A DNA stretch of 64,000 nucleotides from Stutzerimonas urumqiensis (lineage in GTDB: Bacteria > Pseudomonadota > Gammaproteobacteria > Pseudomonadales > Pseudomonadaceae), in the NCBI RefSeq assembly GCF_003640395.1, contig NZ_RBZQ01000011.1:1-64000 (forward strand), written 5' to 3'. Made by a program: the position numbers and the translations under genes. The notes under the pieces were generated by a model, which saw only the letters and a program-made list of their open reading frames with translations, did not search any database and had not been told where the DNA came from. This document shows positions 1-64,000 of the stretch, one piece after another (within the stretch, counting starts at the first letter, position 1; each line of letters opens with the position of its first letter).

Positions 1-500
1 AAAACATTTCGCGCCGTGCAAGGCACAACAGAACGCCGCCGATGCGAGACCGGTGCATTGCTTCGCGAATGCACCCTACGGTTGTCTCGCGTTCGAGACC
101 ACAACAGCTCGGCTTCTGCTTTTCTGCCTCGCTTTCTGGCTTTGCCACACCCAAACCATCAGCCCACACCACTCGCCCCTTCAGCAGGCCGAGCGCAGGT
201 GTCGTGGAAGGGGTTGAGCGGCAGGGATGCCGCGAGAGCCGCGAGGGCCATGGATGGCCCTTCGTGGCGTGCCCTTGGAACGGCACCGGAGCGAGGGAAC
301 CCCGGCAAAGCCGGGGCCGGATGCAGGGGTCGCCTTCTCTTTGGTTACTTTCTCTTGGCGAGACAAGAGAAAGTGACGCGCCGTGCAGGGCGCAATCTGT
401 CGTTCGGGCCGAGGAAAGCGCGACGCCCAAAACGCCAGATCGTAAAGCCAAAAGACAAGAGCATCGCCCGCAAGGACTAGGCGTCCCCCAGGCTCCTACA
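1..500 (+). repeat. multi-hairpin repeat, unit A
   Basis: This is the first of two tandem ~500-base copies of a non-coding repeat that recurs near 54.3-55.85 and 62.2-63.8 kb. In order it holds a GTAG-headed hairpin (52-79, arms GGTGCATT/AATGCACC), a palindromic stem P1 (245-260, arms GGGCCAT/ATGGCCC), stem P2 (300-316, CCCCGGC-AAA-GCCGGGG), stem P3 (347-374, ACTTTCTCTTG, loop GCGAGA, CAAGAGAAAGT), a GCGCC/GGCGC stem near 377-393 and a damaged REP-like end (466-500). Open frames cross it, but none has a credible start or is kept intact between copies. I see no gene here. The left end may lie outside the window. Confidence 0.85.
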
Positions 501-1020
501 AAAACATTTCGCGCCGTGCAAGGCACAACAGAACGCCGCCGATGCGAGACCGGTGCATTGCTTCGCGAATGCACCCTACGGTTGTCTCGCGTTCGAGACC
601 ACAACAGCTCGGCTTCTGCTTTTCTGCTTCGCTTTCTGGCTTTTCCCACCCAAACCATCAAGCCACACAAATTCGCCCCGTCAGCAGGCCGAGCGCAGGT
701 GCCGTGGAAGGGGTCGAGCGGCAGGGATGCCGCGAGAGCCGCGAGGGCCATGGATGGCCCTTCGTGGCGTGCCCCTGGAACGGCACCGGAGCGAGGGAAC
801 CCCGGCAAAGCCGGGGCCGGATGCAGGGGCAAGCGTTTTTGCTTACTTTTTTCGCGACTGAAAAAAGTGAGGCGCCGTGCAAGGCGCAATCTGTAGGTCG
901 GGCCGACGAAAGCGCGGCGTCCAAAACTCCCGATCGTGAAGCCAAAATACAAAAGCATCGCCCGCAAGCGGGCTCCTACAGTCTTTCAAGCTTTCACGCC
1001 GTGCAGGGGCAATCTGTAGT
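501..1020 (+). repeat. multi-hairpin repeat, unit B
   Basis: This is the second tandem copy and is nearly identical to unit A over its first ~330 bases. It then differs at stem P3 (845-868), where the arms are ACTTTTTTC and GAAAAAAGT around a GCGACT loop. The arm sequence has changed but pairing is kept. P1 lies at 745-760 and P2 at 800-816. The unit ends with an intact REP hairpin (958-979, GCCCGC-AA-GCGGGC followed by TCCTAC). It stops about 70 bases before the ubiC start. No gene is visible. Confidence 0.85.
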
Positions 1021-1040
1021 CCGAAACGCGGAAAGTGCGG

Positions 1041-1069
1041 GTCAAAAATACCCGTGTACACCCTATGCT
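1041..1069 (+). promoter_or_regulatory. putative ubiC promoter
   Basis: A -10-like TATGCT at 1064-1069 lies 17 bases after a weak -35-like GTCAAA (1041-1046), just upstream of the ubiC ATG at 1092. It falls between the repeat unit and the gene. This is inference from spacing and motif only. Confidence 0.35.
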
Positions 1070-1091
1070 AGACTCCCGCCCTTTCCCAACC

Positions 1092-1643
1092 ATGCCCGCT
1101 CCCGTGCCCGAAACTCCCGCCTGGCTCAGCGCCGACCGTCGCCCGCTCCCGCTCGATCCCGTGCTGCACACCTGGCTGTACGAAGACCGCGGCTCGCTCA
1201 CCCGTCGCCTCACCGATCTCGCCGAGGGTGCCTTCAGCGTTCAGCCGCTGGCCGAGGGATGGCAGCCGTTGCGTGGCGACGAGTGCGAAGCGCTCTGGCT
1301 GCCACCTGGTAGCCGGGGTTGGGTCCGCGAAGTCTTTCTGCTCGGTCACGACCGCCCCTGGGTCTACGCCCGCAGCGTGGCCGGGCGCGAGGCCCTGATC
1401 GCCTCGGGCTTCGATCTTCAGCACCTGGGCAGCCGCTCGCTCGGCGAGTTGCTGTTCAGTGACCGTGCCTTTGCGCGTGGTCCGCTCGAAGCCTGCCAGT
1501 ATCCGGCCGCCTGGCTGCCCGAGCCGGTACACGAAGACGGCCTGTGGGCGCGCCGGTCGCGCTTCAGCCAGGGTGCGCTGGCGGTGCTGGTCGCCGAGGT
1601 GTTCCTTCCGCCCTTCTGGGCGCGGGTTCGCCGTCAGGCCTGA
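1092..1643 (+). CDS. ubiC: chorismate lyase UbiC
   Basis: Chorismate pyruvate-lyase removes pyruvate from chorismate to give 4-hydroxybenzoate, the first committed step of ubiquinone synthesis, in the cytoplasm. The 183-residue product has the family length and landmarks: the WVREVF segment with the product-binding Arg, the YARSV and LGSRSLGELLF stretches, and the C-terminal AEVFLP segment with the conserved Glu. The frame is open upstream to 1035, but 1065 lies in the likely -10 region, so I chose ATG 1092. ubiA follows after 92 bases on the same strand, the usual Pseudomonas arrangement. Confidence 0.93.
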   Translation: MPAPVPETPAWLSADRRPLPLDPVLHTWLYEDRGSLTRRLTDLAEGAFSVQPLAEGWQPLRGDECEALWLPPGSRGWVREVFLLGHDRPWVYARSVAGREALIASGFDLQHLGSRSLGELLFSDRAFARGPLEACQYPAAWLPEPVHEDGLWARRSRFSQGALAVLVAEVFLPPFWARVRRQA

Positions 1644-1735
1644 CGACCGCTCCCTGTCCGGGCCGGCGCGGCTCCGTATAATCCCGCCATCGCCCACGCC
1701 TGCCGTCGACGTCCGGCCGCGAACGGAGAGCCGCC

Positions 1736-2629
1736 ATGTTCCTCAAGCTCCTGCAATCGTCCAACCGCCTGCATCCGCGCGCCTGGGATTTCATCCAGCT
1801 GATGCGGCTGGACCGGCCGATCGGCACCTACCTGCTGCTGTGGCCCACGCTCTGGGCGTTGTGGATCGCCGGCGAGGGCTCGCCGAGTGTGAAGAACGTG
1901 GTCATCTTCGTCCTCGGCGTGGTGCTGATGCGCGCGGCCGGCTGCGTGATCAACGACTTCGCCGACCGCAACTTCGACGGGCACGTCGCGCGTACGAAGG
2001 AACGTCCGCTGGCCACCGGGCGGGTCACGCCGAAGGAGGCCTGGATTCTCTTCGCGGTGCTGGTCGCGCTGAGCTTCGGGCTGGTGCTGCTGACCAACGC
2101 CGCCACCGTCTGGCTGTCGTTCGGCGCGCTGGGCGTGGCGGCGCTCTACCCCTTCATGAAGCGCTACACCTTCTACCCGCAGGTGGTGCTCGGCGCGGCC
2201 TTCTCCTGGGGCATGCCGATGGCCTTCACCGCCGAGACCGGCCAGTTGCCGGCCGAGGCGTGGCTGCTGTTCATCGCCAACCTGATCTGGACCGTGGGCT
2301 ACGACACCTACTACGCCATGGCCGACCGCGAGGACGATCTGAAGATCGGCATTCGCTCGACCGCGATCCTGTTCGGCGAGGCCGATCGCGTCATCATCGC
2401 CACCCTCCAGGGCCTGGCGCTGTTCTGCCTGATCCTCGCCGGCGTGCGCTTCGAGCTGGGCCAGTGGTTCCACCTGGGGCTGGTCGTCGCCGCCGGCTGT
2501 TTTGCGTGGGAGTTCTGGAGCACCCGCTCGCGCAAGCCGCAGGCCTGCTTCAAAGCGTTCCTGCATAACCATTGGGCTGGGTTGGCGATCCTCTTCGGCA
2601 TCATGCTGGACTACGCAACGCGCGCATAA
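1736..2629 (+). CDS. ubiA: 4-hydroxybenzoate octaprenyltransferase UbiA
   Basis: This integral membrane prenyltransferase joins 4-hydroxybenzoate to a polyprenyl chain, the second step of ubiquinone synthesis. The 297-residue protein shows the two Asp-rich Mg-diphosphate motifs: NDFADRNFD at about residues 73-81 and DREDD at about 197-201. Many hydrophobic helices separate them (for example residues 55-70 and 104-140). GAGAGCCGCC lies just before ATG 1736. In related genomes phoB follows directly; here a minus-strand operon of about 6.7 kb intervenes, ending convergently 50 bases downstream. Confidence 0.96.
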
Positions 2630-2630
2630 G

Positions 2631-2664
2631 AAAGCCCGTCGCGGCACTGCCGGGACGGACTTTT
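2631..2664. terminator. bidirectional terminator between ubiA and the glcG-like gene
   Basis: Inverted arms AAAG-C-CCGTC (2631-2640) and GACGG-A-CTTTT (2654-2664) enclose a 13-base loop. One arm begins with A and the other ends with T, so it can serve both convergent transcripts. There is one internal mismatch. Confidence 0.55.
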
Positions 2665-2679
2665 CACCTCGCAGCACTC

Positions 2680-3117
2680 TCAGCCGTTCAGGATGCGCGC
2701 GCCCGCGTCGGCGACCTCGCCATCCTGGCTCGGGTGCATGCCGGAGACGCCGATCGCGCCCACCAGCCTGCCGTTCTCGATCAGCGGGATGCCGCCGTCC
2801 ATGAGGATGGCGTTGTGCATCGACAACAGCCGCAAGGTCGCGCCGCCGCTGGCCAGGGTTTCCTCGAACCCCTTGGTGGTGCGCTTGAACGCCGCCGCGG
2901 TGGCGGCCTTGCGCTGAGCCACCTCGACGCTGCCATGCGCGGCGTGATCCATGCGCTGGAGCAGCACCAGATGGCCGCCGGCGTCGGTCACGGCAATCAC
3001 CATCGCCCAGCCGTTGGCCTGCGCATGCGCGCGGGCGGCGTCGGCGACGCGGCTTGCGGTCTCCAAATCGATCGGCGGCCCGTAGGCCAGCGGGGGTGCG
3101 GCAACCGGAGTGTTCAT
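2680..3117 (-). CDS. GlcG/HbpS-family haem-degrading-like protein
   Basis: This 145-residue cytoplasmic protein belongs to the GlcG/HbpS family. It carries the typical core VTDAGGHLVLLQRMD (near residue 40-55), a central segment with HNAIL, and the glycine-rich end with GAIGVSGM. Family members occur in glycolate, propanediol and sugar-acid loci; their biochemical role is poorly defined and haem binding is known for only some. ATG 3117 was chosen over an in-frame start at 3276 because GAGGAG lies just upstream and the longer version overlaps the SDR gene. It is the last gene of the operon, 10 bases after the SDR stop. Confidence 0.8.
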   Translation of the reverse strand: MNTPVAAPPLAYGPPIDLETASRVADAARAHAQANGWAMVIAVTDAGGHLVLLQRMDHAAHGSVEVAQRKAATAAAFKRTTKGFEETLASGGATLRLLSMHNAILMDGGIPLIENGRLVGAIGVSGMHPSQDGEVADAGARILNG

Positions 3118-3127
3118 CGCGCGCTCC

Positions 3128-3907
3128 TCATGGCATCGCCTGGCCGCCGTTGACGTCCAACGTCTGGCCGGTGATGTAGCCGCTGCAGGCGTGCGAGGCG
3201 AGGAACAGGTAGGCCGGTGCCATCTCTTGCGAGGTGCCGAAGCGGCCGAGCGGGATGGTGGCATTGACCTGCGCACGCGCGGCCTCGTCCTTGTCGGCGT
3301 GGAAGGCGGTATCCACCGTACCCGGCGCGACCACGTTGAAGCGGATGTTGTCGCCGGCGAACTCGCGCACCCAGTTGCGCTGCACGTTGTGCAGCCAGGC
3401 CTTGGCGGCGGCGTAAAGGCTCGCGCCCGGGCCGCCGCCGTTGTAGGCGGCGATCGAGCCGGTGGTGATCACCGAGGCGCTCTGCCCGCTGGCCTTGGCC
3501 GAGGCGCGCAGGTGCGGGATCGCCTCGCGGGTGACCAGCAACGCCGACCGCATGTTCACGTCGACCATGGCATCGAAGAAGGCGTCGTCGATCTTCTCGA
3601 GACCGCGCCGCTCGAGCAGCGCGCCGGCGTTGTTGACCAGCACGTCGAGGCCGCCGAAGCGCCCGACGAATGCCGCGACGGTGTCGATGCAGTCCTGGCT
3701 GCGGCTCAGGTCACCGGCGAAGAACGCCGCTTCGGCGCCGTGCGCGGACAGTTCGGTCAGCAGCGCATCGAGGTTGGCCGGGCGATTGCGCGCGGTGATG
3801 CCGACATGCGCGCCGAGCGCGGCGAACGCCTTGGCCGTGGCCAGACCGATGCCGAGCGTGGCGCCGGTGATGAGGACACGCTTGCCCTTGAGGTCGTCGA
3901 AATACAT
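3128..3907 (-). CDS. SDR-family oxidoreductase
   Basis: This is a classical short-chain dehydrogenase/reductase of 259 residues. It shows the cofactor motif TGATLGIG near residue 14, a DL after beta-4, NNAG near residue 92, a catalytic Ser in TTGSIAAYN, the YAAAK active-site Tyr/Lys and a C-terminal ITGQTLDVNGG. Arg after beta-2 (TARNR) hints at NADP(H). The gene begins 9 bases after the tctA stop with GGAG before ATG 3907. In a sugar-acid locus it could oxidise an aldose or a hydroxy acid; the substrate cannot be read from the sequence. Confidence 0.85.
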   Translation of the reverse strand: MYFDDLKGKRVLITGATLGIGLATAKAFAALGAHVGITARNRPANLDALLTELSAHGAEAAFFAGDLSRSQDCIDTVAAFVGRFGGLDVLVNNAGALLERRGLEKIDDAFFDAMVDVNMRSALLVTREAIPHLRASAKASGQSASVITTGSIAAYNGGGPGASLYAAAKAWLHNVQRNWVREFAGDNIRFNVVAPGTVDTAFHADKDEAARAQVNATIPLGRFGTSQEMAPAYLFLASHACSGYITGQTLDVNGGQAMP

Positions 3908-3916
3908 GGATGCTCC

Positions 3917-5419
3917 TTAGTCGGTGAGGGCGGGACGGGGTGTGCGGTGTTCGCGCCACAACCGCAGCAGCGGCGGCGCCAGCCAGACGGCCGCGGTGAT
4001 CAGCGCCAGCGTCAGGGACACGGGGCGTTCGAAGAAGGCGAGGAAGCTGCCGTTCGAACGCATCATCGAGGTGACGAAGGTTTCCTCCAGCAGCGGCCCG
4101 AGGACGATGCCGAGGATCATCGGCGCCAGCGGGAAGTCGTTCTCCTCGAGCAGGAAGCCGAGCACGCCGAAGACCAGGATGGTCACGACCGCGAACAGGC
4201 TGTTCTCCACGGCGTAGGCGCCGACCATCGCGAACAGCAGGATCGACGGCATCAGGAGGCCCTGCGGGATGCGCAGCACCTGCTTGAACAGGCGCACCGA
4301 GAGAAAGCCGAACGGAATCAGCATCAGGTTGGCCAGCAGGAAGGCGAGGAACACCGCGTTGATCATGCTGGCGTTGTCGGTGAAGATCGTCGGCCCGGGA
4401 TTGAGCCCCTTCATCAGCAGCACGCCGATGACGATGGCGGTCAGCGAATCGCCCGGAATGCCGAACACCGTGGCCGGAATGAAGCTGCCGCCGACCGCCG
4501 CGTTGTTCGCCGCGGTGGCCGGGGCGATCTGCGCCACCGCGCCCTCGTCGGTGGCGGTGGCGCCGCGATGACGGCGCCCCATGGCGTAGGCGATGTAGGC
4601 GGCGATATCGGCGCCGGCGCCCGGTAGCGCACCGATCAGCGTGCCGGTGACCGAGCCGCGCAGAATGCCGAGCTTGTGCCGCAGCGCATCGCACAGGGCG
4701 CGCCAGTACAGCGGCTGCTGCGGAACCTGCGGCAGCTCGCGTTCACTGACGCTGCGGGTGCAGTAGCGCAGGATTTCAGCCACCGCGAACAGGCCGATGA
4801 TCACCGGGATGAAGCCGAAGCCGCCGAGCAGCGCGTCGCTGCCGAAGGTGAAGCGGGTCTCGCCCGACACCGGGTCGATGCCGACGCTCGCCACCAGCAG
4901 GCCGAGCAGCAGGGACACCGCGCTGCGGCTCACCTGCGTGCCGCCGACCATGATCGCGGCGGTGAGCCCGAGCGTGGCCAGCCAAAAGTATTCGAACGAG
5001 CTGAAGTTGAGCGCGAAGCGCGCCAGCAGCGGCGCGCCGAACATCAGCGCCAGCACGCCGATGCTGCCGCCGATGGCCGAGGTACAGGCGCTGATGCCGA
5101 GGATGTACTCGCCTCGCCCGGCCTGGGTGAAGCGGTAGGCCTGGTCGGTGTAGGCCGCCGAGGCCGGCGTGCCGGGCATGCGCAGCAAGACCGCGGGCAG
5201 GTCGCCGGCGAAGATCGCCATGGCCGCCATGGTCACGATCGCGGCGATCGCCGGGACCGGGTCCATGAAGAAAGTGATCGGCACCATCAGCGCCACGGCC
5301 AGGGTAGCGGTGAGGCCTGGAATGGCGCCCACCATCAGGCCGTAGAGGGCGCTCGCCGCCATGATGCCCAGCACCTTGAGCGTGAAGACCTGGCTGAGCG
5401 CGTCGAGGATGACGTCCAT
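3917..5419 (-). CDS. tctA: tripartite tricarboxylate-type transporter large permease TctA
   Basis: This is the large membrane subunit (500 residues, about 12 helices) of a TTT-family secondary transporter that works with a periplasmic binding protein. Family signatures are visible: the N-terminal GAIPGLTATLAVALMVP, the FAGDLPAVLLRMPGTPASAA segment, and the second-half GALPGAGADIAAYIAYAMG repeat with NNAAVGGS. TctB ends one base before its ATG, so translation is probably coupled. The substrate is unlikely to be citrate given the adjacent sugar-acid enzymes. Confidence 0.9.
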   Translation of the reverse strand: MDVILDALSQVFTLKVLGIMAASALYGLMVGAIPGLTATLAVALMVPITFFMDPVPAIAAIVTMAAMAIFAGDLPAVLLRMPGTPASAAYTDQAYRFTQAGRGEYILGISACTSAIGGSIGVLALMFGAPLLARFALNFSSFEYFWLATLGLTAAIMVGGTQVSRSAVSLLLGLLVASVGIDPVSGETRFTFGSDALLGGFGFIPVIIGLFAVAEILRYCTRSVSERELPQVPQQPLYWRALCDALRHKLGILRGSVTGTLIGALPGAGADIAAYIAYAMGRRHRGATATDEGAVAQIAPATAANNAAVGGSFIPATVFGIPGDSLTAIVIGVLLMKGLNPGPTIFTDNASMINAVFLAFLLANLMLIPFGFLSVRLFKQVLRIPQGLLMPSILLFAMVGAYAVENSLFAVVTILVFGVLGFLLEENDFPLAPMILGIVLGPLLEETFVTSMMRSNGSFLAFFERPVSLTLALITAAVWLAPPLLRLWREHRTPRPALTD

Positions 5420-5420
5420 C

Positions 5421-5906
5421 TCACAGCCCTCCGAGGTTGGCCAGCAGGCCCTGCGGCAACGGCACGCCCATCACCTGCTGGAAGAACAGATAGAGAAAGC
5501 CGATCACGCCCACGGCGCTGGCCATCGCCAGCAACGGTCGCCCGGTGAAGCGCGCACCGAGCCCGGCGAGCAACAGCCAGCCGGTGGGCAGGAAACCGAG
5601 CGGCTCGACGAGCGCCAGGAATGCCAGCAGGCCGCCGATCACCAGGCCCAGGTTCAGCCAGTGGCCCGGCGACCGGCACCAGTCGCACAGGCTGAACCAC
5701 AGCGAGTCGCGGCCGGCACGGGCCGCCGCGATGCCCTTGCTGGCGAGCACCAGGCCCACGAGCATCAGCATCGTGCCGATGATCGAGGGGTAAAAACCGG
5801 CCCCGTACTGGAAGTACGGCGATTTCTCCATGCCATTGGCGATCATGAACACGCCGAGGCCGAGCGCCAGGCAGAGGATTCCCCAGGTCAGGTCGGACAG
5901 TTTCAT
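5421..5906 (-). CDS. tctB: TTT transporter small permease TctB
   Basis: This is the small membrane subunit (161 residues, four predicted hydrophobic segments) of the TTT system. The typical opening has a first helix, then GAGFYPSIIGTMLMLVGLVL near residues 35-55, two later helices and the end VMGVPLPQG. It sits between tctC (26 bases upstream) and tctA (one base downstream), the standard C-B-A order. Confidence 0.88.
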   Translation of the reverse strand: MKLSDLTWGILCLALGLGVFMIANGMEKSPYFQYGAGFYPSIIGTMLMLVGLVLASKGIAAARAGRDSLWFSLCDWCRSPGHWLNLGLVIGGLLAFLALVEPLGFLPTGWLLLAGLGARFTGRPLLAMASAVGVIGFLYLFFQQVMGVPLPQGLLANLGGL

Positions 5907-5932
5907 GGCGGCGACTCCGTGCTGGCGGGCGG

Positions 5933-6925
5933 TTACAGGTCCATCTTGGCGAACAGCGCCTGGACGTCGGCGGTGTGCTGCTTGAGGTAGTCGGCGAACG
6001 CCTCGGAGTCACGCCACTGCGGGTTGAAGCCGCGGGCCTTCATGTCGGCCTGCCACTCGGGGTTGGCATAAATCGCCTTCATGGCCGCCTCGAGCTTGGC
6101 GCGGATGTCGTCCGGCAGGCCGGCCGGCGCGACCAGGCCGCGGAAGGAGCCGAGTTCGAGTTCCAGCCCGGTCGCTTCCTTCAGCGAGGGGACGTCCGGG
6201 AAGTTCTCCTGCCGCTCGGGGCCGAAGACCGCCAGGCTGCGCACGGTGCCGGTCCTGAGCATGGCGTCGGCCTCGGGCAGCGAGCTGGGCACGAAGTCGA
6301 CGCCACCGGCGGCCAGGTCCTGCATGGCGGCCGCGGCGCCCTGCCCCGGGATCATCCGCACCTTGGCCAGGTCCACGCCCCAGCGGTCGAGCAAGGTCGC
6401 CACGGCCACCGGCCAGGAACCGCCGCACCCGCCGGCGCAGGCGATGGTGTACTTCGCCGGATCGGCCTTGATCGCATCGAGCGCCTGATTGACGGTCTTG
6501 AACGGCGAGTCGTCGCGCACCTGGAAGCCCGCGGGATCGAAGTTGTACTGGGCGATGGGAGTGAAGTCATCGAGCGTGAAATCGGCCTGGCCCATCTCCT
6601 TGTAGTGCGCGAAGTTGAAGAGCACGCCGAGGGTGTAGCCGTCGGGCTCGGCATTGACGATACGGTTGATGCCGACCACGCCGCCGCCCTGGCCGAGGTT
6701 GAGCACGTTGAACTGCTGGCCGAATTCTTCCTTCAGGTATTTCGACAGGATCCGCGCGGTGCCGTCGGAGCCGCCGCCGGCACCGGCCGGGACGACGATG
6801 GTGACCGGACGGGTCGGCCATTCGGCGGCGAAGGCCGGCAGGGCCGCCAGCGACAGCACGACCGCGGCGGCCCGGACGCCCGCGCGCAGGCCACGGGACA
6901 GGCGGTTCTTCAGAGTCTTGGGCAT
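5933..6925 (-). CDS. tctC: TctC/Bug-family periplasmic substrate-binding protein
   Basis: This 330-residue extracytoplasmic binding protein feeds the TTT permease. A signal peptide ends near residue 34 (PAFAAEWP). The Bug-family hallmarks are present: the WPTRPVTIVVPAGAGGG loop, GGGVVGINRI, the EPDGYTLGVL turn and a C-terminal helical end. AGGAG precedes ATG 6925. It is poorly similar to the second TctC-type protein in this window (43174-44148), so the two systems are not a recent duplication. The carboxylated ligand is unknown; a sugar acid is the best inference from dgoK and dgoA upstream. Confidence 0.88.
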   Translation of the reverse strand: MPKTLKNRLSRGLRAGVRAAAVVLSLAALPAFAAEWPTRPVTIVVPAGAGGGSDGTARILSKYLKEEFGQQFNVLNLGQGGGVVGINRIVNAEPDGYTLGVLFNFAHYKEMGQADFTLDDFTPIAQYNFDPAGFQVRDDSPFKTVNQALDAIKADPAKYTIACAGGCGGSWPVAVATLLDRWGVDLAKVRMIPGQGAAAAMQDLAAGGVDFVPSSLPEADAMLRTGTVRSLAVFGPERQENFPDVPSLKEATGLELELGSFRGLVAPAGLPDDIRAKLEAAMKAIYANPEWQADMKARGFNPQWRDSEAFADYLKQHTADVQALFAKMDL

Positions 6926-6988
6926 AACAGTTCTCCTTTTATTGTTGTGGTACTGCTTCCGGCCGGACGCGGTGTGCGCCGGCTGGAA

Positions 6989-7612
6989 CTAGCGGGCCAG
7001 CGCGTGCCAGGCGTTGGCGAAATCCCTTGCGTTGCGGCCGACCGCCTCGGCGGATTGGCCGGGCCGATACAGCGCCGAGCCCAGCCCGAAGCCGCTGGCG
7101 CCGGCCTGCCGGTAGGCGGCCATGCCCTCGGGCGTGATGCCGCCGACGGGCACGAGCGGACAGCCTGCCGGCAGCACGGCGCGCCAGGCCTTGAGCACGG
7201 CCGGCCCGAGCTGCTCGGCGGGGAACAGCTTGAGTACGTCGGCGCCGGCCTCGAGCGCGGCGAAGGCTTCGCTCGGCGTCGCCACCCCGGGCGCGCTGAC
7301 CAGCCCGGCGGCACGGCTGGCGCGGATCACCGCCGGGTTCATGTTCGGCGAGACGATCAGGCGGCCACCGGCTTCGGCGACCGCCTCGACCTGGGCCTCG
7401 CTCAGCACCGTGCCGGCGCCGATCAGGCAGCCCTCGCCCAGCGCATCGACCAGCCGACGGATGCTGTCGAGCGGCTCGGGCGAGTTGAGCGGCACTTCGA
7501 TCATCCGCAGGCCGGCGTCGTACAGGGCACGTCCGATCGGCACCGCTTCGGCGGGAGTGAGTCCTCGCAGGATCGCGATCAGCGGCAGGTCACGCAGGTA
7601 GGTCTCAAGCAC
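6989..7612 (-). CDS. dgoA: 2-dehydro-3-deoxy-6-phosphogalactonate aldolase
   Basis: This class I KDPG/KDPGal aldolase (207 residues) splits 2-keto-3-deoxy-6-phosphogalactonate into pyruvate and glyceraldehyde 3-phosphate. The KDPG fold is clear: the early PLIAILRG, IEVPLNSPE with the general-base Glu, GAGTVLS, and DVLKLFPAEQ with the Schiff-base Lys. The LNSPEP version and neighbouring dgoK point to the DgoA rather than the Eda branch. The start is GTG at 7612, inside the dgoK 3' end (8-base overlap), implying coupling. Confidence 0.88.
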   Translation of the reverse strand: MLETYLRDLPLIAILRGLTPAEAVPIGRALYDAGLRMIEVPLNSPEPLDSIRRLVDALGEGCLIGAGTVLSEAQVEAVAEAGGRLIVSPNMNPAVIRASRAAGLVSAPGVATPSEAFAALEAGADVLKLFPAEQLGPAVLKAWRAVLPAGCPLVPVGGITPEGMAAYRQAGASGFGLGSALYRPGQSAEAVGRNARDFANAWHALAR

Positions 7613-8546
7613 GGCGAAGCGCCTCGTCGGTCAGCAGGCCCGCCGCCTCGGCGACGCGCCACAGGCCGGCCACGCCGGCGTTGTCGAGAATCCGCACGCC
7701 GGCATGGCCGAACTGGCCCAGGGCATCGCGGTAACGCTGGCAGAGCGCCGGATCGCCGAGCAGCACCAGCGCGCGCGACCCGGCCGATCCGGCCAGCGCG
7801 CCGCGCAGCTCCTCGCCGATCAACAGGCCCGACAGGTAATCGAGGCTATGGGCCGGCGCCAGTTGGCCGCACAGCACCAGGCTGCGCACGCTGAACAACT
7901 GGTCGGCGATCCCGTGCTCGGCGTCGCGGGCCATGCGCAAGCCCCAGGCGAACGCCGCTGGCGAGGCTTCGGCGCCGCTTTCGAGTGCCGGTCGCCCGAG
8001 GATCGAATGGTCGCGCAGCAAGGCGAACAGCTCGCCGGTGAGGTAGGTGTCGAAGCCGACCAGCCGGCCCTCGCGGATCGACGCCCACTTGCTGTGGGTG
8101 CCGGGCAGCACCAGCAGGGCGTCGTCCCGCAGCGCCGGGTCCAGCGCCAGCGCGCCGACCACCTGGGTCTCCTCGCCGCGCAGCACGTTGGGCCGCGCGC
8201 CGCCCTGCATCACGCCGGGCACCAGGTGCAGGGCTCCGCGGCCGGTGTCGATCACCCGCAGGCCCTCGGCCAGGCTGCGCTCGTCCGCCGGACAGGGCAC
8301 ATAGGGCACCTCGAGCCAGCCCTGGCGGCTGCCGATCATGCCCGCCGCCAGTGCCGGCAGCTCGGGCCAGCGCTCCAGCCAGTCGCCGATCAGCAGCTGG
8401 TAGGCCCGGGCGAAGTCGCGGTCCGGGGTGTGCTGGATGCCCCAGTTTCGCGTCCGGGAGTCCAGCACCTGGGCGCCGGCGCCGAGCAGGTAGGCGCGCA
8501 GGGACGAGGTGCCCCAGTCGAGGGCGATCAGACGCGGTGGGCTCAT
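7605..8546 (-). CDS. dgoK: 2-dehydro-3-deoxygalactonokinase
   Basis: This kinase phosphorylates 2-keto-3-deoxygalactonate at C6 and supplies the DgoA aldolase. The 313-residue protein opens with the ASKHA/DgoK nucleotide motif LIALDWGTSSLRAYLL, contains the family segment VLPGTHSKW near the middle and ends with GVRILDN and AGL. ATG 8546 overlaps the IclR stop as ATGA, so the regulator and kinase are coupled; the in-frame start at 8588 would lie inside the regulator gene. Confidence 0.9.
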   Translation of the reverse strand: MSPPRLIALDWGTSSLRAYLLGAGAQVLDSRTRNWGIQHTPDRDFARAYQLLIGDWLERWPELPALAAGMIGSRQGWLEVPYVPCPADERSLAEGLRVIDTGRGALHLVPGVMQGGARPNVLRGEETQVVGALALDPALRDDALLVLPGTHSKWASIREGRLVGFDTYLTGELFALLRDHSILGRPALESGAEASPAAFAWGLRMARDAEHGIADQLFSVRSLVLCGQLAPAHSLDYLSGLLIGEELRGALAGSAGSRALVLLGDPALCQRYRDALGQFGHAGVRILDNAGVAGLWRVAEAAGLLTDEALRRA

Positions 8547-9331
8547 CGGGGTCTCCAGCCGAGTTCCGTGGAAACGGCCGCCGCGCAACGCAACACGCTC
8601 GGCCGAAGTTCATGTAGCCGGCTCTCCGGCATGTAGGGGATGGCGCTGGCGACGCTGAGCGCGGCGACGATCTCGCCGGCCGCATCGCGAATCGGCGCCG
8701 CCACGCACCGCACGCCCAGCTCGTTCTCCTCGAGATCGAAGCTGAAGCCGCCGGCGGCGTACTCGGCCATCTGCGCGTGGTACTCGTCCCACGGGGTGAA
8801 CGCCTCGCGCAGCCCGCTCTGGCCGGCGCGACGCTGCAGACCCTCGTCGTAGAGCTCGCGCCATTCGGCGGCCGGCAGGTCGAGCATCAGCGCCTTGCCG
8901 ATGCCGGTCAGGGCGAGTGGCATGCGCAGGCCGATCCGCGAGCGCATCTCCAGGCCCCGGCTACTGGGCAGCTTGTCGATGTAAAGCACGTCGCCGGCTT
9001 CGCGTACGCCGAGGTGGACGGTGTCCTGCGTGGCATCGGCGAGCTGTTGCAGGTGCGGGCGGGCCAGCTTGATCAGCGGCATCTGCGCACGGGCGAGGTA
9101 GCCGAGTTCGATCAACCGCGGGCCGAGCCGATAGCCCGACGGCTCCTGACGCAGGTAGTCGGCCTGCGCCAGCGCGGCCACCAGCCGGTGGGTGGTGCTG
9201 CGCGTGCAGCCGATGGCGGCGCCGATCGCCGCGAGGCTGTCGGCGCCGTGGGCCACGGCATCGATCACGGCCAGGCCGCGAAACAGCGCCTGGGCACCGA
9301 GGGGAGCGTCTTTGTTGTTTTCTTGGGTCAT
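8543..9331 (-). CDS. IclR-family transcriptional regulator of the dgo/tct operon
   Basis: This 262-residue regulator has an N-terminal winged helix-turn-helix (about residues 12-65, with GCTRSTTHRLVAALAQ as the recognition region) and a C-terminal IclR effector domain (about 75-255, with TGIGKALMLDL and GVRCVAAPI). As first gene of the operon it is probably autoregulatory. ATG 9331 was preferred over 9349 because GGAG lies at the right distance. A near-perfect palindrome at 9377-9401 is a likely operator. Confidence 0.88.
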   Translation of the reverse strand: MTQENNKDAPLGAQALFRGLAVIDAVAHGADSLAAIGAAIGCTRSTTHRLVAALAQADYLRQEPSGYRLGPRLIELGYLARAQMPLIKLARPHLQQLADATQDTVHLGVREAGDVLYIDKLPSSRGLEMRSRIGLRMPLALTGIGKALMLDLPAAEWRELYDEGLQRRAGQSGLREAFTPWDEYHAQMAEYAAGGFSFDLEENELGVRCVAAPIRDAAGEIVAALSVASAIPYMPESRLHELRPSVLRCAAAVSTELGWRPR

Positions 9332-9376
9332 GGGTATCTCCTGCGGCACACCTTAGTGCGGCGATCCGTTTATCTC

Positions 9377-9401
9377 AATATGCGAGTTACACTCCCATAT
9401 T
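9377..9401. promoter_or_regulatory. palindromic candidate operator for the IclR regulator
   Basis: Arms AATATGCGAGT and ACTCCCATATT are separated by TAC, with one mismatch in 11 pairs. It lies 46 bases upstream of the IclR start and 65 bases from the phoB Pho box. The assignment to IclR is inference from position. Confidence 0.5.
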
Positions 9402-9441
9402 TTGGGATTCAGGCACGGCAAGCGAAACGCCTGCGGCGGAG

Positions 9442-9475
9442 TTGTCACACCGATGCAACAATTCCGTTATCTAAT
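9442..9475 (+). promoter_or_regulatory. phoB promoter with Pho box
   Basis: TTGTCAC (9442-9448), the spacer ACCG and a weaker ATGCAAC (9453-9459) form two 7-base half-sites with the 4-base Pho-box spacing. A -10-like TCTAAT starts 10 bases later (9470), the same gap seen at pstC and pstS. The second half-site matches only 4 of 7 consensus positions. Confidence 0.5.
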
Positions 9476-9509
9476 GCCCGACGACAAAAAGACGACCCGA
9501 GGCTTGACC

Positions 9510-10199
9510 ATGAATGGCAAGAACATCCTGATCGTTGACGACGAAGCGGCCATTCGCGAAATGATCGCCGTGGCGCTCGAGATGGCCGGCTATGAATGCC
9601 TGGAGGCCGAAAACGCCCAGCAGGCGCACGCCCTGATCGTCGATCGCCAGCCGGACCTGATCCTGCTGGACTGGATGCTGCCCGGCACCTCGGGCATCGA
9701 GCTGGCTCGCCGGCTCAAGCGCGACACCCTCACCGCCGACACCCCGATCGTGATGCTCACCGCCAAGGGCGAGGAGGACAACAAGATCCAGGGCCTCGAA
9801 GTCGGCGCAGACGACTACATCACCAAGCCGTTCTCGCCGCGCGAGCTGGTCGCCCGTCTCAAGGCCGTGCTGCGCCGTGCCGCGCCGGCCGACAGCGAGG
9901 TGCCGATCGAGGTTGGCGGCCTGCTGCTCGACCCGATCAGCCATCGCGTGACCATCGACGGCAAGCCGGCCGAAATGGGCCCCACCGAATACCGTCTGTT
10001 GCAGTTCTTCATGACCCATCAGGAGCGCGCCTACACGCGCAGCCAGTTGCTCGATCAGGTCTGGGGCGGCAATGTCTATGTCGAGGAACGTACCGTCGAC
10101 GTCCACATCCGCCGCCTGCGCAAGGCGCTGGGCGATGTCTACGAGAATCTGGTCCAGACCGTGCGCGGCACGGGCTATCGGTTTTCCACCAAGGGCTGA
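9510..10199 (+). CDS. phoB: phosphate regulon response regulator PhoB
   Basis: PhoB is an OmpR-type response regulator that activates Pho genes in phosphate limitation. In its 229 residues the receiver has acidic residues at 10-11, phospho-acceptor Asp54 (ILLDWMLPG), the Thr/Lys pair in LTAKGEEDN and ITKPF, and a C-terminal winged helix with [14 protein letters not shown]. The start is ATG 9510 ([12 protein letters not shown]); the open frame reaches 9402, but the upstream part would include the Pho box. phoR follows 36 bases later. Confidence 0.97.
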
Positions 10200-10235
10200 A
10201 CACCGGCCCTCACCTGCTGCGCGGGAGCGCTTCGA

Positions 10236-11531
10236 TTGAATCAAGACTGGCGCGGCTCCATCGTGCGGGGCCTGCTGATGGTGATCGCCGCCTGCCTGCT
10301 GCTCGGCCTTTTGACCGGCGAATACGCCTGGGCGCTGGTGCTGGGCCTGGCCTGCTACCTCGGCTGGACGCTCGTGCAGCTGTCCAAGCTGCAGCGCTGG
10401 CTGCGCGAGCGCGGGCCGGAAGAGCCGCCGCCGGATGCCCACGGCCTGTGGGGCGAGGTGTTCGACGGCGTGTACCAGATGCAGCGCCAGGAGCAGCGCG
10501 CCCGTACCCGCTTGCAGGGCATCATCGATCGCGCCCAGGAATCGACCGCCGCCCTGCGCGACGCCATCCTGCTGCTCGACAGCGATGGCAACCTGGAGTG
10601 GTGGAACCCGGCCGCCGAGCGGCTGCTCGGCCTGAAGGACCCGCACGACACCGGCCACCCGGTCTCCAACGTGGTGCGCCATCCGGCGTTCAAGGACTAC
10701 TTCGAGGCGGGCCGCTACCAGGAACCGCTCGAACTGCCATCGCCGGTCACCCAGCAGTTGCAGCTGCAGTACCACTTCACCCGCTTCGGCAACAGCGAGC
10801 ACCTGGTGCTGGTGCGCGACGTCACCCGCCTTCACCAGCTCGAGCAACTGCGCAAGGACTTCGTCGCCAACGTGTCGCATGAATTGCGCACGCCGCTGAC
10901 GGTGATCGCCGGCTACCTGGAGACGCTGCTGGAAAACCAGGACCAGTTCAGCCCCCGCTGGGGCCGCGCCTTGCAGCAGATGGACCAGCAGGCCGGTCGC
11001 ATGCAGCACCTGCTCAGCGACCTGCTGCTGCTCGCGAAACTCGAAGCCACCAGCTACCCCGCGCACAACCAGCCGGTCGCCATCGACCAGCTGCTCGCCG
11101 CGATCCGGGCCGACGCCGTGGCGCTATCGGGCGAGCAAGGTCACCGCATCACCCTCGACGCCGAGCCCGTGCCGCTCAAGGGCAGCGAGAGCGAGCTGCG
11201 CAGCGCCTTCTCCAACCTGGTGTTCAACGCGATCAAGTACACACCGGCGGGAGGGGAAGTCCGCATCCGCTGGTGGGCCGACGACCAGGGCGGCCACCTG
11301 AGCGTGCAGGACACCGGCATCGGCATCGAAAGCAAGCACCTGCCCCGCCTGACCGAGCGCTTCTACCGGGTCGACTCCAGCCGCGCCAGCAGCACCGGCG
11401 GCACCGGGCTGGGGCTGGCCATCGTCAAGCATGTGCTGCTGCGCCATCGCGGACGGCTCGACATCACCAGCACACCCGGCCAGGGCAGCGTCTTCATCTG
11501 CCATTTCCAATCGAGCCAACTGGCGCCCTGA
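10236..11531 (+). CDS. phoR: phosphate regulon sensor kinase PhoR
   Basis: PhoR is the membrane histidine kinase partner of PhoB and is controlled by PstSCAB-PhoU. In 431 residues it has two N-terminal helices (about 11-29 and 31-49), a PAS domain (about 95-200), the dimerisation/phosphorylation site VSHELRTPL with His215, the N box (SNLVFNAIKYTPAGG) and glycine boxes DTGIGIE and GTGLGLAIV. The start is a TTG at 10236 preceded by GGGAG; I see no better ATG in frame. Confidence 0.96.
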   Translation: MNQDWRGSIVRGLLMVIAACLLLGLLTGEYAWALVLGLACYLGWTLVQLSKLQRWLRERGPEEPPPDAHGLWGEVFDGVYQMQRQEQRARTRLQGIIDRAQESTAALRDAILLLDSDGNLEWWNPAAERLLGLKDPHDTGHPVSNVVRHPAFKDYFEAGRYQEPLELPSPVTQQLQLQYHFTRFGNSEHLVLVRDVTRLHQLEQLRKDFVANVSHELRTPLTVIAGYLETLLENQDQFSPRWGRALQQMDQQAGRMQHLLSDLLLLAKLEATSYPAHNQPVAIDQLLAAIRADAVALSGEQGHRITLDAEPVPLKGSESELRSAFSNLVFNAIKYTPAGGEVRIRWWADDQGGHLSVQDTGIGIESKHLPRLTERFYRVDSSRASSTGGTGLGLAIVKHVLLRHRGRLDITSTPGQGSVFICHFQSSQLAP

Positions 11532-11623
11532 GCGCCGCCATCGACGGGCGGCGGCTGTCGGCGACTTGAAATTGCCTGCCCTGCCCCCCATCCTCGGTCT
11601 TCCCAAAATCACTACGAACCCCC

Positions 11624-12952
11624 ATGGACCCCTCCCCTAGTTACGTCGCCCCCAGTTACTTCGCCGATCTCGGCCTGATCCTGTTTGCCCTCTTCCTCGT
11701 CCTGCTCAACGGTTTCTTCGTCGCCGCCGAATTCGCCATGGTCAAGCTGCGCGCGACCAAGGTCGAAGCCATCGCCGCCGAGCACGGCTGGCGCGGGCAC
11801 ATCCTGCGAACCGTGCACAACCAGCTCGATGCCTACCTCTCGGCCTGCCAGCTGGGCATCACCCTCGCCTCGCTGGGGCTGGGCTGGGTCGGCGAGCCCG
11901 CGTTCGCGCACCTGCTCGAACCGCTGCTGGCCCTCATCGGCATCGACAACGAAGCGGTGATCCACGGGATCGCCTTCTTCACCGCGTTCTTCATCATTTC
12001 CTACCTGCACATCGTGGTGGGCGAGCTGGCGCCCAAGTCCTGGGCCATCCGCAAGCCGGAACTGCTGTCGCTGTGGACGGCCGCGCCGCTGTACCTGTTC
12101 TACTGGCTCATGTACCCGGCGATCTACCTGCTCAACGCCAGCGCCAATGCCATCCTGCGCTTCGCCGGCCAGGGCGAGCCGGGGCCGCACCACGAGCACC
12201 ACTACAGTCTCGACGAGCTCAAGCTGATCCTGCATTCCAGCCGCGCCCAGGACCCGTCCGACCAGGACATGCGGGTGCTGGCTTCGGCCGTCGAAATGGG
12301 CGAGCTGGAAGTCGTCGACTGGGCCAACTCGCGCGAAGACCTGGTCCAGCTCGAGCAGTCCATGCCACTCAGCGAAGTGCTCGAGGTGATCCGTCGCCAC
12401 AAGTACAGCCGTTACCCCGTCTATGACGCGGTCAAGGGCGAGTACACCGGCCTGCTGCATATCAAGGACTTGCTGCTGTCGCTGGCGGCTGACGAGCCGT
12501 TCGACCTCGACGAGCTGCTGCGCCCGCTGGATCGCGTGTCCAAGCACCTGGCGCTGACCTCGCTGCTGGAACAGTTCCGCCGGGGCGGCTCGCACTTCGT
12601 GCTCGTCGAGGAAGGCGATCACAAGGTCATCGGCTACCTGACGATGGAAGACGTGCTGGAAGTGCTGGTCGGCGACATCCAGGACGAACACCGCAAGGCC
12701 GAGCGCGGCATCCTGGCCTACCAGCCGGGCAAGCTGCTGGTGCGCGGCGATACCCCGCTGTTCAAGGTCGCGCGGTTGCTCGACGTCGACCTCGATCACA
12801 TCGAGGCGGACACCCTGGCCGGCCTGGTCTACGAAACCCTCAAGCGCGTACCCGAGGAAGACGACGTGCTGCTCACCGACGGGCTGCGCATCATCGTCAA
12901 GAAGATGCGAGGGCCGAAGATCGTCCTCGCGAAGGTGTTGAAGACCCACTGA
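11624..12952 (+). CDS. HlyC/CorC-family membrane protein with CBS pair
   Basis: This 442-residue protein has an N-terminal CNNM transmembrane domain (about residues 15-190, four hydrophobic segments, FVAAEFAMVKLR near the start), two CBS domains (about 215-345, MEDVLEVLVGDI closing the second) and a C-terminal CorC_HlyC domain. Relatives act in divalent-cation homeostasis; older haemolysin labels are not informative. It follows phoR as in other Pseudomonas pho loci, but no Pho box is visible before it. Confidence 0.9.
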   Translation: MDPSPSYVAPSYFADLGLILFALFLVLLNGFFVAAEFAMVKLRATKVEAIAAEHGWRGHILRTVHNQLDAYLSACQLGITLASLGLGWVGEPAFAHLLEPLLALIGIDNEAVIHGIAFFTAFFIISYLHIVVGELAPKSWAIRKPELLSLWTAAPLYLFYWLMYPAIYLLNASANAILRFAGQGEPGPHHEHHYSLDELKLILHSSRAQDPSDQDMRVLASAVEMGELEVVDWANSREDLVQLEQSMPLSEVLEVIRRHKYSRYPVYDAVKGEYTGLLHIKDLLLSLAADEPFDLDELLRPLDRVSKHLALTSLLEQFRRGGSHFVLVEEGDHKVIGYLTMEDVLEVLVGDIQDEHRKAERGILAYQPGKLLVRGDTPLFKVARLLDVDLDHIEADTLAGLVYETLKRVPEEDDVLLTDGLRIIVKKMRGPKIVLAKVLKTH

Positions 12953-13008
12953 TCGCCGGCTGAAGCTGCCGCCGTATGGTGGGCAGCGCGTCGGATGGCT
13001 TCGGCTTC

Positions 13009-13040
13009 GTAGGGTGGATAACGCCGCAGGCTTATCCACC
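13009..13040 (+). repeat. GTAG-headed hairpin repeat
   Basis: GTAG is followed by stem GGTGGATAA (13013-13021), a 10-base loop and TTATCCACC (13032-13040). It belongs to the same hairpin family as those at 23632, 51289, 55181 and 63141, but with different paired bases. It lies between convergent genes. Confidence 0.7.
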
Positions 13041-13103
13041 GTTGGGCAACCATTCGATCCACTGTTGCCTGCCAACCGGTGACCCTTACAGGCCGTGCCC
13101 GCT

Positions 13104-14000
13104 TCAATCCCCGCCGACGGCGAAGTTCGGCAGGCTGTTGACCGGTTGGGCGAATTCGAAGGGGATCGACTCCACCGCCAGGCCGACGTTGCGCTGGACC
13201 ACGAAGTGCAGGTGCGGGCCGGTGCTGTTGCCGGTGTTGCCCGAGCGGGCGAGGAGGCTGCCGGTCTCGACCCGCTGGCCCTCGCGCACGCCGACCGAGC
13301 CGCGCATCAGGTGCAGATAGACCCCCATCGTTCCGTCGTCGTGCAGGACGCGTACGAAGTTGCCGGACGGGTTGTCGCCGCGCCCGGTCTGGTCGTTCTC
13401 GATCTTCACCACCACACCGCCACGGGCCGCGACGATCGGCGTGCCCTCCGGCATGGCGATGTCGAGGGCGTAGCGTCCCTTCGGCGTGAAATGGCTGTAC
13501 TTGCCGTTGGCGCCCTGGGTCAGGCGGAACGGGCCGCCGCGCCACGGCAGCGGGTAGCGGTACAGCGAAGGCTGCAAGCGGGGATCGCCCAGCGCATAGC
13601 GCAGGCGCGGTTTGTAGCGGATCGGCTGCGTCGCGTCGCGCGGCGCGAGGGTGGCCAGGCGGATCTGGCTGCGCGGCGGCAGCACCCAGCGGATCGGCTT
13701 GGCCGGCGCGCCCACGGCGTTCTGCACGTTCTCCAGCGCCAGTTCGACGTCCACCGGCGCGTAGAGGTCGTTGCGCAGCACCAGCGTTTCACCGCCGGCA
13801 TGCTTGCGCGTCTCGAGCTTCACCTGGGCGTCGGTCCGCTCGACCATGCGATCACGGAAGCGGAACACCTGGGCACCGGGCGCCGCCTGGTCGCTGTAGG
13901 TCACCACGCCGTTGGCATCGGTGTACTTGTAGATGGTCAGGGCGCTGGCGGGCGCGGCCAGGCCTACGAGGAGCGAGAGCAGCAGAAGTCGGCCTAGCAT
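13104..14000 (-). CDS. M23-family peptidoglycan peptidase
   Basis: This 298-residue secreted protein has a signal peptide (about residues 1-21, ending PASA), an N-terminal DUF4124-like segment (LTIYKYTDANGVVTYSDQ) and a C-terminal LytM/M23 domain. The zinc ligands are visible in SHFTPKGRYALD and in PHLHF, with the usual GNFV and GNTGNSTG segments between them. It probably cleaves or binds peptidoglycan cross-links in the periplasm. A much longer open frame upstream is the antisense of nothing real and runs through the next gene; the signal peptide fixes the start at 14000. Confidence 0.88.
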   Translation of the reverse strand: MLGRLLLLSLLVGLAAPASALTIYKYTDANGVVTYSDQAAPGAQVFRFRDRMVERTDAQVKLETRKHAGGETLVLRNDLYAPVDVELALENVQNAVGAPAKPIRWVLPPRSQIRLATLAPRDATQPIRYKPRLRYALGDPRLQPSLYRYPLPWRGGPFRLTQGANGKYSHFTPKGRYALDIAMPEGTPIVAARGGVVVKIENDQTGRGDNPSGNFVRVLHDDGTMGVYLHLMRGSVGVREGQRVETGSLLARSGNTGNSTGPHLHFVVQRNVGLAVESIPFEFAQPVNSLPNFAVGGD

Positions 14001-14128
14001 GTCGGCAAGCGTCTGGTCAGGTGAAGAAGGAGGCCGACGATAGCAGGCCCCTGGCCCGCTGCGCAGCCGCCGCCCGGCGGTTGTGTGATGCCGTCCGCTT
14101 GGTTCGTTCGCGTGACCGACCGGCGGCC

Positions 14129-15016
14129 TCAGGCCCCCGGTACATAGTGTCGCTGGCCGGTGCCTCGGGCGATGAGCCGCGAGAGGTAGTCGAGCTTCTG
14201 CGGGTCGCGGTCGACGAAGCGGAAGGTCACCTGCAACCATTCGCTGTCCGGCTTGGGCTCGAGCGCGGCGATGGCGTGCAGGTAGCCGTTGAGCCGAGCG
14301 ATGTCGGCCTCGCCCTGTTCGAGGTCCAGCACGGCAGCTTCCAGCACCTGCGGCAGGGTGTCGGTGCGCTTGATGATCAGCAACGCCTCCTTGAGGCTGA
14401 TCGCCTTGATCACGCACTCGAGCGTGCCGGAGGCCAGCCGCAACTGGCCCTGGCCACGGCCGGCGGGTGCGGCGGCCTTGGTGGCGGGCGCAGCGGAAGC
14501 CGCTGCCGCTGGCGCTGGCGCAGCCGGCGCACGGCGGACCACCTCGGCCTTGCCGCCGGTCAGCGCGTTGAGCGAGTCGTTGGTCATGCCGGTCATGGCG
14601 GGCCGCGAGTCGGCCGCCTGCAGGGCGTCGAGCTTGCCGGCGCGGGCCAGGGCCTTGCGCACCTTCGCCGCCAGCTGCTCGTTCGAAAACGGCTTGCCGA
14701 TGTAGTCCGAAACGCCGGCCTGGATCGCCTGGATGACGTTTTCCTTGTCGCCGCGGCTGGTGACCATGATGAACGGCGTGGTCTTGGTCGCTGCCTCCGC
14801 GCGGCACCAGGTCAGGAGTTCGAGGCCCGACATTTCCGGCATTTCCCAATCGCAGAGGATCAGGTCGAAGGCATCTCGGCCGAGCAGTTGCTGGGCCTTG
14901 CGCCCGTTGACCGCCTCTTCGACCCGGATACCCGGAAACAGTGTTCGCAACGCCTTCTTCATCAGATCCCGGATGAAGGGCGCGTCATCGACCACCAGCA
15001 CACTGATTTTGCTCAT
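14129..15016 (-). CDS. response regulator with PilZ-like C-terminal region
   Basis: This 295-residue protein has a CheY receiver (residues 1-125: acidic pair at 10-11, phospho-acceptor Asp56 in LILCDWEMP, GKPF Lys), an Ala/Pro-rich linker (about 160-185) and a C-terminal domain resembling a degenerate PilZ fold that lacks an evident RxxxR c-di-GMP motif. The same gene sits in this position next to phoU in P. aeruginosa. No output DNA-binding domain is visible, so signalling is probably by protein contact. Confidence 0.8.
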   Translation of the reverse strand: MSKISVLVVDDAPFIRDLMKKALRTLFPGIRVEEAVNGRKAQQLLGRDAFDLILCDWEMPEMSGLELLTWCRAEAATKTTPFIMVTSRGDKENVIQAIQAGVSDYIGKPFSNEQLAAKVRKALARAGKLDALQAADSRPAMTGMTNDSLNALTGGKAEVVRRAPAAPAPAAAASAAPATKAAAPAGRGQGQLRLASGTLECVIKAISLKEALLIIKRTDTLPQVLEAAVLDLEQGEADIARLNGYLHAIAALEPKPDSEWLQVTFRFVDRDPQKLDYLSRLIARGTGQRHYVPGA

Positions 15017-15096
15017 CCGAGGCTCCAGACTCCGACCGGCTGCAAGGCCGTCAGTGTGCGGAGCAAGCGAGGTGAGTCAAGTTTTTTAAATGGCAA

Positions 15097-15154
15097 GCGA
15101 GCGCCAGTCGCCGTCGCGCTCGCCTCCATCCGACGGACGTACCTTCGTCCGTCG
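15097..15154 (-). terminator. two hairpins downstream of phoU
   Basis: On the minus strand, eight bases after the phoU stop, comes a perfect 9-pair stem (15131-15139 with 15146-15154, arms CGACGGACG/CGTCCGTCG). A second stem follows (15097-15103 with 15117-15123, GCGAGCG/CGCTCGC), then an A/T-rich stretch that lacks a clean U-tract. Together they are a likely end of the pst operon transcript. Confidence 0.55.
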
Positions 15155-15162
15155 CGATGCGA

Positions 15163-15882
15163 TCACTCGCCCCTGACTTCGGCCTGCATGCGCGCCAGGC
15201 CCATGTGCCGCACATCGGTGCCGCGTACCAGGTAAATCACCAGGGCGGCGATGTTGCGCGCGTGGTCGCCGATGCGTTCGAGCGAACGGAGCACCCAGAT
15301 GACGCTCAGCACACGCGAGATCGAACGGGGATCTTCCATCATGAAGGTCACCAGTTCGCGCAGCGCCGTCTTGTACTCGCGGTCGACGGTCTTGTCGTAT
15401 TGCACCACCGAGAGGGCCAGATCGGCATCGAAGCGGGCAAAGGCGTCCAGCGCTTCCTGCACCATCTTGCGCACCTGGTCGCCAATGTGGCGCACCTCGA
15501 CGTAGCCGCGCGGCGATTCGCCGGACTCGCACAGCTCGATGGCGCGACGGGCGATCTTGGTGGTCTCGTCACCGATGCGCTCCAGGTCGATGACCGACTT
15601 GGAGATGCTGATGATCAGCCGCAGATCGGAGGCCGCCGGCTGACGTCGGGCGAGGATGCGCACGCACTCCTCATCGATGTTGCGCTCCATCATGTTGATC
15701 TGGTCGTCGACCTCGCGGACCTGCTCGGCGAGCCCGGAATCGGCCTCGATCAGCGCGATCACCGCGTCGTTGACCTGCTTTTCCACCAGGCCGCCCATCG
15801 CCAGCAGGTGGCTGCGTACCTCTTCAAGCTCGGCGTTGAACTGCTGGGAAATGTGTTGGGTATGGCTGTCTTTGCTGATCAT
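15163..15882 (-). CDS. phoU: phosphate signalling protein PhoU
   Basis: PhoU links the Pst transporter to PhoR and keeps the Pho regulon off when phosphate is plentiful. The 239-residue all-helical protein has two three-helix repeats with the metal-binding acidic motifs: around LERIGDETTKIAR (about residues 97-110) and around SLERIGDHARNIA (about 200-213). It lies 108 bases after pstB; the spacer carries a short purine-rich repeat. Confidence 0.95.
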   Translation of the reverse strand: MISKDSHTQHISQQFNAELEEVRSHLLAMGGLVEKQVNDAVIALIEADSGLAEQVREVDDQINMMERNIDEECVRILARRQPAASDLRLIISISKSVIDLERIGDETTKIARRAIELCESGESPRGYVEVRHIGDQVRKMVQEALDAFARFDADLALSVVQYDKTVDREYKTALRELVTFMMEDPRSISRVLSVIWVLRSLERIGDHARNIAALVIYLVRGTDVRHMGLARMQAEVRGE

Positions 15883-15892
15883 GGTTCGCTCC

Positions 15893-15932
15893 GCGAAAGC
15901 TGGAAGCTTGAAGCCGAAAGCTTGAAGCCCGA
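15893..15932. repeat. short direct repeat in the phoU-pstB spacer
   Basis: AAGCTTGAAGCC-type units repeat about three times (near 15896, 15903 and 15919). A related GCTGCA/GCTTGCAGC stretch occupies the pstA-pstB spacer (16838-16860). Such GCTTGAAGC repeats are common between Pseudomonas genes; no function is known to me. Confidence 0.45.
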
Positions 15933-15990
15933 ATGTCTGCCCTTGCCGCCAGCTTTAAGTCCTGACTTCGAGCTGGCGCGCCCCGTGCGC

Positions 15991-16818
15991 TTAACCATAG
16001 CGTCCGGTGATGTAATCCTCGGTCTGCTTTTTCGCCGGATTGGTGAAGAGCGTGTCGGTATCGCCGTACTCGATCAGCTTGCCCATGTACATGAACGCCG
16101 TGTAGTCCGAAACGCGCGCGGCCTGCTGCATGTTGTGGGTGACGATGACGATGGTGTACTTGGCCTTGAGTTCGTAGATCAGCTCTTCGACCTTCAGCGA
16201 CGAGATCGGGTCGAGCGCCGAGCTTGGTTCGTCGAGCAGCAGCACTTCGGGCTGCACGGCGATGGTGCGGGCGATCACCAGGCGCTGCTGCTGGCCGCCG
16301 GAAAGGCCCAGCGCGGATTCGTGCAGGCGGTCCTTCACTTCTTCCCACAGCGCCGCGCCCTTGAGCGCCCATTCGACGGTCTCGTCGAGCACGCGCTTCT
16401 GCTTGATGCCCTGGATGCGCAGGCCGTAGACGACGTTCTCGTAGATGCTCTTGGGGAACGGGTTGGGCTTCTGGAACACCATGCCGACGCGGCGGCGCAG
16501 GTCGGCGACATCTTCGCCCTTGCGGTAGATGTTGGTGCCGTCGAGGTTGATGACGCCTTCGATGCGGCAGCCGTCGACCAGGTCGTTCATGCGGTTGAAG
16601 CAGCGCAGCAAGGTCGACTTGCCGCAACCGGACGGGCCGATGAAGGCGGTCACGCGCTGCTTCGGGATGTTCAGGCTGATGTCGAACAGCGCCTGCTTCT
16701 GTCCGTAGAACAGGCTCAGTTGCGGAACCTCGATGGCGACGGTCTCGTCCGCCAGCCGAAGGCTGCGCTTGTCGCGCCCGAGCGCGGAAATGTCGATGCC
16801 GTGGGTGGGGGTTTGCAT
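15991..16818 (-). CDS. pstB: phosphate ABC transporter ATPase PstB
   Basis: This is the ATP-binding subunit of the high-affinity phosphate importer. Its 275 residues carry Walker [10 protein letters not shown] (61-69), the Q-loop in [11 protein letters not shown], the signature LSGGQQQR, Walker [14 protein letters not shown] and the switch His in [11 protein letters not shown] 16818 (preceded by GGAGTGAAC) was preferred to the in-frame start at 16866, which would have no ribosome site. It is followed by phoU. Confidence 0.96.
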
Positions 16819-16920
16819 GAGGTTCACTCCGTTCGCAGCTGCACGCTGCAAGCTGTAAAGCGTCAAGTCAGGCAGCGTTGCTTCGGCATGAAGCGCGCGG
16901 CTCGAGGCTTGCGGCTGCTG

Positions 16921-18594
16921 TTAATGATCAAGCGCCTTGTACTTCTCGCGTAGGTGGTTGCGGATGTACACCGCCGCGAAGTTCAGCACCGCGATGACCA
17001 GCACCAGAAGGAAGGCCGTCGCGTAGACCAGCGGGCGCGCCGCCTCGACGTTCGGGCTCTGGAAGCCCACGTCGTAAATGTGGAAGCCCAGGTGCATGAT
17101 CTTCTGGTCCAGGTGCAGATAGGGGTAGTTGCCGTTGAGCGGCAGGGTCGGCGCCAGCTTGACCACGCCCACCAGCATCAGCGGGGCCACTTCGCCGGCG
17201 GCGCGCGCCACCGCGAGGATCAGGCCGGTCATCATCGCCGGGCTGGCCATCGGGATCACGACGCGCCAGAGCGTTTCGGACTTGGTCGCACCGAGCGCCA
17301 GCGAGCCCTCGCGGATCATCCGCGGGATGCGCGCCAGGCCCTCTTCGGTCGAGACGATCACCACCGGCAGCGTCAGGATCGCCAGCGTCAGCGACGCCCA
17401 CATCAGGCCCGGCGTGCCGAACACCGGCGTCGGGGCGGCCTCGCGGTAGAACAGATCGTCGATCGAGCCGCCCAGCACGTAGACGAAGAAGCCCAGACCG
17501 AACACGCCGTAGACGATCGACGGAACGCCCGCGAGGTTGTTCACCGCGATGCGGATCAGCCGCGTCAGCGGACCCTGCTTGGCGTATTCGCGCAGGTACA
17601 CCGCGGCGATCACGCCGAACGGGGTGACGATCACCGCCATGATCATGACCATCAGCACGGTACCGAAGATGGCCGGGAACACGCCGCCCTCGGTGTTGGC
17701 CTCGCGCGGCTCATCGCTGACGAACTCCCAGACCTTCGCCGCGTAGAAGCTCAGCTTCTCGCCGGTCGACATCGCGTTGGGCCGGTGGATGTCCACCACC
17801 TTGGCCAGGTTCAGCTCGATCTCCTGACCGGTGCTGGGCTGCACCACGATGCTGTCGCGCGCCAGGGCCTGGTTGAGCTTGGCGAGCTGGTCTTCCAGCG
17901 CCCGGTACTGTTCCTGGAACTCACTGCGCTGGCGATCCAGCTCGGCCTGGGCCTCGGCATTCAGCGCGCCTTCCAGCTCGAGCTCGCGCGCCTTCAGACG
18001 CAGCCGCTCCATGCCGTAGTTGATGGCGCCGATATCGACCCGCTCGACGCGGTTGAGCTGATCATGAAGGTCCTTGGCGCGCTCGAGCCGCTCCTGCAGC
18101 GCCGGCCAGGCCGCGCCGCCCTCGGCGACCACCTGCCCCTGCTCCTTGACCGCCAGCAGGCGCCCGTAGAAGTTGCCCCACTCGCGCCGCTCGATCGCCA
18201 CCAGGTCCTTCGGCTTGCTCACATCCTCGAGCCAGTTGTCGACGACCCAGACGAAATCCGCACCCAGCTCGCGGTTGCCGACCTTGATCAGCTTGCGAAC
18301 CATGAATTCGGAGCCTTCGTTCTCGACCGGCAGGCCGGCGCCCGCCAGGCGTTCCCGTGGTACTTCCTCGCTCTCGACCACCTCGCCGATCAGCGGCCGC
18401 GGCTGCTCGCCGGGGATGACGTAGCGGGCTTCGATCAGGTCGGACGCCCAGAAGTGGGCCAGGCCGCGCACGGCGATCACCGCCAGCAGGCCGAGGGTCA
18501 TCACGACGGCGATCGAAACGGCCCCGCCATTCATCCATATCCACGGCGAGCCGCTCTGGAACCAGCCCTGCCGGGTTTTGCGCTTGTCAGTCAT
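16921..18594 (-). CDS. pstA: phosphate ABC transporter permease PstA (long form)
   Basis: This is a membrane subunit of the phosphate importer. At 557 residues it is nearly twice the enterobacterial PstA (about 300). After the first helix (about residues 23-45) comes a ~240-residue periplasmic, DUF3333-like region rich in heptads (LDRQRSEFQEQYRALEDQ near 210). Then comes the normal permease core with the EAA-type segment SLALGATKSETLWRVVIP. The long form is normal for Pseudomonas. It starts 17 bases after pstC. Confidence 0.94.
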   Translation of the reverse strand: MTDKRKTRQGWFQSGSPWIWMNGGAVSIAVVMTLGLLAVIAVRGLAHFWASDLIEARYVIPGEQPRPLIGEVVESEEVPRERLAGAGLPVENEGSEFMVRKLIKVGNRELGADFVWVVDNWLEDVSKPKDLVAIERREWGNFYGRLLAVKEQGQVVAEGGAAWPALQERLERAKDLHDQLNRVERVDIGAINYGMERLRLKARELELEGALNAEAQAELDRQRSEFQEQYRALEDQLAKLNQALARDSIVVQPSTGQEIELNLAKVVDIHRPNAMSTGEKLSFYAAKVWEFVSDEPREANTEGGVFPAIFGTVLMVMIMAVIVTPFGVIAAVYLREYAKQGPLTRLIRIAVNNLAGVPSIVYGVFGLGFFVYVLGGSIDDLFYREAAPTPVFGTPGLMWASLTLAILTLPVVIVSTEEGLARIPRMIREGSLALGATKSETLWRVVIPMASPAMMTGLILAVARAAGEVAPLMLVGVVKLAPTLPLNGNYPYLHLDQKIMHLGFHIYDVGFQSPNVEAARPLVYATAFLLVLVIAVLNFAAVYIRNHLREKYKALDH

Positions 18595-18610
18595 TGCGTA
18601 ATCCTCAGGC

Positions 18611-20896
18611 TCAGAGCGACGAGTACTTCGTACGCAGCCGCTGCCGAATCACCTCGGCCAGGGTGTTCATGACGAAGGTGAACATCAGCAGCACCAGCGC
18701 GGCGAGGAACAACACGCGGAAGTGCGTGCCACCGACCTCGGACTCCGGCATCTCGACCGCGACGTTGGCGGCCAGGGTGCGCATGCCTTCGAAGATGTTG
18801 GCTTCCATGATCGGCGTGTTGCCGGTGGCCATCAGCACGATCATGGTCTCGCCGACCGCGCGGCCCATGCCGATCATCAGCGCCGAGAAGATGCCCGGGC
18901 TGGCGGTCAGGATGACCACGCGGGTGAGCGTCTGCCACGGCGTGGCGCCGAGCGCCAGCGAGCCGAACGTCAGACTCTTGGGCACGCTGAACACGGCGTC
19001 TTCGGCGATCGAGTAGATGTTCGGAATTACCGCGAAGCCCATCGCGATACCCACCACCAACGCGTTGCGCTGATCGAAGGTCACCCCCATCTCGTGACTC
19101 AGCCACAGCGGCATGTTGCCGCCGAACAGCCAGGCCTCGATGTGCCCGCTGATGGCGAAGGAGAACCAGCCGACGAAGACCACCACCGGAATCAGGATGG
19201 CGCTTTCCCAGCCCGGCGGGACGCGCAGCCGGATCGATTCGGGCAACCGGCTCCAGCCGAAGCCGGTGCCGACGATCGCCAGCGGCATCAGGATCAGCAA
19301 CGTGAAGATGCCGGGCAGGTGCAATTCGAGGAAGGGCGCGAGGAACAGCCCGGCGAAGAACCCGAGGATGACGGTCGGCAGGGCCTCCATCAGCTCGATC
19401 ACCGGCTTGACCTTGCGGCGCATGGCCGGGGCCATGAAGTAGGCTGTGTAGAGTGCCGCGGCGACCGCCAGCGGCGCGGCGAGAATCATCGCGTAAAACG
19501 CCGCCTTGAGCGTGCCGAAGGCGAGCGGCGAGAGGCTCAGCTTGGGCTCGAAGTCACCGCTGGCGGAGGTCGACTGCCAGATGTAGCTGGGCTCGTCGTA
19601 GTTCTCGTACCAGACCTTGCCCCACAGCGCGTCCCAGGACACCTCTGGATGCGGATTGTCCAGGTCGTAGCTGCGCAGGGTCGCGCCGTCCTCGACCATC
19701 ACGCGATTGGCACGCGGCGAGATGGCGAGCGCTTCAGGGCTCTCGGCGATGTCGACCGACAGCAGATGGCGGTGCGAGGTGGTGTAGAAGACGCCGAGCA
19801 GGCCGGTCTCGTCCAGGGCCAGGAATCCCTTGCGCCGCTCTTCCGGCACGATCTCGACGATCGGAGCCTGCCCCAGTTCGAACGAACGTACCTGATGCAG
19901 CCGCTCATCCCCGTCCGGATCACTGACCATGAACCACTGGCCGACACCGCCCTTGGCGTCGCCGATCAGCAGCGAGACGCCGCCAAGCAGCATGGAGCTG
20001 GCGGTCACGCGGTTGTCGGCCTGGTCGAGCAGCTTGTAGCGCCCGTTGAGCACCTGCTCGCGCAGGTCGAAGACGTTCGCCGCGGCACGGCCATTGAGGA
20101 CGTAGAGCCATTGCTGGCGCGGATCGACGAAGATCGCCTGCACCGGATCGGACACCACTGGCAGGCGGATCCGCTCCTCTTCGAGCGTGACCTCGCCGGT
20201 CATCATGTTTTCTTCGCTGGCCAGGCGCAGCACGTGCAGCTCGGTGCCGGTCGAGCCGGCCAGGATCAGCGTCTCGTCATTGACGGCCGCGCCGACGTGA
20301 TCCAGCGGGCGGCCCTGCGGGTCGAGCGTCAGCGGCGTCTCGCCGAAGGGGTACTCAAGCACCGGCGTGAGCGTCTTGACGTTGTTCGGGAAGCTCACCT
20401 TGTAGCTGTGCTCGAACACCAGCGCCTGGCCGTTGCTCAAACCGACGACCGTACGCTGGCTACCGGGAACGTCCTGCCCGTGGGAGACGATCTGTACGCC
20501 TTGCGGTATCGGCAGACGGAACTCGCTGATGACGCGCGCATCCTTGGTGTCGAAGAACACCACCTCGCCCGCGCTGTCCAGGCGCATGCCGACCATGTTC
20601 TGCTCTTCCAGCGAGAGCATCAGCGGACGCTCGCCCTCTTCCTGCAGCCAGGGCGCCTGGAGCGGCTCGCGCTCTTCGATGGTGGCGCCCTGGAACAGGG
20701 GCGCCACTTCATAAAACAGGTAGAAAAAGATCAGGGTGATCGCGACCAGGACGCCAAGGCCGCCGATCGAGACATACCAACCGGTCAGGCGATCCTTCAA
20801 CGCTCTCATGCGCCGCTTGCGCCTGAGGGCATCGGTGTTGAAATCGATCCGCTGCGTGCCTTCTGAAGTCATGGAAGTGTGGGCCAGGTTATTCAT
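18611..20896 (-). CDS. pstC: phosphate ABC transporter permease PstC (long form)
   Basis: This is the partner permease of PstA. The 761-residue protein is more than double the usual size because a ~400-residue periplasmic insert, with repeat blade-like segments suggestive of a beta-propeller, follows the first helix (about residues 44-66). The C-terminal ~300 residues are the permease proper, with SLALGATPWQTLTRVVI as the ATPase-contact loop. The start at 20896 has AGGGTG upstream; alternatives at 20974 and 20872 have no better site. Its own Pho box lies 24 bases upstream. Confidence 0.93.
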   Translation of the reverse strand: MNNLAHTSMTSEGTQRIDFNTDALRRKRRMRALKDRLTGWYVSIGGLGVLVAITLIFFYLFYEVAPLFQGATIEEREPLQAPWLQEEGERPLMLSLEEQNMVGMRLDSAGEVVFFDTKDARVISEFRLPIPQGVQIVSHGQDVPGSQRTVVGLSNGQALVFEHSYKVSFPNNVKTLTPVLEYPFGETPLTLDPQGRPLDHVGAAVNDETLILAGSTGTELHVLRLASEENMMTGEVTLEEERIRLPVVSDPVQAIFVDPRQQWLYVLNGRAAANVFDLREQVLNGRYKLLDQADNRVTASSMLLGGVSLLIGDAKGGVGQWFMVSDPDGDERLHQVRSFELGQAPIVEIVPEERRKGFLALDETGLLGVFYTTSHRHLLSVDIAESPEALAISPRANRVMVEDGATLRSYDLDNPHPEVSWDALWGKVWYENYDEPSYIWQSTSASGDFEPKLSLSPLAFGTLKAAFYAMILAAPLAVAAALYTAYFMAPAMRRKVKPVIELMEALPTVILGFFAGLFLAPFLELHLPGIFTLLILMPLAIVGTGFGWSRLPESIRLRVPPGWESAILIPVVVFVGWFSFAISGHIEAWLFGGNMPLWLSHEMGVTFDQRNALVVGIAMGFAVIPNIYSIAEDAVFSVPKSLTFGSLALGATPWQTLTRVVILTASPGIFSALMIGMGRAVGETMIVLMATGNTPIMEANIFEGMRTLAANVAVEMPESEVGGTHFRVLFLAALVLLMFTFVMNTLAEVIRQRLRTKYSSL

Positions 20897-20904
20897 GCGC
20901 GACA

Positions 20905-20937
20905 CCCTAGCGGGGCTATGTGACAGTTGCGTTACAT
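20905..20937 (-). promoter_or_regulatory. pstC Pho box and -10
   Basis: On the minus strand ATGTAAC (20937-20931), GCAA and a perfect CTGTCAC (20926-20920) form a Pho box. A -10-like TAGGGT (20910-20905) follows after 10 bases. It lies in the short gap between the pstS terminator and the pstC start, so pstC-A-B-phoU has its own phosphate-controlled promoter. Confidence 0.75.
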
Positions 20938-20951
20938 CGTGGTAACGAAGA

Positions 20952-20984
20952 AATCCCGCTCGCGCCAGCAGCACAAGCGGGATT
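20952..20984 (-). terminator. terminator between pstS and pstC
   Basis: Arms AATCCCGCT and AGCGGGATT (9 perfect pairs) are followed on the minus strand by TTCTTC. The hairpin lies 29 bases after the pstS stop and just before the pstC Pho box. It should limit read-through so that the binding protein is made in excess. Confidence 0.65.
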
Positions 20985-21013
20985 CGAAACAGCCGGGGCG
21001 GACCCCGCCCGTT

Positions 21014-21985
21014 TTACTTGACGCCCAGCTCAGCCCTCGCCTTCTCGGCGACGCGAGCCGGCAGCGGGATGTAGCCATCCTTGACCACGACCTGCTGGCC
21101 TTCCTGCGACAGGACCATCTTCAGGAACTCGGCTTCCAGCGGGTTCAGCGGCTTGTTCGGCGCCTTGTTGGCGTAGACATAGAGGAAGCGAGCCAGCGGG
21201 AACTTGCCGGCGACGGCGTTCTCTTCGTTCGCTTCGAATGCCTCACCATTGCCCTTGGACAGCGGCACGGCCTTGACGCTGGAGGTCTTGTAGCCGATGC
21301 CCGAGTAACCGATGCCGTTCAGCGAGCTGGAAACCGACTGCACCACCGAAGCGGAGCCCGGCTGCTCGTTCACGTTGGCCTTGAAGTCACCCTTGCAGAG
21401 CGCTTCTTCCTTGAAGTAGCCGTAGGTGCCGGATACCGAGTTACGGCCGAACAGCTGGATCGGGCGGTTGGCCCAGTCACCGGTCAGGCCCAGGTCACCC
21501 CAGGTCTTGATGTCCTTGTCGCCACCGCACAGGCGGGTGCTGGAGAAAATGGCGTCGACCTGTTCCATGGTCAGCGACTCGATGGGGTTGTCCTTGTGGA
21601 CGTAGACGGCCAGGGCGTCGATGGCGACCGGTACTTCGGTCGGCTTGTAGCCGTACTTCTCTTCGAAGGCCTGGATTTCCTGGTCCTTCATCTGACGGCT
21701 CATCGGGCCGAGGCTGGAAGTGCCTTCGGTCAGCGCCGGCGGCGCGGTGGACGAACCGGCTGCCTGGATCTGGATGTTGACGTTCGGGTAGTGGCGCTTG
21801 AAGTCCTCGGCCCACAGGGTCATGAGGTTGGCCAGGGTGTCCGAACCGACACTGGACAGATTGCCGGAGACGCCGGTGGTCTTTTCGTAGGTCGGCAGCG
21901 CCGGGTCGACCGCAGCGATCGCACTGGAAGCGCCCACGCCTGCGGCCACGACGGTCATGGCTGCCATCAAACGCTTGAGTTTCAT
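21014..21985 (-). CDS. pstS: phosphate-binding protein PstS
   Basis: This is the periplasmic phosphate receptor of the Pst importer. The 323 residues begin with a signal peptide (about 1-24, ending AIAA). Ligand-site stretches typical of PstS are seen: [32 protein letters not shown] and [12 protein letters not shown] 21985 has AGGAGC upstream, whereas the longer frame to 22102 would cover the Pho box. It is the promoter-proximal gene of the pst block. Confidence 0.95.
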
Positions 21986-22050
21986 ACTTGCTCCTAGCAG
22001 ATGTGTCAGTGATGTTGGAACGGTGGCCAGTATCGGAAGGCCGCGTGACC

Positions 22051-22084
22051 ACTCTATGAACGCAATGTGACAGTTGGATGACCG
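22051..22084 (-). promoter_or_regulatory. pstS promoter with three PhoB half-sites
   Basis: On the minus strand CGGTCAT (22084-22078), CCAA, a perfect CTGTCAC (22073-22067), ATTG and CGTTCAT (22062-22056) make three half-sites spaced by exactly 4 bases. A -10-like TAGAGT (22056-22051) starts 10 bases after the central half-site, so the third half-site touches it. This is a strong Pho box. Confidence 0.75.
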
Positions 22085-22117
22085 CCCGGGCGTCGCCAAC
22101 AATTCACGCAGCAGCCG

Positions 22118-22147
22118 TTCGCTGGCTCGCGGGCCTGCCGGTATACT
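22118..22147 (+). promoter_or_regulatory. putative promoter of the thioesterase gene
   Basis: A -10-like TATACT at 22142-22147 follows a weak -35-like TTCGCT (22118-22123) by 18 bases, 56 bases before the ATG. It is back to back with the pstS promoter. Confidence 0.4.
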
Positions 22148-22202
22148 CGGCCGGCCCGCGAATACGTGCTTCGCGCCATAACAACAGCGCCGCGAGTCGA
22201 CG

Positions 22203-22607
22203 ATGAACGATTACGAACAGGAAGACCCCATTCCCCAGGGTGACCTCGCCCTGCAGATCACGGCGCTGCCGCGCGAAACCAACGGTTTTGGCGACATCTA
22301 CGGCGGCTGGCTGGTCTCGCAGATGGACCTGGCCGGCACCGCGATGGCGAGCCGGGTCGCCGCCGGCCGCGTGGCCACGGTGTCGATCGATCGCATGGCG
22401 TTCATGGTGCCGGTGGCGGTCGGCGCGCAGCTCTCCTTCTATACCCAGACGCTGGAGGTCGGCCGCAGCTCGATCCGCATGCTGGTCGAGGTGTGGAGCG
22501 ACGATCCGGTGTCCAGCGAATGGCGCAAGGTCACCGAGGCGGTGTTCGTCTTCGTCGCGATCGACGGTTATGGCCGCACCCGGCCGGTGACGCCGCGGCG
22601 CGGCTGA
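22203..22607 (+). CDS. YciA-like acyl-CoA thioesterase
   Basis: This 134-residue single hot-dog-domain protein hydrolyses acyl-CoA thioesters by family inference. The N-terminal [19 protein letters not shown] holds the conserved Asn and the Asp-containing catalytic helix, and [12 protein letters not shown] is the typical second strand/active-site edge. It is short even for the family and ends soon after the VFVFVAID strand. An AEC-type transporter follows 44 bases later. Confidence 0.87.
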
Positions 22608-22651
22608 CCGCGCCCACCTTCCGATCCACGACCGCCGGACGGACCTGACCC

Positions 22652-23554
22652 TTGTCCACGCTGCTCCAGGCCCTATGGCCGCTGTTCGCGCTCATCATCG
22701 GCGGCTACCTGCTGCGACGCCGCGACTTCCCGAGCGCCGAGTTCTGGCCGGGCGCCGAACGCATCAACTATTTCCTGCTGTTCCCGGCGCTGCTGTTCAA
22801 CAGCCTCGCGACCGCGCCGCTGGATAATCCGGCGCTGCCACGCCTGGCCGTCGCCGTGCTGCTCGCGCTGGGTCTGGCCTGGGCCGGGCTGCTGCTGTTC
22901 AAGCGCCTGCGCGGCTGGCCGGCGGCGCGCTTCGGCGCCATCACCCAGGGCCTGTTGCGCTTCAACACCTACCTGGGCCTCGCCGCGGTCGGCACGCTGA
23001 TGGGCCCCGACGGGCTGGCGATGGCGGCGCTGATGCTGGCGCTGATGGTGCCCACGGTGAACGTCATGTCGGTCTGGGCGCTGACCGCCGAGCACGGCGT
23101 CAGCCTGCGCGGGCTGCTGCTGCCGATCGTGAAGAACCCGCTGATCCTCGCCTGCGTCGCCGGCGTGCTCTACAACCTCGCCGGCCTCGAACTGCCGGGC
23201 GGCAGCGACCGCCTGCTCGGCCTGCTCGCCGCCGCCAGCCTGCCGCTCGGCCTGCTGTGCGTCGGCGCCGCCCTCAAGCCGCAGGAGCTGGGTGGCGAAG
23301 TCCCGGCCCTGGCCTGGAACAGCGGGCTGCGCCTGTTGGCCATGCCGCTGCTGGCCTGGACCGTCGCGTTGGCGCTGCATCTGCCCGTGCAGGAGAGCCA
23401 GCTGCTGATCCTGTTCTTCGCCCTGCCGACCGCCCCGACCGCCTACGTCCTGACCCGCCAGCTAGGCGGCGACGGCCACCTGATGGCCGGGATCATCACC
23501 CTGCAGACCCTCCTGGCCGCCGCCAGCCTGCCGCTGATCATGACGGCGCTCTAG
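22652..23554 (+). CDS. AEC-family (auxin efflux carrier-type) transporter
   Basis: This 300-residue integral membrane protein has about ten hydrophobic helices in two five-helix halves. Family features include the opening ALWPLFALIIGGYLLRR, the Asn in helix 5 region (PTVNVMSVWAL), and in the second half PLGLLCVGAAL and ALPTAPTAYVLTRQLGGD. Members export or import carboxylates; the substrate is unknown here. The start is a TTG at 22652, the only early start without losing helix 1. Confidence 0.85.
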   Translation: MSTLLQALWPLFALIIGGYLLRRRDFPSAEFWPGAERINYFLLFPALLFNSLATAPLDNPALPRLAVAVLLALGLAWAGLLLFKRLRGWPAARFGAITQGLLRFNTYLGLAAVGTLMGPDGLAMAALMLALMVPTVNVMSVWALTAEHGVSLRGLLLPIVKNPLILACVAGVLYNLAGLELPGGSDRLLGLLAAASLPLGLLCVGAALKPQELGGEVPALAWNSGLRLLAMPLLAWTVALALHLPVQESQLLILFFALPTAPTAYVLTRQLGGDGHLMAGIITLQTLLAAASLPLIMTAL

Positions 23555-23584
23555 GCGCCAAGCCCGTGACTGTGCCCTGCCTGC

Positions 23585-23615
23585 GTGGATGAGGCTTCGC
23601 CGTCATCCACCCTAC
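23585..23615 (-). repeat. GTAG-headed hairpin repeat
   Basis: Read on the minus strand, GTAGG leads into GTGGATGA, loop, TCATCCAC-like arms (23603-23610 with 23585-23592). It is one of three such hairpins packed between the AEC gene and recD. Confidence 0.65.
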
Positions 23616-23631
23616 CGATGCCCGAGACGGC

Positions 23632-23663
23632 GTAGGGTGGAAAACCGCGCAGCGTTTTCCACC
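23632..23663 (+). repeat. GTAG-headed hairpin repeat
   Basis: GTAG is followed by GGTGGAAAAC (23636-23645), an 8-base loop and GTTTTCCACC (23654-23663), a perfect 10-pair stem. Near-identical copies sit in the composite repeats at 55181 and 63141. Confidence 0.75.
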
Positions 23664-23700
23664 GTGTCGACGCGAGCGGTTACACCAACGCCTCAGCGAC

Positions 23701-23736
23701 GTAGGGCGGAGTCAGGCACGAAGCGAACAATCCGTC
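23701..23736 (+). repeat. degenerate GTAG-headed hairpin repeat
   Basis: GTAGGGCGGAGT ... GAAGCGAACAATCCG resembles the GGCGGATT/AATCCGCC copies at 55099 and 63060 but has lost several pairs. It ends just before the recD stop on the other strand. Confidence 0.5.
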
Positions 23737-23743
23737 TGAGGCC

Positions 23744-25606
23744 TCAGAACAAACTGAGCTGATCCGCAGCCGTCGGCGACGCAGCCGCGCTCGATGCCGG
23801 TGCTGCGGACGTCGATGCCGGAGCGCTGGCCGCCAGCCGCTCGGCCAGGCCGGCCGCGCGCTCGGCACGGGTCGTCACCGCCTCGGCGAGGCGCGCCGGC
23901 AGCGCCCAGAGTTCGACCTTGCGCTTGGCGCGGGTGATCCCGGTGTAGAGCAACGCACGGGTGAGCAGCGGGCTCGGCCGGTCGGGCAGCGCCAGCAGCA
24001 CCTCGGCGAACTCCGAGCCCTGGCTCTTGTGCACCGTCATGGCGAAGGCACTGTCGTGGCTCGGCAGTCGCGCCGGGGTGAAGGCGCGGTGGCCGGCGCC
24101 CGTCTGCTCGGCGCTTTCGAAGAACACGCGCAGGCCCCGCGCGGTCGGCAGGCAGAGACCGATATCGCCGTTGAACAGGCCGAGCGCGTAGTCGTTCTGC
24201 CGCACCATCACCGCCCGGCCGGCATACCAGCGATCGCGGGCGGAAACGCCGAGCCGCCGCCGGAAGCGCGCCTCCAGGGCCTCGTTCAGCCCCCGAAGGC
24301 CAAACGGCCCGTCGCGCTGCGCGGTAAGCGCGCGAAAGCCATTGAAGGCCTCGAACGCCTGCGCCGGCTCGCCCTCGCGCGCCGCCTCGAGGTAGGCGAG
24401 ATACCCCTGTTCGAGCCGGTCGACCAGGGCGCCGGCCTGCGGCATCGACGCCCATGAGAGGTCGGGACGGCTCTCTTTCAGCAGCGCCAGCGTGCCCGAG
24501 GCGTCACCGGCATTGATCCGCCGCGCCAGCTCGCCGATCCCGCTGTCGCCGGCGAAGCGGTGGCTGTGGGTGAGCAACACCACCGCGTCGCCCAGTCGCG
24601 AGGTCGGCGGCTCGACGGGCACCGCCTGCCCTGTCAGGCGCTCCAGCTCAGCGGCCTCGGCATCATCGAAACCGCGCCCCTCGCAGAGTTCGGCGAACAC
24701 CGCGCCCGCCTCGACCGCGGCGAGCTGGTCCTTGTCGCCGAGCAGGATCAACCGCGCCCGCGGCGGCAGCGCGGCGACCAGCTTGGCCATCAGCGCCAGG
24801 TCGACCATCGACGCTTCGTCGACCACCAGCACATCGAGCGGCAGCGGATGGGCGGCATCGTGGCGCACCCTCGGGCTGTCGCCGCGACTGCCGAGCAGGC
24901 GGTGCAGCGTGCGGGCTTCGTCGGGCAGCGCGGCGCGCACCGCATCGCTCACCGGCAGATCGGCCTTGGCGTTGCGGATGGCTTCGGCCATACGGGCCGC
25001 GGCCTTGCCGGTCGGGGCCGCCAGGCCGATGGCCAGCGACGCGTTGCCGGCCTGTTCGATCAGCGCGGCGAGCAGGCGCACCACCGTGGTGGTCTTGCCG
25101 GTTCCAGGGCCGCCCGAGATCACCGCCAGGTTGCGCCGAACCGCCTGGGCCGCGGCGAGACGCTGCCAGTCCGGGCGCTGCTGGTTGAACGCGAACAGCC
25201 GCGCCAGGCTGTCGGCCAGGCGGTCGTCATCCACCTCGGGCAGCGCGTCGGCACGGGCCAGCAGCCGCTCGGCGAGCTGGGCCTCATAGGCGTGGTAGCG
25301 CGCCAGGTACAGCCGCCCGCCATCGAGGATCAGCGGGGCGTAGTCGCCGGGGGCACCGACCACCCGCGACGCCCGCAGCGTCGCCTGCCACGCGTCGAGC
25401 GCCGGGAGGACGACCGCCAGCTCGGGCCAGGGCCGCGTGCCGGCGATGCGCGCCAGCGGCAGGCAGACGTCGCCCCGCCCCAGGGCCTCGCAACACAGCG
25501 CCGCGGCCAGCAGCACCTCGGCCTCGACCGCCGGCTCCAGGCGCTCGAGGCTGGCGACGAAGGCGCGCTCGAGCGGCCCGAGGGGCCATTGCGCAGGATC
25601 GATCAT
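23744..25606 (-). CDS. recD: exodeoxyribonuclease V alpha subunit RecD
   Basis: RecD is the fast 5'-3' helicase of RecBCD, which processes double-strand ends. The 620-residue product carries Walker A SGGPGTGKTTTV, Walker B VDEASMVD, MTVHKSQGSEF and the final TRAKRKVELW motif of superfamily 1 helicases. ATG 25606 is preceded by GGGAGG. It is the last gene of recC-recB-recD but is separated from recB by 247 bases that contain a REP. Confidence 0.94.
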   Translation of the reverse strand: MIDPAQWPLGPLERAFVASLERLEPAVEAEVLLAAALCCEALGRGDVCLPLARIAGTRPWPELAVVLPALDAWQATLRASRVVGAPGDYAPLILDGGRLYLARYHAYEAQLAERLLARADALPEVDDDRLADSLARLFAFNQQRPDWQRLAAAQAVRRNLAVISGGPGTGKTTTVVRLLAALIEQAGNASLAIGLAAPTGKAAARMAEAIRNAKADLPVSDAVRAALPDEARTLHRLLGSRGDSPRVRHDAAHPLPLDVLVVDEASMVDLALMAKLVAALPPRARLILLGDKDQLAAVEAGAVFAELCEGRGFDDAEAAELERLTGQAVPVEPPTSRLGDAVVLLTHSHRFAGDSGIGELARRINAGDASGTLALLKESRPDLSWASMPQAGALVDRLEQGYLAYLEAAREGEPAQAFEAFNGFRALTAQRDGPFGLRGLNEALEARFRRRLGVSARDRWYAGRAVMVRQNDYALGLFNGDIGLCLPTARGLRVFFESAEQTGAGHRAFTPARLPSHDSAFAMTVHKSQGSEFAEVLLALPDRPSPLLTRALLYTGITRAKRKVELWALPARLAEAVTTRAERAAGLAERLAASAPASTSAAPASSAAASPTAADQLSLF

Positions 25607-25780
25607 GGTGCCGACCTCCCCGTCGGTATTCCTTTTTGAGCCGGTGGTGTTTGAGCCGGCGGGCTCGGGACGAGCGCGATGCCGCTTGTGCGGGGTGGGC
25701 ACGCTTCTGTCCGCCGGACGGGCCCGGCGGTTGGCGTGTACCGACGGTCACCCGCCTTGCGCAACCGCGAGGATGCGTCG

Positions 25781-25803
25781 ATCGCCCGCAAGCGGGTTCC
25801 TAC
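25781..25803 (-). repeat. REP hairpin in the recB-recD gap
   Basis: On the minus strand GTAGGAACCCGC-TT-GCGGGCGAT forms the REP stem with one C-to-T change giving a wobble pair. The rest of 25607-25853 shows no convincing gene. A 3'-end hairpin here could stabilise recCB mRNA or reduce recD expression. Confidence 0.75.
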
Positions 25804-25853
25804 GGCGTGCCGGACGCGAGTGGTAGCGGGCAAACGGGCACTGGCAACGCGCA

Positions 25854-28800
25854 TCAGTGGCCCTCCTCGAACAGCTGGTCCAGCGCATCGAGCAGCGCAT
25901 CGTCGGGGCGGGCGACGTAGACGCCGGCCTCGGGCATGCCGCGCAGGAACAGGTAGAAGGCGCCGCCGAGACAGGTGTCGTCGTAATCGGCCAGGCGCTG
26001 GCGCAGGAAACGGCGCAGCGCGACCAGGTAGATGAGGTATTGCAGGTAATAGTGCTCGCCGGCCAGCGCCTGGAGCAGGCGGTCGCCGCCGTAGTAGCTC
26101 GCATCCGGGCCCAGCCAGTTGGACTTGTAGTCGGCAATGTACCAGCGGCCGTCGTGCTCGAAGGTCAGGTCGATGAAACCCTTGAGAAAGCCGCGCAGGC
26201 TGTCGAACTCCAGCCGATTCGCCGCCTCGCGCAGCGGCGCGGGCAGGCCGTGCGCCGGATCGGTCAGCACGCTGCGCAGGCGCGCCACGTCGAGCTGGCG
26301 TACCGGAAAGGTGAAACCGAGCTCGGGCAGGCGCCGCGCCGGGGCCAGGTCGGCCAGACGCAGCCCATTGCCGTCGAGATCCATCTCGATCACCTGCTGC
26401 AACTGCGCGGTCGCCAGCGGCGCCCACTCGGGCGACAGGCCGTGCGCGCGCAAGGCCGGTTCGACCAGCTCGGCCAGCGGCGCCTTGCCGCGTGCCCAGT
26501 CTTCGAGGATGGCGTGCAGGCAGGTGCCGGCGCGCGCGCCCCGCGGGAAGGCGAAGAACCCGGCACCCGGCTCGGCCGAGGCGTCGGGGATGGCCAGGGT
26601 GTCGCGGTCGGGCGCTTCCATGTGCATGCCGGCGGCCAGCCCGGAGAAGCTGCCGATCCGCCAGGCGCTCTGGAGCGTGCGCTCGAGCAGCGACAGGCGG
26701 CGAGGCGGGACGGCGCGCAGGCTGCCCTCGGTACTGGCCTCGGTGTCGGTCGGCGGGACGCAGGCCAGCGTGCCCGCGCTGGCGGCGGCGAGCTGTTCGA
26801 TTTCCTGACGCAGGGCGGCGCCATCAAGGCTGGCAAGGTGCGCGCCCAGCGCGGCCAGCGGGTCATCCCCCGGCAGGTCGCGACCATGCAGCAGCCAGGC
26901 CAGCGCGCTGGTGTGCAGCCCCTCGTCCGGCAGGCTGCCGTCCTTCTTCGCCTTGGGCAGGCTCACCGGTCCCCAGTGCAGCCAGAGGCGATCGCGCGCG
27001 CGGGTCAGCGCCACGTAGGCCAGCCGCAGCTGCTCGGCGAAGGTTTCACGGCGGGCGGCTTCGAGGCGCTCCTCCAGCCGCTCGCTGCCCAGGTCCAGCA
27101 GCGGCGTGCCGTCCTCGGCGTGGCAGCGGGCGCTGTCGCGGTGCTTGCCGAGCAGCCGGCCGTCCCACAGAAAGGGGCAGAACACCAGCGGGTATTCCAG
27201 ACCCTTGCTGGTGTGGATGGTGACGATCTGCACCCGCTCGGCATCGCTTTCCAGGCGCAGCAATGCCTCCTCGCCGCCCCCTTCGCTGGCCCGCTGCGCG
27301 TTGAACCACGCCAGCAGCGGTTCGAGCCCCGGGCGCAGCAGGCTTTGCGCCTGCAGCAGCTCGCCCAGGTGCAGCAGGTTGGTCAGCCGGCGCTCGCCGT
27401 CAACGCGCGCCAGCAACCGCTCGGCCACGCCCTGCTCGTCGAGCCAGGCACGGAACACCCGCATGAAGCCCTGCTGCTGCCAGAGCTGGTGATAGCGCTC
27501 GGCCGCCTCACGCTCGGCGTCCCACTGCTGCGGAACGTCCTGGCAGCGCGCGAGATCGGCGGCGGTGCGCCCGAGCAACCGTGTCGCCAGGGCATAACGC
27601 AACAGGCCTTCGCGACCCGGCTCGGCGTAGGCCGCCAGCACCGCGGCGAGCTCGGCCGCCTCCTCGCTCTGCCAGACGCTGTCGCGGCCACGCCGCACGC
27701 TGGGCACGCCGCGCGCCGCCAGTTGCTCGGCGATCAGGCCGGCCTGCCGGTGGTTGGCCACCAGCACGGCGATGTCGCCGCCCTTCAGCGGCGTGAGCTG
27801 CCCGTCACGCTCGAAGCCCGCGCGCCCCTCGCCGGCCGCCGCCAATTGCCGGGCGATGCGCCGTGCGCAGTCGACGGCAGCCGCCTCGGCCGCTTCGCCC
27901 TTCCCGAGCGGCTCGTCGCCGAGCCATACCAGGTGCAGCGGCGCCACGGCCTGCGCCTCCTCGTCCAGACGCAGAACGGGCCGTGGCTTGTCGGCAGCCT
28001 CGACGGCCCGGTAGCGCAAGCCGTCCTGGGCGAAGGACGCCGGAAAATCGAAGACCCGGTTCAACGCCTCGATCAGCGCCGGCGTGGAGCGGTAGTTGGT
28101 CGGCAGCTCGTACGGTGACTCGGCGGCGCGCTTGGCCGAGAGGTAGGTCGCCAGGTCGGCGCCGCGGAAGGCGTAGATCGCCTGCTTCGGGTCGCCGACG
28201 AAACACAGCGAGCCTGCTTCACCCTGCGCATAGACGCGGTCGAAGATGGCGTACTGGATCGGGTCGGTGTCCTGGAACTCGTCGATCAACGCCACCGGAT
28301 ACTGCGCACGCAGCGACGCGGCGAGGTCCTTGCCGCCGGGCCCGGCCAGCGCTTCATGCAGCCGATTGAGCAAGTCGTCGAACGCCAGCAGCCGTTGCGC
28401 CGCCTTGCGCGCCGGCAGTTCGCGGTCCAGGCGCGCCAGCAGCGCCACCTGCAAGGCGACGAGCCGCTGCTGGCCGGCCGGCAGCGCCTGGGCCACCTCG
28501 TCCGCCAGTTCATCGAGGGCCTGCGCCAGCTCGCATGCCGGCGCATCGAAGCCTTTCTTGCAGGCCTTGTGCAACGCCCGGACGCCCAGCTTGGCCGCGC
28601 CTTCTGGGAGATCGAACATGACCGCCGGATCGGCGAAGTAGGCCTCCAGTTCGGCGCGCCAGAGGGCGAACTTGCCGGTCTTGTGCGTGCTTTGGCTCAG
28701 ACCGCCATGCGCGAGCAGCTCGGCGACCCAGGCCGAGCCGGCCTGCTGCCACAACGCCGCCGCACGCTGCCAGGCGGCCTCGACCGCCTCGAGTTCGGCG

Positions 28801-29405
28801 GGGACGGGCGCCGCGTCCGGCTCGACCCGCAGGTAGGGCTTGCCCAGATGGCCGCGCAGGCGCTGTCGCAGCCACAGCGGGGTGATCCGGCTGCGCGCCA
28901 GGAATCGCGCCCAGGCCGGATCGGCCTCCGCCAACTCGCTGCGCCAGGCATCGGCGAGCAGCGCGTCGATGAGCTCGCGGTCGTCGGCGGTCAGCTCGCT
29001 GTCGAAATCGCCGCCCGCCTCGAACGCGGCATCCTGCAACGCGCGCTGGCAGAAGCCGTGGATGGTGAAGATCGCCGCCTCGTCGAAGCCATGCACGGCC
29101 AGCAGCAGCCGGCGCCGGGAGGCCTCGTCCGGGTGACGCGCGTGCAGCTGGTTGAGAAAGGCATCATCGCTCGGCACGCCGTCGTACACCGCCAGCAGCT
29201 CGGCCAGCCGACTGCGGATGCGCTCGCGCAGCTCGGCCGTGGCCGCGGTGGTGTAGGTGACTACCAGGATCTGGCCCACCGACAGCTGCCGCTCCAGCAG
29301 CAGGCGCGCGTAGAGCGCCGTGAGCGTCCAGGTCTTGCCGGTCCCGGCACTGGCCTCGATCAGCCGGCGGCCGTCGAACGGGGAGTCGAGGAGGTTCAGG
29401 GTCAT
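25854..29405 (-). CDS. recB: exodeoxyribonuclease V beta subunit RecB
   Basis: RecB is the helicase-nuclease subunit of RecBCD that loads RecA after Chi. The 1183 residues (family about 1180) have Walker A EASAGTGKTWTLT near residue 20, UvrD motifs including VALIDEFQDTDPIQY and QAIYAFRGADL, and a C-terminal nuclease domain with the catalytic ADYKSNWLG. The ATG overlaps the recC stop as ATGA, so the two are translationally coupled. Confidence 0.96.
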   Translation of the reverse strand: MTLNLLDSPFDGRRLIEASAGTGKTWTLTALYARLLLERQLSVGQILVVTYTTAATAELRERIRSRLAELLAVYDGVPSDDAFLNQLHARHPDEASRRRLLLAVHGFDEAAIFTIHGFCQRALQDAAFEAGGDFDSELTADDRELIDALLADAWRSELAEADPAWARFLARSRITPLWLRQRLRGHLGKPYLRVEPDAAPVPAELEAVEAAWQRAAALWQQAGSAWVAELLAHGGLSQSTHKTGKFALWRAELEAYFADPAVMFDLPEGAAKLGVRALHKACKKGFDAPACELAQALDELADEVAQALPAGQQRLVALQVALLARLDRELPARKAAQRLLAFDDLLNRLHEALAGPGGKDLAASLRAQYPVALIDEFQDTDPIQYAIFDRVYAQGEAGSLCFVGDPKQAIYAFRGADLATYLSAKRAAESPYELPTNYRSTPALIEALNRVFDFPASFAQDGLRYRAVEAADKPRPVLRLDEEAQAVAPLHLVWLGDEPLGKGEAAEAAAVDCARRIARQLAAAGEGRAGFERDGQLTPLKGGDIAVLVANHRQAGLIAEQLAARGVPSVRRGRDSVWQSEEAAELAAVLAAYAEPGREGLLRYALATRLLGRTAADLARCQDVPQQWDAEREAAERYHQLWQQQGFMRVFRAWLDEQGVAERLLARVDGERRLTNLLHLGELLQAQSLLRPGLEPLLAWFNAQRASEGGGEEALLRLESDAERVQIVTIHTSKGLEYPLVFCPFLWDGRLLGKHRDSARCHAEDGTPLLDLGSERLEERLEAARRETFAEQLRLAYVALTRARDRLWLHWGPVSLPKAKKDGSLPDEGLHTSALAWLLHGRDLPGDDPLAALGAHLASLDGAALRQEIEQLAAASAGTLACVPPTDTEASTEGSLRAVPPRRLSLLERTLQSAWRIGSFSGLAAGMHMEAPDRDTLAIPDASAEPGAGFFAFPRGARAGTCLHAILEDWARGKAPLAELVEPALRAHGLSPEWAPLATAQLQQVIEMDLDGNGLRLADLAPARRLPELGFTFPVRQLDVARLRSVLTDPAHGLPAPLREAANRLEFDSLRGFLKGFIDLTFEHDGRWYIADYKSNWLGPDASYYGGDRLLQALAGEHYYLQYLIYLVALRRFLRQRLADYDDTCLGGAFYLFLRGMPEAGVYVARPDDALLDALDQLFEEGH

Positions 29406-32400
29406 GCGTCGTCCTCCGGTGCGCTCAACGCGTCCAGCGCCGGGCCGATGAGCTGCTCGGCCAGGGCCTCGAAGCGCGCGTCGAGCGGGTCTCGATCGCG
29501 GAAGGCCAGGGCGAACCAGGGGTCCTGGCAGTCACCGGGCACAGGGCTGAACTCGCCGCCGAGCCAGGCGTCGCGGGCCCGTTTGCGGGCGCAATCGAGC
29601 GGCTCGGTTCCGCGTGCCGGGCGGCGATAGCCCTGGGCGAACGCGTGGCTGCTGCGCGGCAGCAGGGGCAGCGGCTCGCAGATGGCGCTGCGGTAGGCCT
29701 GCAGCCAGGGTTCGAGCAACTGGCGCGCATCGGCCAGCGGGCCGAGGGTCCAGTCGCCGGCCGGCGAGAGCATCAGGCTGCGCCGTTCGATGCCCGGCGT
29801 GGCGCAGAGGTTGAGCAGCAGGTGGCGCAGCCAGAAGCCCGGCAGGTCCCACTCGCCGAGGCGGCCGAGCTTCCAGCCGAACAGGCCGGCCGGCGTCACG
29901 CCATCGAGCCAGCCATGAATGCGCACCCCCGCCAGCTCGAGGTCGACGGCCAGGGGTTGGGGCGTGTCGTTCGGGCGTTGCTCGAACAGCCGCGGCGCGA
30001 AGGCCCGCACCGGTCCGCGCAGCTTGCCCCACAGCGCCTGGCCCATCTCGCCGGGTGGCAGCCAGCCGGCGGCGCAGGCCATGCGGCGCTCGTCCTCGTC
30101 GCACCAGCCGTGGGCCATCGCCTCCAGCGCCAGGTGCCTCAGGCCGTTCCAGGCGGGCAGCTCCAGTTCGAAGGGCTCGTCCGCCGCCAGCGCCTGTTCT
30201 TCGTCGGCGAGACGCAAGCCAAGCCGCTGCTCGAGCAGAAACCGCGCGGGATGGCGGAAGCACTGCACCAGTTGCGACGGCTCCAGCGTCAGCCAGGCCT
30301 CGTCCGGCTCGCCCAGGCGACCGGCGAACGGCTGGGGCGCCAGCGCCGCCGGCTCGGCCAGGCGGCGAGCGGCACGGAACCAGGGCGCGGCGAAACCGGC
30401 GCGCACGCCATCCTCGAAGTTGCCCGGCGCGAACGGCTGCAAGGGGTGGGCGACGACGATGCGGGCACTCGCCCTGCCCTTGCCGTCCGGCACGCTGGCC
30501 GTCATGTCGATCGCTTCGAGCAGCTCGCTGATCAGCACCGAGGGCGGCAGCTCGGCGTTGTCGCGCGGGTCGCGGCCGACGTAAGACAGGTACAGCGCCT
30601 CGCGCGCCGAGAGCAGCGTTTCCAGCAGCAGATAGCGGTCATCGAGCCGCCGCGCCCGATCGCCGCGCCGGGGATGGCGGGCGATCAGGTCGAAACCGGC
30701 CGGCGGGTTGCGGCGTGGAAAGGCGCCGTCGTCCAGACCGAGCAGGCAGACCAGGCGGAACGGCAGGCTGCGCATCGGCACCATGGTGCCGAAGGTCACC
30801 GCGCCGGTGAGAAAGCCCGATGCGCCGCCGCCCTGGTCCAGCGCGGCCATGAGCTGCTGGCGCACCAGCTCGAGCTCGACCGGCGCCACAAGGCCGGCCG
30901 CTTCGCCCTGCTGGCGTAGCGCGGCGGCGCTTTGCGCCAGCAGCAGGAGGGTGTCGGCGGCTTCGTTTTCGTCGAACAGCGCGTCGATCAGGCGTTGCAG
31001 GTCATCCGCCCACTCGGCCAGCGAACGCGGCCTTGCCAGCTGGTCGGCCCAGCCGGCCAAGCGCTCGACGAACCCCGCCAACCGGCCGAGCAACTGCCCG
31101 CGCGCGCCTTCGAGCGCATCCAGCGGCCAGTGATCGCCCAGCAGCGGCGCACCGTCCCCCGCGAGCTGCGGCGGCGCGGCGAAGCCCAGCAGCAGGCGAT
31201 CGAGCCCCTGGCGCCAGGTGAAGGCCGTCTCCGCCGGCAGGCCGAGTCGCCGGCGGTGGTCGTCATCCCAGCCCCAGCGCACACCGGCCTCGCGCAGCCA
31301 GTCGCGCAGCAGCGGCAGGTCTTCGGCCTCGATCCCGGCCCGCCGGGCGATGGCCGGCTGCTCCAGCCAGCCGAGCACCTGTTCGGCGGTGAAGCGGCTT
31401 TCCGGCAGGCCGAGCAGATCGAGGAAGGCTTCGATCAGCGGCGCCTCGGCCCGCACGCTGCGGTCCGCCAGGCTGTACGGCACGCGCGGCACGCCTTCGC
31501 GGGCGGCGAACACCGCTTCGATGAAGGGCGCGTAGCGCTCGATGTCCGGCGTCAGGACCACCACCTGATCCGGCGTCAGCGTGGGGTCGCTGGCGAAGCG
31601 CGCGAGCAGTTGGTCATGCAGAATTTCCACCTCGCGCAGCGGCGAGTGCGCGACGTGCACCTCCAGCGAGCGATCGGTGGCCGCGAGCGGCAGACGCTCC
31701 GCCGGCTGGCGGGTGCGCAGCCGCTGGATGTCGTGCTGCAGGCCGTGCAGCAGGCTGTCGTCGGGCAGGTCGGCGTCGTCGGCGTAGAGGCCGGTCTCTA
31801 CCCCGCGATCGCCGATCAGGCCGAACAGGCTGTCGAAGAAGTCCCGCCCCTGCTTGCCGAGGCTGGCGAGCAGGGGGTTGCCGACATCCAGGTACCAGTC
31901 CTCCGAGGCCGTTTCCGAGCGCGCCAGTTCGCGCACGTCGCGGATCTCGCCCCAGGCTTCCCGGCTGGGGTTCAGCGCGAAGATCACCACGTCGATGTGC
32001 CGGCCCAGCCCTTCGAGCACACGCAGGTGATGCGGCGGCAGGCTGCTGATGCCGAACACCAGCAGCCGCTCGGGCAGCCCCTCGATCGGCTCGTCGCGCC
32101 ACAGCCGCGCCAGCAGGTCGCCGAGCAGGCGCGCGCGGTGCGGGTGGCCGTCGCGTGTCAGTTCGCGCCAGAGCAGCGCCTGCCAGGCTTCGTCAGGGCC
32201 GAGGTCGAGCAGCTCGCCGCGCTCCCAGGCGGCCAGCCAGTCGTCGCGGTACAGCAGGTACTGGTCGAACACGTCGGCGATCCGGCTGGCCAGCGACAGC
32301 CGTCGGCGCACGTCGCCGCCGTCGAGGTAACGCGCCAGCCGGGGGGCCAGTTCCAGGTTCGCAGGCTCGACCAGCCAGCCATAGAGACGCCAGGTCAGCA

Positions 32401-32665
32401 CCTGCGGGGTAAAGGCCGATTGCTCCGGCAACTGCCCGAGCACCCGGCGCGACAGTTCCCAGACGAAGCGGGCCGGCAGCTGGGTCTCGAGCTGCATGGC
32501 GATGCCCTGGCTGCGTGCCAGCTCCAGCCCCAGCCAGCGGCCCATACCCTGGCTCGGCACCACCACCACGGCCGGTGCCAGCGGGTCGCGCAGCGGCTGG
32601 GCCAGCAGGCGGGTGGCCAGGGTGCCGAGGGTTTCCAGATCGGGGGCGTGGTAGAGGCTGAGCAT
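29402..32665 (-). CDS. recC: exodeoxyribonuclease V gamma subunit RecC
   Basis: RecC recognises Chi and holds RecB and RecD together; it has an inactive helicase fold. The 1087 residues open with MLSLYHAPDLETLG and contain family stretches such as VVVPSQGMGRWLGLELA and VCLLGLDDGAFPR (the degenerate helicase region). The start at 32665 (AGCATG context) fits the family; the in-frame extension to 32797 looks non-coding. First gene of the recCBD operon. Confidence 0.95.
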   Translation of the reverse strand: MLSLYHAPDLETLGTLATRLLAQPLRDPLAPAVVVVPSQGMGRWLGLELARSQGIAMQLETQLPARFVWELSRRVLGQLPEQSAFTPQVLTWRLYGWLVEPANLELAPRLARYLDGGDVRRRLSLASRIADVFDQYLLYRDDWLAAWERGELLDLGPDEAWQALLWRELTRDGHPHRARLLGDLLARLWRDEPIEGLPERLLVFGISSLPPHHLRVLEGLGRHIDVVIFALNPSREAWGEIRDVRELARSETASEDWYLDVGNPLLASLGKQGRDFFDSLFGLIGDRGVETGLYADDADLPDDSLLHGLQHDIQRLRTRQPAERLPLAATDRSLEVHVAHSPLREVEILHDQLLARFASDPTLTPDQVVVLTPDIERYAPFIEAVFAAREGVPRVPYSLADRSVRAEAPLIEAFLDLLGLPESRFTAEQVLGWLEQPAIARRAGIEAEDLPLLRDWLREAGVRWGWDDDHRRRLGLPAETAFTWRQGLDRLLLGFAAPPQLAGDGAPLLGDHWPLDALEGARGQLLGRLAGFVERLAGWADQLARPRSLAEWADDLQRLIDALFDENEAADTLLLLAQSAAALRQQGEAAGLVAPVELELVRQQLMAALDQGGGASGFLTGAVTFGTMVPMRSLPFRLVCLLGLDDGAFPRRNPPAGFDLIARHPRRGDRARRLDDRYLLLETLLSAREALYLSYVGRDPRDNAELPPSVLISELLEAIDMTASVPDGKGRASARIVVAHPLQPFAPGNFEDGVRAGFAAPWFRAARRLAEPAALAPQPFAGRLGEPDEAWLTLEPSQLVQCFRHPARFLLEQRLGLRLADEEQALAADEPFELELPAWNGLRHLALEAMAHGWCDEDERRMACAAGWLPPGEMGQALWGKLRGPVRAFAPRLFEQRPNDTPQPLAVDLELAGVRIHGWLDGVTPAGLFGWKLGRLGEWDLPGFWLRHLLLNLCATPGIERRSLMLSPAGDWTLGPLADARQLLEPWLQAYRSAICEPLPLLPRSSHAFAQGYRRPARGTEPLDCARKRARDAWLGGEFSPVPGDCQDPWFALAFRDRDPLDARFEALAEQLIGPALDALSAPEDDA

Positions 32666-32861
32666 GGCGGGACCGCATCGAGACGAAGCGCAAGGGTAGC
32701 AAGAGGATGCCACCGTTACCCGCGCCGACGGTGACTCGCCCGTCGCCCGGAGGTGCGAGCGGATAGCGGCGAACGCTCGCCCGACCGGCGAGTCCACTTC
32801 ATGACCGATCCATGCCAGCCGCCTGCGGCGCAGGCGCCGCCGACCGACACGAGAGGTTTCA

Positions 32862-33506
32862 ATGCTCGACTGGCTCCAACGCCACCATCAGCTCATCGCC
32901 CTGCTGATCTCGACCTGCACGCTGATCGTCTGGGTGTTCTATGCCCACCTGCTGCTGGCCAACTTCAAGCGGCAGCGGCGACCGAACCTGATCATCAACC
33001 GCGGCGCCGGCAAGGGGCTCGGCTCGCTCTGCCTGATTTCCAACATGAGCGCCGAGCCGATGTTCCTGAACCAGCTGATCGTGCGCCTGGAGACCTCGCG
33101 CGGCGACCTGTTCGGCGATGCCACCGACATTCGCCAGAGCCACGACGACGACCTGCCGCAGGACACCGCCCTGTACCAGGCGACGCACCAGGGGCCGCTG
33201 CGCACCGGGGATTTCGCTCATGTCGGCACCTTCCAGTCGCTGCTGCGGCGGGTGGCCGAGCAGCATGGCATCCGCCTGGCGGGGCACCAGCCGATCGGCG
33301 ATTGGCAGTTTCATACGCTGGAGATCCGGGTCATCGCCTTCTATGGCTCGGACCGGCAACCGCTGGGGGTGCTGCGCCGGTTTCGGCTGACCTCGCCGGA
33401 AAACCCCGACTGCGAGCTGATCCCGGAAAGCCCGCTGACACGGCAGCTGTGCAGCCGCCATGAGCGGCGCCTGGTCAGGCGGTGGACGGAGGACGTCTGC
33501 GCCTAG
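32862..33506 (+). CDS. membrane-anchored hypothetical protein
   Basis: I do not recognise a family. The 214-residue product has one N-terminal hydrophobic helix (about 13-33) followed by a basic stretch (ANFKRQRRPN), giving a probable cytoplasmic C-terminal domain with a beta-rich look (repeated short strands such as LCLISNMSAEPMFLNQLIV). GAGG precedes ATG 32862. It is divergent from recC (196-base gap) and convergent with the TRAP permease, so it appears to be monocistronic. Confidence 0.7.
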   Translation: MLDWLQRHHQLIALLISTCTLIVWVFYAHLLLANFKRQRRPNLIINRGAGKGLGSLCLISNMSAEPMFLNQLIVRLETSRGDLFGDATDIRQSHDDDLPQDTALYQATHQGPLRTGDFAHVGTFQSLLRRVAEQHGIRLAGHQPIGDWQFHTLEIRVIAFYGSDRQPLGVLRRFRLTSPENPDCELIPESPLTRQLCSRHERRLVRRWTEDVCA

Positions 33507-33538
33507 ACGGCACCGTCACGGCAGGAGGCAGCAAGGAA

Positions 33539-33568
33539 GGGCCTGGCGACCGGAGCGCCGCCAGGCCC
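33539..33568. terminator. hairpin between convergent genes
   Basis: A perfect 10-pair stem, GGGCCTGGCG (33539-33548) and CGCCAGGCCC (33559-33568), lies in the 68-base gap between two converging genes. There is no U-tract on either side, so it may act as a shared 3'-end hairpin. Confidence 0.45.
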
Positions 33569-33574
33569 GCCGGC

Positions 33575-36133
33575 TCAGGTGCCGGCGTGTCCCGCGCGCC
33601 GCCGTTGCAGCAGCACGATGCCGGCGAGCAGCAGCAGCCCCGGTATCCACATCCACTCCTTGGCGAAGCGGTCGGTCGGGGCGCGGACGGCGAGGATTTC
33701 CTGATCGAACATCAGGCCGGCCTGCTCCGCCGGACTGCCGAAGCCGACCGTGTCGATCAGCACGCGACCGTCATCCTCGTAGAGCGCGAGGCCAAGCTTG
33801 TCCAGGCGCTCCTGGCCATTGGCACCCTCGGGAATCGGCACGATCACGCTGAATTCGCGGACGTCGCCGACCAGGTCCTCGCCACGGATGCGCAGCCGTA
33901 GCTGGCTGTCCTCGCCGACCCGATCGAGCGCCTGCGCCAGCTCCGCCGGCGGCACCTCGCGGTAGGGGTCATGCACGATGTCCATCCAGAAGCCCGGACG
34001 GAACAGCGTGAAGGCCACCAGCAGCAGCAGGACGTTCTCGTACCAGCGGTTGCGCACGATGAAGTAGCCCTGGGTGCCCGCGGCGAAGATCAGCATCGCC
34101 ACCGTCGCGATGATGAAGATCAGCACGCCATGCCAGAAGCCGACGTCGATCAGCAGCAGATCGGTGTTGAAGATGAACAGGAACGGCAGCGCCGCCGTGC
34201 GCAGGCTGTAGTAGAAGGCCGTCAGACCGGTCTTGATCGGATCGCCCTTGGAGACCGCGGCGGCGGCGAAGGAGGCCAGCCCCACCGGCGGCGTCACGTC
34301 GGCCATGATCCCGAAATAGAAGACGAACAGGTGCACCGCGATCAGCGGCACGATCAGGCCGTTCTGCTGGCCGAGGGAAACCACCACCGGCGCCAGCAGG
34401 CTGGACACCACGATGTAGTTCGCCGTGGTCGGCAAGCCCATGCCGAGGATCAGGCTGAAGATGGCGATGAGGATCAGCATCAGCAGCAGGTTGCCCATCG
34501 ACAGCAGCTCGACGAGGTCGGCGAGCACCAGCCCGACGCCCGTCTGCGACACCGCGCCGACGATGATGCCGGCCGCCGCGGTGGCGATGCCGATACCGAT
34601 CATGTTGCGCGCGCCGGCGATCAGGCCTTCGCGCAGGTCGATCACGCCGTCCTTGAAGGTGCCATGCTCGTGCGCGCCGTCGGTCCGCATCCAAGACAGC
34701 AGCGGCCGTTGCGTCAGCAGGATGAACACCAGGATCACCGAGCCCCAGAAGGCCGACAGGCCGGGTGACAGCCGCTCGACCATCAGGCACCAGACCAGCA
34801 CCACCACCGGCAGCAGGAAGTGCAGGCCCGAGAGCAGCACGGCGCGGGTGACCGGCAGCTTTTCGATCGGCGCGTCCGGGTCTTCGGCCGGCAGCGGCGG
34901 GTTGCTGGCCGCCACCTTGAGCAGCGCGAGGTAGGCGATCGCCACCAGCACGCCGATGCCGGCCAGGGCGTTGTCACCGAGCAGCGGCTTGAGCCAGCCG
35001 AGGCCGTAGTACACCGCCAGCGACAGGCCGCTGATCAGCGCCACGCCGAACACGAAGCCGGTCAGCCGGCGCAGCCAGGTCTTGTGCGGCCGGCTGCCGA
35101 TCGGCTGCATGCCGAGCTTCAGGGCCTCGAGATGGACGATGTAGAACAGCGCGATGTAGGAAATGATCGCCGGCAGGAAGGCATGCTTGACGATCTCGAC
35201 GTAGGGCACGCCGACATACTCGACCATCAGGAAGGCCGCCGCGCCCATCACCGGCGGCATGATCTGCCCGTTGACCGACGAGGCCACTTCCACAGCCCCG
35301 GCCTTCTCTGCGGAGAAGCCGACGCGCTTCATCATCGGGATGGTGAAGGTACCGGTGGTCACCACGTTGGCGATCGACGAGCCGGAGATCAGGCCCGTCA
35401 TGCCGGAGGCCACCACCGCCGCCTTGGCCGGGCCGCCCTTCAGATGACCGAGCAGGCTGAAGGCCAGCTGAATGAAGTAATGCCCGGCGCCGGCCCGCTC
35501 GAGCAGGGCGCCGAACAGCACGAACAGGAACACGAAGCTGGTGGACACGCCCAGCGCGATGCCGAACACACCCTCGGTGGTGATCCACTGATGGTTGGCC
35601 AGCGCGGTGAAGCTGACCCCGCGGTGCGCCAGCAGGTCCGGCATCCAGGGTCCGGCGAGGCTGTAGATCAGAAAAAGTATGGCGATGATTGCCAACGGCG
35701 GGCCGAGGGCACGGCGTGTGGCTTCGAGCAGCAGCGGAATGCCGAAGCAGGCCGCGACCAGGTCGCTTGTTGTCAGGCTGCCCGGCCGATCGGCCAGCTG
35801 CTCGTAGAAGACGAAAAGGTACGCGGCGCTCGCGGCGGCGAGCAGGCCGAGCACGATGTCCGTCAGCGGGACCCGGTTGCGCGGTGAACGCTTGAACGCC
35901 GGGTACACCAGAAAGGCCAGCATCAGCGCAAACGCCAGGTGAATCGAGCGTGCTTCGGTGCTGTTGAAGACGCCGGTGCCGAAAATGAACGGCAGCGGCG
36001 AGGCGATCCAGAGCTGGAACAGTGACCAGGCCAGGGCCAGCATCGCGATCAGCTGGGCCATGAGGCCGTCGGGGTTACGCGCACCGACGTCCTGGGCGAT
36101 CAGGTCCTCGGTGGAAAGGTTTTGGTTCTGCAT
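33575..36133 (-). CDS. TRAP transporter fused permease (4TM/12TM) with C-terminal DUF3394-like domain
   Basis: This 852-residue membrane protein fuses the small DctQ-like and large DctM-like subunits of a TRAP transporter, as is standard for TAXI-type systems. N-terminal helices (about 30-170) precede the DctM core, with signatures such as SGLISGSSIANVVTTG (near residue 250), GMGLPTTANYIV and a MADVTPPVGLA segment. The C-terminal ~150 residues include a PDZ-like GSPAEQAGLMFDQEI and a last helix. ATG 36133 was chosen over 36220, where the frame runs into the MITE-like element. Confidence 0.92.
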   Translation of the reverse strand: MQNQNLSTEDLIAQDVGARNPDGLMAQLIAMLALAWSLFQLWIASPLPFIFGTGVFNSTEARSIHLAFALMLAFLVYPAFKRSPRNRVPLTDIVLGLLAAASAAYLFVFYEQLADRPGSLTTSDLVAACFGIPLLLEATRRALGPPLAIIAILFLIYSLAGPWMPDLLAHRGVSFTALANHQWITTEGVFGIALGVSTSFVFLFVLFGALLERAGAGHYFIQLAFSLLGHLKGGPAKAAVVASGMTGLISGSSIANVVTTGTFTIPMMKRVGFSAEKAGAVEVASSVNGQIMPPVMGAAAFLMVEYVGVPYVEIVKHAFLPAIISYIALFYIVHLEALKLGMQPIGSRPHKTWLRRLTGFVFGVALISGLSLAVYYGLGWLKPLLGDNALAGIGVLVAIAYLALLKVAASNPPLPAEDPDAPIEKLPVTRAVLLSGLHFLLPVVVLVWCLMVERLSPGLSAFWGSVILVFILLTQRPLLSWMRTDGAHEHGTFKDGVIDLREGLIAGARNMIGIGIATAAAGIIVGAVSQTGVGLVLADLVELLSMGNLLLMLILIAIFSLILGMGLPTTANYIVVSSLLAPVVVSLGQQNGLIVPLIAVHLFVFYFGIMADVTPPVGLASFAAAAVSKGDPIKTGLTAFYYSLRTAALPFLFIFNTDLLLIDVGFWHGVLIFIIATVAMLIFAAGTQGYFIVRNRWYENVLLLLVAFTLFRPGFWMDIVHDPYREVPPAELAQALDRVGEDSQLRLRIRGEDLVGDVREFSVIVPIPEGANGQERLDKLGLALYEDDGRVLIDTVGFGSPAEQAGLMFDQEILAVRAPTDRFAKEWMWIPGLLLLAGIVLLQRRRAGHAGT

Positions 36134-36182
36134 GCGAATCGAGCCTGCATCGGGAACTAGAACGACGAAACCCGCGGCCGTC

Positions 36183-36322
36183 CAGGCTGCGTGAAAACGT
36201 CGCGAGCGAAGGTTAGGCAAGGCAAAAACAAGCGAGGAAGCGGAGTTTACGAGCTGTAAATGAGCATTCCGAGCTTGTTTTTAACGCGTCCTAACCGAGC
36301 GCAGTAGTTTTCACGCAGCCTG
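36183..36322. mobile_element. MITE-like element with 16-base terminal inverted repeats
   Basis: The 140-base element begins CAGGCTGCGTGAAAAC (36183-36198) and ends with its exact reverse complement (36307-36322). Inside, AAAAACAAGC (near 36224) and GCTTGTTTTT (near 36274) form a second inverted pair. No open frame is present. I see no clear target duplication. It lies between the TRAP binding-protein gene and the permease gene, so it is probably transcribed with them. Confidence 0.75.
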
Positions 36323-36369
36323 CGTGGCGCGGGTTTCGGCAAATGAAGCGGAGCCTGTGGGCTAAAGCC

Positions 36370-37335
36370 TTACAACCAGCCGCGTTCCTGGTAGTAGCGC
36401 TTGGCGCCTTCGTGCAGCGGCGCGGTCAGACCGACCTTGATCATGTCTTCCGGCTTGAGGTTCTGGAACGCCGGGTGCAGACGCTGGAAGCGCTCGATGT
36501 TCTCGAACACCGACTTGACCAGCTGGTAGACCACTTCCGGATCGGTTTTGGCCGAGGTGGAGAGCACCGCCTTGCCGCCGATCGACTGAGTCGGCTCTGG
36601 GTTGCCCTTGTACAGGCCGCCTGGAATCTCGGCCTTGGTGTAGTAGGGCTTCTCGGTCAGCAGCTTGTCGATGTCCGGGCCGGTCACCGGGACCAGGACG
36701 GCGTCGACGGTGGTCGTCGCTTCCTGGATGGCGCCGTTCGGATGACCGACGAAGTAGGTCATGGCGTCGATGTTGTTGTCCGACAGCGCGCTGGCCTGCT
36801 CGGCCGGCTTGAGTTCGGCGGCGAGCGCGAAGGCCGACTGGTCCCAGCCCTTGACGCGCATGATTTCCTCGAGCGTGTCGCGCTGGCCGGAGCCCGGGTT
36901 GCCGATGTTGACGCGCTTGCCCTTGAGGTCATCGAACTCGTCGATGTTGGCGTCCTTGCGTGCCAGCACGGTGAAGACTTCGTCCTGCAGCGAGAACACC
37001 GCGCGCAGGTCGTCCATCGCGCCTTCGTTCTTGAACGGCTCCAGGCCCTTCATGGCCTTGAACTGGTGGTCCGACTGCATGACGCCGAAGTTGTACTCGC
37101 CGCTGCGCAGACCGTTGACGTTGGCGACGCCGCCGCCGCTGGCCGGCGCGTTGCACTTGATCTCTTCGCTGGCGCGGTTGAGGAAACGGCAGATCGATTG
37201 GCCGGCGACGTAGTAAACCCCCGTCTGGCCGCCCGTACCGATGGTGACGAACTTCTCTTCAGCCTGTGCAGTGCCGGCCAGGGTGGTTCCCGCTAGCGCA
37301 GCCGACAGGGCCCATGCCAAGGATTTGCCTTTCAT
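36370..37335 (-). CDS. TAXI-family TRAP transporter substrate-binding protein
   Basis: This periplasmic solute receptor (321 residues, signal peptide about 1-25 ending GTAQA) belongs to the TRAP-TAXI class. The start of the mature protein, FVTIGTGGQTGVYYVAGQ, and the segments SGGGVANVNGLRSGE, VNIGNPGSGQR and YFVGHPNGAIQE are typical. GGAG precedes ATG 37335. The ligand is unknown; glutamate-like or other organic acids are known for the class. The permease gene follows 236 bases downstream, across the MITE-like element. Confidence 0.9.
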   Translation of the reverse strand: MKGKSLAWALSAALAGTTLAGTAQAEEKFVTIGTGGQTGVYYVAGQSICRFLNRASEEIKCNAPASGGGVANVNGLRSGEYNFGVMQSDHQFKAMKGLEPFKNEGAMDDLRAVFSLQDEVFTVLARKDANIDEFDDLKGKRVNIGNPGSGQRDTLEEIMRVKGWDQSAFALAAELKPAEQASALSDNNIDAMTYFVGHPNGAIQEATTTVDAVLVPVTGPDIDKLLTEKPYYTKAEIPGGLYKGNPEPTQSIGGKAVLSTSAKTDPEVVYQLVKSVFENIERFQRLHPAFQNLKPEDMIKVGLTAPLHEGAKRYYQERGWL

Positions 37336-37677
37336 GGGATATCTCCTTTCTGGTTGTTTTAGGTTCCCGCCGCGCACCTCGTGAGCTGCGACCGGACCCG
37401 AAGTCTAACCGCTGAGGCGCCGATGCACGACCCGATTGGGACCTTGCCGGCGGCGTGCCGTTCCTATAAGAGTCGGCTATCGCTCGTGCCGGTGCCGGCC
37501 GCGCCGACCACCGGCACGGACTGGCGCCGGATTCGGGGTCGGGCACCGCAGGGAAGCGATCGATGGGCTACCGTTCCCCTGGAGGGTGCCGATAAACTGT
37601 CTCTGATGGCGCGTAGCCACCACCGTATGACTCCCACGGCCTGCCTGGGGCCTCGTGGCCAGGTCGGAATCGCTCGC
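37336..37677. other. divergent intergenic region, no gene seen
   Basis: 342 bases separate the TAXI gene from the GGDEF gene. An open frame on the plus strand continues through it (from 37381), but the composition gives no signal peptide until 37678 and there is no good ribosome site earlier. Promoters for both genes should lie here; I could not pick a convincing one. Confidence 0.5.
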
Positions 37678-39615
37678 ATGCGTCTGCTGTCGCATCTGTT
37701 GCTGCTGTCCCTTCTTTCGCTGCTGCCGGGCGCGGGCGTCCTGCTGGCCGCGCCCGCGCCGGTCACGATCGGCACCGGTGTCCACCGGGTCACCCCCACG
37801 CATATCGAAATCCTCACCGGCGCACCCGAGGCCAGCCTCGAAGACCTCGCCAGCCCCGCCTTCGCCGACCGCTGGCGGCCGCTTGGCGAAAGCCGGTCGA
37901 TCCGCGACGAGCGGCAGGTCTGGCTGCGTTTCGCGGTCGAGCGCAGCCTGTTCGTCGGCGGTTCCTGGTACCTGCGGGTGCGCTGGCCGGTGCTCGACGA
38001 GGTCCGGCTGCGCATCTGGTATCCCGACGAGAACCGCTGGAGCCGGCCGATGCGGGCCGGTGACGCCGTGCCGGTCGAGCAGCGACCCGTGGCCTCCCGG
38101 CACCTGGTCTTTCCGCTGCACCTGGACCCGGGGCAGTCGGCGATCGCCTACCTGCGGGTCGAATCGGTCGAGCCCATGGTGCTGCCGCTGCACATTCTCG
38201 ACGGCGAGGCGCTGGCGCGCGAAACCGAGCGGGAGATGGCCCTGATCAACCTGTTCTTCGGCGGCCTGCTGGTGATCCTGCTGTACAACGCCAGCCTGTT
38301 CCTCTTCACCCGCGACCTCAGCTACCTGCTCTACGTCGCCTATCTCGCCGCCATCGTCGGCTACACGCTGAGCCTCACCGGGATCGGGCCGCTGTACCTG
38401 TGGGAGGCGAGCGACGAGACCGGCCGCCGGTTCTATGGCCTGTCCGCCGCGCTGTGCTTCCTGACGGCGAACCTGTTCGCCCGGCGCTTTCTCGAGCTGG
38501 CCCGGCATGGCGGCTGGCCCAAGCACCTGAACACACTGACGCTGGCCTACTGGGGACTGCTGGTGACCGTCCTGGTGGTCTATCCGAAGGCCGGCCATTA
38601 CCTGGGCGTGCAGGCAGTCGCCCTGCTGACGTCGCTCACCGGGCTGCTCGTGCCGCTGTACCTGTGGATACGCGGCAATCGCTCGGCGGCGCTGTTCACC
38701 CTCGCGTGGGCGTCGCTGATCGTCTTCACCGTGATGCACCTGCTGGCCCTCGACGGCCTGCTGCCGCTCAACGGTTTCACGCTCGACAGCCAGTTGCTGG
38801 GCATCTTCATCGAATGCGTGCTGCTGTCGGTGGCCCTGGCCGAGCGCATCAACCGCGAACGGCGCGAGCGCGTGGAAGCACAGGCCGCCGCGCTGGCCAG
38901 CTCCCGCCAGTTGGCGATCGAGCGCGGCGAACGGTTGCTGGCGCAACAGCAGGCGCTGGACATCCAGCGGCAGGCCAACGAAGCCCTGGAAAGCCGCGTA
39001 CGCGAGCGGACCCTTGCGCTGGAGCAGGCCAAGCGCGGGCTGGAGCAGGCCAACGCGCAGCTCGCCCGCCTGAGCATCACCGACCCCCTGACGCAACTGT
39101 GCAACCGCCGCCATTTCGATGCCGCGCTGGACACCGAACTGGCGCGGGCGCGCCAATCCGGCCAGCCGGTGGCCCTGCTGTCGATCGACGTCGACCACTT
39201 CAAGCAGCTCAACGACCATTACGGCCATCCGTTCGGCGACCTCTGCCTGCAAGCGCTGGCGACCGTGCTGCAATCCCATGCGCAGCGCCAGGGCGAGCTG
39301 GCGGCGCGCTACGGCGGCGAGGAGTTCGCCGTGCTGCTGCCCGGTTGCGACGCGGCCGGCGGCTACCGCGTCGGCGAGCGCATTCGACGCGCCGTCACCG
39401 AGCTGCTGCCGCTGCACGAAGGCGAACCGGTCGACCTGAGCGTCAGCGTGGGCGTCGCCTGGTCCCGCCCGAATCGCCCGCTCGAGGCGTCAAGCCTGCT
39501 GGCGAGCGCGGACCGTGCGCTGTATGCCGCCAAGCGCGACGGCCGCAACCGGGTCGCCATCGACGACCCGGACGCCGGCGACCCGCTGCCGACGGCGGCG
39601 GTGTCGTCGCTCTAG
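37678..39615 (+). CDS. 7TM-DISM membrane diguanylate cyclase
   Basis: This 645-residue sensor has a signal peptide (about 1-22), a periplasmic 7TMR-DISMED2 domain (about 25-175), seven helices (about 185-385), a coiled-coil with Gln/Glu-rich heptads (about 400-470) and a GGDEF domain (about 475-630) with an intact GGEEF active site in ARYGGEEFAVLLPG. It should make c-di-GMP. The inhibitory I-site region reads RQGE instead of RxxD. The start at 37678 begins the signal peptide. Confidence 0.88.
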   Translation: MRLLSHLLLLSLLSLLPGAGVLLAAPAPVTIGTGVHRVTPTHIEILTGAPEASLEDLASPAFADRWRPLGESRSIRDERQVWLRFAVERSLFVGGSWYLRVRWPVLDEVRLRIWYPDENRWSRPMRAGDAVPVEQRPVASRHLVFPLHLDPGQSAIAYLRVESVEPMVLPLHILDGEALARETEREMALINLFFGGLLVILLYNASLFLFTRDLSYLLYVAYLAAIVGYTLSLTGIGPLYLWEASDETGRRFYGLSAALCFLTANLFARRFLELARHGGWPKHLNTLTLAYWGLLVTVLVVYPKAGHYLGVQAVALLTSLTGLLVPLYLWIRGNRSAALFTLAWASLIVFTVMHLLALDGLLPLNGFTLDSQLLGIFIECVLLSVALAERINRERRERVEAQAAALASSRQLAIERGERLLAQQQALDIQRQANEALESRVRERTLALEQAKRGLEQANAQLARLSITDPLTQLCNRRHFDAALDTELARARQSGQPVALLSIDVDHFKQLNDHYGHPFGDLCLQALATVLQSHAQRQGELAARYGGEEFAVLLPGCDAAGGYRVGERIRRAVTELLPLHEGEPVDLSVSVGVAWSRPNRPLEASSLLASADRALYAAKRDGRNRVAIDDPDAGDPLPTAAVSSL

Positions 39616-39618
39616 CGA

Positions 39619-41019
39619 TCAGGCCGGCGGTTCCCCGAACCGCACCCGCACCCGCAGGCCGCCGTGCCGGCCATCGGCCAGTTCGATCTCGGCACGATGC
39701 GCGCGGCAGATTTCCCCGACGATGGCCAGCCCCAATCCGGCACCCTTGCTCTGGGTATCGCGTCGGTAGAAGCGGGCGAAGACCTTTTCGCGCTCGTCGG
39801 GCGGAATGCCGGGGCCGTCATCCTCGACCTCCAGCACACCCGGCTCCAGCACCCGGATCACCACGTTGCCGCCGGCCGGCGTGTGCGCCAGGGCGTTGTC
39901 GACCAGGTTGTTCAGCAGCTCGTTGAGCAGCGTCGGCTCGCCCAGCACCCACACCGGTCGCTCGGCTTCCAGCGCCAGCGCGACCCCCCGTTTGTGCGCC
40001 AGCGCGGCCATCGCCAGGCCCAGCTCGCGTGCCAGCGCCGCCAGGTCCAGACGCGCCGCGCCGCCCTCGGCGATGGCCTGGGCGCCGCTCTCGATGCGCG
40101 CCAGCGACAGCAACTGGTTGGCCAGGTGGGTCAGCCGCTCGGTGTGCTGCGCGGCGTCTTCCAGCGTTTCGCGCCAGTGCGCCGGCTCCCGTTCGCGCAG
40201 GCCCAGCTCGACCCGCGCCTTGAGCGCCGCCAGCGGCGTGCGCAGGTCATGCGAGGCGTCGGCGATGAACTGCGCCTGGCGCTCGAATTGCGCGCGCAGG
40301 CGCTCGGTGAAGTGATTGAGCGAGGACACCAGCGGCTTGAGTTCGAGGTGCACGTCGACCAGCGGCAAGGGGCGCAGATCATCCGGCCGGCGCTCCTCGA
40401 CCGCCTCGCTCAACCGATGCAGCGGCCGCAGCGCGGCCGATACCACCAGCCAGACCAGCAGCAGGGCGCCCAGCGCCAGCAGCCCGATCCGCCAGAGCGT
40501 ATCGGTCAGCAGGCTGCGCGCCATTCGCTCGCGCGCGCCGAGCGTCTCGGCCACGCGAATCTCGGCGATGCCGTTGAGCTGCGGCTCGGTCACCGGCTGC
40601 AGCAGGCTCACCAGGCGCACGCCCTCGCCGCGGTACTCGCCGTCGTAGAAGCGCGCCAGCGCCGGGTAATCATCGGTGCGCGGCGTGCCGGGCGGCGGCG
40701 CCGGCAGGTGCTCGTAGCCGGAGACCAGCGTCCCGGCGGGGTCGAGCACCTGGTAGTAGATGCGTCCGGCGCTGTCGTAGGCGAAGGTGTCGAGCGCGAC
40801 GTAGGGCACGTTCGCCCGCAGTTCGCCGTCCTGGGCGATCAGCCCGTCGGCGATGGCCCGCGCCGAGGCCAGCAGCGTGCGGTCATAGGCCGTGTCGGCG
40901 GCTTCGCGGCCATTCCAGTAGGCGCTCCAGCCGCTGAACACCATGAGTAGCGCGAGCAGCCCGGCGAGCCGCCGCAGCAGCCGCCCGCGCAGGCTGCCGA
41001 CCGCTTCGCGCCTCACCAC
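39619..41019 (-). CDS. tctE: TctE-type sensor histidine kinase
   Basis: This 466-residue membrane kinase has two helices (about 16-34 and 175-195) around a periplasmic sensor domain, a HAMP-like stretch, the phospho-acceptor ASHDLRTPL, the N box NNLVDNALAHTPAGG and glycine boxes DDGPGIP and GAGLGLAIV. It is the expected partner of TctD, whose gene ends 18 bases upstream. The start is GTG at 41019 (a second GTG follows at once); I see no ATG nearby. Adjacent opdH-like/tctCBA genes support a tricarboxylate-sensing role by analogy with the TctDE system. Confidence 0.85.
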   Translation of the reverse strand: MVRREAVGSLRGRLLRRLAGLLALLMVFSGWSAYWNGREAADTAYDRTLLASARAIADGLIAQDGELRANVPYVALDTFAYDSAGRIYYQVLDPAGTLVSGYEHLPAPPPGTPRTDDYPALARFYDGEYRGEGVRLVSLLQPVTEPQLNGIAEIRVAETLGARERMARSLLTDTLWRIGLLALGALLLVWLVVSAALRPLHRLSEAVEERRPDDLRPLPLVDVHLELKPLVSSLNHFTERLRAQFERQAQFIADASHDLRTPLAALKARVELGLREREPAHWRETLEDAAQHTERLTHLANQLLSLARIESGAQAIAEGGAARLDLAALARELGLAMAALAHKRGVALALEAERPVWVLGEPTLLNELLNNLVDNALAHTPAGGNVVIRVLEPGVLEVEDDGPGIPPDEREKVFARFYRRDTQSKGAGLGLAIVGEICRAHRAEIELADGRHGGLRVRVRFGEPPA

Positions 41020-41037
41020 ACCGAACCGCCGCGCCGG

Positions 41038-41709
41038 TCAGCCATCCTGGGCCTCGAGCAGGTAGCCAAGCCCGCGGAAGGTGACGATGCGCACCGGGCT
41101 GCCTTCGAGCTTCTTGCGCAGCCGATGGATGTAGATCTCGATAGCCTCGGCGCTGGCGTCTTCGTCCAGGCCGAACACCTGGGCGGCGAGCTGGTCCTTG
41201 CTCATCACCCGGCCGGGGCGGGCGATCAGCGCCTCCAGCACCGATTGCTCGCGCGAGGTCAGGCTGAGCGGCTGCCCGTCGAGCAGGAAGCGGCGCGTGC
41301 CGAGGTCGTAGACCAGCGGCCCGCAGCGCTGCTGGGTCTCGCCGCCGAGCACGCTGCGGCGCAGCAGCGCCTTGACCCGCGCCTCCAGTTCCGACAGTTC
41401 GAACGGCTTGGCGAGGTAGTCGTCGGCGCCGAGGTTCAGGCCGTGCACCCGGTCCTTCACGTCGGTGCGCGCGGTGAGCATCAGCACCGGCAGCCGCTTG
41501 CCGCGCTCGCGCAGGCGGCCAAGCACCTGGAAGCCATCGAGCCGCGGCAGGCCCACATCGAGGATCGCCAGCGCGTAGTCCTCGCTCGCCAGTGCCAGGT
41601 CGGCGGCCACGCCGTCGGCCAGCAGGTCGACCGTCCAGCCCGCGGCGCGCAGCGCCTGCGCCACGCTTTCGGCCAGTTGGGGGTGGTCCTCGACCAGCAG
41701 AATCCGCAT
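41038..41709 (-). CDS. tctD: TctD-type response regulator
   Basis: This 223-residue OmpR-family regulator has an acidic pair near residues 8-9, phospho-acceptor Asp in AILDVGLPRLDG (residue 51), LTART and KPF, and a C-terminal winged helix with ASAEAIEIYIHRLRKKL. ATG 41709 has GAGGGAA upstream; the longer frame to 41817 would cover the shared promoter region. It is divergent from the porin and tctCBA operon, its probable target. Confidence 0.88.
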   Translation of the reverse strand: MRILLVEDHPQLAESVAQALRAAGWTVDLLADGVAADLALASEDYALAILDVGLPRLDGFQVLGRLRERGKRLPVLMLTARTDVKDRVHGLNLGADDYLAKPFELSELEARVKALLRRSVLGGETQQRCGPLVYDLGTRRFLLDGQPLSLTSREQSVLEALIARPGRVMSKDQLAAQVFGLDEDASAEAIEIYIHRLRKKLEGSPVRIVTFRGLGYLLEAQDG

Positions 41710-41785
41710 CGCCGTTCCCTCGTACCTGATTCGGCTGCGCAGTGTAGCCGCTGCCGCGACGCGACGCCGCAGCCGGTTCGGGCCT

Positions 41786-41817
41786 GAAAGGCTGACGAAA
41801 GCTTGCCGGCCTAGCAT
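41786..41817 (+). promoter_or_regulatory. candidate TctD site and -10 of the porin/tct operon
   Basis: GAAAGGCT (41786-41793) and GAAAGCTT (41797-41804) are direct repeats 11 bases apart, one helical turn, as used by OmpR-type regulators. A -10-like TAGCAT (41812-41817) follows. The link to TctD is inference from position. Confidence 0.4.
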
Positions 41818-41889
41818 CCGCCCCGATGGCTCGATCCATCCCCTTGGCAGCCTTGCTGCAAGACAACAAGAACAACAGTGGAGGTTTCA

Positions 41890-43146
41890 ATGCTGACTGC
41901 CGTCAGACCGCATCGCATCCCTGCCCGGCTCGCCCTGGCGATCGCCACCGTCATGCTCGCGCCGCTTTCGCAGGCCGCCTTCCTCGAAGACAGCCAGGCG
42001 ACGCTCGAAGCACGCAACATCTACCTCAATCGCGATTTCCGCGAAGGCGATGGCCAGTCCAAGCGCGACGAGTGGGCGCAGGGCTTCATCCTCAACATCG
42101 AGTCCGGCTACACCGAAGGCACCGTCGGGTTCGGTCTCGATGCGCTGGGCATGCTCGGCCTGAAGCTCGATTCCAGCCCCGACCGCACCGGCACCGGCCT
42201 GCTGCCGACCGACGGCGAGCGGGCCGTCGACGAGTACAGCAAGCTCGGCCTGACCGCCAAGGTGAAGGTGTCCGAGACGGTCCTCAAGCTCGGCACGCTG
42301 ATCCCCGAACTGCCGACGCTGGCGCCGAACGACGGCCGCATCCTGCCGCAGGTGTTCGAAGGCGGCCTGCTCGTCTCCGAAGAAATCGACGGGCTGACCT
42401 TCACCGGCGGCCGTATGGACGAGGTCAAGGGTCGTGACTCCACCGACTCGCAAAGCCTCGCGCTGAACGACAAGAACGGCCGCTTCGTCGGCGCCGAGGC
42501 CGACTACCTGAACCTCGCCGGCTTCGACTACGCCCTGAACGAAAATCTGACCGCGCGCTACCACTTCGCCGAGCTGGACGACATCTACCGCCAGCACTTC
42601 GTCGGCCTGCTGGCCGCCTACCCGCTCGGCCCCGGCGCGCTGAGCGCGGACCTGCGCCTGTCGATCAGCGACGATTACGGCGCGTCCAACGGTGGCGAGG
42701 TCGACAACCGCGCCCTCAACGGCATGCTCGGCTATGCCCTGGACGGCCACAAGCTGAGCCTCGGCTACCAGGACATGAGCGGCGACACCGGGTTCGCCTA
42801 TGTCGATGGCACCAACCCGTACCTGGTCAACTTCGTGCAGATCAACGACTTCGCCAACCCGGACGAGCGCTCCTGGCAGGCCCGCTACGACTACAACTTC
42901 GCCGCCATCGGCGTGCCGGGTCTGACCTTCCTGACCCGCTACGTCTCCGGCGAAGACGCACGCATCATCGGTAGCGACGAGCGCGGCTCGGAATGGGAGC
43001 GCGACGTCGAACTCAAGTACGTCGTGCAGCAGGGTCCGCTCAAGGACGTCGCGGTGCGCCTGCGCCACGCGACCCTGCGCTCGGACTTCGCCCGCGACGC
43101 CGATGAAGTGCGGGTGATCGTCAGCTACGCGCTCCCCCTCTGGTAA
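41890..43146 (+). CDS. OprD-family outer-membrane porin (OpdH-like)
   Basis: This 418-residue outer-membrane beta-barrel has a signal peptide ending near residue 31 (PLSQA), then the OprD-type start AFLEDSQATLEARNIYLNRDF. It shows alternating strand pattern throughout, and the C-terminal VRVIVSYALPLW ends in an aromatic residue as barrel proteins do. OpdH of P. aeruginosa is a tricarboxylate porin next to tctCBA and tctDE; the same neighbourhood here supports OpdH-like function. GGAGG precedes ATG 41890. Confidence 0.9.
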   Translation: MLTAVRPHRIPARLALAIATVMLAPLSQAAFLEDSQATLEARNIYLNRDFREGDGQSKRDEWAQGFILNIESGYTEGTVGFGLDALGMLGLKLDSSPDRTGTGLLPTDGERAVDEYSKLGLTAKVKVSETVLKLGTLIPELPTLAPNDGRILPQVFEGGLLVSEEIDGLTFTGGRMDEVKGRDSTDSQSLALNDKNGRFVGAEADYLNLAGFDYALNENLTARYHFAELDDIYRQHFVGLLAAYPLGPGALSADLRLSISDDYGASNGGEVDNRALNGMLGYALDGHKLSLGYQDMSGDTGFAYVDGTNPYLVNFVQINDFANPDERSWQARYDYNFAAIGVPGLTFLTRYVSGEDARIIGSDERGSEWERDVELKYVVQQGPLKDVAVRLRHATLRSDFARDADEVRVIVSYALPLW

Positions 43147-43173
43147 CCACAACAAGAACCGACGGAGAAAACC

Positions 43174-44148
43174 ATGAAAAGCACCCTTGGCCGCCTGGCC
43201 GCGCTGTCATCCTGCCTCCTGCTGTCCAGCCAGCTGATGGCTGAACCGAACCGTCCCGAGTGCATCGCCCCGGCCAAGCCGGGCGGCGGCTTCGACCTGA
43301 CCTGCAAGCTCGCCCAGAGCGGCCTGAAGAACGCCGGCCTGCTGGAAGAGCCGATGCGCGTGACCTACATGCCCGGCGGCGTCGGCGCGGTGGCCTACAA
43401 CGCCGTGGTCGCGCAGCGTCCGGACGAACCCGGCACCATCACCGCGTTTTCCAGCGGTTCGCTGCTGAACCTGGCGCAGGGCAAGTTCGGTCGCTACGAC
43501 GAAGACGCCGTGCGCTGGCTGGCCGGCATCGGCACCGACTACGGCGCCATCTCGGTGCGCGCCGATTCGCCCTACAAGGACCTCGACGACCTGATCGCAG
43601 CCATGAAGAAGGACCCCGCCTCGGTGGTCTTCGGCGCCGGCGCCACCATCGGTGGCCAGGACTGGATGCAGACCGCGCTGATCGCCCGCGAAGCCGGCGT
43701 CGACCCGAAGAAGCTGCGCTACGTGGCCTTCGAGGGCGGCGGCGAGACGCTGACCGCCATGCTCGGCGGCCACGTGCAGGTCACCTCCAGCGGCCTGGGC
43801 GAAGTCGCGCCGCAGCTCGAAGCCGGCAAGATCCGCGTGCTGGCGGTGCTGTCCGACGAGCGCCTGCCGGGCGATCTGGACAGTATCCCGACCGCCAAGG
43901 AGCAGGGCTACGACATCAGCTGGCCGGTGATCCGCGGCTTCTACATGGGCCCGGAAGTCAGCGACGAAGAGTACAACTGGTGGAAGACCCGGTTCGACAC
44001 GCTGCTGGCGCGCCCCGAGTTCGCCGAACTGCGTGAGCAGCGCGACCTCTTCCCGCTGAACATGACCGGCGACGAGCTGACCGCCTTCGTCAACAAGCAG
44101 GTCAAGGACTACAAGGACCTGGCCGCCGAATTCGGCCTGGTCAAGTAA
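43174..44148 (+). CDS. tctC: tricarboxylate-binding protein TctC
   Basis: This is the periplasmic receptor (324 residues, signal peptide about 1-23) of the tricarboxylate TTT system. Features are the CIAPAKPGGGFDLTCKL loop, YMPGGVGAVAYN, and a C-terminal half with GGGETLTAMLGGHVQVT. Cys residues near 29 and 43 could form a disulfide, as in citrate-type TctC. A 28-base perfect palindrome separates it from tctB and could raise its expression relative to the permease. Confidence 0.92.
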   Translation: MKSTLGRLAALSSCLLLSSQLMAEPNRPECIAPAKPGGGFDLTCKLAQSGLKNAGLLEEPMRVTYMPGGVGAVAYNAVVAQRPDEPGTITAFSSGSLLNLAQGKFGRYDEDAVRWLAGIGTDYGAISVRADSPYKDLDDLIAAMKKDPASVVFGAGATIGGQDWMQTALIAREAGVDPKKLRYVAFEGGGETLTAMLGGHVQVTSSGLGEVAPQLEAGKIRVLAVLSDERLPGDLDSIPTAKEQGYDISWPVIRGFYMGPEVSDEEYNWWKTRFDTLLARPEFAELREQRDLFPLNMTGDELTAFVNKQVKDYKDLAAEFGLVK

Positions 44149-44159
44149 GCCGCTGCACA

Positions 44160-44187
44160 CCCGGCCGCCGCACGTGCGGCGGCCGGG
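44160..44187 (+). promoter_or_regulatory. perfect 28-base palindrome after tctC
   Basis: The arm CCCGGCCGCCGCAC is followed at once by its exact reverse complement. In RNA this gives a very stable stem between the binding-protein gene and the permease genes. Without a U-tract it is more likely a 3'-stabilising or attenuating hairpin than a full terminator. Confidence 0.65.
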
Positions 44188-44208
44188 CCACTTCCCGAGG
44201 TAACCACC

Positions 44209-44652
44209 ATGTACGTGAGACTCTTCGCCGGCATCTGGCTGCTCGCCTGTGCCGGTCTGGCGGTGCTCGCCTGGGGCTTCGAGGCCCCCTTCGCCTACGA
44301 CCCGGTCGGGCCGCGTGCCTACCCGCTGCTGCTGCTCGGGCTGATGGCCGCCGGCGCCCTCTGGCTGCTGGTCAAGCCCAAGGGCGAGCCGACCCCACCG
44401 ATCGACTGGGCGATCGCCCGCAAGGTCGTGCTGTGCATCCTCGTGCTGCTGGCCTACGCCTTCCTGTTCGAGCCGCTCGGCTTCGTGCTCAGCACCGCGC
44501 TGGCCGGTTGCACCCTCGGCCTGCTGTTCAATGGCCGGCCCGTGCCGAGCGTGATCAGCGGCGTGCTGATGGGCGTGCTGCTCTACGTCTTGTTCGATGT
44601 GCTGCTCGATGTACCCCTGCCGCTGGGCGTGTTCCGCCTGCTGGAGAATTGA
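44209..44652 (+). CDS. tctB: tricarboxylate transporter small permease TctB
   Basis: This small membrane subunit has 147 residues with four hydrophobic segments. The opening YDPVGPRAYPLLLLGLM segment (about 32-48) and final DVPLPLGVFRLLEN are TctB-like. tctA starts one base after its stop. Confidence 0.88.
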   Translation: MYVRLFAGIWLLACAGLAVLAWGFEAPFAYDPVGPRAYPLLLLGLMAAGALWLLVKPKGEPTPPIDWAIARKVVLCILVLLAYAFLFEPLGFVLSTALAGCTLGLLFNGRPVPSVISGVLMGVLLYVLFDVLLDVPLPLGVFRLLEN

Positions 44653-44653
44653 C

Positions 44654-46183
44654 ATGGAAACCCTGAATTTCCTGATGCAGGGCTTCGACGTCGCCCTGCG
44701 TCCGACCAACCTGCTGGTGGCGCTGTTCGGCGCCTTCGTCGGCACCATCGTCGGCCTGCTGCCCGGCCTCGGCCCGATCAACGGGGTGGCGCTGCTGCTG
44801 CCGCTGGCCTTCGCGCTCGGCCTGCCGCCGGAAACCGCGCTGATCCTGCTCGCGGCCGTGTACCTGGGCTGCGAATACGGCGGGCGCATCTCGGCGATCC
44901 TGCTGAACGTGCCGGGCGATGCCGCGGCCATCATGACCACCCTGGACGGCTACCCGCTGGCGCGTCAGGGCAAGGCAGGCATCGCCCTGTCGCTCTCGGC
45001 GGTGAGCTCCTTCACCGGCAGCATCATCGCCACCTGCGGCGTGGTCGCGTTCGCCCCGCTGCTGGCCAAGTGGGCGGTGGCCTTCGGGCCGGCTGAATAC
45101 TTCGTGCTGATGGTCTTTGCCATCGCCTGCCTGGGCGGCATGGTCGGCGACAAGCCGGTCAAGACGCTGATGTCGGCCCTGATCGGCCTGGGCCTGGCGA
45201 CCGTCGGGGTCGACTCGACCACCGGCGTCTACCGCTTCACCTTCGGCAGCGTCAGCCTGTCGGACGGCATCCAGTTCGTGATCGTGGTGATCGGCCTGTT
45301 CTCGGTCAGCGAAGTGCTGCTGATGCTCGAACAGACCCACGCCGGCCAGCAGGCGGTCAAGGCCAGCGGCCGCATGCTGTTCAACCTCAAGGAATACACC
45401 CAGACCGTCGGCACCATGCTGCGCAGCAGCGTGGTCGGCTTCGTCATCGGCACGCTGCCGGGCGCCGGCGCGACCATCGCCAGTGCGGTTACCTACATGA
45501 CCGAGAAGCGCATGGCCGGTGCCAGCGGCCGCTTCGGCGATGGCGACCTGCGCGGCGTGGCGGCGCCGGAAGCGGCCAACAACGCCTCGGCGTGCGGCTC
45601 GCTGATCCCGATGCTCACCCTCGGCGTGCCCGGCTCCGGCACCACCGCGGTGATGATCGGCGCGCTGACGCTCTACAACATCACGCCCGGCCCGCTGCTG
45701 TTCGAACAGCAGCCCGACGTGGTCTGGGGCCTGATCGCCTCGCTGTTCATCGGCAACGTCATCCTGCTGTTGATGAACATCCCGCTGATCGGCCTGTTTT
45801 CCCGCATGCTGGCCGTACCCAACTGGGTGCTGGTCCCGGCGATCACGGTGGTCAGCCTGGTGGGCGTCTACGCCGTGCACAGCACCACCTTCGACCTGGT
45901 GCTGATGATCGGCCTCGGCGTGTTCGGTTACATCCTGCGCAAGCTGGACTTCCCGCTGTCGTCGCTGATCCTGGGCTTCGTGCTCGGCGAGATGATGGAG
46001 AGCAACCTGCGCCGTGCGCTGTCGATTTCCAACGGCGACCTGGCGATCCTCTGGAGCAGCCCGATCACGCTGATCCTCTGGGCGCTGGCCATCCTGATGC
46101 TGGCCTTGCCGGGCCTGCGCTGGTGGCGTGCAACGCGCCGCCGCGTGCATGACAAAGGCGCCGAGACCCAGCCCGCGCCATGA
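44654..46183 (+). CDS. tctA: tricarboxylate transporter large permease TctA
   Basis: This large membrane subunit (509 residues, about 12 helices) moves tricarboxylates with TctB and TctC. The family signature is clear: GLLPGLGPINGVALLLPL near residue 34, EYGGRISAILLNVPGDAAA, and GTLPGAGATIASAVTYM with ANNASACGSLIPMLTLGVPG in the second half. ATG 44654 follows the tctB stop by one base; its own stop overlaps the next gene as ATGA. It is divergent from the other TctA in this window (3917-5419). Confidence 0.94.
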   Translation: METLNFLMQGFDVALRPTNLLVALFGAFVGTIVGLLPGLGPINGVALLLPLAFALGLPPETALILLAAVYLGCEYGGRISAILLNVPGDAAAIMTTLDGYPLARQGKAGIALSLSAVSSFTGSIIATCGVVAFAPLLAKWAVAFGPAEYFVLMVFAIACLGGMVGDKPVKTLMSALIGLGLATVGVDSTTGVYRFTFGSVSLSDGIQFVIVVIGLFSVSEVLLMLEQTHAGQQAVKASGRMLFNLKEYTQTVGTMLRSSVVGFVIGTLPGAGATIASAVTYMTEKRMAGASGRFGDGDLRGVAAPEAANNASACGSLIPMLTLGVPGSGTTAVMIGALTLYNITPGPLLFEQQPDVVWGLIASLFIGNVILLLMNIPLIGLFSRMLAVPNWVLVPAITVVSLVGVYAVHSTTFDLVLMIGLGVFGYILRKLDFPLSSLILGFVLGEMMESNLRRALSISNGDLAILWSSPITLILWALAILMLALPGLRWWRATRRRVHDKGAETQPAP

Positions 46184-47205
46184 TCGCAGGCAGGTTACCG
46201 GCCTGGTGGGGCACGCCGCTGGTGGGTGCCCTCGGCGGCTGGCTGGCGACCCTCGCCGGCTGGCCGCTGCCGTGGATGATCGGCTCGCTGCTGGCGGTCA
46301 TCCTTGCGCGCTGCGCCGGCTGGCTGGTGACCGACGTGCCCCATGCGCGCAAGGCCGGGCAGTGGATCATCGCCAGCGGCATCGGCCTGCACTTCACCAG
46401 CGAAGTGATGCAGCAGGTGCTGGCGCATTTCGGCGTCATCCTCGCCGGCGCGCTGGGCACGCTGCTGCTCAGCCTGATCGGCATCGTCATCCTCATGCGT
46501 ACCGGCACCGACCGCGCCACGGCGTTCTTCGCCAGCATGCCGGGTGGCGCCAGCGAAATGGTCAACCTCGCCAACCGCCATCAGGCGCAACCGGCCCGCG
46601 TCGCGGCGGCGCATAGCCTGCGCCTGTTGCTGGTGGTCTTGATCGTGCCGGCCCTCTTCACCTGGAGCCTGCCGGCGGTCGATGCGCCGCCGATGCCGGT
46701 CGACTGGGCCTGGCTCGCCCTGCTGCTGCCGACCGGCGCGCTGCTGGCCATGCTGTGGCAGAAGGCCGGCCAGCCGAACCCCTGGATGCTCGGCCCGCTC
46801 ACGGCCTGCGCGGTGGCCAGCGTGACATTCGACCTTCACCTGGGGCTGCCGGACGGTGCCGGCCAGCTCGGCCAGTGGCTGATCGGCTGCTCGCTGGGGT
46901 GCCACTTCGACCGGCCGTTCTTCCGCAGCGCGCCGGCCTTCCTGCTGCGCATCCTGCTGTTCACCCTGCTGGCGATGCTGACGGCCGCCTTGCTCGCGCT
47001 GGCGCTCGGCTCGGTCGCCCGGCTGGACGGCACATCGCTGATGCTCGGGATGATGCCCGGCGGCATCACTGAACTCTGCCTCACGGCCGAGGCCCTGCAA
47101 CTGTCCGTCGCGCTGGTGACGGCGCTTCAGGTGCTGCGGCTGTTTCTCGTGATGTTTCTCGCCGAGCCGATCTTCAGCCTCTGGCAGCGCCGCCGCGCCG
47201 GCTAA
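46180..47205 (+). CDS. AbrB-family putative membrane transporter
   Basis: This 341-residue integral membrane protein with about ten helices in two related halves belongs to the AbrB/Gate duplication family (PF05145). Marks are PWMIGSLLAVILAR, ASGIGLHFTSEV, FFASMPGGASEMVNLA and in the second half NPWMLGPLTACAV and MMPGGITELCLTAEAL. Its ATGA overlap with tctA places it in the tct operon; partners of TTT systems are often of this family, but its function is unproven. Its stop overlaps the convergent thrB stop by two bases. Confidence 0.85.
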   Translation: MIAGRLPAWWGTPLVGALGGWLATLAGWPLPWMIGSLLAVILARCAGWLVTDVPHARKAGQWIIASGIGLHFTSEVMQQVLAHFGVILAGALGTLLLSLIGIVILMRTGTDRATAFFASMPGGASEMVNLANRHQAQPARVAAAHSLRLLLVVLIVPALFTWSLPAVDAPPMPVDWAWLALLLPTGALLAMLWQKAGQPNPWMLGPLTACAVASVTFDLHLGLPDGAGQLGQWLIGCSLGCHFDRPFFRSAPAFLLRILLFTLLAMLTAALLALALGSVARLDGTSLMLGMMPGGITELCLTAEALQLSVALVTALQVLRLFLVMFLAEPIFSLWQRRRAG

Positions 47206-48155
47206 CGCGCCCCGCCCGGCAGCACAACGCTCACCTGCTGGCGCGCGACCAGCCGTTGCTGGAATTCGGCGGGATCATGGATGAGCACGGCCTGCCCGGC
47301 GTGGGCCTGCGCGGCGATCAGGCGGGACAGCCAGAAGCGCACGCAGGCGATGCGCAGCATCCGCGGCCAATGCGCCGCCTCCTCGGCCACGAACGGCCGC
47401 AGCGCCGCATAGCCGGCGAGCAGTGCCTCGGCGCGGATCGGGTCGAGCGCGCCGTCGGGCAACGAGCACCAGTCGTTCACGGCGATGGCCACGTCATAGA
47501 GCATCGGCCCGGCGCAGGCATTGTAGAAGTCGATCACGCCGGTCAGCCGACCGGCCTCGAACAGCACGTTGTCGCGGAACAGATCGGCATGCAGGTTGGC
47601 GCGCGGCAGCGCGAGGATCGCCGGCTTGTGGGCCGCGACCTCGCCGAGCACCGCTTCCAGCAACGCACGCGGCCCGGCTTCAAGTACGGCCAGCAGCCGC
47701 GGGCCGGCGTCGAGCATCCAGTCCAGCCCGCGGTCGCTGCGCCGCTCCAGCACGCGCCCGGCGGTGGCCAGGTGCAGCCGCGCCAGCCACTGGCCGACCT
47801 GCGTGCAATGCGCCGGCGCCGGGTCGTGCACGTGCCGGCCCGGCAGCCGCGGCTGCAGCAGCGCAGGCTTGCCGGCCAGCGCGCGCAGGGCCTCGCCCGT
47901 CTCGGTGGTCAGCGCGTAGGGCACCGGCAGATCGGCCTGGTGCAGCGCTTCGAGCAGTTCGACGAAGAACGGCAGATCGGCCTGCGGGCCTCGCTCGACC
48001 AGCGTCAGCACGTACTCGCCGCCGTCCAGGCTGACGAAGAAGTTGCTGTTCTCGCTGCCCGCGGCGATGCCTTCGAAGGCCCGCAGCCGGCCGAGCCGAT
48101 AGGGCGCCAGGAACGGCTCGAGCTGGTCGCGGGTCAGCGGGGTGAAGACGGACAT
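47202..48155 (-). CDS. thrB: homoserine kinase ThrB (APH-fold)
   Basis: This kinase phosphorylates homoserine for threonine synthesis; this is the aminoglycoside-phosphotransferase-fold ThrB of Pseudomonas, not the GHMP type. Its 317 residues contain the nucleotide-loop region GIAAGSENSNFFV, the catalytic motif ANLHADLFRDNVLF (about residue 200) and the metal Asp in VIDFYNA. GAGG lies upstream of ATG 48155. It follows a DUF2782 gene by 7 bases and diverges from polA, as in P. aeruginosa. Confidence 0.94.
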   Translation of the reverse strand: MSVFTPLTRDQLEPFLAPYRLGRLRAFEGIAAGSENSNFFVSLDGGEYVLTLVERGPQADLPFFVELLEALHQADLPVPYALTTETGEALRALAGKPALLQPRLPGRHVHDPAPAHCTQVGQWLARLHLATAGRVLERRSDRGLDWMLDAGPRLLAVLEAGPRALLEAVLGEVAAHKPAILALPRANLHADLFRDNVLFEAGRLTGVIDFYNACAGPMLYDVAIAVNDWCSLPDGALDPIRAEALLAGYAALRPFVAEEAAHWPRMLRIACVRFWLSRLIAAQAHAGQAVLIHDPAEFQQRLVARQQVSVVLPGGAR

Positions 48156-48162
48156 CCGGACC

Positions 48163-48444
48163 TCACCAGCTGAAGATTTTCCACGCCGGGATCAGCATGT
48201 CCGGCCGGTCGCTGCGGATGAAGTTGCTGTCGCCGTCGGCGCGCACCAGGAAGTACGGCTTGCCGTGCTTGGGCGTGACCTTGATCGCATAGAGGAAGCC
48301 GTTGACGCGGTATTCCTCGACCGTGCGATCGCCCTCCTGACGGATGGTGACGTCCGGCTCGGCATCCACCGATTCCTGCGCCAGGGCACCCATCGGGGCC
48401 AGCGCCAGCACGCCGGCCAGCATCCAGAATCTCGCGTGTCGCAT
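48163..48444 (-). CDS. DUF2782 small secreted protein
   Basis: This 93-residue protein has a signal peptide (about 1-22, ending GALA). The mature part carries the DUF2782 core DVTIRQEGDRTVEEYRVNG and YAIKVTPKHGKPYFLVRADG. Function is unknown. The frame is open far upstream (to 51261) only because it mirrors polA; ATG 48444 gives a proper signal peptide. It is co-transcribed with thrB and conserved at this site in Pseudomonas. Confidence 0.9.
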   Translation of the reverse strand: MRHARFWMLAGVLALAPMGALAQESVDAEPDVTIRQEGDRTVEEYRVNGFLYAIKVTPKHGKPYFLVRADGDSNFIRSDRPDMLIPAWKIFSW

Positions 48445-48519
48445 GGTAACCTTGCCCCTTTTCCCGGTCAGTGACGTGGCAATTCTAGCCGCCGGCCCGC
48501 CGAAAAGGTTGATCCTCCC

Positions 48520-51264
48520 ATGACTCAAGCGCCCCTCGTCCTGGTGGACGGCTCCTCCTACCTCTACCGCGCCTTCCATGCCCTGCCGCCGCTGACCACC
48601 TCCACCGGCAAGCCGACCGGTGCGGTCAAGGGCGTGCTGAACATGCTGCTCAGCCTGCGCAAGCAGTACCCGGACAGCCCCTTCGCGGTGGTCTTCGACG
48701 CCAAGGGCAAGACCTTCCGCGACGAGCTGTTCGCCGAGTACAAGTCGCACCGTCCGCCGATGCCGGACGACCTGCGCAGCCAGGTCGAGCCGCTGCATGC
48801 CAGCATCCGCGCGCTCGGCCTGCCGCTGCTGTGCGTCGACGGGGTCGAGGCGGACGACGTGATAGGCACCCTCGCGCGCCGCTGCGCCGCGCTCGAGCGC
48901 GACGTGGTGATCTCCACCGGCGACAAGGACATGGCCCAGCTGGTCTGCCCGCACGTGACGCTGGTCAACACCATGACCGGCAGCGTCTACGACATCGAAG
49001 GCGTGAAGGCCAAGTTCGGCGTCGGCCCGGAGCTGATCATCGACTTCCTCGCGCTGATGGGCGACAAGGTCGACAACATCCCCGGCGTGCCCGGCGTGGG
49101 CGAGAAGACCGCCTGCGGCCTGCTCAACGGCATCGAGGGTGGCCTGAAGGGTCTTTACGAGAACCTGGACAAGGTCGGCGACCTGCCGATCCGCGGCGCG
49201 AAATCCTTGGCGGCGAAGCTGGAAGAACACCGCGACGCGGCGTTCATGTCCTACGAACTGGCGACCATCAAGATCGACGTGGCGCTGGACGTCGAGGTCG
49301 GCGACCTGATGCCCGGCGAGCCGCACCGCGAGGCGCTGATCGCGCTCTACCGCGAACTGGAATTCAAGAACTGGCTCGACGAGCTGCTGCGCGAGGCCAA
49401 GGCGGCCGGCGAAGACTGCGATGTCCAGCCCGAAGGCTGCTCGATCCAGGCCGAGGCCGAGTACGAGACGATCCTCGAGCAGGCCGACTTCGACCGCTGG
49501 CTGGCCGCCCTGCAACAGGCCGACTGCTTCGCCTTCGACACCGAGACCACCAGCATCGACGCCCAGCGCGCCGAGCTGGTCGGCGTGTCCTTCGCCATCG
49601 AGCCGGGCAAGGCCGCCTACGTGCCGCTGTGCCACAGCTACATGGGCGTGCCGAAGCAGCTCGACCGCGATGCCGTGCTCGCCGCGCTCAAGCCGCTGCT
49701 GGAAGACGAGGGGCGGGTGAAGATCTGCCAGCACGGCAAGTACGACATGAACGTGCTGATGCACTACGGCGTCGAGCTGCGTGGCCTGGCCTTCGACACC
49801 ATGCTCGAGTCCTACGTGCTCGACGCCACCGCCACCCGCCACGACATGGACAGCCTGGCGCTCAAGTACCTCGGCCGCGGCACCATCCGCTTCGAGGACA
49901 TCGCCGGCAAGGGCGCCAAGCAGCTGACCTTCGACCAGATCGCCATCGAGCAGGCCGGGCCGTATTCGGCGGAGGACGCCGACGTCACGCTGCGCCTGCA
50001 CCAGACGCTGTGGGGCAAGCTGGAGCAGACGCCGTCGCTGGCCGGCGTGCTGAAGGACATCGAGATTCCGCTGGTGCCGGTGCTGGCGCGGATCGAGCGC
50101 AACGGCGCGCTGGTCGACGCCCAGCTGCTCGGTCAGCAGAGCGTCGAACTCGGCAACAAGATGGTCGAGCTGGAGCGCCAGGCGTTCGAGATCGCCGGCG
50201 AGGAATTCAACCTCGGCTCGCCCAAGCAGCTCTGCGCCATTCTCTACGACAAGCTCGGCTGCCCGGTGCTGTCGAAGACCTCCGGTGGCCAGCCGTCCAC
50301 CGCCGAGGGCGTGCTCGCCGAACTGGCCGAGCGCGACTACCCGCTGCCGAAAGTGATCATGCAGCACCGGTCCTTGAGCAAGCTCAAGGGCACCTACACC
50401 GACAAGCTGCCGCAGCAGATCAACCCGCGCACCGGGCGCATCCACACCAGCTACCACCAGGCCGTCACCGCCACCGGGCGGCTGTCGTCGAGCGACCCGA
50501 ACCTGCAGAACATCCCGATCCGCACTGCCGAGGGCCGGCGCATCCGCCAGGCCTTCGTCGCGCCGAAGGGTTACCGCCTGCTGGCGGCGGACTACTCGCA
50601 GATCGAGCTGCGCATCATGGCGCACCTGGCGCAGGACGCCGGCCTGCTGCACGCCTTCCAGAACGACCTGGACGTCCACCGCGCCACCGCGGCGGAAGTC
50701 TTCGGCGTCGCCCTCGAGGAGGTCAGCGGCGACCAGCGGCGCAGTGCCAAGGCGATCAACTTCGGCCTGATCTACGGCATGAGCGCCTTCGGCCTGGCCA
50801 AGCAGATCGGCGTCGGCCGCGGCGAGGCGCAGGCCTACATCGACCGTTACTTCACCCGCTACCCCGGCGTACTCGACTACATGGAACGCACGCGCGCCCA
50901 GGCCGCCGAGCAGGGCTTCGTCGAGACCCTGTTCGGGCGCCGCCTGTACCTGCCGGAAATCCACTCGAAGAACGGCGCCATGCGCAAGGCGGCCGAGCGC
51001 ACCGCCATCAACGCGCCGATGCAGGGCACCGCGGCGGACATCATCAAGCGCGCGATGATCGCCGTGGACCGCTGGTTGCAGGACGAGGCGCTCGACGCTC
51101 GGGTGATTCTGCAGGTGCATGACGAACTGGTGCTGGAAGTGCGCGAGGACCTGGTCGAACAGGTCTGCGATCGCATTCGGCCGCTGATGAGCGGCGCCGC
51201 GCAGCTGGACGTACCGCTGGTGGTCGAGGCCGGCGTCGGGCTGAACTGGGACGAAGCGCACTGA
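48520..51264 (+). CDS. polA: DNA polymerase I
   Basis: Pol I performs repair synthesis and primer removal. The 914 residues have the 5'-nuclease domain (1-300, [36 protein letters not shown]), an intact proofreading domain (about 320-500, with FDTETTS and a later DADVTLRL) and the polymerase domain with motif [14 protein letters not shown], motif [17 protein letters not shown] and motif [10 protein letters not shown]. Length is usual for the family. It is divergent from DUF2782-thrB; an ErsA-like sRNA follows. Confidence 0.97.
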
Positions 51265-51288
51265 CAGACAGGGCGCAAATGGCTGGAC

Positions 51289-51320
51289 GTAGGGGTGGAT
51301 GATGGCGAAGCCTCATCCAC
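51289..51320 (+). repeat. GTAG-headed hairpin repeat
   Basis: GTAG (51289-51292), GTGGATGA (51295-51302) and TCATCCAC (51313-51320) form a hairpin like that at 23585, just after polA; it may act as its 3' end. Confidence 0.65.
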
Positions 51321-51359
51321 GCGTGTGCTGGCCCGCCCATGAGCGTCTCACCTGGGCGT

Positions 51360-51393
51360 GTAAGTGGTGGTAAACGCTGCGCGGCTTTCCACC
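51360..51393 (+). repeat. degenerate GTAG-type hairpin repeat
   Basis: GTAA, GGTGGTAAAC and GGCTTTCCACC resemble the 23632 repeat with lost pairs. The rest of 51321-51475 shows no gene. Confidence 0.45.
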
Positions 51394-51475
51394 CTGCGGT
51401 TATGAGCCGAACGGCCGCGGCGCGCGGTCTGGCGGGGCGATTTCGGTCAGGTTCGGCTTTTTTCCGGGGCGGATT

Positions 51476-51503
51476 GAACTAAGCGCAGCCAACCTCGGTC
51501 AGA
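51476..51503 (+). promoter_or_regulatory. AlgU (sigma-22)-type promoter of the sRNA
   Basis: GAACTA (51476-51481) is followed after 17 bases by TCAGA (51499-51503), close to the AlgU consensus GAACTT-N16/17-TCTGA. Transcription should start near 51509-51511. In P. aeruginosa ErsA is AlgU-dependent, which fits. Confidence 0.65.
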
Positions 51504-51508
51504 GGATT

Positions 51509-51639
51509 TCGAGAGGCCCAAAAGGCCTTTCGATGCTCCTTGTTGTGTTAAGTGTTGGCAGATCTCTGGACCCCGCCCTAGCGGTCCGGACTTGGACCTC
51601 GAACTTCCCCCTCCCCCAATGAAGTTCGAGGTTTTTTTT
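51509..51639 (+). ncRNA. ersA: ErsA-like small RNA (Spot 42 locus)
   Basis: The predicted transcript of about 131 bases runs from the AlgU-type promoter to a strong terminator (51596-51639). It has a 5' hairpin (GAGAGGCC/GGCCTTTC, near 51511-51531), a middle unpaired stretch, a GGACC/GGTCC hairpin rich in C (51568-51587) and C-tracts in the terminator loop. Position just after polA, length near the 132 bases known for ErsA, promoter type and C-rich loops all match P. aeruginosa ErsA. Exposed C-tracts probably pair with G-rich ribosome sites. The 5' end is predicted only. Confidence 0.72.
51596..51639 (+). terminator. intrinsic terminator of the sRNA
   Basis: A perfect 12-pair stem (ACCTCGAACTTC at 51596-51607 and its complement at 51621-51632) has a 13-base C-rich loop and is followed by eight T. 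This is the clearest intrinsic terminator in the window. Confidence 0.9.
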
Positions 51640-51662
51640 CGTCTGCGCGAAAGGCTCCGCCG

Positions 51663-53630
51663 TCAGCGGGCAGCAGCGCCGGGTAGCTGCAGACCGCCAG
51701 ACGCCCGATGCAATGCATGCAGGTGGTCGCGCAGCCAGGCGAGATTCTGCCGCACCGCCTCGAGCGCGGCCTGGCGCTCGGGACTCAGCAGGCTCTGGAT
51801 TTCCTCGTCGAGCTGGTCGCTCAACCGCGCCAGTTCGGCCTGCCGGCGCGCGCTGCGCTGCTCCAGCTCCGCGCGTTCCCGGGCCTGCGGCAGGCCGTAC
51901 CCCGAATCCACCAGCAGCTCCGCCGGACGACTCAGGAAGCCGCTGTTGGCCAGTATCGCCTGCAAGGCGCCGTCGGCCTCATGCAGCGAGCCATCGCCGG
52001 CTTGCCGCGCATCCAGGTAACGCCGCTTCAGCTCGTCCTGCGCCAGCAGCACCTGTTGCCGCAACGCCGCCTGCTCGACCAGCAGCAGCGCCGCGCTGGC
52101 ACGCAGGTCGGCCTTCTCGAACCAGGACGCACGCTCGGTCGCCGGCAGATCGAGCCAATCCTCGACCCACGCCTGCGGCACGCCGAGGCGCTCGCGGACG
52201 ATAGCGAACATCGCCTGGTAGCGATCCCGGTAGGACTCGAAGCGATAGCCCAGCCGCAGCGCCTCGCGCGGGTCCTCGAGCACGCCGAGGTCGGCCAGGC
52301 CACGCGCGCCGAGCACGGCCAGCAGGCCGTTGGGCATGATGCTGTCGAGGTCGCGCAGCGCCGGGTGATCGGTGCCGCTGCGCAGCAGCTTGAGCGTCTC
52401 GACCGCGCAATTGTTGGTCAGGAAGAAGTAGTCGCCGTCGTAGCTCCAGTGCAGTTCGGCACTGCGCACCACCAGCGCCTCGAGCTGCTCGCGGGTCAGC
52501 CGCAGCGGCACCGACGCCAGGCTGCGCAGTTCGACCTTGGTGTACTCGTCGACCACCTGATCGAGCGGCAGCACGAACAGCCGCGAGGGGTACTGGCCGG
52601 TCAGCCCGTCCCAGCTCGACAGCTGCACGTCGCCGACAAACGCGCGAAACGACAGCACCAGATGGTGCGCCAGGTCGAGCCGACAGTCCGGCCCGAGCGG
52701 GCGGCCGGGCGCGCAGATCACCAGCCGCAGCATGGTATGGCCCCAGCGGCTGGCCCAGGCATCGTTGGCTTCGGCGAACAGGTAGTCGACTTCGTAGACC
52801 CGCGCCGGATCGAGGCTGAGCAGCGGCATCCGGGCGAAATCGCTGCCGGCATTGAGGATCGGCAAACCGTCCGGGCAGGGCTTGCCCGCCGGCCGCCAGC
52901 CGAAATGCTCGGCGAAGTAGCGGGCCAGCGAGGGGCGGCGGCACCGGTAGGACGGGTCGAGCAGAAAGTATTCGAAATTGACCGCGACGAACTCGCGCGG
53001 ATTACGCCGCTCGTAGGGATCGGGGCTGCGCGCGACCTGATGATTCTCGGCTTCCCGTTCGCCCCGCGTGCCGACGCGCTGCGGCCAGCCGGCGAGATCC
53101 AGCAGGCGCGGGTCGTCGCTCAGCGTGAAGCGCCGGTCGGTCTGGCCGCGACACGCCGCGGGCAAGCCGACGAGTCCGGTAGAGGCGTCCCGCCAGCCGC
53201 AGCGGGCCAGCTGCGCGCGCGTGCTGTCATCCCAGCGCTGCGCGCGGTCATACAGGTGCATCAGCTCATGCAGCACCGTCGCCAGCAGTTCGCGGCGCAC
53301 CGTGCCGTGCGGACGATCGGTAGACGTGGAGGCGGCGGAACCGTCGACCAGCGCAGCAAGCCGGTCGCGGTTGAGTTCGAGCAGATCGCCACCCGCCCGG
53401 CCATAGCCGTTGGCCGGCAAATCGTCGGACCAGCGCACCCGCACCGAGCGATCGAGCCGCTCGACGAAGCGGGGCGGCAGCGCGGCGTGCGCCTCGTCGA
53501 GCAGCAGGCGGGTCGCCTCGATGTCGGCGGGGCCGAGGCCCTGCGGCTCGAGCACCAGCCGCAACCCGGCGACGGCATCGGCGACCGACAGCAGGCCGAT
53601 CAGCAACAGCGCCGCTCGCAGGCTGTTCAC
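51663..53630 (-). CDS. DUF4105 (Lnb-type) periplasmic protein with HExxH motif
   Basis: This 655-residue exported protein has a signal peptide of about 21 residues. The N-terminal half has a zincin-type LHELMHLYD near residue 120 and further conserved blocks (NPREFVAVNFEYFLLDP). The middle is a DUF4105 domain, the family now linked to Lnb lipoprotein acyltransferases, with GHTMLR and FFLTNNCAVETLKLL holding candidate catalytic His and Cys. The C-terminal ~120 residues are coiled-coil rich (RAELEQRSARRQAELARL). Whether it acts as a protease, acyltransferase or both is unknown. DUF2388 genes lie upstream on the same strand with overlap (53627-53630). Confidence 0.8.
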   Translation of the reverse strand: MNSLRAALLLIGLLSVADAVAGLRLVLEPQGLGPADIEATRLLLDEAHAALPPRFVERLDRSVRVRWSDDLPANGYGRAGGDLLELNRDRLAALVDGSAASTSTDRPHGTVRRELLATVLHELMHLYDRAQRWDDSTRAQLARCGWRDASTGLVGLPAACRGQTDRRFTLSDDPRLLDLAGWPQRVGTRGEREAENHQVARSPDPYERRNPREFVAVNFEYFLLDPSYRCRRPSLARYFAEHFGWRPAGKPCPDGLPILNAGSDFARMPLLSLDPARVYEVDYLFAEANDAWASRWGHTMLRLVICAPGRPLGPDCRLDLAHHLVLSFRAFVGDVQLSSWDGLTGQYPSRLFVLPLDQVVDEYTKVELRSLASVPLRLTREQLEALVVRSAELHWSYDGDYFFLTNNCAVETLKLLRSGTDHPALRDLDSIMPNGLLAVLGARGLADLGVLEDPREALRLGYRFESYRDRYQAMFAIVRERLGVPQAWVEDWLDLPATERASWFEKADLRASAALLLVEQAALRQQVLLAQDELKRRYLDARQAGDGSLHEADGALQAILANSGFLSRPAELLVDSGYGLPQARERAELEQRSARRQAELARLSDQLDEEIQSLLSPERQAALEAVRQNLAWLRDHLHALHRASGGLQLPGAAAR

Positions 53631-53944
53631 AGGGCGAGAATGGCCTCGGCCAGCGCCAGGTCATCGGCTTTACGCGCCTGCGGGACGCGCTCGCGGAGTT
53701 CGCGCAGAGCCGCTTCCAGGCGCGCATGGCGCTGGGCGCCCCCGCTGGCGACGAACGCCGCGGCCTCGTCGCGGGCGGCGGCGACTTCCTTCATGTCGCG
53801 GATCGAGGTGGTGGTGTCGGAGGTGAAGTCGACGCTGCGATCCAGCGCGCGGACGACGATGTTGCTGGTGGCTTCGAGCGTCTGAGCCTGAACGCCGGCG
53901 GCGCACAGGAGGACGAACAGCGGCAGGGCTTTGATCAAAGGCAT
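53627..53944 (-). CDS. DUF2388 small secreted protein (paralogue 1)
   Basis: This 105-residue exported protein has a signal peptide (about 1-20). The mature part contains the DUF2388 pattern SNIVVRALDRSVDFTSD and the block ARDEAAAFVASGG. Function is unknown; the family is mostly found in Pseudomonas. Its stop overlaps the next gene by four bases, and paralogue 2 ends 23 bases upstream of its start. Confidence 0.82.
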   Translation of the reverse strand: MPLIKALPLFVLLCAAGVQAQTLEATSNIVVRALDRSVDFTSDTTTSIRDMKEVAAARDEAAAFVASGGAQRHARLEAALRELRERVPQARKADDLALAEAILAL

Positions 53945-53967
53945 CGGGGCATTCCGTAGCAGAACGG

Positions 53968-54258
53968 TCATTGGACGAGCAACGCCTGCGCCAGTTCGAA
54001 ATCGCTGGCATCAAGCTGGGGATAGGTGTCACGCAGCAGGCGCAGGGCTTCGGTCAGGCGGGCTCCAGCCAGCTCGCCACCGCTGGCGACGAAGCTCGCG
54101 GCATCGTCCCGGGCGAGGGCGAGGCGATCGTCGAATGGCAGGCTGGTGAGCTGGCTGCTGACGAAGGACGTCGCGGCGACCCCTTCGGTGGTGACGCCGA
54201 ATGCACCGGCCGGGCCGGCGACGAAGAGCAGAGCGAGGAGGAAAACAGGGGAACGCAT
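53968..54258 (-). CDS. DUF2388 small secreted protein (paralogue 2)
   Basis: This 96-residue exported protein has a signal peptide (about 1-19, ending GPAGA) and the shared ARDDAASFVASGGE block followed by a helical tail RLLRDTYPQLDASDFELAQALL. It is the middle paralogue. Upstream of its start begins the 1.5 kb composite repeat, so its promoter either lies in the 40 or so bases before it or inside the repeat. Confidence 0.82.
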   Translation of the reverse strand: MRSPVFLLALLFVAGPAGAFGVTTEGVAATSFVSSQLTSLPFDDRLALARDDAASFVASGGELAGARLTEALRLLRDTYPQLDASDFELAQALLVQ

Positions 54259-54329
54259 GAACAACCTTGTCGCGGAGGAGAACGGCGGCAAAGGCTAACC
54301 AAAGCGGTACGTGGCGGCTAGTCCGACCA

Positions 54330-55850
54330 GGCAGTACCGGGCCTGGTGGGCAGGTTGCGCCCTGCACGGCGCGAAAGCTTTGCAGGTACGTAGGAGCCGG
54401 CTTGCTGGCGATGCTTTTGCTTTCATTCTCGGCGTCTCGCTCAGGTGTTTCGAACGCCACGCTTTCCTCGGCCCGGCCTACAGGTTGCGCCTTGCACGGC
54501 GCGGAATGCTGGGATGCACCGTAGGAGCCCGCTTGCGGGCGATGCTCTTGTCTTTTGGCTTCACGATCTGGGGTTTTGGACGCCGCGCTTTCCGCGGCCC
54601 GAACTACCGATTGTGCCTTGCACGGCGCGAAAGCTTGCAGGTCCGTAGGAGCCAGCTTGCTGGCGAAGCTTTTGCTTTCATTCTCGGCGTCTCGCTCAGG
54701 CGTTTTGAACGCCGCGCTTTCCTCGGCCCGACCTACAGGTTGCGCCTTGCACGGCGCGTCACTTTTGCCAATCGCGGCAAAAATAACCAAAACCGCTTGC
54801 CCCTGCATCCGGCCCCGGCTTTGCCGGGGTTCCCTCGCTCCGGTGCCGTTCCAGGGGCGCGCCACGAAGGGCCATCCATGGCCCTCGCGGCTCTCGCGGC
54901 GTCCCTGCCGCTCAACCCCTTCCACGACACCTGCGCTCAGCCTGCTGACGGGGCGAGTGGTGTGGGCTGATGGTTTGGGTGTGAAGAGCAAGAAGCAAAG
55001 CAGAAAAAGAGAAAGCGCAGCTGTTGTGGTATCGAATGGGAGACAACCGTAGGGTGCATTCGCGAAGCAATGCACCGATTCGTATCGGCGGCGTCCCCGG
55101 CGGATTGTTCGCTTCGCTCCTGAATCCGCCTTACGTCCTCCAAGCCCACGGACTAGGCCTGTCACCGAACCGCCACCACCGTAGGGTGGAAAACCGCAAC
55201 GCGTTTTCCACCGCTTGCACGGCGATGAGACCTTTACCTGGCCGCCCCATGTTGTGCCCAACCGGCGCGTGCTCAAAATTAGGCCACTACAGGCTTTTAA
55301 TTTCGCCTTGCACCTCACTCCCAGACCACTCGAACCAACCCCCTTTCATCCGGCCGAACGCAGGCGTTGCGCAGGGGGACGCGAGGCAGGACGCCGAGCG
55401 AGGCGCGGCGGGACAGGGACGTCCCGTCGTGACGTGCCCCCGGAGCGGCGCCGGAGTGAGGGAAGTCTTCGCACAGCGAAGACCCGGATGATGGGGTCGC
55501 CTTCTCTTTGGTTACTTTCTCTTGGCGAAACAAGAGAAAGTGACGCGCCGTGCAAGGCGCAACCTGTAGGCCGGGCCAAGGAAAGCGCGGCGCCCGAAAC
55601 TCCAGACCGCGAAGCCAAAAGACAAAAGCATCGCCCGCAAGCGGGCTCCTACATACGATCCAAAATTCCGGCGCCGTGCAAGACGCAAGCTGTAGGCCGG
55701 GCCGAGGAAAGTGCGGCGTCCATAACCCCAAATCACGAAGCAAAAAGCAAAAGCTTCGCCCGCAAGCGGGCTCCTACAAAAGGCAGCTAAATTCAGCGTC
55801 CAAACGCGCCGTGCAAGGCGCAATCTGTAGGCCGGGCCGAGGAACGTGGC
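54330..55850. repeat. composite mirror-image repeat, copy 1 (1.5 kb, no genes)
   Basis: The left arm (to about 55000) is in reverse orientation relative to units A and B, the right arm (from about 55200) in forward orientation. Left arm: three ~127-base tandem units starting near 54357, 54487 and 54614, each with a REP (54390, 54521, 54645), then P3 (54761-54784, one mismatch), P2 (54813-54829) and P1 (54869-54884). The centre holds three GTAG hairpins (55049-55076, 55099-55134, 55181-55212). Right arm: P1 variant GGGACGTCCC (55416-55425), P2 variant GTCTTCGC/GCGAAGAC (55465-55483), P3 (55514-55541) and ~126-base units with REPs at 55631 and 55755. No gene is visible. It splits the DUF2388 set. 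Confidence 0.85.
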
Positions 55851-55968
55851 GCTCGAAGCTCCTCCGCGCCAAGACAAGCGCGGCAAGCGCATTCCCGGCC
55901 GACACCGGTCCATCGCCAGGCTCATGGCCTCACGACGGACCCGCGCCACGCCTACCGCGGTACCGCCC

Positions 55969-56283
55969 TCACTGCGCGAGGATGGCGCTCGCCAACTGCA
56001 GGTCGGTCGCCTGGATATCCGGCGACTGGCTGCGGATATGCGTGAGCGCGGCTTCCAGGTGAGCACCACGCACGGTGCCCTCGCTGGCGACGAAGGCGGC
56101 GGCGTCTTCGCGCGCGGCCAGCACGATCTTGTCGTCCACCTGCGCCGTGGCGTTGGTGGTGGCTTCAAGGCTGCGGATGGCGCCGCCGACAACCATGTCG
56201 GTGGTGGCGATGAAGCTTTCGGCCTGGGCCTGTCCGGCCAGCAGCAGCGAAACGGCGCAAAGGGGGGCAAGTCGACGAAGCAT
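55969..56283 (-). CDS. DUF2388 small secreted protein (paralogue 3)
   Basis: This 104-residue exported protein has a signal peptide ending near AQA (residue 21), then TTDMVVGGAIRSLEATTNAT and the family block AREDAAAFVASEG. ATG 56283 has AGGAGA upstream. It is separated from the other two paralogues by the composite repeat. It lies 64 bases downstream of the DUF1127 gene on the same strand and may share its transcript. Confidence 0.82.
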   Translation of the reverse strand: MLRRLAPLCAVSLLLAGQAQAESFIATTDMVVGGAIRSLEATTNATAQVDDKIVLAAREDAAAFVASEGTVRGAHLEAALTHIRSQSPDIQATDLQLASAILAQ

Positions 56284-56347
56284 GGCGATTCTCCTCAATG
56301 GGTTGTCACGCTGAAGACCGCCCGAAGCGCCCTCGCGTTCCGTTGCG

Positions 56348-56557
56348 TCATCGCCAGAAGGGCTTGCTCAGCTCCTGTTCGCGCGCCGCCCGGCTGATGC
56401 CCACGTCGGCCAGGGCGCGCTCGTCCAGCGCAGCGAGCTGCCGGCGCGTGCGTGCGTTCCGGCGCCAGACGGCCAGGCGTTGCGCCGCGTGTAACAGCAG
56501 GCCGAAGGGGTCGAACGGCCGAAACCGGGCAATGAGCCGGGGCAGCACCTGTTCCAT
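56348..56557 (-). CDS. DUF1127 small protein
   Basis: This 69-residue basic protein has the DUF1127 core WRRNARTRRQLAALDERALADVGISRAAREQE at its C-terminal half (positions about 32-63). Relatives in other Proteobacteria are small, Arg-rich and linked to RNA binding and phosphate/carbon control. ATG 56557 was chosen over 56590 because AGGAG precedes it at a reasonable distance. It lies at the head of the DUF2388 run. Confidence 0.85.
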   Translation of the reverse strand: MEQVLPRLIARFRPFDPFGLLLHAAQRLAVWRRNARTRRQLAALDERALADVGISRAAREQELSKPFWR

Positions 56558-56946
56558 GACCAAGGCTCCTTCCCGCACGGCGGCGGGCATGGCTGATGGG
56601 TAATCAGCATCGGCCAGGAACAGTGGCGGACGTAGTCACAGGGGCGGCGAATTGTGCCGGTGCAGCGGTGGGATTTTCAGCACCTGTACCGGTCAGTTGC
56701 GGCGGTGACTGTTCCGATACCGGATGACGCGCGCACCGCTTTCACGCAGGGAAAGCCGCAATGAGGCCATGCGGATTGGGCAGGCGATCCTGCGCCAGCG
56801 CAGGGGATGGCCGCGCAAGACCGCTATTTTCGTGGGCAGGACCGCGCCGGCACCCGATGCTCTCCCGAAGGGAGCGCCAAGGTGCTGGGCATTTCAGCCG
56901 ATGGCGACGCGACGGCTGTTCGGCAGGCGCAGCCCGCTGCCAGCCT
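56558..56946. other. intergenic region, no gene seen
   Basis: 389 bases separate the DUF1127 start from the aldehyde dehydrogenase stop. It must hold the DUF1127 promoter. A GCTC-CCC-GAA-GGG-AGC hairpin (near 56860-56877) could end the dehydrogenase transcript. Related GTGCCGGTGCAG / CCTGTACCGGTCAG blocks (near 56656 and 56686) suggest a regulator site, unassigned. Short open frames here lack ribosome sites. Confidence 0.4.
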
Positions 56947-58440
56947 TCAGAGCTGAATCCAGGTCGCCTTCAGCTCGGTGTACTTGTCGAACGCATGCAG
57001 CGACTTGTCGCGGCCGTTGCCCGACTGCTTGAAGCCGCCGAAGGGCGCGGTCATGTCGCCGCCGTCGTACTGGTTCACCCACACGCTGCCGGCGCGCAGG
57101 GCCCGGGCGGCACGGTGGGCCTTGGACAGGTTGGCCGTCCACACGGCGGCGGCGAGCCCGTACGGGGTGTCGTTGGCAATGCGGATGGCCTCGTCGAGGT
57201 CGTCGAAGGCGATCACCGACAGCACCGGGCCGAAGATCTCCTCGCGGGCGATTTTCATGGCATTGCTGACGCCGTCGAAGATCGTTGGCTCGACGTAGTA
57301 ACCCCCGGTCTCCTGCAGCGTGCGGCCGCCGCCGGCCAGCACCTGCGCGCCTTCGCTGCGGCCCGCGTCGATGTAGCCGAGCACGGTTTCCAGCTGCTGG
57401 GTATCGACCAGCGCGCCGACGTTGGTGGCCGGGTCGAGCGGGTTGCCGGGCTTCCAGCCCTTGAGCGCCTCGACCACCATCGGCAGGAAGCGGTCCTTGA
57501 TCGAGCGCTCGACCAGCAGCCGCGAGCCGGCGGTACAGACTTCGCCCTGGTTGAAGGCGATGGCGCCGGCGGCGGATTTGGCGGCCGCCTCGAGGTCCGG
57601 CGCATCGGCGCAGACGATGTTCGGGCTCTTGCCGCCGGCCTCCAGCCAGACACGCTTCATGTTCGACTCGCCGGCATAGATCATCAGCTGCTTGGCCACG
57701 CGGGTGGAGCCGGTGAAGACCAGGGTGTCGACGTCCATGTGCAGCGCCAGCGCCTTGCCGACGGTGTGGCCGTAGCCCGGCAGCACATTGAGCACGCCAG
57801 CCGGAATGCCGGCGTCGATCGCCAGCTGCGCCACGCGGATCGCGGTCAGCGGCGACTTCTCCGACGGCTTGAGCACCACCGAATTGCCGGTGGCCAGCGC
57901 CGGGCCGAGTTTCCAGCAGGCCATCATCAGCGGGAAATTCCACGGCACGATGGCCGCCACCACGCCGACCGGCTCGCGCGTGACCAGGCCGAGCTGGTCA
58001 TGCGGCGTGGCGGCCACCTCGTCGTAGACCTTGTCGATCGCCTCGCCGCTCCAGCGGATGGCACGGGCCGAGCCCGGGATGTCGACGCCGCGCGCATCGC
58101 TGATCGGCTTGCCCATGTCGAGGGTTTCGAGCAGCGCCAGCTCGTCGCGATGGGCCTCGATCAGCTCGGCGAAGCGAATCATCACCGCCTTGCGCTTGGC
58201 TGGCGCCATGCGCGACCAGTCGCCGGCCTCGAACGTTCGGCGCGCGACGGCCACGGCACGGTCGGCATCGGCCTGGTCGCAGCTGGCGACCTGCGCCAGC
58301 ACGCGACCGTCGATCGGGCTGATGCACTCGAAGGTGGCACCGGCAGCGGCCGGTACGTACTGGCCTTCGATGAAGGCGCGGCTTTCGATGGTCAGTTCTC
58401 GGGCGCGCTGTTGCCAGTCGGCGAAGGTCGAAGCGGTCAT
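56947..58440 (-). CDS. PuuC/KauB-type aldehyde dehydrogenase
   Basis: This 497-residue NAD(P)-dependent dehydrogenase is of the gamma-glutamyl-aminobutyraldehyde/aminoaldehyde type. Key parts: PWNFPLMMACWKLGPALA (cofactor loop), FTGSTRVAK, catalytic Glu in WLEAGGKSPN and Cys in NQGEVCTAGSRL, and EEIFGPVLSV near the C-terminus. GAGGA lies before ATG 58440. It is divergent from an omega-amino acid transaminase, a pairing seen in Pseudomonas polyamine/beta-alanine catabolism. The exact aldehyde is inferred. Confidence 0.9.
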   Translation of the reverse strand: MTASTFADWQQRARELTIESRAFIEGQYVPAAAGATFECISPIDGRVLAQVASCDQADADRAVAVARRTFEAGDWSRMAPAKRKAVMIRFAELIEAHRDELALLETLDMGKPISDARGVDIPGSARAIRWSGEAIDKVYDEVAATPHDQLGLVTREPVGVVAAIVPWNFPLMMACWKLGPALATGNSVVLKPSEKSPLTAIRVAQLAIDAGIPAGVLNVLPGYGHTVGKALALHMDVDTLVFTGSTRVAKQLMIYAGESNMKRVWLEAGGKSPNIVCADAPDLEAAAKSAAGAIAFNQGEVCTAGSRLLVERSIKDRFLPMVVEALKGWKPGNPLDPATNVGALVDTQQLETVLGYIDAGRSEGAQVLAGGGRTLQETGGYYVEPTIFDGVSNAMKIAREEIFGPVLSVIAFDDLDEAIRIANDTPYGLAAAVWTANLSKAHRAARALRAGSVWVNQYDGGDMTAPFGGFKQSGNGRDKSLHAFDKYTELKATWIQL

Positions 58441-58542
58441 GCGGGCGTCCTCATGGATGGGGTCCAAGGATGAAAGCGCACCCTAGCCCAGCCGGCCAGA
58501 AGCTATCAATATTTTTTACGGACGAGCCATTTTCGGCCTTGT

Positions 58543-58564
58543 TATGTTCGATTTATTAAACATA
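58543..58564. promoter_or_regulatory. inverted repeat in the aldehyde dehydrogenase/transaminase gap
   Basis: TATGTT (58543-58548) and AACATA (58559-58564) are perfect 6-base arms around a 10-base A/T-rich centre, 35 bases before the transaminase ATG. It is a likely regulator site for one or both divergent genes. Confidence 0.45.
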
Positions 58565-58599
58565 GACTCAGGCCAACCCACCCCCGCCGGAGCTTCGTC

Positions 58600-59916
58600 A
58601 TGGATCACCGCGCCTCGCCCGATCATTTCTGGATGCCGTTCACCGCCAACCGCCAGTTCAAGGCCGGGCCGCGTCTGCTCGAAAGCGCCGAGGGCATGTA
58701 CTACACCACCACCGATGGCCGCCGCGTGCTCGACGGCACGGCCGGGCTCTGGTGCTGCAACGCGGGCCACGGGCGTCGGGAGATCACCGAGGCGGTCAGC
58801 AAGCAGGTGGCGAAGATGGACTTCGCCCCGACCTTCCAGATGGGCCATCCGCTGCCCTTCGAACTGGCCGAGCGGCTGAGCGAAATCACCCCCGGGAACC
58901 TGAACCGGGTGTTCTTCACCAACTCCGGTTCCGAGTCGGTCGACACGGCGCTGAAAATCGCCCTCGCCTACCAGCGCGCCATTGGCCAGGGCACCCGCAC
59001 CCGCCTGATCGGCCGGGAGCTGGGCTATCACGGCGTGGGCTTCGGCGGCATCTCGGTCGGCGGCATGGTCAACAACCGCAAGGCCTTCGGCAATTCGCTG
59101 CTACCGGGGGTCGATCACCTGCCGCATACGCTGGACCTCTCGCGCAACGCCTTCGCCCGCGGCCTGCCGGAACACGGCGTCGAGAAGGCCGACGAGCTGG
59201 AGCGGCTGGTGACGCTGCACGGCGCGGAGAACATCGCGGCGGTCATCGTCGAACCGATGTCCGGCTCGGCCGGCGTGGTGGTGCCGCCCCAGGGCTACCT
59301 GCAACGGCTGCGCGAGATCACCCGCAAGCACGGCATCCTGCTGATCTTCGACGAAGTCATCACCGGCTTCGGCCGCGTCGGCGAGGCGTTCGCCGCGCAG
59401 CGCTGGGGCGTGACGCCGGACATCATCACCTGCGCCAAGGGCCTGACCAACGGTGCGATCCCCATGGGCGCGGTGTTCGTCGACGAGGCCCTGTTCGAGG
59501 CCTTCATGACCGGCCCCGAGAGCGCCATCGAGTTCTTCCACGGCTACACCTACTCCGGCCATCCGGTGGCCTGCGCCGCGGCCCTGGCGGCGCAGGATGT
59601 TTACCGCCGCGACGGGCTGTTCCAGAAGGCCGTCGAGCTGGAAGGCTACTGGCAGGATGCGCTCTGGCGGCTGCAAGGCCTGCCGAACGTGATCGACATC
59701 CGCAGCGTCGGGCTGGTCGCCGGCGTGCAACTCTCGCCGAGCGAGGCGGGCGTCGGCAAGCGCGGCTACGAGGTGTTCCGTCACTGCTTCGAGCAGGGCG
59801 CGCTGATCCGGGCGAGCGGCGACACCTTGGCGCTGTCGCCGGCGCTGATCATCGACCGCACCGAGATCGACACCCTCATCGATCGCCTCGGCGAGGCGAT
59901 CGGCGCCGCCGCCTGA
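58600..59916 (+). CDS. omega-amino acid:pyruvate aminotransferase
   Basis: This class III PLP aminotransferase (438 residues) moves amino groups from beta-alanine or terminal amines to pyruvate. Recognisable parts are the opening HFWMPFTANRQFK, AGLWCCNAGHGR, FTNSGSESVDTALK, the PLP-phosphate region, FDEVITGFGR with the pyridine-binding Asp, and TCAKGLTNGAIPMGAV with the Schiff-base Lys. GGAG precedes the ATG. Together with the divergent aldehyde dehydrogenase it probably degrades polyamines or beta-alanine. Confidence 0.92.
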   Translation: MDHRASPDHFWMPFTANRQFKAGPRLLESAEGMYYTTTDGRRVLDGTAGLWCCNAGHGRREITEAVSKQVAKMDFAPTFQMGHPLPFELAERLSEITPGNLNRVFFTNSGSESVDTALKIALAYQRAIGQGTRTRLIGRELGYHGVGFGGISVGGMVNNRKAFGNSLLPGVDHLPHTLDLSRNAFARGLPEHGVEKADELERLVTLHGAENIAAVIVEPMSGSAGVVVPPQGYLQRLREITRKHGILLIFDEVITGFGRVGEAFAAQRWGVTPDIITCAKGLTNGAIPMGAVFVDEALFEAFMTGPESAIEFFHGYTYSGHPVACAAALAAQDVYRRDGLFQKAVELEGYWQDALWRLQGLPNVIDIRSVGLVAGVQLSPSEAGVGKRGYEVFRHCFEQGALIRASGDTLALSPALIIDRTEIDTLIDRLGEAIGAAA

Positions 59917-59925
59917 TCCAGCCCT

Positions 59926-59961
59926 GCGACGGATGGTCTCACCAGCGGGGCCATCCGTCGC
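59926..59961 (+). terminator. hairpin after the transaminase gene
   Basis: An 11-pair perfect stem, GCGACGGATGG (59926-59936) and CCATCCGTCGC (59951-59961), lies 10 bases after the stop. No U-tract follows, so terminator strength is uncertain. Confidence 0.5.
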
Positions 59962-60221
59962 TGTCAGGGTGCGTTCGTCGCCTACTGCCCCGCCATTCGT
60001 CGCCCGACCACGACAGCCCCAGCGGTTGCCGTATCCTCGCCGCGTTCCGGGTTCCCCACCCGATCAACGGCCTGTCTGACCTCGAACGCCTGCCGATAAG
60101 CCCGTCAGCGCCTGGCCGACTTGGCGCCCCTCTTGGCGCATCGCGGGAGCTTCCCGCTGCATCGTGGTCCGCCCTCTGGCGGTTATCTGTCTTCGCGTGG
60201 GTTCGCCCGCCTGGATGTGAG
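59962..60221. other. leader region of the FtsH-like gene, no gene seen
   Basis: With the hairpin before it, 305 bases lie between transaminase stop and the FtsH-like ATG. TTGCCG (60026) and TATCCT (60032) are possible promoter words but too close together for one sigma-70 site. No ORF with a ribosome site is visible. Confidence 0.4.
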
Positions 60222-62195
60222 ATGAAGAAGTCACCCCTGCTGCGGGGCCGTCGCGGCCTTGCGCTCAGCGCACTCGTACTGCTGGCCGCCGTCGTCCTGG
60301 CGGTGTGGCAGTTCAAGCCCGCCACCCCGGCGACGCCGCCGGCCGAAGGCTCGGTCGCGGCGATGCTGCACGACCTGGCGTTGTCCACCGATGCCTGGCG
60401 CGAGAACCGTCGCGACATCTCCGTGCTGCTCGACGACCTGACCCGGGGCACCATCGCCACCGCCGCGATCGGTGAGGATGCGCTCTACGTCACCACCGCC
60501 GACGGCCTGCGCTACTGGGTGCCGGACCAGTCCGGCCGTGTCGCCGACCTGCTGCTTGCGCGCTACGCGGGCCTGTCCGGCGAGCGTTTTCCGATCAGCC
60601 TGTTCGACACCGACGGCGAGACGCCGTGGTACGAACGCCTGCTGCCCTACTCGCCGATCGCATTGCTGGCCCTGCTGGCGATCGGCATCGCGATCGCCCG
60701 TTACCAGCCCTACCGCGCCACCCGTGCCGGTACCGACATCGGCTTCGATGACGTGATCGGCGCCGCCGAGGCCAAGCTGGCCCTGCGCGACGTGACCGCC
60801 TACCTGCGCGACCCGGCCGCCTATGCCGCCTTGGGTGCCCGTCCGCCCAAGGGCGTGCTGCTGACCGGCGAGCCCGGCACCGGCAAGACGCAATTGGCCA
60901 AGGCCCTGGCGACCGAATCGAACGCGGCGTTCATCCAGATCACCGGCAGCGATTTTTCCTCGATGTACTTCGGCGTCGGCATCCAGAAGGTCAAGGCGCT
61001 GTTCCGCTCGGCCCGCAAGCAGGCGCCTTGCATCATCTTCATCGACGAGATCGACGGCATCGGCAAGCGCGCCGAACAGCAGCGCTCCAGCGATGCCGAG
61101 AGCAACCGCATCATCAACCAGTTCCTCGCCGAGATGGACGGCTTCGACGCCGCCAGCGGCGTGCTGGTGCTCGGTGCGACCAACTTCCCCAACTCGCTCG
61201 ACCCGGCGCTGGTGCGCGAGGGCCGCTTCGACCGCACCATCGCCGTCGGCCTGCCGGGCCTGGGCGATCGGGAAGCGCTGTTCCGCCTGTATGCGGGCAA
61301 GATCAAGGCCGCCACGGACCTCGATTTCGCCCAGCTGGCGCGCAACACCGTCGGCCTTACGCCGGCCGCCATTGCCTATATCGTCAACCATGCCGCGCTG
61401 CTGGCCGCCCGTGCCGAGGCGCGGCAGGTGGAGATGAGCCACGTCGTCGACGCCATCGAGACCTGCCGCATCGGCGAGCAACCCTCGGGCGTGACGCCGC
61501 TGTCGGAAACCGACCGCAAGCGCATCGCCGTGCACGAAGCCGGGCATGCGCTGATCGCCGCCGACCTGCGCGTCGGGCGGGTCGAAAAGGTCACCATCCT
61601 GCCGCGCGGCCAGGCGCTGGGCGTCACGCTGGTCACGCCGGTGGAAGACAAGCGCCTGCACCTCGAGTCGGAGCTGCGCGCACGGATCATGATGCTGCTG
61701 GCCGGCCGTGGCGCCGAGCAGCTGTACTTCCATGAAGTCTCGTCCGGCGCCGGCCAGGATCTTCAGGAAGCGTCCAAGATCGCCCTGTCGATGGTGGGTG
61801 CGCTGGGCATGAGCCCGAGCGGTGCCCTGCTCAGCCTGCAAGCGGTGCGGGAAGCCAACATCGAGTTCGATTCCGGCGCCTCGATCCAGGCCGCCGACCA
61901 GCTGCTGCGCACGCTGGAGGCCGAGTGCCAGGCGCGCCTGAAGCTGATGAAGGCCGCGCTCGACCACATCACCGAGCGCCTGCTCGAAGACGAAACCGTG
62001 CCCGGTGAAGAAGTGCTCGCCGCCATCGCCGCGCTGCCGCGCCCGACCCAGGAAGCCCGCGCCCAGGTGCTGCTGGCGCCAGCGCTGGAGATGATCGACC
62101 GCGTCGCGGCCAGCGCACTCGAGGAGGCGGACAATTTCCAGCTCGCCCCGCGCCCCTCGCGTGACGGCGATGAGGAAGGGCCTGGGATGGTGTGA
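60222..62195 (+). CDS. FtsH-like AAA membrane protease (second type)
   Basis: This 657-residue protein has FtsH architecture: helix 1 (about 13-31), a periplasmic segment to about 143, helix 2 (about 146-162), AAA domain with Walker A GEPGTGKT (216-223), pore motif MYFGVG, Walker B CIIFIDEID and SRH arginines in LVREGRFDR. The M41 protease domain follows with HEAGH (438-442) and the third zinc ligand in SGAGQDLQEAS. All catalytic residues are present, yet the sequence is diverged from housekeeping FtsH (NFPNSLDPALVREGRFDR), and no ftsJ/folP neighbours are seen. It is probably an additional quality-control protease. Confidence 0.88.
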   Translation: MKKSPLLRGRRGLALSALVLLAAVVLAVWQFKPATPATPPAEGSVAAMLHDLALSTDAWRENRRDISVLLDDLTRGTIATAAIGEDALYVTTADGLRYWVPDQSGRVADLLLARYAGLSGERFPISLFDTDGETPWYERLLPYSPIALLALLAIGIAIARYQPYRATRAGTDIGFDDVIGAAEAKLALRDVTAYLRDPAAYAALGARPPKGVLLTGEPGTGKTQLAKALATESNAAFIQITGSDFSSMYFGVGIQKVKALFRSARKQAPCIIFIDEIDGIGKRAEQQRSSDAESNRIINQFLAEMDGFDAASGVLVLGATNFPNSLDPALVREGRFDRTIAVGLPGLGDREALFRLYAGKIKAATDLDFAQLARNTVGLTPAAIAYIVNHAALLAARAEARQVEMSHVVDAIETCRIGEQPSGVTPLSETDRKRIAVHEAGHALIAADLRVGRVEKVTILPRGQALGVTLVTPVEDKRLHLESELRARIMMLLAGRGAEQLYFHEVSSGAGQDLQEASKIALSMVGALGMSPSGALLSLQAVREANIEFDSGASIQAADQLLRTLEAECQARLKLMKAALDHITERLLEDETVPGEEVLAAIAALPRPTQEARAQVLLAPALEMIDRVAASALEEADNFQLAPRPSRDGDEEGPGMV

Positions 62196-62269
62196 TAGCC
62201 AGCCGAGGGCTGGGCATGGAAAGGCGGCGTTAGACGCCGCGCTTTCTTCGGCCCGGCCTTCAGGTTGCG

Positions 62270-62646
62270 CCCTGCACGGCGCGGAGTGCTGGGATGCACC
62301 GTAGGAGCCCGCTTGCGGGCGAAGCTTTTGTTTTTTGGCTTCGTGATCTGGGGTTTTGGACGCCGCGCTTTCCTCGGCCCGAACTACCGATTGCGCCTTG
62401 CACGGCGCGGAATGCTGGGATGCGCCGTAGGAGCCCGCTTGCGGGCGAAGCTTTTGTTTTTTGGCTTCGTGATCTGGGGTTTTGGACGCCGCGCTTCCCT
62501 CGGCCCGAACTACCGATTGCGCCTTGCACGGCGCGGAATGCTGGGATGCGCCGTAGGAGCCCGCTTGCGGGCGAAGCTTTTGTTTTTTGGCTTCACGATC
62601 TGGGGTTTTGGACGCCGCGCTTTCCTCGGCCCGAACTACCGATTGC
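62270..62646 (-). repeat. three tandem ~126-base REP-bearing units
   Basis: Units begin at 62270, 62395 and 62521 (spacing 125 and 126 bases); a fourth start at 62647 leads into the P3 stem. Each holds GTAGGAGCCCGC-TT-GCGGGCGAA and a GCGCC/GGCGC stem. Units 2 and 3 are almost identical, implying recent amplification. Confidence 0.85.
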
Positions 62647-62904
62647 GCCTTGCACGGCGCGTCACTTTTGCCAATCGCGGCAAAAGTAACCAAAACCGCT
62701 TGCCCCTGCATCCGGCCCCGGCTTCGCCGGGGTCCCCTCGCTCCGGTGCGGTTCCAGGGGCACGCCACGAAGGGCCATCCATGGCCCTCGCGGCTCTCGC
62801 GGCATCCCTGCCGCTCAACCCCCTCCACGACACCTGCGCTCGGCCTGCTGAAGGGGCGAATTGGTGTGGCCTGAGAGTTTGGGTGGGAAAAGCCAGAGAG
62901 CGAA

Positions 62905-62968
62905 GCAGAAAAGCAGAAAAGCAGAAAAGCAGAAAAGCAGAAAAGCAGAAAAGCAGAAAAGCAGAAAA
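62905..62968. repeat. 8-base minisatellite, 8 copies
   Basis: GCAGAAAA is repeated eight times without interruption. The matching place in copy 1 (near 54985-55015) has only irregular AGCAGAAAAAGAG-like sequence, and units A and B show CTTCTGCTTTTCTGC. Copy number is therefore variable between loci. Confidence 0.9.
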
Positions 62969-63882
62969 GCAAAGCTGTTGTGGTCGCGAACGTGAGACAA
63001 CCGTACACGTAGGGTGCATTCGCAAAGCAATGCACCGGTTTCGCATTGGCGGCGTCCCTGGCGGATTGTTCGCTTCGCTCCTGAATCCGCCCCTACATCT
63101 GATGCAGGCTGATGCGGCAATCACTCAAACGTCAGCCACCGTAGGGTGGAAAACCGCAACGCGTTTTCCACCGCTTGCACGGCGATGAAGCCTTTACCTG
63201 GCTGCCCCATGTTGTGCCCAACCGGCACGGGCGCAGGCTTTTGATTTCGCTTGCACCTCACTCTCAGACCACTCGAACCAACCCCCTTTCATCCGGCCGA
63301 ACGCAGGCGTTGCGCAGGGGGACGCGAGGCAGGACGCCGAGCGAGGCGCGGCGGGACAGGACGTCCCGTCGTGACGCGCCCCCGGAGCGGCGCCGGAGTG
63401 AGGGCAGTCTGGCTGCGCAGCAGGCAGACCCGGATGATGGGGTCGCCTTCTCTTTGGTTACTTTCTCTTGGCGAGACAAGAGAAAGTGACGCGCCGTGCA
63501 AGGCGCGATCTGTCGTCCGGGCCGAGGAAAGCGCGGCGTCCATAACCCCAGATCACGAAGCCAAAAAGCAAAAGCATCGCCCGCAAGCGGGCTCCTACAA
63601 ACGACCAAACTTCGGCGTGGTGCAAAGCGCAAGCTGTCGTCCGGGCCAAGGAAAGCGCAGCGTCCGAAACACCAGACCGCGAAGCCAAAGACAAAAGCAT
63701 CGCCCGCAAGCGGGCTCCTACACGCCCAAAATTCCGGCGTCGCGCAAGGCGCAACCGTCGGCCGGACCGAAGAGAACCTGGCGTCCAAACGCTTGAGCGA
63801 GACGCCGGAATCGCAGGCCCCCGCCCCGCGGGTCCAAGGACCCGCACCGTGCAAAAACACAAAACCACCCACCAGGGCGCCG

Positions 63883-63999
63883 CTACCGGTCGTGCGCCAC
63901 GCGAAAGAAGCTCACACGCTCGTTGAGCTGCCGCGCCAGCCCCGCCAGTTCGCGGCTGGCGACGGCGACCTGGTCGGAGCCGGCGGAGGTTTCGACGGT
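63883..63999 (-). CDS. methyl-accepting chemotaxis protein, C-terminal end (partial)
   Basis: Only the last 38 codons are in the window, ending in TAG at 63883. The reading ASRELAGLARQLNERVSFFRV is the typical C-terminal tail of Pseudomonas chemoreceptors, following the signalling domain's last helix. The rest lies beyond the right edge. The composite repeat is just downstream of its stop. Confidence 0.75.
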   Translation of the reverse strand, partial: TVETSAGSDQVAVASRELAGLARQLNERVSFFRVAHDR

Positions 64000-64000
64000 G

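Follow-up and report, generated by a model that had tools for sequence, protein, structure and literature searches.

TwoAYGGAY (Rfam RF01731) is an RNA family that, like the element described here, has a three-way junction, two GGA hairpins and a stem with G-A-bearing internal loops. The accessible part of Weinberg et al. (PMC2864571) lists the motif for human gut, gammaproteobacteria and Clostridiales. PMC4333381, in its accessible part, states the tandem GA of the family and makes the proposal, dating from 2014, that it binds CsrA; the corresponding part of a 2025 preprint (PMC11661157) still calls the family ‘relatively unexplored’. The portions of the open-access literature on TwoAYGGAY that were available describe no bench test and no 3′ pseudoknot. 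Dispersed intergenic repeats have been catalogued separately: according to the accessible part of PMC2718517, Pseudomonas fluorescens has R200, with 47 copies of 320 bp in SBW25, and R26, with 20 copies of 352 bp in Pf0-1. The finding reported below joins TwoAYGGAY, dispersed proteobacterial intergenic repeats and nucleic-acid triple helices, three subjects treated apart in the portions of the literature at hand. Triplex pseudoknots are found in telomerase RNA and in the SAM-II and preQ1-II riboswitches, and ENE/MALAT1 are triple helices, which block 3′ exonucleases. To our knowledge, base triples that covary over several steps are rarely visible from sequence alone.

We read the present element, at a probability of about 0.55, as a mobile element, scattered over the genome, with an RNA that is bound by CsrA/RsmA and includes a triplex pseudoknot. 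Beyond the part that Rfam matches, its core adds a hairpin (P2), a putative triplex-type pseudoknot and, downstream, a further hairpin (P4); unlike plain TwoAYGGAY, it is present in many copies per genome, in REP-ended islands. With the sponge RNAs CsrB, RsmX, RsmY and RsmZ it shares paired GGA hairpins of the CsrA/RsmA type. Unlike them it has two hairpins per unit in dispersed, inserted copies, shows no GacA box (typical of RsmX/Y/Z genes) beyond chance, and has no promoter seen in islands 2 and 3 (below). The H-type pseudoknot is common to this core, telomerase RNA, SAM-II and preQ1-II; as in these and in ENE/MALAT1, a pyrimidine strand is expected to run parallel to the purine strand in the major groove. 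It differs from those triplexes in being a bacterial dispersed repeat with no known ligand or telomere role, and its tract offers up to about eight candidate triples, with joint changes of T.A and C.G. Like REP/BIME repeats and their RAYTs, the islands here end in REPs, as beside the genome's own Y1-type transposase gene; unlike REP/BIME, the core is 205 nt long, has its own structure and is found in other families and classes. R200 and R26 could fit the core in size, copy number and intergenic place, a likeness drawn from the accessible description and not from sequence.

The window, by which we mean the whole 64,000-nt stretch of Stutzerimonas urumqiensis DNA that was analysed, contains six cores in three islands. 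Island 1 (1..1050) is cut by the contig start, and repeat depth is 1 at position 1061. It consists of two tandem units with a REP at each 3′ end, the REP of unit 1 carrying an insert. Core 1 (189..395, + strand) is of type A and comprises the TwoAYGGAY domain, P2, the pseudoknot with P3, and P4; core 2 (689..889, +), also of type A, is a tandem copy with a different P3 cassette. Islands 2 (54340..55865) and 3 (62225..63805), delimited by repeat depth, each hold a divergent core pair with REP-bearing tail arrays outside. Core 3 (54740..54939, − strand, type A) forms the left arm and core 4 (55354..55562, +, type B) the right arm of island 2; in island 3 these places are taken by core 5 (62643..62843, −, type A) and core 6 (63298..63510, +, type B; bounds read by eye). 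A prior sequence-only reading of this DNA had described a repeat of ~0.5 kb at 1-1020. The repeat is real, but the part that covaries is a core of ~205 nt (189-395 and 689-889), and its spread is wider than described.

A BLAST search of the source genome with window positions 205-400 gave 45 matches, 41 of them at least 100 bases long. With a second query, and leaving out three partial cores, the genome total is about 44 alignable cores of ~205 nt each, 29 nearest to type A and 15 nearest to type B. Matches were found in 53 of the 56 genomes of a genus sample that includes the source genome, hence in 52 of the 55 others. A pattern scan found the element, among the matches listed, in Pseudomonas, Xanthomonas, Lysobacter, Cupriavidus, Rhizobacter, Methylophilus, Thiobacillus, Psychromonas and others. 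Of 299 genomes sampled evenly across the phylum, 25 contained RF01731, 14 a strict pseudoknot pattern and 12 both; the reversed pseudoknot pattern had one match in that sample. RF01731 is also present in 20 of 148 genomes from the class of an Oscillibacter genome, several of them with many copies.

The fold was worked out on an alignment (A1) of 34 non-redundant rows from one genus. Before it was made, 18 of 104 cores were skipped because they could not be bounded by pattern, and six of the 40 representatives were then excluded for insertions or short length. A1 has seven helices, namely Pa, Pb, P0, P1, P2, P3 and P4: Pa is the outer helix, P0 and P1 are hairpins in a three-way junction, and P2 and P4 are hairpins. 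In core 1 (+ strand) Pa pairs 198-205 with 280-287 and has a GGA/GGA internal loop inside, Pb pairs 209-213 with 272-276, P0 is at 218-233, P1 with loop TGGA at 238-268, P2 at 300..316 and P4, the seventh helix of A1, at 378..393. Standard pairs fill 91.8% of the pair cells, against 80.5% in shuffled data (0 of 500 shuffles reach 91.8%) and 41-53% when partners are slid. Both sides have changed in 27 of 55 pairs. Pa, an 8-bp helix made from the sequence flanking P1 and P2, has changes on both sides in all eight pairs and 97.8% of its cells paired.

These results bear on several earlier statements. P3 had been placed at 347, 845, 55514, 62664 and 63460, P2 at 300, 800, 55465, 62716 and 63407, and P1 at the same relative place in each copy; the stems are there. 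Several independent compensatory changes had also been claimed from the six window copies. In the source genome P3 takes the form of some six intact cassettes of ~50 nt, each comprising the upstream tract and the loop as well, so that the window copies contain few independent events. Loops and flanks were said to stay fixed, and this is only partly so: the flanks of P1 and P2 are the covarying Pa, and the P3 loop changes with a complementary upstream tract. That loop begins with GCGA throughout the window, as had been noted, but genome-wide CCCAGA and CCGCGCGG loops also occur.

Covariation was assessed against a null that preserves phylogeny, a home-made stand-in for R-scape in which parsimony substitutions are moved randomly over the tree and all column pairs are scored. 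A first run on 73 genus sequences, many of them source-genome copies, with about three substitutions per column, gave 0 significant pairs. The sequence-only reading had named this outcome as refuting it, but two better-spread alignments overturned the result. In A1, seven pairs of the 19701 tested reach E<=0.05, and six of the seven belong to the 57 helix pairs. The covariance model derived from A1 had 147 matches in 100 loci; full-length ones come from Pseudomonas, Pseudomaricurvus, Xanthomonas, Lysobacter, Thiobacillus and Methylophilus, among others. In the resulting cross-genus alignment A2, of which 61 of the 147 rows were taken into the test, 20 pairs reach E<=0.05; 19 lie within the 55-pair structure and one extends the outer helix. 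A2 was fitted to the model structure and therefore leans towards it, whereas A1 was not fitted. Over all cross-genus rows, 54 of the 55 pairs have changes on both sides. With significant pairs falling in helices so consistently, selection of the core for single-strand pairing, as had been proposed, is strongly supported.

Which strand and which molecule are selected can be addressed in two ways. The minimum-free-energy RNA fold of window 189-400, computed with no comparative input, has the same helices, pseudoknot pairing S1 aside; the sense fold is at -118.2 kcal/mol (z -6.3) and the antisense fold at -94.7 kcal/mol (z -4.8). In the alignment, G-U cells outnumber A-C cells by 105 to 19, and by 44 to 1 in Pa alone, which indicates that it is the sense strand that is selected to pair with itself, in the simplest case as RNA. 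The main rival has the same fold act as single-stranded DNA: a transposase, for instance the genome's RAYT, would recognise the hairpins and an H-DNA-like triplex of foldback or REP-like transposable islands, with no RNA function. The G-U excess is what RNA would be expected to show, and that the acting molecule is RNA we consider probable.

By sequence and fold the 5′ half (TwoAYGGAY domain of core 1, 198..287, + strand) is the named Rfam family TwoAYGGAY. The match emerged under permissive Rfam thresholds, at 211-274 with 35.6 bits and at 711-774 with 37.9 bits, both below the gathering score of 43; two other copies in the source genome reach 43.6, and relatives up to 45.3. It spans model positions 45-113, which are the three-way junction with both hairpins, and two AYGGAY-type hairpin loops are present in that junction. 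In the type A cores of the window P1 reads ATGGAT and P0 AGGGAT, so that P0 is not strictly AYGGAY; in most relatives of the genus P0 reads ATGGAT. GNA/GGA internal loops stand on both sides of Pa, their G and A being invariant in 34 sequences. RF01731 belongs to clan CL00106, as does drum RNA. At the gathering score the whole window has ErsA as its sole match, the ErsA (Pseudomon-1) sRNA gene lying at 51533-51648 with 123.4 bits and pointing to Pseudomonadaceae. Some Clostridial TwoAYGGAY copies (L293, L301, L304, L313) resemble long, MITE-like hairpin elements with the junction at the tip, and their genomes have 1 to 17 scored copies each. No pseudoknot, and neither P2 nor P4, was seen downstream of Clostridial TwoAYGGAY in the correctly placed copies that were read. 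The 3′ half matches no family of Rfam 15; the remark that no named element has this layout therefore stands for that half, within Rfam 15, and falls for the 5′ half.

A literature search with the P3 motif returned, among the matches listed, unrelated items throughout. The sequences indicate that P3 is one helix of an H-type pseudoknot (330..377 in core 1, + strand), in which S1 pairs an upstream stretch with the P3 loop. From 5′ to 3′ the order is an S1 stretch complementary to the P3 loop, the pyrimidine tract L1, and P3. In core 1, S1a is at 330-334, L1, the putative third strand, at 335-342, P3 (S2 of the pseudoknot) at 344-357 with 364-377, and S1b, inside the P3 loop, at 358-363. The pairing score of S1 is 9.05, against 7.39 in 300 shuffles (sd 0.16, max 7.81), and no individual S1 column pair is significant in the cross-genus covariation test.

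In an H-type pseudoknot L1 runs in the major groove of P3, parallel to the purine strand, and a Hoogsteen copy of that strand is then expected in L1. Such a copy is found. L1 repeats the purine strand of P3 in parallel, with 165 of 248 cells being T.A or C.G, while shuffled data have a mean of 85 and a maximum of 109 (2000 shuffles); the count uses only Watson-Crick P3 pairs, from 66 distinct tracts in many genera, and leaves out nine hairpins with fewer than two further pairs. Of the 138 cells in which the purine strand has A, 122 have T in the loop, and of the 51 in which it has G, 43 have C. Admitting G-U pairs gives a figure of 166 of 278, excluding hairpins with fewer than two further pairs and the two of 166 that have no G before the helix. 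Six further registers were compared with register 0, and all did worse. That the loop tract arose as a direct repeat, by strand swap, was tested and rejected in favour of a mirror repeat: set against the best-fitting of nine direct-repeat offsets, the mirror repeat wins in 44 of 58 tracts, ties in 14 and loses in 0, and this preference is what a pyrimidine-motif triple helix predicts. A clear mirror case is TTCTTTTT beside AAGAAAAA, and two Psychromonas copies (L149 and L160) differ by a change from a T.A to a C.G triple.

At a T interruption of the purine strand, G is the base that a DNA triplex prefers. Here G stands opposite T in 5 of 12 cells without G-U pairs and in 16 of 29 with them, and two of these G lie inside long tracts, one in L101 of Rhizobacter and one in L143. 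The loop base opposite C follows no clear rule (C 23, T 14, G 9, A 1). This weakness of the rule where G should face T lowered our estimate slightly; from the copying of the purine strand it still seems likely that L1 forms a triplex with P3. The mirror repeat, though selected, could have a cause other than a triplex. Pyrimidine-motif triplexes are well known for DNA, which counts for the single-stranded DNA reading with its H-DNA-like triplex.

The two hairpins of the 5′ half direct attention to CsrA. CsrA is present in all 25 of the RF01731-bearing genomes, against 180 of 299 in the sample overall. Upstream of the pseudoknot, 13 of 19 genomes with CsrA and 1 of 17 without it have a hairpin with a GGA loop (Fisher p 1.4e-4), by a loose criterion that admits any loop of 4-7 nt on at least five pairs; 36 of 43 named genomes were judged, the rest having too little upstream sequence. 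Both associations are confounded by descent, which the presence of CsrA follows; 14 of the 17 CsrA-less genomes are Betaproteobacteria by name. A strict rule is hard to reconcile with the lack of GGA loops in six of the 19 genomes that have CsrA, and one of the 13 positive genomes (L147) has a GGA loop unlike the TwoAYGGAY hairpin. Thiobacillus copies have the closed junction with two hairpins and other loops. As the same scaffold occurs with non-GGA loops in CsrA-less Betaproteobacteria, CsrA binding cannot be the whole of its function. At least two GGA hairpins of CANGGANG type are present per core, and their form makes it rather likely that the core RNA binds CsrA/RsmA. The simplest reading is of one scaffold whose loops would serve as CsrA sites wherever CsrA exists. 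Two other arrangements gained no support. For a GacA-controlled sRNA, the window has seven GacA-box matches at three mismatches against 3.6 expected, five of the seven inside a REP, which is not beyond chance; for a promoter-driven gene, islands 2 and 3 showed nothing resembling a sigma-70 promoter.

By repeat depth the edges of the islands are sharp. Island 2 sits between two paralogous genes of a tandem family. At the match to its right-hand gene no core was found in the loci of 29 relatives examined, out of 55 with a match, the paralogues lying close together; given the tandem family, the exact gap may differ between species. Around the match to the left-hand gene of island 3 there was likewise no core in the loci of 29 relatives examined, out of 54 with a match. 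Occupied and empty sites are thus seen for islands 2 and 3. Exact ends and a target-site duplication could not be placed because the relatives are too diverged, their flanks being mostly about 70-79% identical. A phage or plasmid carrier was discarded as an explanation, plasmids giving two short partial matches and phages none at E<=0.001. The tail arrays have a unit of ~115-125 nt with a P4-like hairpin at its start and a REP at its end (54400-54760, 55550-55860 and 62230-62650).

Several features of the islands speak for the single-stranded DNA reading. They are insertions, mostly inverted pairs, and their tail-array REPs are of the type that flanks the genome's single Y1-type transposase gene; the negative promoter result for islands 2 and 3 would suit a DNA element as well. 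The 3.3 kb read around that transposase gene contain no core. Y1 ends (IS200/RAYT-type) are recognised on one strand and in direct order, whereas the arms here are inverted. Close core neighbours are minus-plus, that is divergent, in 56 of 68 cases, plus-minus in one and on the same strand in 11, and this divergent pairing is accounted for by neither the RNA nor the single-stranded DNA reading. The two GGA hairpins, moreover, go with CsrA, an RNA-binding protein, though descent confounds that link. We regard action as single-stranded DNA without any RNA function as unlikely, yet as an explanation to be kept in view.

Less probable again, and improbable on the whole, is regulation in cis, with the RNA serving as the leader of a neighbouring gene or as part of its 3′ UTR. 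Rfam does type RF01731 as cis-regulatory, but the flanking genes have no constant orientation: 16 islands of the source genome with both sides called (crudely, by open frame and third-position GC) comprise 10 co-directional, 5 convergent and 1 divergent arrangements, and islands 2 and 3 are absent beside the matching genes of the relatives examined. That these are ordinary intergenic repeats whose covariation is only apparent, through gene conversion and whole-cassette exchange, is very improbable, for although P3 does change as whole cassettes in the source genome and the 73-sequence alignment rich in its copies gave no significant pair, the seven (A1) and 20 (A2) significant pairs contradict it and the same model matches Xanthomonas, Lysobacter, Thiobacillus and Methylophilus.

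The preferred reading is thus an inserted, dispersed element with a core of about 205 nt that would be under selection as a folded RNA. Its TwoAYGGAY three-way junction would present the two GGA hairpins, with CsrA/RsmA most likely bound. L1 would lie in the major groove of P3 as part of a pyrimidine-motif triple helix, in a pseudoknot closed by hairpin P4. The RNA, when transcribed (its own promoter was not found; read-through is possible), would titrate RsmA or be guarded by it. By analogy with the ENE/MALAT1 triplexes, the triplex pseudoknot might block 3′ exonucleases, and we offer this 3′-end protection only tentatively. As speculative is a broader view, of a widespread mobile RNA part in which a long-triplex pseudoknot, its triples covarying (T.A with C.G, and G at a T interruption in two long tracts) and acting as a 3′ nuclease block, is combined with interchangeable 5′ domains, a CsrA/RsmA trap in hosts with CsrA and a GGA-less junction in hosts that lack it. 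Were this true, the block would let the RNA of a selfish element persist and dose the CsrA/RsmA network of its host. Should the RNA be made and bound by RsmA, each genome would contain dozens of mobile CsrA/RsmA traps, which would add a new level of control above a global regulator, and the proposal of CsrA binding that Gardner and Eldai made in 2014 would be directly testable in common laboratory strains.

Several smaller features were seen in and around the cores. In one type B core (L045, about 2107-2288) the P3 hairpin is largely missing, with a gap that begins at the pyrimidine tract and extends to the 3′ arm, its surroundings being intact. Near-constant GC-rich inserts of 14-16 nt stand at the tip of P3 (L103, L120, L162, L199 and L070, L164, L214, L271, L282) or of P1 (L055, L067, L070) in different species. 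These tiny insertions are present in single-contig genomes too (G112, G116). Directly upstream of several cores (L083, L087, L126, L157 and window about 62903-62955) there are degenerate tandem repeats with units of 6 or 8 nt, some of which have a string like TTTTGA or TTGATC close to the end; a role for the hexamer-like tracts as a telomerase-like template was considered and set aside. A 13-nt string, GGACTAGGCGTCC, recurs in the repeats (window 474-486, L065, L067, L208); it splits a REP hairpin in the window and adjoins hairpin P1 in L065.
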